A stretch of DNA of 29,477 bases from a virus. Position 1 is the stretch's first letter. Every line of letters begins with the position of its first letter. Shown here piece after piece: positions 1 to 29,477 of the stretch. A model generated the notes under the pieces. That model was not told the origin of the DNA and did no database searches. It saw only the letters and a program-made list of their open reading frames with translations. The position numbers were made by a program, and so were the translations under genes. The stretch lies in IMG/VR virus record IMGVR_UViG_3300027833_000172, positions 1 through 29,477 of that record; one strand, 5' to 3'.

Positions 1-806
1 CCTTCAACCTCAAGGTGGTGATCACCCTGTACAAGTGTTCTCATTTCACCATCAACAGTAAGATTGCAATTTCCCTTAATGTAAATATTATTGTTCTTAT
101 GAATAACTTGATAGTTATCACCGGTGACTACCGTCGTTGAAGAACCATCCGCAACGATTTCACGATAAGTGCCTGAAGGTGAATGGGTTTCTGAAATTCT
201 TTCATAGGATTCAGTATCATCATACTCAATACAATGTCCACCTTCTGTTTTGTGTACCTTATTCGCGGGATACTTAGGTTGAATTACGTCTATAGGCTTC
301 AGCAAATCATAGGACTTATTCTCGTAATAAGAATCTGATCCACTCGAATCTAATGACTCACAACGAGCAGGTGTAGCGACAGGTATCTTTTCAACAAAGA
401 GAGAACGCTTATTCGTGAATACGGTATCATCTTCGAAGTCTACACTTCTCGCTATATTCGGTGTGTCGATAGTATTTGCACGAGGGTGAATACCCTCAGG
501 GTCCTGAAAGCCTGTACCACTAGGACGCGCAGTTGACTCGGATGGGAGGGAACCCATTATCAACGTGTCATTTTCATCCTTGTCGATATACATACCTACG
601 ACCCACGATCCTTGTACAAGACCGAGTGACATACCAACGCCTGGTACAGAACCAGCAGTACAGGGCATGACTACATTGCTCCATGGCAATCTCTCCGTAG
701 GTATAAGAGTTACGTCTTCGGTATGCTTACCAAAGATACGAACTCGTACTCGATTTTTTTCAGTCGGATCATTTACATCTTCGACTACACCAATAAAAAA
801 GCTCAT
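1..806 (-). CDS. 5: Baseplate hub gp5-like protein (3' end cut by window edge)
   Basis: The visible 268 residues begin MSFFIGVVEDVNDPTEKNRV, the OB-fold start typical of gp5 and VgrG-type central spike proteins, with a GVVEDVNDP strand and a PSxSTARPSG segment near residue 100. From about residue 195 the sequence turns into a beta-helix-like repeat pattern (GDNYQVIHKNNNIYIKGN, then VDGEMRTLVQGDHHLEVEG), as in the gp5 needle. In T4 a lysozyme domain sits between these two parts. Here about 100 residues of linker separate them and no lysozyme motif is seen, so this looks like a lysozyme-less spike. The ATG lies just after the gp27-like stop, last of four co-directional baseplate genes. The C-terminus is outside the window. 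Family assignment is confident; absence of a lysozyme further downstream cannot be excluded. Confidence 0.88.
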   Translation of the reverse strand, partial: MSFFIGVVEDVNDPTEKNRVRVRIFGKHTEDVTLIPTERLPWSNVVMPCTAGSVPGVGMSLGLVQGSWVVGMYIDKDENDTLIMGSLPSESTARPSGTGFQDPEGIHPRANTIDTPNIARSVDFEDDTVFTNKRSLFVEKIPVATPARCESLDSSGSDSYYENKSYDLLKPIDVIQPKYPANKVHKTEGGHCIEYDDTESYERISETHSPSGTYREIVADGSSTTVVTGDNYQVIHKNNNIYIKGNCNLTVDGEMRTLVQGDHHLEVE

Positions 807-807
807 A

Positions 808-2157
808 TTATATAATTTCTTGATTTAAAGAGTCTGTCTTCATCGTCAGCTCTGTAGTATATTTACCATCCACGAAGTTGTGTACTGCGCTAAACACCAT
901 GTAATTACCTGATAGCACTGTGTCGTACGTTTCAGTAATCGACTTATCGGTGTACTCCTTATAGATCGCAGGATCTGTTGCCTTCGGAAAGAGCAACTTA
1001 CATATGCGTCCAGGATTCAAAAGAGGATCACCCATTACTTCAAAGGTATGCGTGCAGGTGTCATAGGAATAAAGGTAAGCATTCGATAAGTGTTGTTGTT
1101 GCTCACGCAAATCAGCGATATTAGAAAAGCCATTATACGCGTGTCTATTCACAACAGATGTATTTATCCTTGCACTCGGAATACGATTAAAACCTTGCGC
1201 TGTTTCTGAACGTCTCTTATCTGAAACTGTAGATGAATCCGCAAAGGTTAATCTCTTCGCCGTAGTGTTCTCTGCCTTTAGATGTTTCTCTGCATTAAAG
1301 ATATGTGTACGGAAAGTCTTTGTTCCAATATCGATGTAACGATTCTCAGAAGCATATACACCATCCGTTGCTTGATACGATGGTGCCAGCGAAATTTTAC
1401 TCGATAGATTCTTCATCTGAGTCGATCTTTCATAGAATTCTTCAGGAGTATTTGGATTCGACTCTAACTCCGTCTGTTGAATGAACTCTTTATAGACCTC
1501 TTTCGAGGTAAGATCTGACAAAGAGGCCAGCGTAACAAACCCGTTTAACCTCTGAAAGCACAGGAAAGGTGTATTATTGTCATCAAAGCTCTGCGTGAGT
1601 ATAGTATCTACTGCCTCAAGAGGATTACAAATGTTAATTATGCCATCGAACGAAGACTGGCAATTACCCTCGATAAGAATCCGCTGCCAATTTAAATCAT
1701 CCATGAAGATCCGTTTAATCGTAGAAGCAGTCGAACCCGACACGTATCTCGAAATATTTTTCAGAGGTGCAATATAAGCAAACTCAGATACTGCGGTAAA
1801 GGTATACACCTGAACCTGTTGGTCCTTGCCTTTCACAAAGTCTTCATAGGTAACAATATAGAAACGTAAGTCAATCTCCTGTACCACATCCAGCGCTGTT
1901 ACGTTTATCTTAAGATCGATATACTCGTTACCCGTTATACCAAACTCCTCAAAGAAGTTTACCTCATCACGGATACCCATCTCAAGAACCAGCGAATTTT
2001 CTAGAAGACTCTCGTGTATCTTCGTAAAGCCAACCATATTACGGATATCCCGCGTCACTCCGCGGTTATTTGTAATATCCACTGAAAGCATCTCATAAGA
2101 AGTTACTTGAGTAGAATTACCTTTCGAATCAGAATAGGTACGATTTAAATTATTCAT
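808..2157 (-). CDS. 27: Baseplate hub protein, gp27-like
   Basis: 449 residues. It lies directly upstream of gp5, the position and partner expected of gp27, which forms the trimeric hub holding the gp5 spike at the tube end. The N-terminal third carries the pattern of hub proteins: IRDEVNFFEEFGITGNEYID followed by a strand-rich segment FYIVTYEDFVKGKDQQVQVY and FTAVSEFAYIAPLKNISRY (about residues 95-140). The C-terminal half (KLLFPKATDP..., SGNYMVFSAVHNFVDGKYTT) looks like a tube-fold domain. It is slightly longer than T4 gp27 (391). It overlaps the end of gp53 by 8 bases, so translation is likely coupled. Sequence similarity to T4 gp27 cannot be measured here; the call rests on context and fold-like patterns. 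Confidence 0.75.
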   Translation of the reverse strand: MNNLNRTYSDSKGNSTQVTSYEMLSVDITNNRGVTRDIRNMVGFTKIHESLLENSLVLEMGIRDEVNFFEEFGITGNEYIDLKINVTALDVVQEIDLRFYIVTYEDFVKGKDQQVQVYTFTAVSEFAYIAPLKNISRYVSGSTASTIKRIFMDDLNWQRILIEGNCQSSFDGIINICNPLEAVDTILTQSFDDNNTPFLCFQRLNGFVTLASLSDLTSKEVYKEFIQQTELESNPNTPEEFYERSTQMKNLSSKISLAPSYQATDGVYASENRYIDIGTKTFRTHIFNAEKHLKAENTTAKRLTFADSSTVSDKRRSETAQGFNRIPSARINTSVVNRHAYNGFSNIADLREQQQHLSNAYLYSYDTCTHTFEVMGDPLLNPGRICKLLFPKATDPAIYKEYTDKSITETYDTVLSGNYMVFSAVHNFVDGKYTTELTMKTDSLNQEII

Positions 2158-3199
2158 TCAGAAGTCTCTTATATTCTTGTGCAAAGGTTTGTATATACTG
2201 CGGCGAAACATACTGAATACGGCGGACAGCATCATTTTGATCCATGACATCCTGCTCACGTGTAGTATAGTTCGTAGCCTCAGGGCCAGAAGCATACTCG
2301 GTAATCTCATCGTTTATAGAAACAGGATTATAGTAATGAGCAGGAGCAGTCTTACCGACCTTCCACGATTGAGTACATGTAAGGTTATATGCCCGTTGGA
2401 TATCATCACTGCCTTTACTCTGAAAGTTCTGACTCGGTCTAAGGTCGATCGCTATATCCCTTACATCTTGAGTAAACTTATTCTCTAAGTCTTGTACCGA
2501 AGCATACCGCGCATCATCAGGAGTATACGGATTAACGAAGCGAACGTGGTAACTATCAGACGTCTCTCCAGCTGGATAAATTAAACTCTGAGCTCTACGG
2601 GTATATTCGGTATCAAGCGCTCCCCCGTCTCCAATTTGCTCCATGAAGGGTCCATAGTCAGAACTCCACGCTATAGTAGAAGTGTCAATCCATATCTGAG
2701 AAAGGTTCGGCTTGTAATCTACGAGCTTAGCTGTCGCGTATATTTGAACCAGTTGATTATCTATGAAGCTAGTATCGAACAAGTGGTACAGTTGTAAATA
2801 CTGCTTATAATTATCGTCCATGAGAGGCAATCCAGCAAGAGTACGGATATCATCTGTACCGAATCGTATCACGGGAAACCTCAGCGCTGCAAGATCTTTA
2901 TGCTGGTTATCAACGAAATTCCGAACTTCACTATCACCTTTAGGCCAAGCGGTTAAACCATCCTTCAGAAAATCGTTAGTAAGAAAGAAAGTCCAATAAT
3001 AATCAGGTGTACCATACAAGCGTTGGGACAAGTTATCAGGTCTCTCGCCATCGAAGGCATCAACATACTTATATGCTAATACGTTATGTGATGCTTTTTC
3101 GACCACATCTACATAACGGAAGATATCGACTATATCAGTACTGATACCATCTGTCTCTATACTATATGTCTCCTTGGGAAACTGTTTAAAAAATGACAT
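2150..3199 (-). CDS. 53: Baseplate wedge protein gp53
   Basis: 349 residues. The N-terminal half carries the gp53 signature: residues 38-75 contain NVLAYKYVDAFDGERPDNLS and LYGTPDYYWTFFLTNDFL, the GERPDN...LYGTPDYYWTFFL motif shared by gp53 of T4-type phages (it also resembles a LysM-like region). gp53 is a wedge component that helps wedges join around the hub. It is longer than T4 gp53 (196 residues); the extra C-terminal half (PQYIQTFAQEYKRLL at the end) is typical of marine relatives. Its ATG overlaps the stop of gp48 by one base (TAATG), and its own end overlaps the gp27-like start, which shows a tightly packed operon. Confidence 0.88.
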   Translation of the reverse strand: MSFFKQFPKETYSIETDGISTDIVDIFRYVDVVEKASHNVLAYKYVDAFDGERPDNLSQRLYGTPDYYWTFFLTNDFLKDGLTAWPKGDSEVRNFVDNQHKDLAALRFPVIRFGTDDIRTLAGLPLMDDNYKQYLQLYHLFDTSFIDNQLVQIYATAKLVDYKPNLSQIWIDTSTIAWSSDYGPFMEQIGDGGALDTEYTRRAQSLIYPAGETSDSYHVRFVNPYTPDDARYASVQDLENKFTQDVRDIAIDLRPSQNFQSKGSDDIQRAYNLTCTQSWKVGKTAPAHYYNPVSINDEITEYASGPEATNYTTREQDVMDQNDAVRRIQYVSPQYIQTFAQEYKRLLNE

Positions 3200-4194
3200 T
3201 AAGATTGTTCTCCTATATTCTGTTCGTCTCTAGCTAGTTTACTTATAAGCTTGTTCTGAGCTGAGACAAGATCCTGTGACTTCTGTGATATGAATGCGGT
3301 ATCGGCATTAGCTCTATTGCTATTTGCTTCGAGGTCTTCTATTTCATTCCTTGTAAGTATCTTCGACTCTTGGAATTGTAGACTAATATCGACTTCATGC
3401 GGGCTATAATCATTACGGTATGTGTTATCGCTACTATTAATAGTAGTATTACATGCAGTAATATAGCAACTAAAGATCTTTGGTATGTACTGTAGCTCTG
3501 TCATGTCCGGTGAAAGGAATTCAATATGCCATAGTGATGGGTACTGTAGCATAGTCTTTCTGCCTCCAACTTCAGCAGCATAAGTATTATTACGGAATAC
3601 ATTCTGAATAGAGTCAATAGACCTTACCTCTGCCTCGTTACTTGCAATCAATTTAAAGTCAAACTGAAAGGATCGTAGTGTATTACCATCAAATGCTGTA
3701 TTAGTACGGGGATTCACTACCTGTTTAGAACTAAACTCAAGTGTCTTAGCAGTAGTCTCTAGTCCAAGCTTGCGACTTAAAAGAATAGATGCACCAATAC
3801 CACCTCCTGAAAAGGACTGTGCACCTGCTTCACCGGCTGCTGCTTTAATCTTATTACCTATACCAGTCGCTCCGCCTGCTGCTTTTGCGATATCTGCCAT
3901 AGCACTAATAGTACCCATATTAATAGTACTATAGCTCGCGCTGTCATTAAAGGATAATCCCTGAGGTATCGGAAAGCATATAGACTCGATTGGTACAGAC
4001 GAATCGTGGGGTATACAACTAAATCGTACTATAGGTCGATCGAGATCAGCAAGGTCTAAGGGAAACTCTAACGTTTCATTGCCTCCATTCCGATTACCTA
4101 TAGACAAGTTCTGTTGTAATCCTGAAGAAGCTTGTTGAGTCACCTTCCCTGCTGCAGTAGATGCATCTTGTAATAATTGTGAATAGATTGCCAT
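3199..4194 (-). CDS. 48: Baseplate-tail tube junction protein gp48-like
   Basis: 331 residues. The C-terminal half has the tube-junction pattern of the gp48/gp54 family: FQFDFKLIASNEAEVRSIDS (about residue 160), IQNVFRNNTYAAEV, then a strand-rich stretch ending YSPHEVDISLQFQESKIL. These proteins cap the baseplate hub and start tube polymerisation. The centre is Gly/Ala-rich (IAKAAGGATGIG, GAQSFSGGGIGAS), common in the gp48 linker. It is the first gene of the baseplate operon. The ATG at 4194 is six bases downstream of a TATAAATA late promoter. gp54 is the main alternative, since both share the fold, but the order next to gp53 favours gp48. Confidence 0.78.
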   Translation of the reverse strand: MAIYSQLLQDASTAAGKVTQQASSGLQQNLSIGNRNGGNETLEFPLDLADLDRPIVRFSCIPHDSSVPIESICFPIPQGLSFNDSASYSTINMGTISAMADIAKAAGGATGIGNKIKAAAGEAGAQSFSGGGIGASILLSRKLGLETTAKTLEFSSKQVVNPRTNTAFDGNTLRSFQFDFKLIASNEAEVRSIDSIQNVFRNNTYAAEVGGRKTMLQYPSLWHIEFLSPDMTELQYIPKIFSCYITACNTTINSSDNTYRNDYSPHEVDISLQFQESKILTRNEIEDLEANSNRANADTAFISQKSQDLVSAQNKLISKLARDEQNIGEQS

Positions 4195-4200
4195 GTAATC

Positions 4201-4208
4201 TATTTATA
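4201..4208 (-). promoter_or_regulatory. T4-type late promoter for the baseplate operon
   Basis: TATAAATA on the minus strand, followed by GATTAC and the gp48 ATG. A late promoter has its -10 box about six bases before the transcript start, so the mRNA should begin at or next to the start codon. Confidence 0.85.
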
Positions 4209-4259
4209 TAACATGTAGTTGATAAACTAATCTAGTGCTGCCCTTGTTAGCATTTAATT

Positions 4260-4288
4260 ATTATACCACAAACCATAACAGTTGTACA
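4260..4288 (-). promoter_or_regulatory. Early-type promoter, minus strand
   Basis: TGTACA (4283-4288), 17-base spacer, TATAAT (4260-4265), preceded by TGG, giving an extended -10 (TGnTATAAT). It belongs to the family repeated through the window. It would read into gp48 with a leader of about 60 bases that contains the late promoter. Confidence 0.8.
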
Positions 4289-4321
4289 GGCTAAAGTACT
4301 GATAATCAACACTTTATATGG

Positions 4322-4350
4322 TGTACATCGGAGCTATACTATGGTATAAT
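4322..4350 (+). promoter_or_regulatory. Early-type promoter, plus strand
   Basis: TGTACA (4322-4327), 17-base spacer ending TGG, TATAAT (4345-4350). It faces away from the minus-strand promoter at 4260-4288 and is followed seven bases later by the late box for gp4. Confidence 0.8.
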
Positions 4351-4356
4351 AGAATA

Positions 4357-4364
4357 GATAAATA
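4357..4364 (+). promoter_or_regulatory. T4-type late promoter for gp4
   Basis: GATAAATA, one mismatch from TATAAATA, followed by GTAACT and the gp4 ATG. Same spacing as the other late boxes (six bases to ATG). Confidence 0.7.
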
Positions 4365-4370
4365 GTAACT

Positions 4371-4832
4371 ATGGCGTATAGCGGAACATATAAGGTAAAG
4401 AACAAGTCGAAGTACGAGGGTAATTGGGCTAATGTAAAGTATAGATCGCTATGGGAGCGACAGTGCTTCAGATATCTTGACAATAATCCTGCAGTAAAAG
4501 GCTGGTCGAGTGAGGAGTACGTTGTAGGTTATAGGTGTCGTACGGATAACAAGCTACACAAGTACTATATAGATCTGTTTATACGGTGGGAGTCTAACGA
4601 TGGCTCGAGCGCTAAACGTAAGTGTACACTGGTAGAGATTAAACCTAATAAAGAAACTATAGCCCCGAAGCAAGGTAAGCGTAAAACAAAGAAGTATTTG
4701 AAGGAAGTATTTACTTATGCTAAGAATATATCGAAATGGGAGGCTGCTAAGTCTTTTGCTGATAGGAGAGGGATGGAGTTCGTTATCTGGGATGAACATG
4801 TAATACGTAAGATGGGGATTAAGCTGTTATAG
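4371..4832 (+). CDS. 4: Head completion nuclease gp4 (T4 gp50/gp4 family)
   Basis: 153 residues, close to the usual length of T4 gp4. The family pattern is plain: YRSLWERQCFRYLDNNPAV (residues 24-42), WSSEE (45-49), a YYIDLFIRW strand (65-73) and TLVEIKP (86-92). E29, D68, E89 and K91 fit a PD-(D/E)XK nuclease site of the TnsA-like type. gp4 acts on filled heads before tail joining; the nuclease role is family knowledge and inference from these residues. It heads the plus-strand cluster and carries both an early-type and a late promoter. The SWEAAK...FADRRGMEFVIWDE-like C-terminus also matches the family. Confidence 0.9.
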   Translation: MAYSGTYKVKNKSKYEGNWANVKYRSLWERQCFRYLDNNPAVKGWSSEEYVVGYRCRTDNKLHKYYIDLFIRWESNDGSSAKRKCTLVEIKPNKETIAPKQGKRKTKKYLKEVFTYAKNISKWEAAKSFADRRGMEFVIWDEHVIRKMGIKLL

Positions 4833-4856
4833 ACTACAGCAATACTTATAGAATAT

Positions 4857-5501
4857 ATGATTAAGTTTATTGAATCGTCAGGTGTACAGTGTAAAGCTTG
4901 CTACGTGTACTGGGTTAGGAGAAGTATACACTCTGATATTAAAACAGAAGGATACGTTGGTATTACTGACGATATAGATAGAAGATTTAAACAACATAGG
5001 GATAGTGTTGATCTAGTAGACTATACCAGTGTTATAACAGAAGCCTTGCGAGAACATGACGATATAGTTTTTGATATAGTCGAGACATGTAATGATAGAG
5101 AAGATGCTAAGGCAATGGAAAGAAGCCTTAGACCTGAGTATCGTATTGGTTGGAATGTAGCAAAAGGTGGAGGAGGGAGAGTCGATTATAATTTTAGTGA
5201 AGAACATAGAAAGAATTTGTGTATTGCTGCTAGTAATAAACCACCTGTAACTAAAGAAACAAGGAAGAAGATGAGTGAGTCATCACCTAAGACTAAATCA
5301 GCAGAGCATAGGAGGAAGATTGGTGAAGCTAATAAGCGTAGAGTGTATAGTGATGAGATGAAAGAGAAACTCTGTAAAGCCTTTTCGAAACCAATTAATG
5401 TTGATGGTGTTGTATACCCGTCACGTAAAGCAGCGTTTGAAGCAATTGGTGGAGGTAAGGTTTTAAAGATGATGAAGGCTGGAACTGCAAAATACCTATA
5501 A
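4857..5501 (+). CDS. GIY-YIG homing endonuclease (Seg-like, free-standing)
   Basis: 214 residues. N-terminal GIY-YIG nuclease: YVY (16-18), GYVGIT (32-37), catalytic Arg in DRRFKQH (41-47), catalytic Glu in AMERSLRPE (E88) and WNVAKGG (99-105). The C-terminal half carries NUMOD3-like DNA-binding helices (FSEEHRKNLCIAASN, then EHRRKIGEANKRR) and a NUMOD1-like end (VVYPSRKAAFEAIGGG). Such genes spread by cutting alleles that lack them. It sits between gp4 and a conserved morphogenesis gene. Its own upstream sequence has neither a clear Shine-Dalgarno nor a TATAAATA box, unlike its neighbours, which fits late insertion. Its stop codon TAA lies inside the late promoter of the next gene. Confidence 0.9.
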   Translation: MIKFIESSGVQCKACYVYWVRRSIHSDIKTEGYVGITDDIDRRFKQHRDSVDLVDYTSVITEALREHDDIVFDIVETCNDREDAKAMERSLRPEYRIGWNVAKGGGGRVDYNFSEEHRKNLCIAASNKPPVTKETRKKMSESSPKTKSAEHRRKIGEANKRRVYSDEMKEKLCKAFSKPINVDGVVYPSRKAAFEAIGGGKVLKMMKAGTAKYL

Positions 5502-5504
5502 ATA
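5497..5504 (+). promoter_or_regulatory. T4-type late promoter
   Basis: TATAAATA followed by nine bases (GATTACTAT) and the ATG at 5514. The box contains the TAA stop of the homing endonuclease. Confidence 0.85.
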
Positions 5505-5513
5505 GATTACTAT

Positions 5514-6089
5514 ATGGCAAACTTCTACGATAAACTAACTAGTAAAGCAACAGCAGCTGGCTTTAAAAAGAATAGTGCAGAATCTCTTAAGTGGTATCAA
5601 AACATGCTGAAGAGGATGATGGGCTTGAATCGTAAAGAGTTGCTTGACCAATTTGATAGGTCAAAACCCCTGTCTGGTCGTATGTTTCATTTCCTGTATG
5701 ACCCGAAAGGAAAGAAGACACTACCTTATTACGATAGATTTCCTCTGATTTTTATGGTAGAGAAAGCGAAAGGTGGATTTTATGGTTTGAATCTGCATTA
5801 CCTACCTCATAAAGAGCGTGCTATATTTTTTGATAGACTTCTGGACTATACCAATAACAAGAGGTATGATGAATCGACACGTTTGAGGTTGAAGTATGAT
5901 CTGTTAAAGGGATCTTCTAAACTCAAGTACTTTGCGCCGTGCTTTAAACACTATTTGACTAAGCATGTAAAGTCGAAGATCGTTGAAGTACCTGCTGATC
6001 AGTGGGAACAGGTCTTGTTTATGCCATCAGAATCGTTTCAGAAGGCAAGTAAATCTAGCGTGTGGCAAGAATCGAAGAAACAGGTATAA
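5514..6089 (+). CDS. Conserved T4-type phage protein, function unknown
   Basis: 191 residues. Recognisable conserved core: LSGRMFHFLYDPKGKKTLPY, YDRFPLIFMVEKAKGGFYGL and NLHYLPHKERAIFFDRLLDY (about residues 53-115), then RLRLKYDLLKGSSKLKYFAP and a C-terminal VPADQWEQVLFMPSE. I recall this pattern from T4-like marine phages, always among tail and head completion genes. In T4 the gp4 neighbourhood holds gp2 (DNA end protector) and gp3 (tail completion). Either role is possible here but I cannot support it. There is no membrane segment. It has its own late promoter and its stop codon overlaps the late promoter of the next gene. Confidence 0.85.
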   Translation: MANFYDKLTSKATAAGFKKNSAESLKWYQNMLKRMMGLNRKELLDQFDRSKPLSGRMFHFLYDPKGKKTLPYYDRFPLIFMVEKAKGGFYGLNLHYLPHKERAIFFDRLLDYTNNKRYDESTRLRLKYDLLKGSSKLKYFAPCFKHYLTKHVKSKIVEVPADQWEQVLFMPSESFQKASKSSVWQESKKQV

Positions 6090-6092
6090 ATA
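6085..6092 (+). promoter_or_regulatory. T4-type late promoter for the tail tube gene
   Basis: TATAAATA followed by TACTT and ATG at 6098. The TAA inside the box is the stop codon of the upstream gene. This placement decides the start of the next gene. Confidence 0.85.
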
Positions 6093-6097
6093 TACTT

Positions 6098-6784
6098 ATG
6101 GCTTTATTTAACGACATTAAGAACGCTATTAACCCGTCGACAATTGATGACTTGAAGTCAACGATTGGTAAACGAGGTGGCATAGCTCAAGCAAACAGGT
6201 TTAGTATTACTATGACGCCGCCTACTCAGACTCTGTTGAATCTCGATTTACAGTCGATGGCAGCTTCTGCTTTAAGTGGTACCTTTAGTCTTGGTGGATT
6301 AGTGAACGATCCTCGCGATATTACTATATTGTGTGAATCGTGTTCACTACCCGGCAGGTTAATACAGACCGGTGACTATGATAGCATTGGTCGCAACCCT
6401 CGTAAGTATCCTGTCACGGTAATAGATGAGGATATCAACTTCTCGTTTCTCTTGACCAATGACTACTACTGTAAGAAATTCTTTGATAAGTGGCAGGGCA
6501 GCGTTATCGATCCAGTTACTAATCTAGTATCGTACCCATCTCAGTATAAGACGGATGTACTTATACAACAGCTGGATAGAAACAATACACCAATCTACGG
6601 TGTTAAACTAATAGGTGCTTACCCGACTGGTGTGAATAGTATCGAACTAAGTAACGATAGTTCAGATGCTAAACATTCATTGAGTGTCACGATGGTGTAT
6701 GATCGATTTGAAGTGCAAGGCGCAATCTCATCACTCGCCAGCAGTGTCAAGAATAAAATAGGAGCCCTAAGACGACTCATTTAA
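6098..6784 (+). CDS. Tail tube protein (gp19/gp54-type)
   Basis: 228 residues from the ATG chosen because it lies five bases after a late promoter; a GTG at 6062 would add 12 residues that overlap the preceding gene. The tube fold is suggested by DPRDITILCESCSLPGRLIQ (about 75-95), GRNPRKYPVTVIDEDINFSF, a helix with FDKWQGSVIDP, and the closing strands KLIGAYPTGVNSIELS and SVTMVYDRFEV. These match the major tail tube gp19 and the initiator gp54, which share the fold. It is longer than T4 gp19 (163) and shorter than gp54 (about 320). Position just before the chaperones and tape measure fits either. A second tube paralogue outside the window would settle which. Confidence 0.75.
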   Translation: MALFNDIKNAINPSTIDDLKSTIGKRGGIAQANRFSITMTPPTQTLLNLDLQSMAASALSGTFSLGGLVNDPRDITILCESCSLPGRLIQTGDYDSIGRNPRKYPVTVIDEDINFSFLLTNDYYCKKFFDKWQGSVIDPVTNLVSYPSQYKTDVLIQQLDRNNTPIYGVKLIGAYPTGVNSIELSNDSSDAKHSLSVTMVYDRFEVQGAISSLASSVKNKIGALRRLI

Positions 6785-6805
6785 ACAACAAACTAATATA
6801 ATATT

Positions 6806-7507
6806 ATGGCATTACCGAAAATAGTAGCACCGACATATCACTTAACTGTCCCGTCATCGGGTAAGACAGTCGAGTACAGACCATTCCTCGTGAAAGAAGA
6901 GAAGATTCTCATGATTGCGCAGGAAGCAGGTACACAATCAGCAATGACCAGCGCGCTAAAGGATATTATCCGCGCCTGTACATACGATACACTAGATCTT
7001 TATTCACTTACGATGTATGATCTAGAATATATCTTTCTGAATCTACGGGCTAAGAGTGTAGGTGAAACAGCTGAACTGAATATTAAATGTGGAGAGTGTG
7101 ATGAGTATGTAACCACACAGGTTGATTTAACTACAGTCGAAGTACAGAATCTTGATAAGAAGATTGACAATAAGATCCAGTTGACCGATACAGTTGGTGT
7201 TATGCTGAAGTCACCAGGTCTTAAAGAGATGGAACGTGCTACTCGAACAAAGAGTGATAGTGTTATCACCGAGAGCATTGCATCGGTGCTTGAAACAATT
7301 TACGATGCGGATGATGTATATCCAGTCGCTGATACGAATCAAAAGGAGCTTGAAGACTTCATTGATTCGTTAAGTCACGCTCAAATGGAAAAGATTCAAG
7401 ACTGGATAGTACAAATCCCTCGCCTTGAGCATACTATCGACATTACCTGCTCACATGGTCATAAGACTAAAAGAACCTTATCGGGGCTTGCTGATTTTTT
7501 CGGTTAG
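6806..7507 (+). CDS. 26: Baseplate hub assembly chaperone gp26-like (frame-0 product)
   Basis: 233 residues matching the T4 baseplate protein family (gp26): LPKIVAPTYHLTVPSSGKTV then YRPFLVKEEKILMIAQEAGT at the N-terminus, LYSLTMYDLEYIFLNLRAKS (about 65-85), a C..C pair in NIKCGECDEYV, and IPRLEHTIDITCSHGH near the end. It is the upstream half of the two-gene set that lies directly before the tape measure. That is where tailed phages keep tail assembly chaperones (lambda G and GT type). The gene ends GAT-TTT-TTC-GGT-TAG, a canonical -1 slippery site in the right phase. Two products are therefore likely: this one and a 292-residue fusion. Confidence 0.88.
   Translation: MALPKIVAPTYHLTVPSSGKTVEYRPFLVKEEKILMIAQEAGTQSAMTSALKDIIRACTYDTLDLYSLTMYDLEYIFLNLRAKSVGETAELNIKCGECDEYVTTQVDLTTVEVQNLDKKIDNKIQLTDTVGVMLKSPGLKEMERATRTKSDSVITESIASVLETIYDADDVYPVADTNQKELEDFIDSLSHAQMEKIQDWIVQIPRLEHTIDITCSHGHKTKRTLSGLADFFG
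7495..7501 (+). promoter_or_regulatory. Programmed -1 ribosomal frameshift site T_TTT_TTC
   Basis: The heptamer TTTTTTC is read in frame as T-TTT-TTC two codons before the frame-0 stop (7505-7507). The -1 frame is closed by TGA at 7492-7494, immediately upstream, and then stays open from the slippery site to 7683. That is exactly the design of a shifted chaperone pair. A 7-bp inverted repeat, GAGAACT/AGTTCTC (7528-7534 and 7547-7553), lies 26 bases downstream. That is further than most stimulatory hairpins, so its role is unsure. Confidence 0.8.
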
Positions 7508-7683
7508 CCCTCGCCCACACATCGTTAGAGAACTACTATCATGTTCAGTTCTCGATGGTTCAGCACCATAAGTATAGTTTAACAGAACTAGAAAATCTGC
7601 TGCCGTGGGAGCGAGAAATCTACATAACATTGTTAAAAGATCATCTCGAAGAAGAAAAGTTGAGGGAACAACAAAGGCAATAA
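7501..7683 (+). CDS. 51: Chaperone extension, gp51-like, expressed by -1 frameshift
   Basis: Read from 7501 in the -1 frame this gives 60 residues: RLALAHTSLENYYHVQFSM, then VQHHKYSLTELENLLPWERE, ending in an acidic-basic helix LEEEKLREQQRQ. The fusion to gp26-like would have 292 residues. The YSLTELENLLPWEREIY pattern resembles the second tail assembly chaperone of many phages. An internal ATG at 7555 could give a separate 42-residue protein, but no Shine-Dalgarno precedes it, so frameshifting is preferred. The homology to T4 gp51 is by position rather than by recognised sequence. The gene is followed at once by a terminator and the tape measure. Confidence 0.72.
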   Translation, partial: RLALAHTSLENYYHVQFSMVQHHKYSLTELENLLPWEREIYITLLKDHLEEEKLREQQRQ

Positions 7684-7688
7684 GAAGA

Positions 7689-7719
7689 GGGAAAGTGTTT
7701 ATAGCGCTTTCCCTTTTTT
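7689..7719 (+). terminator. Rho-independent terminator after the chaperone genes
   Basis: GGGAAAG(TG) and (CG)CTTTCCC form a 7-bp stem with two further inner pairs, followed by six T. It stops plus-strand transcription before the tape measure, which has its own late promoter three bases later. Confidence 0.88.
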
Positions 7720-7721
7720 CG

Positions 7722-7729
7722 TATAAATA
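7722..7729 (+). promoter_or_regulatory. T4-type late promoter for the tape measure gene
   Basis: TATAAATA, GATTAT, ATG at 7736. Three bases after the terminator T-run, so the tape measure is transcribed as a separate unit. Confidence 0.88.
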
Positions 7730-7735
7730 GATTAT

Positions 7736-9154
7736 ATGGCCGACAAACCCCTTACCAAAAAAGATTTAGAAAGTGTAATTCAGAAGGTTACAATCCAGAA
7801 TAAGACATCGGTTAAAATCGATAACGCCTCTGACATCGCTAAACCTCTTGTAGAAGAATCAAAGAAGAATGATTTAAAGCGTCTTGAGGCTAACATTGAG
7901 CAACGCTCGTTGTTTGAGGGTATGTTTAATGGTATCCGTAGCATTGGTGAGAATATCGCTGATGGCTTTTCAGAATTAGGTAAGAGTTTAAAACAAAAGG
8001 GTGCCAATGCTTTAAAGTTTTTAGGTATTGCATTAGGTGCTGCAGCAGCTCTTATTCTAGCACCAGTCTTTGCAGCAGGCGCATTCTTTAAACAACTATC
8101 CGTCGAGCTCAAGTTCTTAGATAGTCTTACAAAGGGAAGACTTGGGAAGATATTCGCGCCTGTTACAAAATTCTTTGCACGTATTGGAGACTTTTTCAAA
8201 GGACCATTTGACAAGATATCTAGACGCTTCGCTGCTTTAGGTAAACGATCAAAGACTGTGATAGAACTATTCAAACCAGTTTTACGTGGTTTAAAGGTCG
8301 GCTTCGCCACTGTCACCAAATTCGCAAAGCTATTCGGTGCTGTAGCTGGTAAACTATTCCTGCCTATTACTATCGCTATGACGGTGTTTGATGGTCTAAA
8401 GGGTTTCCTACAGGGATTCAGAGAATCAGATGGTGAGTCGATGTTAGGTAAGATTACCGATGGACTGTACGGTGCTCTAGGTGAGATAGTAGCCAATTTA
8501 GTGGGTGTCCCATTAGATCTATTAAAGAGCGCTGTAGGCTGGATTCTAGGGAAGTTCGGGTTTGAAGATGCAAAAGAATCATTAGCAGCGTTCAACTTTA
8601 AAGACATGATTAAGGATCTTATCACGGGCGTTGGTGATCTTGTACAGGGTGTCGTCGATTATGTTGTTAACCTATTTAAAAATCCAAAGGAAGCTTTTGC
8701 TGGGATAGCTGAAAGCTTAAGTAACATTGGTGATATGGCATCCGATTTTGCTCGGTCAATCTTAAGAAACTTTCTACCAGTGTATGATGAAAGTCGTACG
8801 GGAGGAAGGTTTAACCCATTGAATGTAGCACATAAGCTTACTCCTGCTGCCTTGTATAAATTTGCTGGAGTCGATAAGAAAAGTGGTGCACTGATTCCAC
8901 GAGAAGAAATTAAAGCGGAGATCGGTAGAGGTAATCTTAATGGCGGTGGTATGGACGATCTATCAACAGGTGGTTCAGCACCAATAGTAGTTATGGTCCC
9001 AGCTGCTCAATCGTCTGCTCCTGCATCTTCTCAAGGGAATGTATCTTTGAATCCAACAACCATTATGGTAAACGACAACAGTCGTTCGATAAAGGCAAGT
9101 AGACGTGCCAGTCGTGGTCGCAGAGGCGCAAGAATGACTGACGAAGACTTTTAG
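7736..9154 (+). CDS. 29: Tail tape measure protein (gp29-like)
   Basis: 472 residues. Charged N-terminal region, then a long hydrophobic, Ala/Gly/Phe-rich middle (KFLGIALGAAAALILAPVFA at about 94-113, and further amphipathic helices with repeated FFK, KFF and FA motifs) typical of tape measures, which line the tail tube and set its length. The C-terminal end is disordered, Ser/Arg-rich (SIKASRRASRGRRGARMTDE). It comes directly after the chaperone pair and frameshift site, the standard place. T4 gp29 has 590 residues, so this tail may be somewhat shorter; that is inference. An ORF of 281 codons on the other strand here is only its antisense shadow. Confidence 0.85.
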   Translation: MADKPLTKKDLESVIQKVTIQNKTSVKIDNASDIAKPLVEESKKNDLKRLEANIEQRSLFEGMFNGIRSIGENIADGFSELGKSLKQKGANALKFLGIALGAAAALILAPVFAAGAFFKQLSVELKFLDSLTKGRLGKIFAPVTKFFARIGDFFKGPFDKISRRFAALGKRSKTVIELFKPVLRGLKVGFATVTKFAKLFGAVAGKLFLPITIAMTVFDGLKGFLQGFRESDGESMLGKITDGLYGALGEIVANLVGVPLDLLKSAVGWILGKFGFEDAKESLAAFNFKDMIKDLITGVGDLVQGVVDYVVNLFKNPKEAFAGIAESLSNIGDMASDFARSILRNFLPVYDESRTGGRFNPLNVAHKLTPAALYKFAGVDKKSGALIPREEIKAEIGRGNLNGGGMDDLSTGGSAPIVVMVPAAQSSAPASSQGNVSLNPTTIMVNDNSRSIKASRRASRGRRGARMTDEDF

Positions 9155-9156
9155 AC

Positions 9157-9187
9157 AAAAAAAGGGTAGCCATTTAAGACTACCCTT
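9157..9187 (-). terminator. Terminator downstream of gp32
   Basis: AAGGGTAG / CTACCCTT (9162-9169 and 9180-9187) make an 8-bp stem with a 10-base loop. On the minus strand it is followed by a T-run (A7 at 9157-9163 on the plus strand). It separates the converging tape measure and gp32 genes and may also stop plus-strand reads weakly. Confidence 0.82.
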
Positions 9188-9210
9188 CAGTTAGTTGTTT
9201 AGTTTATTTT

Positions 9211-10128
9211 CTACTGTGAAGCTAATTTAGCGAAGTACGAGAGGGTATCTTCACCGTCACCATCGCCACCTTCACCGATATTTGGTGTATCGACAATAGG
9301 AGCCTCAGTAGGAGCTGGTGCATCGAACTTTACTTCCTTAGTAGTATTCATCTCAACTGTTTGAGCAGGAGTGAATCCATTAGATACTTCAGCTTCACCG
9401 ATTACTTCGTAAAGCTTCTTCTTCAAGTCAGCATAGGACTTGTAGTTTTCAGCATCGGTGAATTCACTAAGCTTATAGAGCTTGTTGTATACACCTTCGA
9501 GCTGTGCTTCATCAGCACTGAATAGTTCAGTAGCGCTGTCAAATTCAGACTTATCGTAATTGCGATAGCCTTCAACCTGACGGATCTTAAGCTTGAAGTT
9601 AGCACCACCCCAGAAGTCAAAAGGATTGACAGGAGTTTCATCTTGGAATTGTGGTTGCATCACATCCATAATCTTGTCCATAATCTTCTTGCCGTACTCG
9701 TAAAGGAATACCTTACCTTCATTTTCAGGATTAGCTGAGTCAGATACAACAAGAATATTGGAGACGTGGTGTAGACGACGCTTACGTGTTCGTGCGGTTT
9801 CCTTATCTTCATCACGACCTGAGTTCCACAACTGTGAGTTGAGTTCAGATACAGGATCTTGTTGACCGACAGAAGTCAAAGACTTCTCGATATACCAGCG
9901 ACCAGTAGCTCCTTTAAAGCCGTGATCCCAGTAACGTACCCAAGGAAGATCTTCACCTTCACCTGCTGGTAAGAAGCGAATAACAGCGTAACCATTTCCT
10001 GCTTTATCTACAGTAGGTTTCCACATACGGTCATCACCATAGGACTTCTTTTCGTTAGTACTGCTGGACGCTGCGACCAGTTTAGTAATCGCATCACTGC
10101 GATTTTGCTTCATATTTGCAAAGGACAT
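9211..10128 (-). CDS. 32: Single-stranded DNA-binding protein gp32
   Basis: 305 residues, near T4 gp32 (301). The N-terminal basic segment (MSFANMKQNRSDAITKLVAA) fits the cooperativity domain. The core follows T4 closely: GNGYAVIRFLP, HGFKGATGRWYIEKSL, LWNSGRDEDKETARTRKRRL, SNILVVSDSANPENEGKVFL, YGKKIMDKI and FDFWGGANFKLKIRQVEGYR, then NYDKSEF. The tail is acidic (EGGDGDGEDTLSYFAKLASQ) for contacts with replication partners. The T4 zinc ligands (His and three Cys in the core) are absent; the protein contains no Cys at all. It is transcribed from tandem early-type and late promoters through a long leader and ends at a terminator. Confidence 0.96.
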   Translation of the reverse strand: MSFANMKQNRSDAITKLVAASSSTNEKKSYGDDRMWKPTVDKAGNGYAVIRFLPAGEGEDLPWVRYWDHGFKGATGRWYIEKSLTSVGQQDPVSELNSQLWNSGRDEDKETARTRKRRLHHVSNILVVSDSANPENEGKVFLYEYGKKIMDKIMDVMQPQFQDETPVNPFDFWGGANFKLKIRQVEGYRNYDKSEFDSATELFSADEAQLEGVYNKLYKLSEFTDAENYKSYADLKKKLYEVIGEAEVSNGFTPAQTVEMNTTKEVKFDAPAPTEAPIVDTPNIGEGGDGDGEDTLSYFAKLASQ

Positions 10129-10212
10129 ATATTATTTGTATTTTGTTTTGTTGTTTTTAGTATTACAATGTATTGCATTGCGTTGGTTGGCTTAGGGTTA
10201 CTAAACCGGAGA
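10129..10212 (-). promoter_or_regulatory. gp32 leader, candidate autoregulatory operator
   Basis: About 80 bases between the promoters and the gp32 ATG. The upstream part can fold: GGTT-TAGT-AACC and CAATG-CAATA-CATTG. The 35 bases before the ATG contain almost no G, only A, C and T (ACTAAAAACAACAAAACAAA and on), and no Shine-Dalgarno. T4 gp32 represses its own mRNA through an upstream folded element plus an unstructured ribosome site, and this leader has the same layout. Function here is inference. Confidence 0.5.
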
Positions 10213-10214
10213 GT

Positions 10215-10222
10215 TATTTATA
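10215..10222 (-). promoter_or_regulatory. Late promoter upstream of gp32
   Basis: TATAAATA on the minus strand, just inside the early-type promoter. It gives a leader of about 80 bases, unlike the leaderless late genes. Confidence 0.65.
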
Positions 10223-10227
10223 TGACT

Positions 10228-10256
10228 ATTATACCACAGTTTTAGCCATTTGTACA
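10228..10256 (-). promoter_or_regulatory. Early-type promoter for gp32
   Basis: TGTACA (10251-10256), 17-base spacer ending TGG, TATAAT (10228-10233). Confidence 0.85.
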
Positions 10257-10272
10257 CCATAAAGATTCAGTG

Positions 10273-10863
10273 TTAGGCAAAGATACTCACAAGCTTCTGC
10301 TTTAGCTTTCCTGTTGCTATTGGAGTGCGGAGCATGATTGCTTTATACTTAATAAGTAGATCGATTGAATCTTTATTGATATCCAACGGGTCACTCAGGT
10401 CACTCTTCAGGCGGTTAAGGAAGTTGACTAATATATCCACCAATACCACAGACTCGTGGCTAATTTCTGATGCTCTTAGTGCCTCAAGCAGTGGATTGCT
10501 GCTAAAGTTGTCAGAGGTTGTGCATATCTGGTCAAAGGAATACCCTCTGTCAACCATTAAATTCATGTCCTGAGTCAACATATACGTCAACTTGTCGTGT
10601 CGACCAATATAGTCGTTATGTATTGCATCGGTCATGCTACCGACCCAGACTGTAGGATCATGAATTAGATTGGCTGTACAGAATTGTATTAGCTTTTCCT
10701 TATCGAATCGACGAGAGAGCTTCTCAAAAAAGTAACGATCTCGTCGTCTTTCGAATGAATCTCTCTTCGCTGATGTTCTGAAGTTATACTTTACAGCGTC
10801 ATAGTTAGATGTAAAGTGTAGCTTAAGCGCGTTGTATATTTGATATGCTTGATAACCGTCCAT
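10273..10863 (-). CDS. 59: gp59 helicase loader
   Basis: 196 residues; T4 gp59 has 217. It matches gp59 along its length: MDGYQAYQIYNALKLHF at the start, YDAVKYNFRTSAKRDSFERR with RRDRYFFEKLSRRF (about 20-53), FCTANLIHDPTVWVG (about 61-75), DYIGRHDKLTYML, and LLEALRASEISHESVVLVDI. gp59 brings the gp41 helicase to gp32-coated forks and recombination intermediates, so the gp59-gp32 pair is functional as well as positional. The gp32 promoters lie just downstream of its stop codon. No clear promoter of its own is seen in the 90 bases upstream, apart from a poorly placed TATAAATA at 10951. Confidence 0.93.
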   Translation of the reverse strand: MDGYQAYQIYNALKLHFTSNYDAVKYNFRTSAKRDSFERRRDRYFFEKLSRRFDKEKLIQFCTANLIHDPTVWVGSMTDAIHNDYIGRHDKLTYMLTQDMNLMVDRGYSFDQICTTSDNFSSNPLLEALRASEISHESVVLVDILVNFLNRLKSDLSDPLDINKDSIDLLIKYKAIMLRTPIATGKLKQKLVSIFA

Positions 10864-10869
10864 TTAATA

Positions 10870-10929
10870 TTATACTAATTTCATCCAATCTGTTTCTTCA
10901 GGCATTAACTCACAGCCAAGTTCTTTCAA
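10870..10929 (-). pseudogene. Possible remnant of a small gene upstream of gp59
   Basis: A minus-strand reading frame encodes KQLKELGCELMPEETDWMKL plus V before a TAA. It looks like a natural protein C-terminus, but the same frame is closed by a stop just upstream (TAA-GCG-AAA-CAG) and has no ATG near its start; TTG at 10929 would be the only start. A short ATG frame nearby (13 codons from 10951) is out of phase. This may be the degraded end of an old gene. Weak evidence. Confidence 0.2.
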
Positions 10930-10953
10930 CTGTTTCGCTTAGTGGTTCCATAT

Positions 10954-11163
10954 TTATAATTTAGAGATACAAAGCACCCCATCGGAGTAGCCTATATCGG
11001 TTGCGTATCCTGCCTCGATAAAACGTCTCTCCATATCGTGAAGTATCAGGTGGTAGTGGCACTCTTGGTAGTCGGTCGGTACGTATATGCGAACGACTAT
11101 TTCGAGCGGTTCGTTTGGGGTCAGCCCCCATCCTATATGTTTTCTTTGAAATGTTATCTTCAT
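10954..11163 (-). CDS. Small phage protein, paralogue of the 11481-11675 gene
   Basis: 69 residues, no recognised family. It aligns with the 64-residue protein two genes upstream: both begin MKI, contain WG followed by an EP/LEIVVR or LKIWLR strand, a helix with H...I...E.R, and end Y-x-x-DIG-Y/H-SD-x-V. The shared DIG(Y/H)SD motif is near the C-terminus (residues 55-63). A local duplication is the simplest explanation. The leader holds the hairpin GCCC-AGTA-GGGC with the GGG acting as a Shine-Dalgarno. Function unknown. Confidence 0.7.
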   Translation of the reverse strand: MKITFQRKHIGWGLTPNEPLEIVVRIYVPTDYQECHYHLILHDMERRFIEAGYATDIGYSDGVLCISKL

Positions 11164-11172
11164 AGTAAGGTC

Positions 11173-11184
11173 GCCCTACTGGGC
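11173..11184 (-). promoter_or_regulatory. Leader hairpin GCCC-AGTA-GGGC (copy 1)
   Basis: A 4-bp GC stem with an AGTA tetraloop, 9 bases before the ATG at 11163. AGGG in the 3' arm is the only Shine-Dalgarno candidate, so the hairpin would hide it. One of four copies in the window. Confidence 0.6.
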
Positions 11185-11217
11185 TGGTTGTGCGGACAAA
11201 ATCACGCAAATTAGTGG

Positions 11218-11412
11218 TTATCCTTTAAAAAAGTAGTCTCCATACTGCTTCCCAAGCTCGGCTATTTTACCAAGCTCTTCACCATTTTTCAGTTGTCGCC
11301 TTGCGTTACTCTCTGCTTCTTTCTTGTTGGCTGCGATAAGGTAAAACGTCCTCCGCTTCAAATGTGCAAAAGCCGAGGCTCTAAATAAATAAGTTGATTG
11401 AAATTCTCTCAT
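11218..11412 (-). CDS. Small protein of unknown function
   Basis: 64 residues from the ATG at 11412 (MREFQSTYLFRASAFAHLKR); an upstream ATG at 11436 would add eight hydrophobic residues and cannot be excluded. The centre, FYLIAANKKEAESNARRQLK, is a mixed helix typical of small DNA- or protein-binding phage proteins. Ends GDYFFKG. It lies between the two DIG-SD paralogues. No family recognised. Confidence 0.55.
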   Translation of the reverse strand: MREFQSTYLFRASAFAHLKRRTFYLIAANKKEAESNARRQLKNGEELGKIAELGKQYGDYFFKG

Positions 11413-11480
11413 AATAAAAAATTGGATAACAAGCACATGCAGAGCAACGTCGCTCCGCTCCGTGTCTGATGTTAGTCGTT

Positions 11481-11675
11481 CTACCTGAAGTAAATCACCT
11501 TATCGGAGTGTCCGATGTCGTATGATTTTCCTTCGAGTCTTTTTTCGTTATTGTCGATCCACGCATGAAACTCGTCATAAGTGCATTCCGTGAATCTGAG
11601 CCAGATTTTTAGCGTCGGCTCTTGCCCTTGCCCCCAAAATCTAGCGGTTTTTTCAAATGTTACGTTTATTTTCAT
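11481..11675 (-). CDS. Small phage protein, paralogue of the 10954-11163 gene
   Basis: 64 residues (MKINVTFEKTARFWGQGQEP, then LKIWLRFTECTYDEFHAWID, ending YDIGHSDKVIYFR). Shares layout and the DIGHSD end with the neighbouring 69-residue protein. Its start overlaps the stop of a six-codon reading frame (ATGA), which itself begins at the conserved leader position. Unknown function. Confidence 0.65.
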   Translation of the reverse strand: MKINVTFEKTARFWGQGQEPTLKIWLRFTECTYDEFHAWIDNNEKRLEGKSYDIGHSDKVIYFR

Positions 11676-11692
11676 AGTGTTGGTGTTTTCAT
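11672..11692 (-). CDS. Six-codon upstream frame (possible leader peptide)
   Basis: ATG-AAA-ACA-CCA-ACA-CTA-TGA, peptide MKTPTL. The ATG lies exactly where the other hairpin leaders have their gene start (GGGC, then GCACACATT, then ATG), and the TGA overlaps the ATG of the next gene. Translation of the gene could depend on this frame. It may also be a scar of an altered gene start. Confidence 0.35.
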   Translation of the reverse strand: MKTPTL

Positions 11693-11701
11693 AATGTGTG
11701 C

Positions 11702-11713
11702 GCCCTACTGGGC
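11702..11713 (-). promoter_or_regulatory. Leader hairpin GCCC-AGTA-GGGC (copy 2)
   Basis: Same hairpin as at 11173, here followed by GCACACATT and the ATG of the six-codon frame. Confidence 0.65.
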
Positions 11714-11774
11714 TTTGAATTTGTGATTAAAATAATTGCGTCGTCAAAGGTATTCGGGACTTTTTTGATTTTTT

Positions 11775-11960
11775 TTAACGATTCTTTAGGCGAACCATTA
11801 CGTCCTTGTTACGCTCAAGTTCTTGCTGGAAAAGCTCATCGCAGAACGCTCTCCATTCTTCTTCGCTGATCTTTCCTTCGCGGAGATCAAACCACATCAT
11901 GTCGTATTCTTCGTATGTAATCTTATTTTTCATAGTTTTAGTGTTGTTTTTGTTATCCAT
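11775..11960 (-). CDS. Small acidic protein of unknown function
   Basis: 61 residues. The ATG at 11960 is chosen because it follows TATAAT by six bases (AGTAGT), the same arrangement as the gene at 25680; a second ATG at 11933 (MKNKITYEEYDMMWFDLREG) would give 52 residues. EEYDMMWFDLREGKISEEEW and FCDELFQQELERN form amphipathic acidic helices. No family recognised. Confidence 0.6.
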   Translation of the reverse strand: MDNKNNTKTMKNKITYEEYDMMWFDLREGKISEEEWRAFCDELFQQELERNKDVMVRLKNR

Positions 11961-11966
11961 ACTACT

Positions 11967-11975
11967 ATTATATCA
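11967..11975 (-). promoter_or_regulatory. Extended -10 promoter (TGATATAAT)
   Basis: TGA-TATAAT six bases before the ATG at 11960. At the expected 17-base distance only TCACTG is found, so this promoter would rely on the extended -10. It predicts a leaderless mRNA. Confidence 0.5.
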
Positions 11976-11981
11976 GAGTTC

Positions 11982-12173
11982 CTACTTACCAGTGATGTAA
12001 AGATTCATTCCGAACATACCACCATCGACATGTTTGACTCTGAGTGGGCCTTTGAACCCTTTATTCTTTACCTTCTCAATCTCCTTTTCGAGACCTTCTT
12101 GAAAGTGCTTGAGATAAAATCCTTCACCTTTGCAGGTAGCTCTTATTAGATGTGTGATGTTGTGTTTTTTCAT
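11982..12173 (-). CDS. Small basic protein of unknown function
   Basis: 63 residues: MKKHNITHLIRATCKGEGFY, then LKHFQEGLEKEIEKVKNKGF, and a C-terminal strand pair RVKHVDGGMFGMNLYITGK. Looks like a small alpha/beta protein. It is read from the early-type promoter at 12201-12229 through a 27-base leader without a clear Shine-Dalgarno. No family recognised. Confidence 0.65.
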   Translation of the reverse strand: MKKHNITHLIRATCKGEGFYLKHFQEGLEKEIEKVKNKGFKGPLRVKHVDGGMFGMNLYITGK

Positions 12174-12200
12174 ATTAGTGCTTTACTTGATTATGATACT

Positions 12201-12229
12201 ATTATACCATATTAAACACTATTTGTAAA
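12201..12229 (-). promoter_or_regulatory. Early-type promoter (copy with upstream module A)
   Basis: TTTACA (12224-12229), 17-base spacer ending TGG, TATAAT (12201-12206), followed by AGTATCATA. Two other promoters, at 15229 and 17260, share this downstream sequence and the repeated upstream module. Confidence 0.85.
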
Positions 12230-12325
12230 CCGTTATTTTCACCCAAAACGGCCCTGCAGGCCCTTAAGGCGTGCAAGTGATTGGTTATCAATCACATTTA
12301 AATGCATTTTTATTGCACTTTTTTC
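12224..12325 (-). repeat. Promoter-upstream repeat module, copy A
   Basis: About 100 non-coding bases shared with 15252-15340 and, more loosely, 17283-17365. Ordered landmarks on the plus strand: GTTATTTTCA, a CCTGCAGG palindrome, TTAAG, a stem-loop (GTGATTG-GTTAT-CAATCAC at 12277-12295), the palindrome CATTTAAATG, and TTTTTATTGCAC. Two five-codon frames (MKEEL from 12341 and MKKVQ after it) overlap by ATGA at its outer edge. Confidence 0.7.
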
Positions 12326-12348
12326 ATAGTTCTTCTTTCATAATTTAT

Positions 12349-12377
12349 ATTATATACTATGTTAGTCCTTTTGTAAA
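12349..12377 (-). promoter_or_regulatory. Early-type promoter reading into module A
   Basis: TTTACA (12372-12377), 17-base spacer, TATAAT (12349-12354), without TGn. The transcript would begin at about 12342, at the ATG of a five-codon frame, and run through the structured module A. A small RNA or leader is possible. Confidence 0.6.
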
Positions 12378-12381
12378 CAAT

Positions 12382-12567
12382 TTAATTCTTAAATGATGCG
12401 TTGTGCCAAGCTGGTTCTGGTTCACCTGATGGGGATATTTTGTCAAGATAGATTTGTTCCACCTCAACCTTCTCTAGCCAACGAGTTTCTTTGCCGATGG
12501 TGATAGGTAAGAGAGCAAACCATTTGCGTTTTCTTAGCGATTTGTATTCTGGTTTAAAAAATCTCAT
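12382..12567 (-). CDS. Conserved small phage protein, function unknown
   Basis: 61 residues with the pattern KWFALLPITIGKETRWLEKV (residues 15-34) and a C-terminal EPEPAWHNASF. I recall WFALLPVTIG-ETRWLE proteins from many unrelated tailed phages, where they are annotated only as hypothetical. Follows the 83-residue gene by three bases in one operon with the genes up to 14376. Confidence 0.75.
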   Translation of the reverse strand: MRFFKPEYKSLRKRKWFALLPITIGKETRWLEKVEVEQIYLDKISPSGEPEPAWHNASFKN

Positions 12568-12570
12568 ATT

Positions 12571-12822
12571 TTATTCCCATTCTGCACCGACATATTCACT
12601 AAAGGTTTTTTGAAAACCAAGACTATCTTTTTCCAAACCATTAAAGAGATAATCAAAAAGCCAATCTTTTGCCGTCTCTTCGTCCATACCTTTAATCCAT
12701 TCTTTTTCTTTACATTCCTTCCAAAGAGCTTCAAACTTCTGGTCTTGCACTACACTTAAATGCTGGATAAAATCTCCAACAGCAAATGCTCTATCATCTA
12801 ATTCTGCATTTACTTTTCTCAT
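12571..12822 (-). CDS. Small acidic protein, paralogue of the 26946-27221 gene
   Basis: 83 residues. It aligns from end to end with the 91-residue product at 26946-27221: K-AELDD-AF-GDFIQ-L near the start (residues 4-22), EKEWIKGMDEE, and the strongly conserved DWLFDYLFNG (residues 53-62) followed by GFQKTFSE. Both are acidic and helical. No family recognised. The start overlaps the stop of the upstream 51-residue gene (ATGA), which suggests coupled translation. Confidence 0.78.
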   Translation of the reverse strand: MRKVNAELDDRAFAVGDFIQHLSVVQDQKFEALWKECKEKEWIKGMDEETAKDWLFDYLFNGLEKDSLGFQKTFSEYVGAEWE

Positions 12823-12974
12823 AGTTCTTTTATTGCTTTAATCATTTTTTCCTTAGCCATATCTTTGGCTTTAGTGTGTGATACAAAAGCATCAATCGAT
12901 TTTACCTCAGATGCTTTCTCTCTTTGTACACGATATACCATCGCTTCGAGTATTAATTTTAGTGCTTCTTTCAT
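12819..12974 (-). CDS. Short helical protein, 51 residues
   Basis: MKEALKLILEAMVYRVQREK, then SIDAFVSHTKAKDMAKEKM and a final IKAIKEL; a basic, fully helical pattern. The ATG at 12974 follows the gp33-like stop by two bases, and the TGA overlaps the next ATG (ATGA). The codon pattern and the tight packing on both sides support a real gene. Function unknown. Confidence 0.65.
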   Translation of the reverse strand: MKEALKLILEAMVYRVQREKASEVKSIDAFVSHTKAKDMAKEKMIKAIKEL

Positions 12975-12976
12975 AT

Positions 12977-13222
12977 TTAAAATAAAGTTCCTGTGGTTCT
13001 TTTAATAATGTTACGATCCATTGCTTCGACTTCTAGCTTAAGCTTTAATGGACCCTTGACAAGTTTTGCCATATCTTCAGGATCGATCTGGTTTCTTTCG
13101 CATATTTCAATAATTGATTCTGTGTAAGTCATTCCATCCTGTGTTACAAGCTTTTCAACCTGTATGCGTAGTTCTTCTTTTGTTATTGATGGTTTTATCA
13201 CCACTGCTTGTCGTTTACTCAT
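12977..13222 (-). CDS. 33: Probable late-transcription coactivator gp33-like
   Basis: 81 residues. The central pattern MTYTESIIEICERNQIDPED followed by MAKLVKGPLKLKLEVEAMD resembles gp33-type coactivators, which have a helix with ...YCE-N-IE...AKL...LK-KLE-EA-.... gp33 bridges RNA polymerase and the sliding clamp gp45 on late promoters; the many TATAAATA boxes in this window imply such a factor. The C-terminus (NIIKRTTGTLF) would be the clamp- or polymerase-contact end, although the typical acidic-hydrophobic clamp peptide is not clear. Start overlaps the previous stop by four bases. Assignment is moderate. Confidence 0.6.
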   Translation of the reverse strand: MSKRQAVVIKPSITKEELRIQVEKLVTQDGMTYTESIIEICERNQIDPEDMAKLVKGPLKLKLEVEAMDRNIIKRTTGTLF

Positions 13223-14376
13223 AGCGCTCGTACTAAAATGGTATCTTGGTTGATCCTACCATTTGCGGATTTACGCTTGGTCTTAAGCTCGTTGAGCGAT
13301 TTCTCAATTTGCTTTTCAGTTTTTGAAGCGATGATTGGAAGATAGTCTTCTGGCTTACGCAGTGTAAGCGAGAAGGATGCATCTTCGTCAAAGTCTTTAA
13401 TGGAGGTACCACTTACGGTAAAGCCATCTCGAGTTCGTGCTTTAAAGACTGTAAGCTTACGGTATTTAGTGTTAAAGGCAAAGAACATATTGGCACCAAT
13501 GATTCGAGTAGGATCACAGGACTGCATAGAATGATCTTTCGATTCAGATAGGTATTTCATCCTTTGAACTTGCTTATCCGCTGCCTTAGGCTTCTTGGTC
13601 CGTGGCTTACGAGCAGATGCTTTACTTGTCTTATAGAGTACTAACTCATTAAGCATAGCATCACACGCTTTAATACGGTTACGTAGTGCGGGCTTGCTCA
13701 AATAGGAGTACCCTTCGACCATGTCAGGACAAGTCTTTTCGAAAGCTTCGTTGTACTCATTACGCTGTTTAGTCAACCATTCCTTTACTTCACGTGTAGC
13801 TGAGACTGGAATGTTTTCACCTCGCATGACACTAGCCAATGGGAACTTAGTAACCTTTGGTTCGAAGGTGCACCAGTCGTCAAGCATGCTTTCAAGCTCG
13901 CACAGAATAGTTTCTCTCACCTTCTTTTTCATGATTTCATGAACGTTAGGCTTGGGCTTTCCATCTTCAGGCTTCACTGCTTTTGCCTCTTTTGCGTCTT
14001 CAGCAGCTTTAACGAGTAGTACAATTCCACTCATAGCGCGCTCTGCATAATCGTAGCTGAGGTCCTTAGGCATACCCATATTGAACATGCGGCACATCTT
14101 TCCTGTGCTAATGACGTTTCCAGCGGTCTTCGGCACACGCTTAATAAGAGCAATGTCTTTCGTATCAAACTGATTACGTACCATGTACTCTGAGATGATT
14201 GGAAAGTAGTCATCGCGATCAAGATAGTAGTTATAGAAGTTAAGAGCAGAATTAAACCTACGGTCAAAGTCTTCTTGAGTAGTTATGTTTTTCCACTCAG
14301 GCTCTTCGCCTGTGTATTTGCTATCCATAGCAACTACGTTACCGTTCTTTAAGAATTTTCTATGTTTAATTTTCAT
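13219..14376 (-). CDS. Conserved T4-like phage protein, 385 residues, unknown function
   Basis: Two parts. Residues 1-235 are helical and charged (NFYNYYLDRDDYFPIISEYM, then a YDYAERAMSGIVLLVKAAED helix and MLDDWCTFEPKVTKFPLASV). After a basic linker (ASARKPRTKKPKAADKQVQR, about 253-272) follows a compact strand-rich domain: DPTRIIGANMFFAFNTKYRK, LTVFKARTRDGFTVSGTSIK, DFDEDASFSLTLRKPEDYLP. I recall this C-terminal pattern (NTKYRKL... G..I.. TLRKPE) in marine T4-like phages, where no function is known. Its promoter puts the ATG seven bases after TATAAT, predicting a leaderless early mRNA that also carries the gp33-like gene and three small genes. Confidence 0.8.
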   Translation of the reverse strand: MKIKHRKFLKNGNVVAMDSKYTGEEPEWKNITTQEDFDRRFNSALNFYNYYLDRDDYFPIISEYMVRNQFDTKDIALIKRVPKTAGNVISTGKMCRMFNMGMPKDLSYDYAERAMSGIVLLVKAAEDAKEAKAVKPEDGKPKPNVHEIMKKKVRETILCELESMLDDWCTFEPKVTKFPLASVMRGENIPVSATREVKEWLTKQRNEYNEAFEKTCPDMVEGYSYLSKPALRNRIKACDAMLNELVLYKTSKASARKPRTKKPKAADKQVQRMKYLSESKDHSMQSCDPTRIIGANMFFAFNTKYRKLTVFKARTRDGFTVSGTSIKDFDEDASFSLTLRKPEDYLPIIASKTEKQIEKSLNELKTKRKSANGRINQDTILVRAL

Positions 14377-14383
14377 AATAAGT

Positions 14384-14412
14384 ATTATACCACATGTTTT
14401 ACAGTTTGTACA
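14384..14412 (-). promoter_or_regulatory. Early-type promoter for the 385-residue gene operon
   Basis: TGTACA (14407-14412), 17-base spacer ending TGTGG, TATAAT (14384-14389). Only ACTTATT separates the -10 box from the ATG. Confidence 0.85.
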
Positions 14413-14419
14413 CCGCTAT

Positions 14420-14608
14420 TTAATCGTCGAGTTTAATGATACGGGACTTAGCTACATAGTCTAAACCACGACCACCGTTGCCGAATTGGACAATAACCTG
14501 ATCGCCCTTGAGTATCTGAAAGATTTCACCGTGAGCAATCATGCTATCTCCAACTCTATAGGAAACATAGTCCCCTTCTTTAAACGGGAATTCATCGTCT
14601 CTAGTCAT
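14420..14608 (-). CDS. Small beta-rich protein of unknown function
   Basis: 62 residues from ATG (MTRDDEFPFKEGDYVSYRVG); a GTG at 14635 would add nine residues. The pattern KEGDYVSYRVGDSMIAHGEI followed by ILKGDQVIVQFGNGGRG resembles an SH3-like or KOW-type small barrel, which often binds nucleic acid or protein. Ends KSRIIKLDD. No family name can be supported. Confidence 0.6.
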   Translation of the reverse strand: MTRDDEFPFKEGDYVSYRVGDSMIAHGEIFQILKGDQVIVQFGNGGRGLDYVAKSRIIKLDD

Positions 14609-14638
14609 TCTGTGTCTGTTTGATTGGCTATACACGGC

Positions 14639-14797
14639 TTAGTCGGTTAAGAGAGAAGTTGTCATGATAAGACACACTGATACGTTCAAGATAGCTTGGG
14701 ACCATGTGAAACTGTTTGCGGCAATGCTGAGCGGGATCATGAGCGCGTTGGCAATTAGGGTGAAGGACATAAAGCCTTTGAATAGTTTAGATTGCAT
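14639..14797 (-). CDS. Small membrane protein (two predicted segments)
   Basis: 52 residues from the ATG at 14797; a GTG at 14869 would extend it to 76 with an N-terminal hydrophobic stretch (ILGKTLNCLLLL). Hydrophobic segments: FMSFTLIANALMIPLSIAA (about residues 9-27) and AILNVSVCLIMTTSLL (about 35-50). The reading frame and membrane pattern are plausible, but the start is uncertain. Unknown role. Confidence 0.45.
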   Translation of the reverse strand: MQSKLFKGFMSFTLIANALMIPLSIAANSFTWSQAILNVSVCLIMTTSLLTD

Positions 14798-14874
14798 ATA
14801 TGTATATAATTTGAGTTTGGGATTAAGAAGAAGTAGGCAGTTTAGAGTCTTACCTAGGATCACCAACACAAATT

Positions 14875-15183
14875 CTATCGGCGGCTTAGCTCCGGCCCAC
14901 AGCTTACAATATTATCCTTATTAGCTTCTAGCCAAGCATCTTGTTGAATGGTCTTGGCACGTTCTCCGGCCAATTCTAGCATTTTAATAAATGCCTCATC
15001 ATGTGAGGAATAAAGCTTATCTGTGATGATGCGAGCAAACGATTGTGCACCCATTGCCATATTGGCATTCACGATGGTTTCAATTGCATCGCATACATCA
15101 CCGATTGACACGGTCTTTGTTTTTGCCACAGTCTGGTTTGCTGTTAATCCTTGTACTCCGTTAATTTTTGTCGTAATAGCCAT
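14875..15183 (-). CDS. Protein of unknown function, 102 residues
   Basis: Begins MAITTKINGVQGLTANQTVA and continues with helices (IGDVCDAIETIVNANMAMGA, DEAFIKMLELAGERAKTIQQ). No signal or membrane segment. The start of the sequence (MAITTKINGV...) resembles small virion or scaffolding proteins, but no family is recognised. First gene after the early-type promoter at 15229-15257, with a 45-base leader rich in A and C (CCAACCAACTAACACAAACA). Confidence 0.65.
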   Translation of the reverse strand: MAITTKINGVQGLTANQTVAKTKTVSIGDVCDAIETIVNANMAMGAQSFARIITDKLYSSHDEAFIKMLELAGERAKTIQQDAWLEANKDNIVSCGPELSRR

Positions 15184-15228
15184 AATATATGTTGTTTTGT
15201 GTTTGTGTTAGTTGGTTGGTATGATACT

Positions 15229-15257
15229 ATTATACCATATATTTGACCATGTGTAAA
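15229..15257 (-). promoter_or_regulatory. Early-type promoter (copy with upstream module B)
   Basis: TTTACA (15252-15257), 17-base spacer ending TGG, TATAAT (15229-15234), then AGTATCATACCAACCAA, shared with the promoter at 17260. Confidence 0.85.
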
Positions 15258-15340
15258 CAGTTATTTTCAATCAATGGAGCCTGCAGGCCTTTAAGTCATC
15301 CAAGTTGCTGGTAGACAACAACATTTAAATGCACTTTTAT
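15252..15340 (-). repeat. Promoter-upstream repeat module, copy B
   Basis: Same order of landmarks as copy A: GTTATTTTCA, GCCTGCAGGC palindrome, TTTAAG, AAGTTGCTGGTAGACAACAA (15302-15321, weaker stem than in A), CATTTAAATG palindrome, CTTTTATTACAC. Runs into the end of the PEP-CTERM gene. Confidence 0.7.
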
Positions 15341-15348
15341 TACACAAA

Positions 15349-15837
15349 CTACAGCCTTCTTCTCTTTATTGCTAACAGAGATAAGGCTAAAAGGCCTGAA
15401 AGCAGACCAACAGTCTCAGGCTCAGGTATAATATAGGCTGAAACGACCCGTAGTCGAACTTTCCCATGTTTCATGTATTTGATGACGCCAACCGAGTACT
15501 CAGTCATATTGTCGTGGCGTGCTGTAGCTACAATGGTCAAGATGTCGCTTTCAGCGATACAGTAGATATCAGCAAATGGAAGTTCACTTGGATATATGAC
15601 CTTATTGTCAAATGACCAGTCTTTGTTTGACACGCTGGAAAATTCCACGCGGTCACCAAACCCCTGTATTTTAAAGAAGTCACCATTGTTAAACCGCACT
15701 TTCGCCGACCCGCTTCGAAAAGCTACATCAGGCTGATTGTCCAGCACTCCAGGATGGACGTTAAATGCCGTTGAGGCGTGTGATAGTGCGGATGACGCGA
15801 GGAGCGCCAAGACGCTGATTATGTTTTTTGTTCTCAT
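15349..15837 (-). CDS. Secreted protein with a PEP-CTERM sorting signal
   Basis: 162 residues. N-terminal signal peptide: KNIISVLALLASSALSHA (4-21), likely cut after SHA. C-terminal PEP-CTERM tripartite signal: PEP at 138-140 (IIPEPETVG), a short membrane helix VGLLSGLLALSLLAI (143-157) and a basic end KRRRL. In bacteria such proteins are cut and sorted by the exosortase EpsH/XrtA and tied to extracellular polysaccharide. The middle (23-135) is strand-rich with no named domain. A TATAAATA box 40 bases upstream suggests late expression. The gene lies downstream of the endolysin. A PEP-CTERM protein in a phage is unexpected; it may come from the host and implies that the host has an exosortase. 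Confidence 0.85.
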   Translation of the reverse strand: MRTKNIISVLALLASSALSHASTAFNVHPGVLDNQPDVAFRSGSAKVRFNNGDFFKIQGFGDRVEFSSVSNKDWSFDNKVIYPSELPFADIYCIAESDILTIVATARHDNMTEYSVGVIKYMKHGKVRLRVVSAYIIPEPETVGLLSGLLALSLLAIKRRRL

Positions 15838-15877
15838 GAGTTTAGTGTATGTAAATTGTTTGTTAAATATAGATATT

Positions 15878-15885
15878 TATTTATA
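15878..15885 (-). promoter_or_regulatory. Late promoter for the PEP-CTERM gene
   Basis: TATAAATA on the minus strand, in the sequence TTATAAATAAATATC. It leaves a leader of about 35 bases before the ATG, so this gene is not leaderless. Confidence 0.6.
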
Positions 15886-15944
15886 ATGCACCGTTATTAC
15901 AGTTTTAGTAATTATTGTACCTTTTATAAGTTATTGCTAATGAA

Positions 15945-16403
15945 TCATCTATAGAATAGATGTCTTCCAACCTTATTCGTAAGTGTCATGTCAGCTGCCC
16001 AATATGGAGGTTGGATGTAGTCTGCGTAGTAGTGATCAGCTCCATTCGTATAGTTGGTCATCTGTGCCGTATCGACGATCTGCATTGCCTCGTGCCAGCG
16101 TGGGTGATTTTGTGCCTTTGAGATATTCCATTCAACGGTATTCTCGTTCCAGCAAGAGAATTGCCATGGCTGAAGGCAGATATCAGACATCGATTTACCT
16201 CGCTTAATGGATCTATTGTGGATGACTTCGTGTACTGACTCCATCGCACCCTCAGCGTACTCGCCTCCTGCTTCGAGGATCAGAGTAGATGCAACGATGT
16301 CTCGATGCGTTGCTCCAGTTGCGTCTGATACAGCGAGTGTCATGATTGTAGCGGTGACGAATCCTGCTGTGAAGTTTAGCCAATCTCTTTTAGTCGATTT
16401 CAT
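15945..16403 (-). CDS. Endolysin, SleB-type cell wall hydrolase (Hydrolase_2)
   Basis: 152 residues. N-terminal hydrophobic signal or anchor segment (FTAGFVTATIMTLAVSDATG, 11-30), then the SleB-like catalytic domain: STLILEAGGEYAEGAMESVH (39-58) with the candidate catalytic Glu44, VIHNRSIKRG, MSDICLQPWQFSCWN (75-89), and the closing ADHYYADYIQPPYWAADMTL with NKVGRHLFYR. The family cleaves the glycan strands of peptidoglycan. A signal or anchor segment would let the host Sec system export it (SAR-like or signal-peptide endolysin). It follows two tiny membrane genes that share its leader sequence, which supports a lysis cassette. Confidence 0.88.
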   Translation of the reverse strand: MKSTKRDWLNFTAGFVTATIMTLAVSDATGATHRDIVASTLILEAGGEYAEGAMESVHEVIHNRSIKRGKSMSDICLQPWQFSCWNENTVEWNISKAQNHPRWHEAMQIVDTAQMTNYTNGADHYYADYIQPPYWAADMTLTNKVGRHLFYR

Positions 16404-16415
16404 AATGTGTGTGTC

Positions 16416-16520
16416 CTAATCGGTGAGTGAGAAAATTAGTTTTAAGGCCATTAAAATACCCAAGATAGCCAAGAAGATGTATACGTTAAATACGTTAATG
16501 AAGGTAGAGATTGGTTTCAT
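16416..16520 (-). CDS. Tiny single-span membrane peptide, 34 residues (tandem copy 1)
   Basis: MKPISTFINVFNVYIFLAIL followed by GILMALKLIFSLTD. A membrane helix covers about residues 8-28. It is a near-copy of the 28-residue gene just upstream; it differs by a short internal duplication (NVFNVY for NVY), an inserted GI-type segment, and one change (S for F at position 5). The same leader, GGACACACACATT, precedes both this gene's downstream neighbour (endolysin) and this gene itself. A holin, pinholin or antiholin role is inference from size, membrane helix and neighbours. Confidence 0.7.
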   Translation of the reverse strand: MKPISTFINVFNVYIFLAILGILMALKLIFSLTD

Positions 16521-16532
16521 AATGTGTGTGTC

Positions 16533-16619
16533 CTAATCGGTGAGTGAGAAAATTAGTTTTAAGGCCATTAAAATAGCCAAGAAGATGTATACGTTAATGA
16601 AGGTAAAGATTGGTTTCAT
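16533..16619 (-). CDS. Tiny single-span membrane peptide, 28 residues (tandem copy 2)
   Basis: MKPIFTFINVYIFLAILMAL followed by KLIFSLTD. One membrane helix with a basic N-terminal end and acidic C-terminus. The last 13 residues are identical to copy 1. The ATG lies inside the end of the preceding 70-residue gene (26-base overlap). Leader: CCCGCACACACT. At 28 residues it is among the smallest phage membrane proteins one would propose. Duplication is certain from the DNA; function is inferred. Confidence 0.65.
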   Translation of the reverse strand: MKPIFTFINVYIFLAILMALKLIFSLTD

Positions 16620-16806
16620 AGTGTGTGCGGGATAATTGGCGGCTGTTGGTTATTTTTACACTTGTACCGCTGTTCTTTCTGATCCACAACGATCTTACTA
16701 CGAGCGGATTGTTATTACAGCTAGGAAGCATCCTCTTGAACGTTTCCCAGTCTGGTTTTGGTGAGTCAAGGGTTTCCCAAGCTTTCATTCTTTCTGCTGC
16801 AGTCAT
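16594..16806 (-). CDS. Small protein of unknown function, 70 residues
   Basis: The frame is open further upstream (to 16962), but the ATG at 16806 lies two bases after the stop of the 139-residue gene, so the extra N-terminus is taken as overlap noise. Sequence: MTAAERMKAWETLDSPKPDW, TFKRMLPSCNNNPLVVRSLW, then a basic tail (KNSGTSVKITNSRQLSRTHY). No family recognised. Confidence 0.6.
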   Translation of the reverse strand: MTAAERMKAWETLDSPKPDWETFKRMLPSCNNNPLVVRSLWIRKNSGTSVKITNSRQLSRTHYETNLYLH

Positions 16807-16807
16807 A

Positions 16808-17227
16808 TTATAGTGATGTGCCCATGATGGAAAGTTCTTCCGCAAGGGCCATTTCGTTGTAGCTATTTTCGAATTCGCTGAAGCACGATACATCGCCAAT
16901 TTCGTCTTCGGTGCCTCGTACTTCATCGGCAATTTCTTGTTCAATGCTGCGTTGAACAACAACCTTTTTTGTGGCTTTCTTTGCTTTTGCTACAGGTGTA
17001 CCTTTAGCCAATTTGCTTTCTACAAGTTTAAGCATTTCAGCCACTACGTAGTAGCCTTTAGATGAGGATTTTGCGCTGGCCTTAAGTGCCACGTATGTGT
17101 CTTTTTCGACGAGACCGTTACGAACCGCAGCAGTGATGATTTCCTTGCGTTTTACGTGTTCCCAGTTAAGGTTAGCCATATCGTTGAGGAGATGCTTGAG
17201 TGAATTGAGTTTTTGTAGGTTTGTCAT
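16808..17227 (-). CDS. Protein of unknown function, 139 residues
   Basis: Helical N-terminus (MTNLQKLNSLKHLLNDMANL), then REIITAAVRNGLVEKDTYVA-like two-helix part (about 28-50) that could be a winged-helix-type fold, then YYVVAEMLKLVESKL, a Lys/Ala-rich linker (PVAKAKKATKKVVVQ) and an acidic C-terminal helix (EIADEVRGTEDEIGD). First gene of the operon that includes the tiny membrane peptides and endolysin; read from the early-type promoter at 17260-17288. A DNA-binding or regulatory role is a guess only. Confidence 0.68.
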   Translation of the reverse strand: MTNLQKLNSLKHLLNDMANLNWEHVKRKEIITAAVRNGLVEKDTYVALKASAKSSSKGYYVVAEMLKLVESKLAKGTPVAKAKKATKKVVVQRSIEQEIADEVRGTEDEIGDVSCFSEFENSYNEMALAEELSIMGTSL

Positions 17228-17259
17228 AATCTTTTGTTTTTATTGGTTGGTATGATACT

Positions 17260-17288
17260 ATTATACCATATAAAGTGCGGTGTGTGAA
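17260..17288 (-). promoter_or_regulatory. Early-type promoter (copy with upstream module C)
   Basis: TTCACA (17283-17288), 17-base spacer ending TGG, TATAAT (17260-17265), followed by AGTATCATACCAACCAA and an A-rich leader to the ATG at 17227. Confidence 0.8.
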
Positions 17289-17482
17289 CCGTTTTTATGC
17301 ACCTTTATCCGCTTTTTTCATAAGTGACTGGTAGTTAACCACATAAAAACTGCACTTTTTTTAAAAAGAGTGCAGAAAATGGCCGAAAAAACGGCCCATA
17401 TTCGTGCGAGGCCGAAGGTTGTTGACTACCAACCACTTACGCTTCTGCAGCGTGAGAAACGTCATAACCCGTTGGTGCTCAA
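17283..17482 (-). repeat. Structured non-coding region with module C and an inverted copy (D)
   Basis: No gene seen. It contains module C (AAGTGACTGGTAGTTAACC, from 17322) and a copy of the same 21-base element in the opposite direction (17417-17438), with 17 of 21 positions matching. Between them lie a perfect-looking palindrome at 17351-17374 (TGCACT...AGTGCA around T and A runs) and a hairpin GGCCG-AAAAAA-CGGCC (17381-17396). A further hairpin ACGCT-TCTGC-AGCGT follows at 17439-17453. It may be a terminator cluster, a non-coding RNA or a replication-related site; the sequence alone does not decide. Confidence 0.6.
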
Positions 17483-17626
17483 TTAGAACCTTACCTTAGA
17501 TCTGTTTCTTCTCAATATTCTCAATAGAACCTTCTTTGGCAGACCTATCAACTCTAGTGTTGAGGTTATCCGCTGTTTCTTCTTCGCCATCCTGTTTTGT
17601 CCTTTTAGATATTGATTTAGATTCAT
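17483..17626 (-). CDS. Doubtful 47-residue late frame, possibly a frameshifted gene
   Basis: The ATG at 17626 is five bases after a TATAAATA box, the spacing of real late genes here. The frame gives a very basic peptide (MNLNQYLKGQNRMAKKKQRI, then SKVRF at the end). Another frame over the same DNA, with no start codon but a more protein-like content (SKSISKRTKQDGEEETADN, RVDRSAKEGSIENIEKKQI, stop just downstream of the ATG frame's midpoint), looks coding. A one-base change near the start, a programmed shift or sequencing error could explain this. No family recognised. Confidence 0.4.
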   Translation of the reverse strand: MNLNQYLKGQNRMAKKKQRITSTLELIGLPKKVLLRILRRNRSKVRF

Positions 17627-17631
17627 GGCAC

Positions 17632-17639
17632 TATTTATA
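17632..17639 (-). promoter_or_regulatory. T4-type late promoter, minus strand
   Basis: TATAAATA followed by GTGCC and ATG at 17626. It diverges from the plus-strand late promoter at 17686. Confidence 0.75.
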
Positions 17640-17685
17640 CAGAGCTATTTTTCAGTGTTTAATCTAAAGCTAAAACCTAATTTGT

Positions 17686-17693
17686 TATAAATA
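17686..17693 (+). promoter_or_regulatory. T4-type late promoter for the holin/fibre operon
   Basis: TATAAATA followed by GATAC and ATG at 17699. No other promoter is seen before 19562. Confidence 0.88.
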
Positions 17694-17698
17694 GATAC

Positions 17699-18100
17699 AT
17701 GACAACAGAACTATTAGCAATGCTTGGTGGTGGTTTAAGCGGTTTCGTAATGAAACTCATCGGCTCCCAAGTTCAAAATCAGGCCCAGTTATTCGAAAGA
17801 ATGCTTGTTAAACAAACCGCTGCAGACGATTCTGCAGATCGTGCAGCAAAAAGAGATAGTGGAGTTTGGGTTCGTAGACTCTTAGTTACCCTCACGTTCT
17901 TCGCTATTGTTATTGCACCATTCATCTTTGCGTTTATGCCTGATGTTGGTATAACTACATCGAGAGAAACTGGTGGAATCTTTGGCTTCTTTAAAACAAT
18001 TAAATGGCAAACAGTTGAAGGATTCGTTATTCTTCCAGAGATTCGCCAAACTGCTCTTGCTATCGTAGGCTTTTACTTCGGCAGCTCACAAGTTAAATAA
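17699..18100 (+). CDS. Holin-like membrane protein
   Basis: 133 residues. The N-terminus has a short hydrophobic stretch (LLAMLGGGLSGFVMKLIG), followed by a charged helix (residues 25-58), then a strong membrane segment RLLVTLTFFAIVIAPFIFAF (60-79) and a second near the C-terminus (TALAIVGFYFGSS, about 118-131). The GGGLSG...KxxG start plus WVRR-membrane pattern is one I recall from marine phage proteins annotated as holins or structural membrane proteins. It opens a late operon with virion and spanin-like genes. Holin function is inference from topology and context. Confidence 0.6.
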   Translation: MTTELLAMLGGGLSGFVMKLIGSQVQNQAQLFERMLVKQTAADDSADRAAKRDSGVWVRRLLVTLTFFAIVIAPFIFAFMPDVGITTSRETGGIFGFFKTIKWQTVEGFVILPEIRQTALAIVGFYFGSSQVK

Positions 18101-18116
18101 ACCGAGGTAACACATT

Positions 18117-18944
18117 ATGGCCATCTGGAATAAAGTATTACAAAAACTAAATAACAACAATACTCAACAATATGAGGTTGTCATGCTTGCTGATAAAGAT
18201 GGTAACATTATTAATACCTTTGGCGCAGCTTCGAATATTCCTATTGCTTCTGGTGAAGTAAATGGTTATCAGAACGTTCATAAATTTGGAATGATCGATG
18301 GTAGTAATGGCTCAGATTGGACAACTCTTTGGAGTGCTGCAGATTCGGCTGGAACACGCTTGTATCCTTGGGATACTGCAGCTGGAACAGTAAGCGTAGT
18401 TTCAGATGAAGATGATGATACAGATGGTGATGTTGGAGCGCATACTATTATAGTCGAAGGATTGGACACTAACTATAATTTTATAAGTGAATCATTTGCT
18501 CTTTCTGGTACAACAGAAACAGGCGAAGGAGCAGTTACATTCCAGCGTGTAAATCGAGCATATATTACAGAGGGTAATACTAATGTTGGTAAGATACAAA
18601 TTAAAAATGGTACAACTATTGTAGCTGAAATCGCTGCTGAAATGGGCCAAACTCAAATGTGTGTTTATACAATTCCTGCAGGCAAAACTGGTTATCTTAC
18701 TCGTCTTGCAACTTCATCTTCAAAACACCAATCAACAATCGTTTCTTTATTTCAAAGACCATATCAAAAAACATTTGTTCGTACCGCTAGTACAATCGCG
18801 CTCTTTCGCAATAATCAAACGATAACCTATGATATTCCAATTCGTTTTCCAGAAAAAACAGATTTAGACTTAAGACAAATTGGATCAGCAAATAACGTCC
18901 TTGCTGCTGATTTTAATATCATTCTTGTAGACAACCCATCGTGA
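18117..18944 (+). CDS. Virion structural protein (marine T4-like type)
   Basis: 275 residues, no signal or membrane segment, rich in beta strands and Thr/Ser/Asn. Recognisable pieces: GYQNVHKFGMIDGSNGSDWT then TLWSAADSAGTRLYPWDTAA (about 50-90), HTIIVEGLDTNYNFISESFA (about 110-130), and VYTIPAGKTGYLTRLATSSS (about 185-205). I recall this family from cyanophages and other marine myoviruses as a virion protein. It is preceded by a good Shine-Dalgarno (GAGGTAA), unlike the leaderless genes, because it is internal to an operon. Exact location in the particle is unknown. Confidence 0.75.
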   Translation: MAIWNKVLQKLNNNNTQQYEVVMLADKDGNIINTFGAASNIPIASGEVNGYQNVHKFGMIDGSNGSDWTTLWSAADSAGTRLYPWDTAAGTVSVVSDEDDDTDGDVGAHTIIVEGLDTNYNFISESFALSGTTETGEGAVTFQRVNRAYITEGNTNVGKIQIKNGTTIVAEIAAEMGQTQMCVYTIPAGKTGYLTRLATSSSKHQSTIVSLFQRPYQKTFVRTASTIALFRNNQTITYDIPIRFPEKTDLDLRQIGSANNVLAADFNIILVDNPS

Positions 18945-19147
18945 AATTAAAAGTAATACTTCTTCTTCTTATCTTAACCGTTGTTGCAGCGTTTTATTCG
19001 CAATCAGTACAAATGACAAAATTAGAAGACAGGATCGAATATCTTGAAAATAAAGTAAAGGCACATGATAAAACCTTTAAAGAGGTTTATAATATCTTTA
19101 GAATAATAATTAAAGAAATAGAAAAAACCTCGAAATTTATAGCATAA
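18941..19147 (+). CDS. Membrane-anchored coiled-coil protein, possible i-spanin
   Basis: 68 residues from GTG at 18941, which overlaps the upstream stop (GTGA). N-terminal anchor KLKVILLLLILTVVAAFY (2-19), then a heptad-rich helix (MTKLEDRIEYLENKVKAHDK, EVYNIFRIIIKEIEKTSKF). An inner-membrane anchor plus periplasmic coiled coil is the topology of an inner-membrane spanin, but no outer-membrane lipoprotein partner with a lipobox is seen here. Other small anchored proteins share this form, so the spanin call is weak. Confidence 0.5.
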   Translation: MKLKVILLLLILTVVAAFYSQSVQMTKLEDRIEYLENKVKAHDKTFKEVYNIFRIIIKEIEKTSKFIA

Positions 19148-19536
19148 TGGCTTGGCTTAATATACCCAACAACGACTACTGGCAGTACGATGATAATCCA
19201 CCCAATCCAGGTGGTGCACTTACTACTCTTTGGCAAACCAGTACCAATGGTATCCGCACCACTCCTTTTGGCGAGAAAATATATGTCAATTGCCGTCATA
19301 TAACACTGCGGCCGTATCAAGAATCAGTTGCTTCAGAAATTTCTAAAACATATTGGGATAATGTGCCTGGCGCGGTTGATTTAGAACTCTACTTACTTCC
19401 CGACGGCGTATCGTTCTACAAACAACCAGATGGCCAATCGCTGTATCTGCAGCCTGAAGCAATCGTTGTTGTGCGCCCCGATGGTACCTCGCAGTATTTA
19501 AGACCAGATGGCGTATCCCGCTATCTTTCGTACTAA
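19147..19536 (+). CDS. Short repeat protein, probable fibre-associated or adhesin protein
   Basis: 129 residues. Start overlaps the previous stop (TAATG). The C-terminal 45 residues are short imperfect repeats: LPDGVSFYK, QPDGQSLYL, QPEAIVVV, RPDGTSQYL, RPDGVSRYL. The N-terminus is aromatic (WLNIPNNDYWQYDDNPPNPG). Such (P)DG-x-S-x-YL repeats could form a beta-solenoid or bind a partner fibre. No family is recognised; position in the fibre operon suggests a virion protein. Confidence 0.65.
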   Translation: MAWLNIPNNDYWQYDDNPPNPGGALTTLWQTSTNGIRTTPFGEKIYVNCRHITLRPYQESVASEISKTYWDNVPGAVDLELYLLPDGVSFYKQPDGQSLYLQPEAIVVVRPDGTSQYLRPDGVSRYLSY

Positions 19537-19561
19537 TACATTTTTTTAACAACAATAGATA

Positions 19562-19569
19562 CATAAATA
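19562..19569 (+). promoter_or_regulatory. T4-type late promoter
   Basis: CATAAATA, one mismatch from consensus, followed by GTAATT and ATG at 19576, the standard six-base spacing. Confidence 0.7.
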
Positions 19570-19575
19570 GTAATT

Positions 19576-20343
19576 ATGCCAAACACAACAGTATCCACAG
19601 ACATTCACTCGCTTCTGACATCAGCCGATGTTACTGAAGCGCGGAACGTACTTAACATAACAGACGGTGCCACTGGGTATGAATTTACTGGTGGATTTAC
19701 TGATCGTACTACTGGACAATCAGGTGCCAATGACCTTGGTTCCAACACCCAGTACACAGCTCAGATGGCGGCCGATAAAGCATGGTACCGATTTGGCTTT
19801 GACCGCACACGTCAGATAGCCAATGACTCTGCTTACTTCCCTATTACTGATCCTAGCGTATTCGACCAAACTAAAGGTCTATTCGGAGGTCAGCACATGC
19901 CAGTTGGTATCACAGATCTTATCAACTACGACTTTGACGACAACGGCGCTACGGGGAGCTACACTGATGAAGTAACTACAGGTGATCTCAAATATAATGC
20001 AGCGACTGGTTCTTATGATCTTACACAATGTGATGTAGGTGACCTCGTAAAAGTTCGCTTTTCGTTTAACGCTGTTCCTCAGATTGCTAACTCTACACTC
20101 GAAGTAGGTCTTATCTTTATGACACGCGATGCCAGTGACCAGCCTACCTTCACTTTTGCTCTTACAACACAACCAGTGTTCTACGGCACAGGATCACAAG
20201 GTGTTGCTTATCTAAATCGTGTTGAAATGTCTGCTTACATCGCTTCTGATGAAGACCGCAACGCTCGACTGCTACCTGCAATCCGTTGCAACAACGAAAT
20301 TCTAATCCAACCTCTTACGACTCTAATCTCAATCATCCGATAA
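19576..20343 (+). CDS. Putative virion/receptor-binding structural protein
   Basis: 255 residues. The first half is Thr/Ser/Gly-rich (MPNTTVSTDIHSLLTSADVT, then a TGGFTDRTTGQSGAND segment). The second half has alternating strands: LVKVRFSFNAVPQIANSTLE, VGLIFMTRDASDQPTFTFAL and YLNRVEMSAYIASDE, a jelly-roll-like or lectin-like pattern. The LTSADVTEARNVLNITDGAT motif is typical of the N-terminal attachment part of fibre proteins. It immediately precedes the large fibre. Function inferred from pattern and position. Confidence 0.65.
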   Translation: MPNTTVSTDIHSLLTSADVTEARNVLNITDGATGYEFTGGFTDRTTGQSGANDLGSNTQYTAQMAADKAWYRFGFDRTRQIANDSAYFPITDPSVFDQTKGLFGGQHMPVGITDLINYDFDDNGATGSYTDEVTTGDLKYNAATGSYDLTQCDVGDLVKVRFSFNAVPQIANSTLEVGLIFMTRDASDQPTFTFALTTQPVFYGTGSQGVAYLNRVEMSAYIASDEDRNARLLPAIRCNNEILIQPLTTLISIIR

Positions 20344-20346
20344 ATT

Positions 20347-23300
20347 ATGGCTATACGCATTACACGAAACGAACAAGGAAACTGTATCACATTCGTAGGA
20401 TCATCTAATCCTGCATATTGGAACGCATGTCTTAGTGCACAGATCAATGCAACGGATACCTCGCGAATTGATATTATTAACGATATTCGTTCAGCCAACT
20501 CAGCAGAAACGCAATATGAGTTTTATGCTGTGAGTTATTTAGAATTTGCAGATAAAGACGGAATCGCATTCGCAAGCGCTCAAGAATTAGTAGATTACAT
20601 TAACGTTAACGCAAACGTATCAGCTCCAGCTGATATCAACATTGGTTATAAAGGTGTGTTTGACGCATCGACCAACCTCGCACCAACCGATGCATCGCCT
20701 GTTAATGGTGATTGGTACTATATTGGAACTGCAGGTACAATTGACACCGTAGATTACGAAGTAAATGACATCATTAAATACTCTGACACTGATACTGCAT
20801 GGGGCCAGGTGAAAAGCGCGTTTGCTACAGTTACAGAACTAGAATCTTCTGCTCTTGACTTTTACGATCATTATGTTGATGGTGATTACACTGGTACTAT
20901 TCGTAGTGGTACTGCAATACATCCATATAGCGATCTTGCAGATGCGATTGCAGCATCAAATCCACGTGATACAATCTTCATTGAAGGTGTTATCTCTATA
21001 GCAAACTCTAGCGGTCCGGCGTTTACATTACCACACGGATTGCACTTTTACGGCGCCGCTGAGTCTTATGTGCAGTATACTACATACGATGCTAACAATG
21101 GTGATATATTTTTATACGAAGGCACTGATAACTCGCAAGATTTTCTATTCAATAACCTTCGCATCAAAAACGCGGGTGGTTATGGCATACACCTAAAGAA
21201 GCTCAGTAAGATTACTATCGAAGACTGCGTAATTAGTAATAACGGTTGGAATGGCCAAGGTCTATCTACTATTGCAGCTGAGGCTGGAAGTGTTTTAGGG
21301 TATGACTCTACAAATACTGCGCTGCAATCCTTTTATGCTGGAGCTAATGCTTCTAACGGCGGGGGAATGCGAATTGAAGAGTCAACCCAGGTTTTAATCG
21401 TTGGAAACACTATCACTAAAAACCTAAGAGGTATGAGAATACAGGATTGCGGTGTTGGCGGTGGTGGTTTTATTACTCGTAATCAATCTACACAGAATGT
21501 TGAGTCTGGTATCTATCTAGCGGCAGGTCTTACGTACGCAGGTTGTCAAAACATAACAGTGAGCATGAACGTTAGCGCGTACAACTCCAATAACGGACTA
21601 TTGAGTATTGGTGGCATTAACAACAAATTCTCTCAAAATGAAGTTAATGGAAACTGGAATGCCGGTTTCTGTTCTTGGGGTGCTGCAAACACTACTTTAA
21701 GAGATTGCGGCTTATATGACAATAACAGATCGCAATATAACGGTATTGGTAATACGGGAGATGCAAAGGCAAGTATACAAATCAATGAGGCATACGATTT
21801 ACTTGGCACGACGATTACTGTAAACCCTGCGTTTAGATTTATTGCTGAGATTCTTGATACACAAGTACATTACACAGGTCTGGGTTCAAATACCGAAAAG
21901 ATTGGATTTTTAATTACAAGTGCGGTAGGTGCATTAGCTAACAATTCAAAGAATATAATTAAGGTAGATGATGTTGGTTTTATTGGTCAAGACTATGCTA
22001 TTGACTTAAGTGAGGTAGACGTTTCAAATTTACGCTTAAGTTTAGGTGATAATAGTTTTCAATCTATTACTTATAAAGCTGTAAAGGCCCCACTAGTCGG
22101 TAACTATAATGAATTGCCTTTTAGTAACCACGTAATGGAAGTACCTGAAGTAGATGTAGTTGTAGATACGCTTAAACACATGATTACTTTGACAGAAGGT
22201 GTTGGAGGTAACACTATTAATACATATCAAGCAAACGAATTAACTTCTGTAATTCAAAACGGTCATGTTGATATTTTACAAGCTAACAGCGATAAAATAC
22301 AGCTCAGGGGTTTAAGCCTAGGTAATGTTTATATAAATGGTATTGTAGCTGGTTCAAATATCAATACAATGAATGATAGTTTAAATGCTGCATTCAATAT
22401 GAGTTTAGTAGAATACAAACAATTCTTAGAAAGTGAAGTAGGAGTATCTGGTGGTGGTAATGTTGCTACATTTTACTATATAGAATCTCCAGACAATAAT
22501 TTTGAATATCCATTGTTTAAGACACAGGCTGAAGCAGAAGCATTTAGCACTGAAAATGGTGGTAGTGGTTATAATACTCAGACTTATGATGATGATTTAA
22601 CTAATACAACTTGGTATGTGCCAACTGTACTATTTGTTGATAATGGAACGTCTGCACCTTTAAATGGTGTTTATGGAACATCTACAAGTATTATTTGGAA
22701 CATTCAAACTACTGCCGCTGATGCTAATTATGCACCTACTTTTACTGACATTGTTTATACAATACAAGAAGGTAGTGCTGTTAATATTCAATATAAACCA
22801 CAAGGAGATACAGATGTATATAATGTAACTAATATACCAACAGGATATGCCGATACAGGAAATGCTATTGTAGGAACAGCTGATGAGATTTTAGATGGAA
22901 TAGATATACAGCATACTATAAACGTTACTAGAGCTAATGATTTTGGTTCAGATACAGGTATAATTACTTTAAATGTAACTGATGACCCAACTAATAATGC
23001 TACTTCTAATTCAACGTCTTGGACTAAAACGCTAGACTTTAGTGGCTCTAATGAACACTTGAAGCAAGTTAGCAATCTTTCATTCGCTAATGCCTTAAGG
23101 ATGGACCACAAGGCACTTACTACTACAGCACCAACTTGGGCAACAGGAACTTCAGCGAGCCATCACGCTAAGCCTTGGGCAACTGCCGTAGTGTTTAACA
23201 TTGATAATAACACAAGTCATCAAGTTATATGGAATCAAGGCGGAGGTGCAAATAATGGTAATTATAATATCTACTTAAAAGTATTAAATAAGCGTTTGTA

Positions 23301-23970
23301 CTTTGGTTGGGGGCGTGAAGGAACAGGATATAACGAATGTATGATTCATCCAACACCTAGTGCACCTACTGGATTTCTTGGGCATAATGCTTGGTATGGT
23401 GTTTACATTGCTCACAATGGTACTAGACTTAACGCTACTGATGCTACTGCTTCTAATTTAGCTGATGCTTTTGACATTAGACTAATGAATAGTGCAGGTA
23501 ATAACTGGACTCTTGGTTCAAACTTATCAGTAGCAGCAGCCTGGACAAGTACAGGTTACCGTATGGATGAGCTTATAGATGATGTGTTTAGTATTGGAGG
23601 TATGGAAACCAACAGGAGTTTTCAAGGTGAGATAGCTAGTATGGTAATTACTACATTAAAGAAAGATGTAGCTATGCCAAGCGATGCCGAGATAACAAAG
23701 ATGATTAAAGACCCTACAGGGTGGCTAACTGATTATAAAATAGGAAACAACTACAGATATAATGTTAGCAACAGCAGTAACTTCCAGATTGGTGTACTGC
23801 AGCCTTCATTGGCTACACAAGTTTGGTTGATGGGTGATGGCACTGACGACTTCTACTTCAATGGTATTAGGAATCAGGTGTACTCAGCAGAACAAAACTA
23901 TGGTAAATTACAGTTTAATAATATGCAGTCTACCGATATTCAGAATGTAAGTATTAATGGATTAAGTTAA
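20347..23970 (+). CDS. Large tail fibre / tailspike with beta-helix and lectin-like domains
   Basis: 1207 residues. N-terminal attachment region with a coupling segment (DWYYIGTAGTIDTVDYEVND at about 120-140). Residues 175-510 form a right-handed parallel beta-helix: DHYVDGDYTGTIRSG start, then turns such as LRIKNAGGYGIHLKKLSKIT and IEDCVISNNGWNGQGL, a pectate-lyase-like fold used by spikes. Residues 700-780 are a marine-fibre type segment (YYIESPDNNFEYPLFKTQAE). Around 794-880 is an Ig-like domain (YAPTFTDIVYTIQEGSAVNI), and around 890-1110 a concanavalin/LamG-like domain (KTLDFSGSNEHLKQVSNLSF). No catalytic residues were identified, so depolymerase activity is open. From about 21900 the DNA is richer in A and T, suggesting a mosaic gene. 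Ends at a terminator. Confidence 0.8.
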   Translation: MAIRITRNEQGNCITFVGSSNPAYWNACLSAQINATDTSRIDIINDIRSANSAETQYEFYAVSYLEFADKDGIAFASAQELVDYINVNANVSAPADINIGYKGVFDASTNLAPTDASPVNGDWYYIGTAGTIDTVDYEVNDIIKYSDTDTAWGQVKSAFATVTELESSALDFYDHYVDGDYTGTIRSGTAIHPYSDLADAIAASNPRDTIFIEGVISIANSSGPAFTLPHGLHFYGAAESYVQYTTYDANNGDIFLYEGTDNSQDFLFNNLRIKNAGGYGIHLKKLSKITIEDCVISNNGWNGQGLSTIAAEAGSVLGYDSTNTALQSFYAGANASNGGGMRIEESTQVLIVGNTITKNLRGMRIQDCGVGGGGFITRNQSTQNVESGIYLAAGLTYAGCQNITVSMNVSAYNSNNGLLSIGGINNKFSQNEVNGNWNAGFCSWGAANTTLRDCGLYDNNRSQYNGIGNTGDAKASIQINEAYDLLGTTITVNPAFRFIAEILDTQVHYTGLGSNTEKIGFLITSAVGALANNSKNIIKVDDVGFIGQDYAIDLSEVDVSNLRLSLGDNSFQSITYKAVKAPLVGNYNELPFSNHVMEVPEVDVVVDTLKHMITLTEGVGGNTINTYQANELTSVIQNGHVDILQANSDKIQLRGLSLGNVYINGIVAGSNINTMNDSLNAAFNMSLVEYKQFLESEVGVSGGGNVATFYYIESPDNNFEYPLFKTQAEAEAFSTENGGSGYNTQTYDDDLTNTTWYVPTVLFVDNGTSAPLNGVYGTSTSIIWNIQTTAADANYAPTFTDIVYTIQEGSAVNIQYKPQGDTDVYNVTNIPTGYADTGNAIVGTADEILDGIDIQHTINVTRANDFGSDTGIITLNVTDDPTNNATSNSTSWTKTLDFSGSNEHLKQVSNLSFANALRMDHKALTTTAPTWATGTSASHHAKPWATAVVFNIDNNTSHQVIWNQGGGANNGNYNIYLKVLNKRLYFGWGREGTGYNECMIHPTPSAPTGFLGHNAWYGVYIAHNGTRLNATDATASNLADAFDIRLMNSAGNNWTLGSNLSVAAAWTSTGYRMDELIDDVFSIGGMETNRSFQGEIASMVITTLKKDVAMPSDAEITKMIKDPTGWLTDYKIGNNYRYNVSNSSNFQIGVLQPSLATQVWLMGDGTDDFYFNGIRNQVYSAEQNYGKLQFNNMQSTDIQNVSINGLS

Positions 23971-24057
23971 AATAAGATACAACTTAATAATTGTTTCGTT
24001 TAGAGATGAAGCTTAAGATGCTAATTCAACACCGCAATAAGTAGACTAATAACGCAA

Positions 24058-24090
24058 AAAGGCCGCACTGAAATAATCGGTGCGGCCTTT
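24058..24090. terminator. Bidirectional terminator after the fibre gene
   Basis: AAAGGCCGCAC and GTGCGGCCTTT form an 11-bp stem (extended by inner pairs) with A-run before and T-run after. It ends the plus-strand fibre transcript and the minus-strand 66-residue gene. Confidence 0.92.
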
Positions 24091-24108
24091 GTAGTATTTG
24101 TCTATTGT

Positions 24109-24309
24109 TTAATCGACGACTGGCTTTTTGACAGTCTTCTTCTTAGCAGGCTTTCGGACCTTAGCTTTCAACTCGGTGATTTCGTCTTGAGCCTTTTCAT
24201 AAAGTTCAAGCGCTTCATCAACTGCCTTTTCAACAGTCTTTACGTTATTGCGTCCAACTAGGACACCTGTAATAAAGCCTGCAACGAGTACTGCGATTAG
24301 TGTAATCAT
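24109..24309 (-). CDS. Small membrane-anchored protein with a basic tail
   Basis: 66 residues. Membrane segment LIAVLVAGFITGVLVG (3-18), a short coiled coil with acidic residues (VEKAVDEALELYEKAQDEIT), and a very basic C-terminus (KVRKPAKKKTVKKPVV). Similar proteins with GxxxGxLVGRNN at the start occur in marine phages, without function. Could sit with its tail in the cytoplasm. Unknown role. Confidence 0.7.
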   Translation of the reverse strand: MITLIAVLVAGFITGVLVGRNNVKTVEKAVDEALELYEKAQDEITELKAKVRKPAKKKTVKKPVVD

Positions 24310-24336
24310 GATTTCTTTTCTCTTTTCTTGTTGTTG

Positions 24337-24603
24337 TTATTTGGTATATATACCCTGTAGATATGTTTCGAACTGCTCAATCTTTTCTAAACGATTTGGC
24401 CAAAGGATGTATTCCTTTGAAGGATTCGCCTTAAGGTTATTGAGCAGTGGTTGAATTGCATTATAGAGCTCGTCGACCTTTTCTTCAAGCGCTGCAGCAG
24501 TTGCCGTAGTTTCTTCTACCTTTGCTTCAGCCTGCTGAAAGGATTGAAGTTCTGTCTCATCGACACAAGTAAACCCGAAGTCGTCAAATGGTTCTGAGCT
24601 CAT
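24337..24603 (-). CDS. Conserved T4-like phage protein, function unknown
   Basis: 88 residues. N-terminal FDDFGFTCVDETELQ (5-19), a coiled-coil centre (EAKVEETTATAAALEEKVDE), and a conserved C-terminus YNAIQPLLNNLKANPSKEYI with LWPNRLEKIEQFETYL (about 48-84). I recall the LL-NL--NP-K-YI-WPNR--KI pattern from cyanophages and relatives. Coupled to the 53-residue gene (TAA then ATG). Late expression from the promoter at 24771. Confidence 0.8.
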   Translation of the reverse strand: MSSEPFDDFGFTCVDETELQSFQQAEAKVEETTATAAALEEKVDELYNAIQPLLNNLKANPSKEYILWPNRLEKIEQFETYLQGIYTK

Positions 24604-24765
24604 TTACCCCTGTAGTCTATTGGTGATTGCTTCATCGATCTTTTGTGTAACCTTATGTCCAACGTGTTCATTGAATACAAGAGACCCGCGGGATCTGCCC
24701 AGCCGTTTTGTTTTAGTTGGATTTGGTGCTCGTAGGTCTACTCCTGGTTTTGCTCTTTTGCTCAT
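24604..24765 (-). CDS. Small basic protein, 53 residues
   Basis: MSKRAKPGVDLRAPNPTKTK, then RLGRSRGSLVFNEHVGHKVT and QKIDEAITNRLQG. Disordered basic N-terminus, helical end. The ATG is five bases after TATAAATA, and its TAA abuts the ATG of the next gene, so it is the first gene of a two- or three-gene late unit. Unknown function. It could be a small virion or packaging protein. Confidence 0.6.
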   Translation of the reverse strand: MSKRAKPGVDLRAPNPTKTKRLGRSRGSLVFNEHVGHKVTQKIDEAITNRLQG

Positions 24766-24770
24766 AGGTT

Positions 24771-24778
24771 TATTTATA
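24771..24778 (-). promoter_or_regulatory. T4-type late promoter, minus strand
   Basis: TATAAATA followed by AACCT and ATG at 24765. Confidence 0.8.
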
Positions 24779-24807
24779 TATGTTGTTTGCGCGTTGTGTG
24801 ATTGTAG

Positions 24808-25254
24808 TTATGTGTAATATCTTTTCATAAAAGGTTTTCTCATATCCTTTTGGTGAGAAATAGCTTTACTGATTGAAGGCATTTCTGCGCAATCGATGTG
24901 AGTATACCCTAGGTATTTTGCTACGTCTAATCGCTGACTTCCACCCCAAACTCCCCACTGATACTTAGATTGAGGGTTTAAGTCGTTATGCCAAAAAGGA
25001 AGAACCCCGAGTTTATCACCCCATTTTTTCTTCACCTCTAACAGATCCTCGTGGCTCGAATTCACAACCATTATTGGAAAGTGCATTCCGCTTTGTTTAA
25101 TATCTCTAATCAAATTTTCTTTAAATGGTTTCGGTACGCCTGGAATAAGACTTACTGATGGAACCGATTGCCAAATTTCTGCAATAGGTAACTCAATAAT
25201 TGGATAGTGTTTCCAATGTTCTTTATAGGCGCATTTAAGAATCTTTTTTGGCAT
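24808..25254 (-). CDS. ParB-like nuclease-fold protein
   Basis: 148 residues. A ParB/Srx-type core: opening strand HYPIIELPIAEIWQS (residues 16-30), a helical DIKQSGMHFPIMVVNS that sets a substrate pocket, and the conserved WGGSQRLDVAKYLGYTHIDC (103-122), the G-x-x-R-(L/H)-x-A...LGY signature of ParB-like domains. Phages carry such proteins for unknown roles; some ParB relatives bind or hydrolyse nucleotides. There is no helix-turn-helix domain. It lies in the moron region between the late 24 kb unit and the membrane gene. Confidence 0.7.
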   Translation of the reverse strand: MPKKILKCAYKEHWKHYPIIELPIAEIWQSVPSVSLIPGVPKPFKENLIRDIKQSGMHFPIMVVNSSHEDLLEVKKKWGDKLGVLPFWHNDLNPQSKYQWGVWGGSQRLDVAKYLGYTHIDCAEMPSISKAISHQKDMRKPFMKRYYT

Positions 25255-25420
25255 AAAACAGATTTATTAAGAGTCGATGAATTTGGGCAGGATACTGTGT
25301 AACAATCGAGAATGTCACTAGGCCTGTAGCATAAATCACCTGCAGCGGAACTGTAGCGACTATTACGGTAACGAAAGTAATCTCGAATATGATTCGCTTA
25401 AGTATTTGAGCGGCATTCAT
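25235..25420 (-). CDS. Small membrane protein, 61 residues
   Basis: Start set at the ATG 25420 (MNAAQILKRIIFEITFVTVI); the frame is open to 25486 but the added 22 residues are highly charged and overlap the upstream gene. Two or three hydrophobic stretches: IFEITFVTVIVATVPLQVIY and LVTFSIVTQYPAQIHRLLIN. It overlaps the ParB-like gene start by 20 bases. Unknown role. Confidence 0.5.
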   Translation of the reverse strand: MNAAQILKRIIFEITFVTVIVATVPLQVIYATGLVTFSIVTQYPAQIHRLLINLFYAKKDS

Positions 25421-25446
25421 TTTTGTTTTGTTCTTTCTTCTTATCG

Positions 25447-25680
25447 CTAAATCGGATTGTTGCTTGTGGAACAGGCTTGCGGACATGCTTCGTCTGCTCC
25501 AAGGTGGTGTTCCATTGCTTCTTCGTAGTCTGCTTGTTTGAGTTCATGAGTTGCTGCGTCTGTGAAACAGAATCCAGTACCATACAGCACATCTGCCATT
25601 CTGTGGCCGATGATGTGTTCAGTTTTATTCTGGTCAATTAAGACGAATTGGTTATAATTGTAATCTACTGTTGGTTCCAT
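25447..25680 (-). CDS. Protein of unknown function, 77 residues
   Basis: Start at ATG 25680, six bases after TATAAT; the frame is open to 25716 but the promoter lies there. Sequence: MEPTVDYNYNQFVLIDQNKT, then EHIIGHRMADVLYGTGFCFT, with a C-terminal E-D-Y-EE...H-H, and cysteines in ACPQACSTSN that could bind metal. His residues (EHHLGADEACPQAC) near the end add to this. No family recognised. Predicted leaderless mRNA. Confidence 0.65.
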   Translation of the reverse strand: MEPTVDYNYNQFVLIDQNKTEHIIGHRMADVLYGTGFCFTDAATHELKQADYEEAMEHHLGADEACPQACSTSNNPI

Positions 25681-25686
25681 ACTACT

Positions 25687-25715
25687 ATTATACCATACTT
25701 TAGGACTTCTGTACA
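25687..25715 (-). promoter_or_regulatory. Early-type promoter, leaderless
   Basis: TGTACA (25710-25715), 17-base spacer ending TGG, TATAAT (25687-25692), AGTAGT, ATG at 25680. It overlaps the end of the pyruvyltransferase-like gene. Confidence 0.85.
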
Positions 25716-25718
25716 CCG

Positions 25719-26441
25719 CTAAATGTTATGTAGATTGTCAAACAAGCTGTTTACCTTTTTGCGAGAATTCTCAACATAGTTTGAATCAGATAAGAAGTCG
25801 TGCACCAAGGCAGCATTCTTATGAGTATTAGATGGAATAACCCGCTTTATTCTTTGCCCTAAAATCATGCTAATGATCAGCGCGTGATAGCTTATAGACG
25901 AAACACTCTTATGTTGAGCGAGAGTGTTCATAAAATATTCAGCGGTATTCTTAGTGTTTAACTCAGATCCATGACGAACTTTAACGAGATCTTTTGTTGG
26001 CTTAAATTTAAGTTGAGCTAATCGCTTATTCGTGAATATAATGTCTGGAATAGTATCCACGGGTTTACCGAATTGTCTTGCACACGCTGCTGCACTAAAA
26101 GACTCTCGGCATGATATGAATTTAAAGTTTTTAAGTTGGCCTTTAGTTTTATTGTCTTGGAAAACCGTGTTAATGAGTATTGATGGCCATTTAGCACCAA
26201 CTGATAAGATGTCATTGCGACGGTCGTGATGGAATGATCCTTCTCCGTTCACAATCACCAAATCTGCTTTATCGAGAACAGACGCAACGTGCTTTTCATC
26301 ACGCATCATATCCTTTTTCACGCTTCCAACAAATTCGCAATCAACTCTTTTCAGTTGATCTTTAAAGGTTTCCATCACCAGCTCGCAGCCAAAGTGTTTA
26401 TAGTTCTGTGTAAAACAGTCGTTGTAAATTGCTACTTTCAT
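25719..26441 (-). CDS. Polysaccharide pyruvyltransferase-like protein
   Basis: 240 residues. The family pattern is visible: an opening VAIYNDCFTQNYKHFGCELV (3-22), ADLVIVNGEGSFHHDRRNDI (59-78) where GEGS is the conserved loop, a helix with Arg-rich RESFSAAACARQFG (about 112-125), DIIFTN (about 132), and the late SSISYHALIISMILGQ (about 180-195) typical of the CsaB/PssM-like fold. Such enzymes add pyruvate ketals to surface sugars or polymers. The gene overlaps the next upstream one by ATGA and both probably act together. A GT-B glycosyltransferase is a related alternative. Substrate is unknown. Confidence 0.7.
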   Translation of the reverse strand: MKVAIYNDCFTQNYKHFGCELVMETFKDQLKRVDCEFVGSVKKDMMRDEKHVASVLDKADLVIVNGEGSFHHDRRNDILSVGAKWPSILINTVFQDNKTKGQLKNFKFISCRESFSAAACARQFGKPVDTIPDIIFTNKRLAQLKFKPTKDLVKVRHGSELNTKNTAEYFMNTLAQHKSVSSISYHALIISMILGQRIKRVIPSNTHKNAALVHDFLSDSNYVENSRKKVNSLFDNLHNI

Positions 26442-26944
26442 ATTATATTGTAATTACGTTCGTGGATAAAATAACTTATTGTGAATTTTCTTTCTCTAAC
26501 ATAGTCATGCGGCTCATCAGCTGGTGTTCTTTTTTGATCATAGTATGTAGGTGTTTGCTTAAAGTCAAATCCAATAAGAGTTACGCTTTTAATGCCTAAT
26601 GACCTTTGACTCAAAAACGCATTTGCAATACATCCGCTGCTTGGCCGGTATCCGACGTGTGGTTTAAGTTTACTTATCACCCTCATCGGTATAGTGTAAT
26701 CAGCAGTCAGTGATGGCCTTCCTTCAGAAGAAACGTGAATAGATACTGCGTTACCAATATCGACTTTAGTATTCCAAGCATCGGCTATACTCAAAAATGC
26801 AACATCTGGCTTGAACCTTTCTACACCTCTATTGAATGCGCATGTAAGTGTGTTTTCGCCGATTAAAGATTCTAACTTTTTTTCGTTAAGACTTAAAGCG
26901 TTGCCTATGACCACTACATCTTTATCTGCGAAAATCTCTTTCAT
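26438..26944 (-). CDS. Sialyltransferase/DUF115-like sugar transferase-like protein
   Basis: 168 residues from ATG 26944, two bases after the upstream stop; an open extension to 27052 overlaps that gene and is not used. Pattern: DVVVIGNALSLNEKKL (9-24), a nucleotide-binding-like start, TCAFNRGVERFKPDVAFLSI (34-53), PSSGCIANAFLSQRSLGIKS (101-120) and VTLIGFDFKQTPTYYD (121-136). GNxLS...FNRG and PSSG...LG...IGFDF are typical of GT29/CST-II-like and DUF115/MAF proteins that handle nonulosonic acids. It is short, so it may be a minimal domain. Coupled to the pyruvyltransferase-like gene. Confidence 0.6.
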   Translation of the reverse strand: MKEIFADKDVVVIGNALSLNEKKLESLIGENTLTCAFNRGVERFKPDVAFLSIADAWNTKVDIGNAVSIHVSSEGRPSLTADYTIPMRVISKLKPHVGYRPSSGCIANAFLSQRSLGIKSVTLIGFDFKQTPTYYDQKRTPADEPHDYVRERKFTISYFIHERNYNII

Positions 26945-26945
26945 G

Positions 26946-27221
26946 CTACTCCCCTTCGTCCACTTCGTATTTTGAACACTTATCGAGCCTCTCTGAGAAT
27001 GTATTCTCAAATCCGTCTTTATCATTATCCCAACCATTGAAACAATAATCAAATAGCCAATCGTTAATTTCGACTTTAGTCATCCCTTCGATCCATTTCT
27101 CTTTCACAACTTTAGCCATAAGCTTATCCAAATACTCCTCTTGAATCTTACCCAATTCCTGAATAAAGTCTCCAGTCTTAAATGCTTCGTCGTCTAGTTC
27201 TGCTTTGATTTTTACTTTCAT
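26946..27221 (-). CDS. Small acidic protein, paralogue of the 12571-12822 gene
   Basis: 91 residues: KIKAELDDEAFKTGDFIQEL (4-23), EKWIEGMTKVEINDWLFDYC then FNGWDNDKDGFENTFSERLD. Shares the AELDD-AF-GDFIQ and DWLFDY-FNG blocks with the 83-residue protein 14 kb away. Its C-terminal end adds CSKYEVDEGE. The shared block, both times next to small unknown genes, suggests a functional duplicate. No family recognised. Start overlaps the upstream 39-residue gene by ATGA. Confidence 0.75.
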   Translation of the reverse strand: MKVKIKAELDDEAFKTGDFIQELGKIQEEYLDKLMAKVVKEKWIEGMTKVEINDWLFDYCFNGWDNDKDGFENTFSERLDKCSKYEVDEGE

Positions 27222-27337
27222 AATTGTTTTTGTATATCTTTTTTCGAGTGCTGGCGCTCTTTTTTGTTCTGGTCACGTTTGCGCCACTTCAGATGTTTCC
27301 ACCATTCGACCTTTTTTACTATCCAAGAGCGCGCCAT
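27218..27337 (-). CDS. Very basic, Trp-rich peptide, 39 residues
   Basis: MARSWIVKKVEWWKHLKWRK followed by RDQNKKERQHSKKDIQKQL. Four Trp in the first 20 residues and 16 Lys/Arg overall: an amphipathic, membrane- or nucleic-acid-binding look. Its TGA overlaps the ATG of the 91-residue gene. The frame is packed between coupled genes, which supports it. Unknown function. Confidence 0.5.
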   Translation of the reverse strand: MARSWIVKKVEWWKHLKWRKRDQNKKERQHSKKDIQKQL

Positions 27338-27341
27338 AATT

Positions 27342-27479
27342 TTATAGGAATAGTGTGACAGATGCAACGATAGCAATTCCAATTACTATTCCATTCGTAG
27401 GACTACCTAAAAAGTATCCAGCACAGCCGCATAATGCGATAAGTGATAAGGCTTTAATGTTCTCTGATATATATTTCAT
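27342..27479 (-). CDS. Small two-span membrane protein, 45 residues
   Basis: KALSLIALCGCAGYFLGSPT (9-28) and GIVIGIAIVASVTLFL (30-45) are two hydrophobic helices separated by a short turn. The pair CGC lies in the first helix. The ATG at 27479 immediately follows the stop of the 76-residue gene. Unknown role. Confidence 0.6.
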   Translation of the reverse strand: MKYISENIKALSLIALCGCAGYFLGSPTNGIVIGIAIVASVTLFL

Positions 27480-27480
27480 A

Positions 27481-27711
27481 TTAAACTTTCCACTCCCATA
27501 CTTTACGATACTTAGCTACTACCTTCACAAGAGCATCCCACTCTTCCCAATCTAAGTTAATTGAATTTCCTTCATTCATTTCATCATCTCCTGTAATTCT
27601 AAGAAATGATCCACCCGCTTCATCTTGAGGCGCTACCTTAAGGCAATTATAAACTGGATTAGCTCCAGGCTCGTTATTCGTGATGCTTACTTGTGTTATT
27701 GTTTCTTTCAT
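27481..27711 (-). CDS. Protein of unknown function, 76 residues
   Basis: Start at ATG 27711, six bases after TATAAT. Sequence: MKETITQVSITNNEPGANPV, YNCLKVAPQDEAGGSFLRIT, then an acidic helix NLDWEEWDALVKVVAKYRKV. The alternating strands followed by an acidic amphipathic helix suggest a small alpha/beta protein. No family recognised. Predicted leaderless early mRNA. Confidence 0.7.
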   Translation of the reverse strand: MKETITQVSITNNEPGANPVYNCLKVAPQDEAGGSFLRITGDDEMNEGNSINLDWEEWDALVKVVAKYRKVWEWKV

Positions 27712-27717
27712 AATATA

Positions 27718-27746
27718 ATTATACCATACTTTAGTCTTTTTGTACA
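27718..27746 (-). promoter_or_regulatory. Early-type promoter, leaderless
   Basis: TGTACA (27741-27746), 17-base spacer ending TGG, TATAAT (27718-27723), TATATT, ATG at 27711. Confidence 0.85.
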
Positions 27747-27925
27747 CCACTTAATTTATCTAATTCCTTCTGCATAAACTTTGCGGTACCTAACCAACAT
27801 GCTCTATCATCTGCTAATGACTGAATCCGTGCACACAATGCATGATCATCAGTCTTATACACAGCTTCATCGCCATATAGATCTTTCCAGACTTTATTTA
27901 TTTTATCAATTATTGCTTCTGACAT
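27731..27925 (-). CDS. Small helical protein, 64 residues
   Basis: Start at ATG 27925, two bases after the signal-peptidase stop; an earlier ATG at 27952 would overlap it. Sequence: MSEAIIDKINKVWKDLYGDE, AVYKTDDHALCARIQSLADD, then RACWLGTAKFMQKELDKLSG. Two helices with Cys/Trp. No family recognised. Its end overlaps the downstream early-type promoter. Confidence 0.65.
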   Translation of the reverse strand: MSEAIIDKINKVWKDLYGDEAVYKTDDHALCARIQSLADDRACWLGTAKFMQKELDKLSGVQKD

Positions 27926-27927
27926 AA

Positions 27928-28398
27928 TTATTTGATTAGTGCACTTTTCCAAGTGATGATGGGTTCGTGCAACTTTCCAAGATAATTTAGTTTAGTGACA
28001 AGAGTTGAATCTTCTATACGGTTATTGTCGCCCTGTGCCACCCAACCTTCATCGGTCTTTTTAATTAGTCGATGCAGTACAAGAACACCATTGTCGCTGA
28101 TATAGGCAATAAAATTATTGACCTTTAGTTCACTGTATGGTATTTTAACTAAAACAACGATAGATTCATTGAATGGAAGGTAAATTGAATTACTCAGACC
28201 TTCACTCCCACGGACTGCACCATTGACCTCAAAGGCAATGTCGAGTGCTCTTAGAGAAGCCTGTCCTCTATCGTCGACGACTTCGTATTTAGGCGCGGTG
28301 CGCTTAAGTTCATTTAGTCGCAAGTATTCGAAGATACCGAAACCTGATACTATTGAGAGAATTGTAATGGTTACTATTAGTGATGCTGTCATTTTCAT
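27928..28398 (-). CDS. Membrane signal peptidase I-like protein (SipW/S26B type)
   Basis: 156 residues. N-terminal anchor MTASLIVTITILSIVSGFGI (3-22). The catalytic region follows the ER/archaeal type of S26 signal peptidase: RGSEGLSNSIYLP (63-75) with the candidate Ser at 69 or 71, NNFIAYISDNGVLVLHRLIK (94-113) with the His-Arg pair at 109-110, and VAQGDNNRIEDSTLV (120-134), the GDNN...D motif, then YLGKL. A Ser/His rather than Ser/Lys dyad is expected. TATAAATA overlaps the first ATG, and a second ATG (28392) lies five bases after it, so the late form may start at M3. In a phage it may process virion or surface proteins. It is not clear whether the Ser site is intact. Confidence 0.72.
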   Translation of the reverse strand: MKMTASLIVTITILSIVSGFGIFEYLRLNELKRTAPKYEVVDDRGQASLRALDIAFEVNGAVRGSEGLSNSIYLPFNESIVVLVKIPYSELKVNNFIAYISDNGVLVLHRLIKKTDEGWVAQGDNNRIEDSTLVTKLNYLGKLHEPIITWKSALIK

Positions 28399-28405
28399 AT
28401 TTATA
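28398..28405 (-). promoter_or_regulatory. T4-type late promoter for the signal peptidase-like gene
   Basis: TATAAATA on the minus strand, overlapping the first ATG (28398) and five bases (TGAAA) before the second ATG at 28392, the usual leaderless spacing. Confidence 0.55.
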
Positions 28406-28610
28406 CGTGTCTCGGCACTTTCTTATTTGCGTCATCCATACCCATTGCTAACTCAACAACCATACGCTCACTCCAGCCAGCAAACGGACCTCGCATAAAG
28501 ACTTGAGTCAGATCGTCAATATCATATCCATCATACTTCTCAAGAGTCAACTTAACCCAATTGTCAGTCGCTTCTTGCCATGCATTTTGTTTTTCTTTGT
28601 ATTCGTTCAT
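28401..28610 (-). CDS. Small acidic protein, 69 residues
   Basis: Sequence: MNEYKEKQNAWQEATDNWVK, LTLEKYDGYDIDDLTQVFMR, then GPFAGWSERMVVELAMGMDD. Two to three helices, aromatic-rich. No family recognised. The ATG follows a GCACACATT leader with the GCCC-AGTA-GGGC hairpin (28620-28631), so translation is likely to be controlled by it. Ends just before the signal-peptidase gene. Confidence 0.7.
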   Translation of the reverse strand: MNEYKEKQNAWQEATDNWVKLTLEKYDGYDIDDLTQVFMRGPFAGWSERMVVELAMGMDDANKKVPRHV

Positions 28611-28619
28611 AATGTGTGT

Positions 28620-28631
28620 GCCCTACTGGGC
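28620..28631 (-). promoter_or_regulatory. Leader hairpin GCCC-AGTA-GGGC (copy 3)
   Basis: Same hairpin and following CACACATT-ATG as the 11.7 kb and 28.8 kb copies; nine bases separate it from the ATG at 28610. Confidence 0.7.
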
Positions 28632-28635
28632 TTGG

Positions 28636-28821
28636 TTATTTGTAGTTGAAGAATCTTTCTATTTCCAGTCGGAAACTATGCTTGTGCTCATCGTCAAATG
28701 AATCGTCGGATTTGAACCCCTCGTCCATTCCCATACAGTATGCATTATCTAAACAGTGGTGAATCATACTCTCGACCACCTCCTGCGCTTCCTCTGACAG
28801 TGTTGATATGTCTTTTGTCAT
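28636..28821 (-). CDS. Small acidic protein, 61 residues
   Basis: Sequence: MTKDISTLSEEAQEVVESMI, HHCLDNAYCMGMDEGFKSDD, then SFDDEHKHSFRLEIERFFNY. An acidic helix followed by an His/Cys-containing centre (HHC...C). No family recognised. It has the same hairpin leader as the next gene. Confidence 0.7.
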   Translation of the reverse strand: MTKDISTLSEEAQEVVESMIHHCLDNAYCMGMDEGFKSDDSFDDEHKHSFRLEIERFFNYK

Positions 28822-28830
28822 AATGTGTGC

Positions 28831-28842
28831 GCCCTACTGGGC
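28831..28842 (-). promoter_or_regulatory. Leader hairpin GCCC-AGTA-GGGC (copy 4)
   Basis: Hairpin, then GCACACATT, then ATG at 28821; identical to copies 2 and 3 apart from one base. Confidence 0.7.
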
Positions 28843-28888
28843 TGTTGAACTTGCCATTGAACGGTGATCTCGTCCCTCGACACGTTAA

Positions 28889-29104
28889 TTAGTGGTTCGC
28901 TATTTGATTCCGCGCAATAGCTGACCAAACAGCGAGCGATACGTTGTGCGATTGCTGCCCAACTATGTAGTTCACATGATTTCCCTGCCTCCCTGACACC
29001 TTGTAGTCTCCCACTGTATCTCCTCGCTTTGGATCAGAAACAACCCTAGCGAACAAGTCGGTGGACATCAACAGAGTCCCGTCGTTAGTCTTTAGTGTAA
29101 TCAT
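28889..29104 (-). CDS. Small protein of unknown function, 71 residues
   Basis: Sequence: MITLKTNDGTLLMSTDLFAR, VVSDPKRGDTVGDYKVSGRQ, then SLAVWSAIARNQIANH. A beta-rich start with GDTV-type turns resembles a small barrel. The leader lacks the hairpin found in the next two genes. No family recognised. Confidence 0.65.
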   Translation of the reverse strand: MITLKTNDGTLLMSTDLFARVVSDPKRGDTVGDYKVSGRQGNHVNYIVGQQSHNVSLAVWSAIARNQIANH

Positions 29105-29107
29105 AGT

Positions 29108-29344
29108 TTATTGGTCGGGACTCTGTGAGTCACCTATTGCGTTCTGGATAGGCGGCGGGATCATCAGCCCTGCGTCACAGGGACGTTTGCCGCCCTTTGC
29201 GTAGCACCATGCTCCCTTTACGCATCGGCATTTAAAAGATCCCGACAATGCCTTGCGTCGAGTGTATGCCACCTCTGGTTCTGGGAAGCCATCGAGGTAT
29301 CCAGAACCAGACGGACTATTCAATTCATTTCGTTCCTCATTCAT
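29108..29344 (-). CDS. Small Cys-rich protein, 78 residues
   Basis: Start at ATG 29344, overlapping the stop of the upstream partial ORF (ATGAATGA); the longer frame to 29404 would overlap that gene. Pro/Glu-rich N-terminal half (NEERNELNSPSGSGYLDGFP), then FKCRCVKGAWC (C-x-C-x5-C) followed by another Cys (KRPCDAGL) which together could bind a metal, and a disordered end. No family recognised. Confidence 0.6.
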   Translation of the reverse strand: MNEERNELNSPSGSGYLDGFPEPEVAYTRRKALSGSFKCRCVKGAWCYAKGGKRPCDAGLMIPPPIQNAIGDSQSPDQ

Positions 29345-29477
29345 GATTATCCTTTGTGTTCTCCAAAGAAGATTCAAGATCGGGCAACTCGATGGCATCG
29401 CCACCTAAATCGCTAATAGATTGGTTTACTCCTTTGTGGTGCGCTCGCATACATGCCATCGCTATCTTGTCGCCGTG
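29337..29477 (-). CDS. Partial ORF at the window edge (C-terminal 46 residues visible)
   Basis: Read in one frame to the edge: HGDKIAMACMRAHHKGVNQS, ISDLGGDAIELPDLESSLEN, TKDNHE and TGA. The start lies beyond the window. Looks like a natural protein end (acidic). The TGA overlaps the ATG of the Cys-rich gene, so the two are coupled. Function cannot be told from this part. Confidence 0.55.
   Translation of the reverse strand, partial: HGDKIAMACMRAHHKGVNQSISDLGGDAIELPDLESSLENTKDNHE

Follow-up and report, generated by a model that had tools for sequence, protein, structure and literature searches.

Described systems and the present locus

Exosortase substrates are known as surface and floc proteins of bacteria. 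In the PEP-CTERM/exosortase system (EpsH; TIGR02595, PF09721), as modelled by Haft et al. (2006, PMC1569441), the signal peptide carries the substrate through the inner membrane, where the C-terminal tail keeps it with the PEP motif exposed to the periplasm, and EpsH/exosortase then cleaves the protein and passes it on. The protein described here resembles such substrates in its signal peptide, PEP motif, following helix and basic cluster at the extreme C-terminus, in the lack of any other membrane segment, and in an ectodomain without known relatives. It differs in being encoded by a phage, behind a phage late promoter, so that the phage brings the substrate with no exosortase on the stretch analysed, and in that one of its homologues has PEI in place of PEP.

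Two groups of phages also invite comparison. The T4-like marine phages Melnitz and the pelagimyophages carry the curli genes csgF/csgG, whose function is debated, sibling capture and lysis control having both been put forward (PMC9004378). These are related T4-like marine phages with cell-surface or matrix genes near gp32, and therefore offer a precedent for surface-related genes in that position; the proteins and the pathway are nevertheless different, Melnitz supplying a pore and the present phage, as predicted, a protein for the sorting enzyme of its host to act on. Phage P8625 of Verrucomicrobia (PMC4642752) shares with our phage a marine Puniceicoccales host, in our case the likely one, but is a siphovirus without predicted signal peptides, and in this one cultured Puniceicoccales phage examined a PEP-CTERM protein is absent. 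Searches of 5.39 million open-access papers yielded no description of PEP-CTERM proteins encoded by phages. The PEP-CTERM signal itself is known; what appears to be new is its carriage by phages and its attachment to several different ectodomains.

The gene and its predicted product

The window, by which we mean the whole 29,477-base stretch that was analysed, is a viral contig encoding gp32 and tail tube, head closure and baseplate tube cap proteins, and by this gene set and its late promoters the phage is T4-like. The term "lytic", used of it in a preliminary description of this DNA, would be deduced from the T4-like genes of a fragment of 29 kb and is best read as presumptive. The features that concern us are these:

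15349–15837, minus strand: gene for the PEP-CTERM protein, 162 aa (TIGR02595 and homologues)
15775–15837, minus strand: Sec signal peptide, residues 1–21, predicted cut after S-H-A, without lipobox (read from the sequence; hydrophobic peak at residues 5–22, model helix at 2–19)
15427–15774, minus strand: ectodomain, residues 22–137 (~115 aa), predicted to be beta-rich (low-confidence model)
15352–15426, minus strand: PEP-CTERM tail, residues 138–162, with PEP, transmembrane helix and KRRRL (TIGR02595)
15878–15885, minus strand: T4-type late promoter TATAAATA, 41 nt upstream of the ATG of the PEP-CTERM gene, conserved in the relative L003
15945–16403, minus strand: endolysin (cell wall hydrolase) with an N-terminal signal/anchor segment (PF07486, E=1e-12)
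14875–15183, minus strand: 102-aa gene of unknown function, which adjoins the PEP-CTERM gene in L003 too
13219–14376, minus strand: phrog_11903 gene, a neighbourhood marker, whose homologue in contig L163 has another PEP-CTERM gene directly upstream

The open reading frame lies at the coordinates first reported for it, and to these must be added that it is on the minus strand, which had not been stated. Its product begins with MRTKNIISVLALLASSALSHA, followed after the predicted cut by STAF, and closes with the C-terminal stretch YIIPEPETVGLLSGLLALSLLAIKRRRL, the C-terminus itself being IIPEPETVGLLSGLLALSLLAIKRRRL. Within the tail, P138-E139-P140 precedes a hydrophobic run at about 141–157 and KRRR at 158–161 of the 162 residues; Kyte-Doolittle values rise above 1.5 in two places, the signal peptide and the tail, with no membrane segment between them. 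This arrangement had been proposed from inspection as a complete sorting signal, and the search of PEP-CTERM models suggested there as a check bears it out: TIGR02595, an NCBI model that we take as defining PEP-CTERM proteins, matches residues 137–161 at 17.3 bits, the curated cut-off being 16, and when the entire record was searched in six frames the gene scored 20.8 bits. Because Pfam places the protein in no family at E up to 1, the PEP-CTERM motif PF07589 included, this pass is real but narrow; PF07589 is a short model, with which two other phage tails reach just 12–15 bits against its cut-off of 20.7. PHROGs gave no match for the protein. Two AlphaFold2 models are of low confidence (mean pLDDT 63.7 and 55.3) and match nothing in the PDB below E=0.001 by Foldseek, and we therefore claim no fold. 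Weak matches to a cadmium efflux regulator by PDB sequence profile (E 0.015) were judged to be chance.

The window contains 11 copies of the promoter octamer where 3.07 would be expected, and none of 100 shuffles reached 11. The preliminary description had placed the gene under a late promoter and next to the endolysin, and both statements hold, the endolysin gene adjoining on the upstream side. Just upstream of the endolysin gene in turn lie two tandem-duplicated tiny membrane ORFs (16416–16520 and 16533–16619, minus; 34 and 28 aa), which share MKPI.TFIN..YIFLAIL..MALKLIFSLTD within 68-nt repeats that are 99% identical, and which are possibly holin-like. Elsewhere in the window, a polysaccharide pyruvyl transferase-like protein (25719–26441, minus; PF04230, 3.3e-8) is encoded next to an overlapping gene of unknown function that comes after it (26438–27052, minus), a pair that may represent surface or glycan genes.

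Homologues and selective constraint

A search for homologues in metagenomic phages had been proposed, and two were found; isolated phages and plasmids yielded none, nor did a scan of 84,980 prokaryote genomes for conserved patterns. In L003, a close T4-like relative, the homologue is 73% identical and occupies the same genomic position. In L001 it is 62% identical. This T7-like contig encodes a gp2.5-like SSB and an endonuclease besides an integrase and a T7-type RNA polymerase, and the homologue stands directly after the integrase gene, within the early stretch that separates the latter from the RNA polymerase gene. The layout of signal peptide, ectodomain and tail is kept across the T4-like and T7-like proteins, and the ectodomains retain the invariant blocks GDFFK.QGFGDRVE, KDWSFDNKVIY, ADIY and SDILTI.ATARHDN. 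With a dN/dS of 0.096 (about 0.10) between the window and L003, the ectodomain is under purifying selection. This value, together with a homologue of the same layout in an unrelated type of phage, confirms that the gene is real and more than a product of chance. Change has been quicker in the tail than in the ectodomain, and the signal peptide also varies more; signal peptides and tails of such proteins usually do. Synonymous divergence from L003 is pS 0.54 for the PEP-CTERM gene and 0.27 for the adjacent endolysin gene, a twofold difference which suggests that the former has been exchanged by recombination.

These data bear directly on whether the protein might serve in lysis, as a bridge resembling a unimolecular spanin, with a secreted domain and a C-terminal membrane anchor. 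Such a role would suit both its topology (signal, periplasmic domain, C-terminal anchor) and the place of its gene, downstream of and adjoining the endolysin and with a late promoter of its own. A lipobox cysteine is, however, absent after the signal sequence in all three homologues, the T7-like homologue lies outside any lysis cassette, and the PEP-CTERM genes of other phages are located away from the endolysin. We reject this very improbable interpretation.

Similar tails in other marine phages

Further PEP-CTERM proteins were sought in contigs related by endolysin or gp32, and a strict tail pattern, PEP[ST][ST]YAL..G, was scanned over 2.9 million IMG/VR contigs. Similar tails were thereby found on about five further kinds of protein, in relatives of the window phage and in unrelated marine phages. 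One family (a; L010, L039, L041, L043, L045) comprises proteins of 229–246 aa with an NGxFETGDLTGW ectodomain and tails bearing PEP, PES or PEQ. A second (b; L102/L158 and L160) has about 220 aa, the tail VPEPSTYALILGWLLFLYVATKRR or one like it, and a beta-barrel gene next to it. The protein of L163 (c), encoded directly upstream of the phrog_11903 homologue, combines a distinct ectodomain with the tail AIPEPNSFLLMPICVLLLSILRGRRN. A 114-aa protein (d) is nearly identical in L214, L215, L218, L220 and L228, large viral contigs of 30–73 kb in which no terminase match was found, and a 95-aa protein (e) occurs in L227. The strict pattern was present in 18 contigs, not all independent since several are near copies; in each of the 18 it fell at the C-terminus of an ORF and was accompanied by a hydrophobic stretch, with a basic tail wherever the sequence continues. 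L216 among these carries lambda-type tail genes, and other strict-pattern contigs carry terminase or head genes.

In several of these contigs an outer-membrane beta-barrel is encoded directly after the PEP-CTERM gene (L158:337–1488, minus; L160:1582–2745, plus; L216; L223–L226). The two barrels of the second family are 49% identical to each other, one of them matching PF10082 weakly, and no host homologue of the phage barrel was found in 44 genomes of the family Puniceicoccaceae.

PEP-CTERM tails are thus a recurrent feature of several types of phage, a breadth that the preliminary description had underestimated. The phage proteins that bear them have unrelated ectodomains, so that the tail itself is the shared part. 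Whether that part acts as a sorting signal is the point on which the strongest rival explanation turns. The protein could instead remain anchored in the inner membrane as a periplasmic protein of type I topology, its tail a mere anchor whose likeness to an exosortase signal is a legacy of an ancestral PEP-CTERM gene of the host, with a periplasmic role such as superinfection immunity or lysis timing. PEP is expected to be nearly invariant in the TIGR02595 family. It is present in the window protein and in L001, but L003 has PEI and its protein lacks a TIGR02595 match, and it is because of this substitution, and of PEQ and PES in other phage tails where helix and basic residues are nonetheless kept, that the anchor alone must be taken seriously. 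The weaker constraint on the tail than on the ectodomain, and the adjoining endolysin gene, are in keeping with it. Against this, PEP is intact in the window protein, in the more remote homologue from the T7-like phage and in the majority of the other phage tails; PEP-[ST]-[ST]-[YF]-AL recurs in unrelated proteins, which a pure anchor would not need; and PES is found in a host protein (L202) as well. We consider a simple anchor unlikely, although still a substantial competitor to sorting by exosortase.

A tail shared by several unrelated ectodomains that have nothing else in common could also indicate a decoy, occupying or jamming the host exosortase and so blocking the late sorting of host surface proteins, and the PEI, PEQ and PES variants could in that event bind uncut. 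The strong conservation of the ectodomain would be unexpected if the tail alone acted, and we regard a decoy as very improbable.

The probable host

Several indirect but convergent observations make a marine member of the Opitutales, from the family Puniceicoccaceae or close to it, the most likely host. A query joining the phage-tail consensus to part of the L010-type ectodomain produced five matches among 84,980 bacterial and archaeal genomes, all in MAGs of marine Puniceicoccaceae or Opitutaceae BACL24. An exosortase is encoded in all three candidate host genomes behind these matches, along with numerous PEP-CTERM proteins with tails such as VPEPSTYALLAGFAAFIFVAIRRR. The preliminary description had restricted the host to a Gram-negative bacterium possessing an exosortase, and had named a lineage without the enzyme as evidence to the contrary; the lineage proposed here is Gram-negative and encodes it. 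PEP-CTERM proteins of marine Puniceicoccaceae/Opitutales (L164–L206) have tails nearly identical in style to those of the phages (VPEPSTYALLAGFxAFxFVAIRRR), but their ectodomains are unrelated to that of the window protein: the window family finds matches in 112 of 373 Opitutales genomes, essentially to the tail (best 27–28 bits), with no whole-ectodomain homologue in the set.

Signals of a different kind point the same way. Shine-Dalgarno-like leaders are near shuffle level in the window (3/26), in its relatives (7/77) and in host loci (5/115). In Melnitz, which is T4-like and has a proteobacterial host, the figure is 24/37 (Fisher p 2.5e-5 for the comparison with the window). One Opitutales MAG includes a T4-like contig whose gp32 shows 62–65% identity, the best phage in the collection reaching 56%, and Opitutales MAGs contain T7-type RNA polymerases 34–39% identical to that of L001, one of them adjoining an integrase, both links being limited by the foreign contigs that MAG bins can contain. 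The scarcity of Shine-Dalgarno leaders and the gp32 relative thus support an Opitutales host. A search for an att site of L001 in Puniceicoccaceae gave a best match of 22 nt, which is not convincing. In one Opitutales MAG, an integrase followed by an apparent translated tRNA gene (L239:350–1614) lies upstream of a T7-type RNA polymerase, and the locus is a probable T7-like prophage.

The abundance of PEP-CTERM proteins in such hosts might suggest that the window gene is mere cargo, recently captured from a host without a selected function, or that a host contig was misfiled as viral. But the gene is flanked by T4-like genes, stands behind a T4-type late promoter, is common to two types of phage at 62% identity under purifying selection, and lacks a whole-ectodomain homologue in the 373 Opitutales genomes or in the scan of prokaryote genome contigs. 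Largely refuted by the conservation data, this reading is rejected as having almost no likelihood.

A proposed role in the infected cell

Every sequence element that the Haft model requires is, as far as prediction goes, present in the window protein, and we think it probable that the protein is exported and sorted by the exosortase system of the host. Transcription would begin late in infection from TATAAATA, as the promoter sequence and its conservation support. The signal peptide would then direct Sec export, and the C-terminal helix would retain the protein in the inner membrane, its basic cluster on the cytosolic side. No exosortase gene was found on the window, and sorting would therefore depend wholly on the host, whose enzyme would recognize and cleave at PEP and whose pathway would carry the ectodomain on to either the outer membrane or the exopolysaccharide layer, if the scheme of Haft et al. 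(PMC1569441) applies. At the surface, the ectodomain might alter or mask the cell late in infection, with the result that fewer progeny or rival phages would adsorb, or that release would be easier. This last role is our favoured guess, and a doubtful one. The preliminary description had suggested that the protein might coat the infected cell, block superinfection or change aggregation, roles that are likewise conjectural.

Since the phage families differ in their ectodomains and agree in the tail, delivery to the cell envelope would be the feature that unites them. A broader possibility, which we hold tentatively and somewhat short of probable, is that several unrelated lineages of marine phage infecting Opitutales (T4-like, T7-like with an integrase, and one with lambda-like tail genes) have independently put an exosortase signal on different proteins, and routinely hijack the sorting route to remodel the surface of the infected cell, in some cases alongside a phage-encoded outer-membrane barrel.

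Phages that carry substrates of their own would show viral exploitation of the exosortase sorting route. The tail would also help to recognize, from sequence, phages that infect marine Verrucomicrobia, a poorly cultured group, and such small phage substrates, with their PEP as against PEI, PEQ or PES, could help to define the residues that an exosortase needs.
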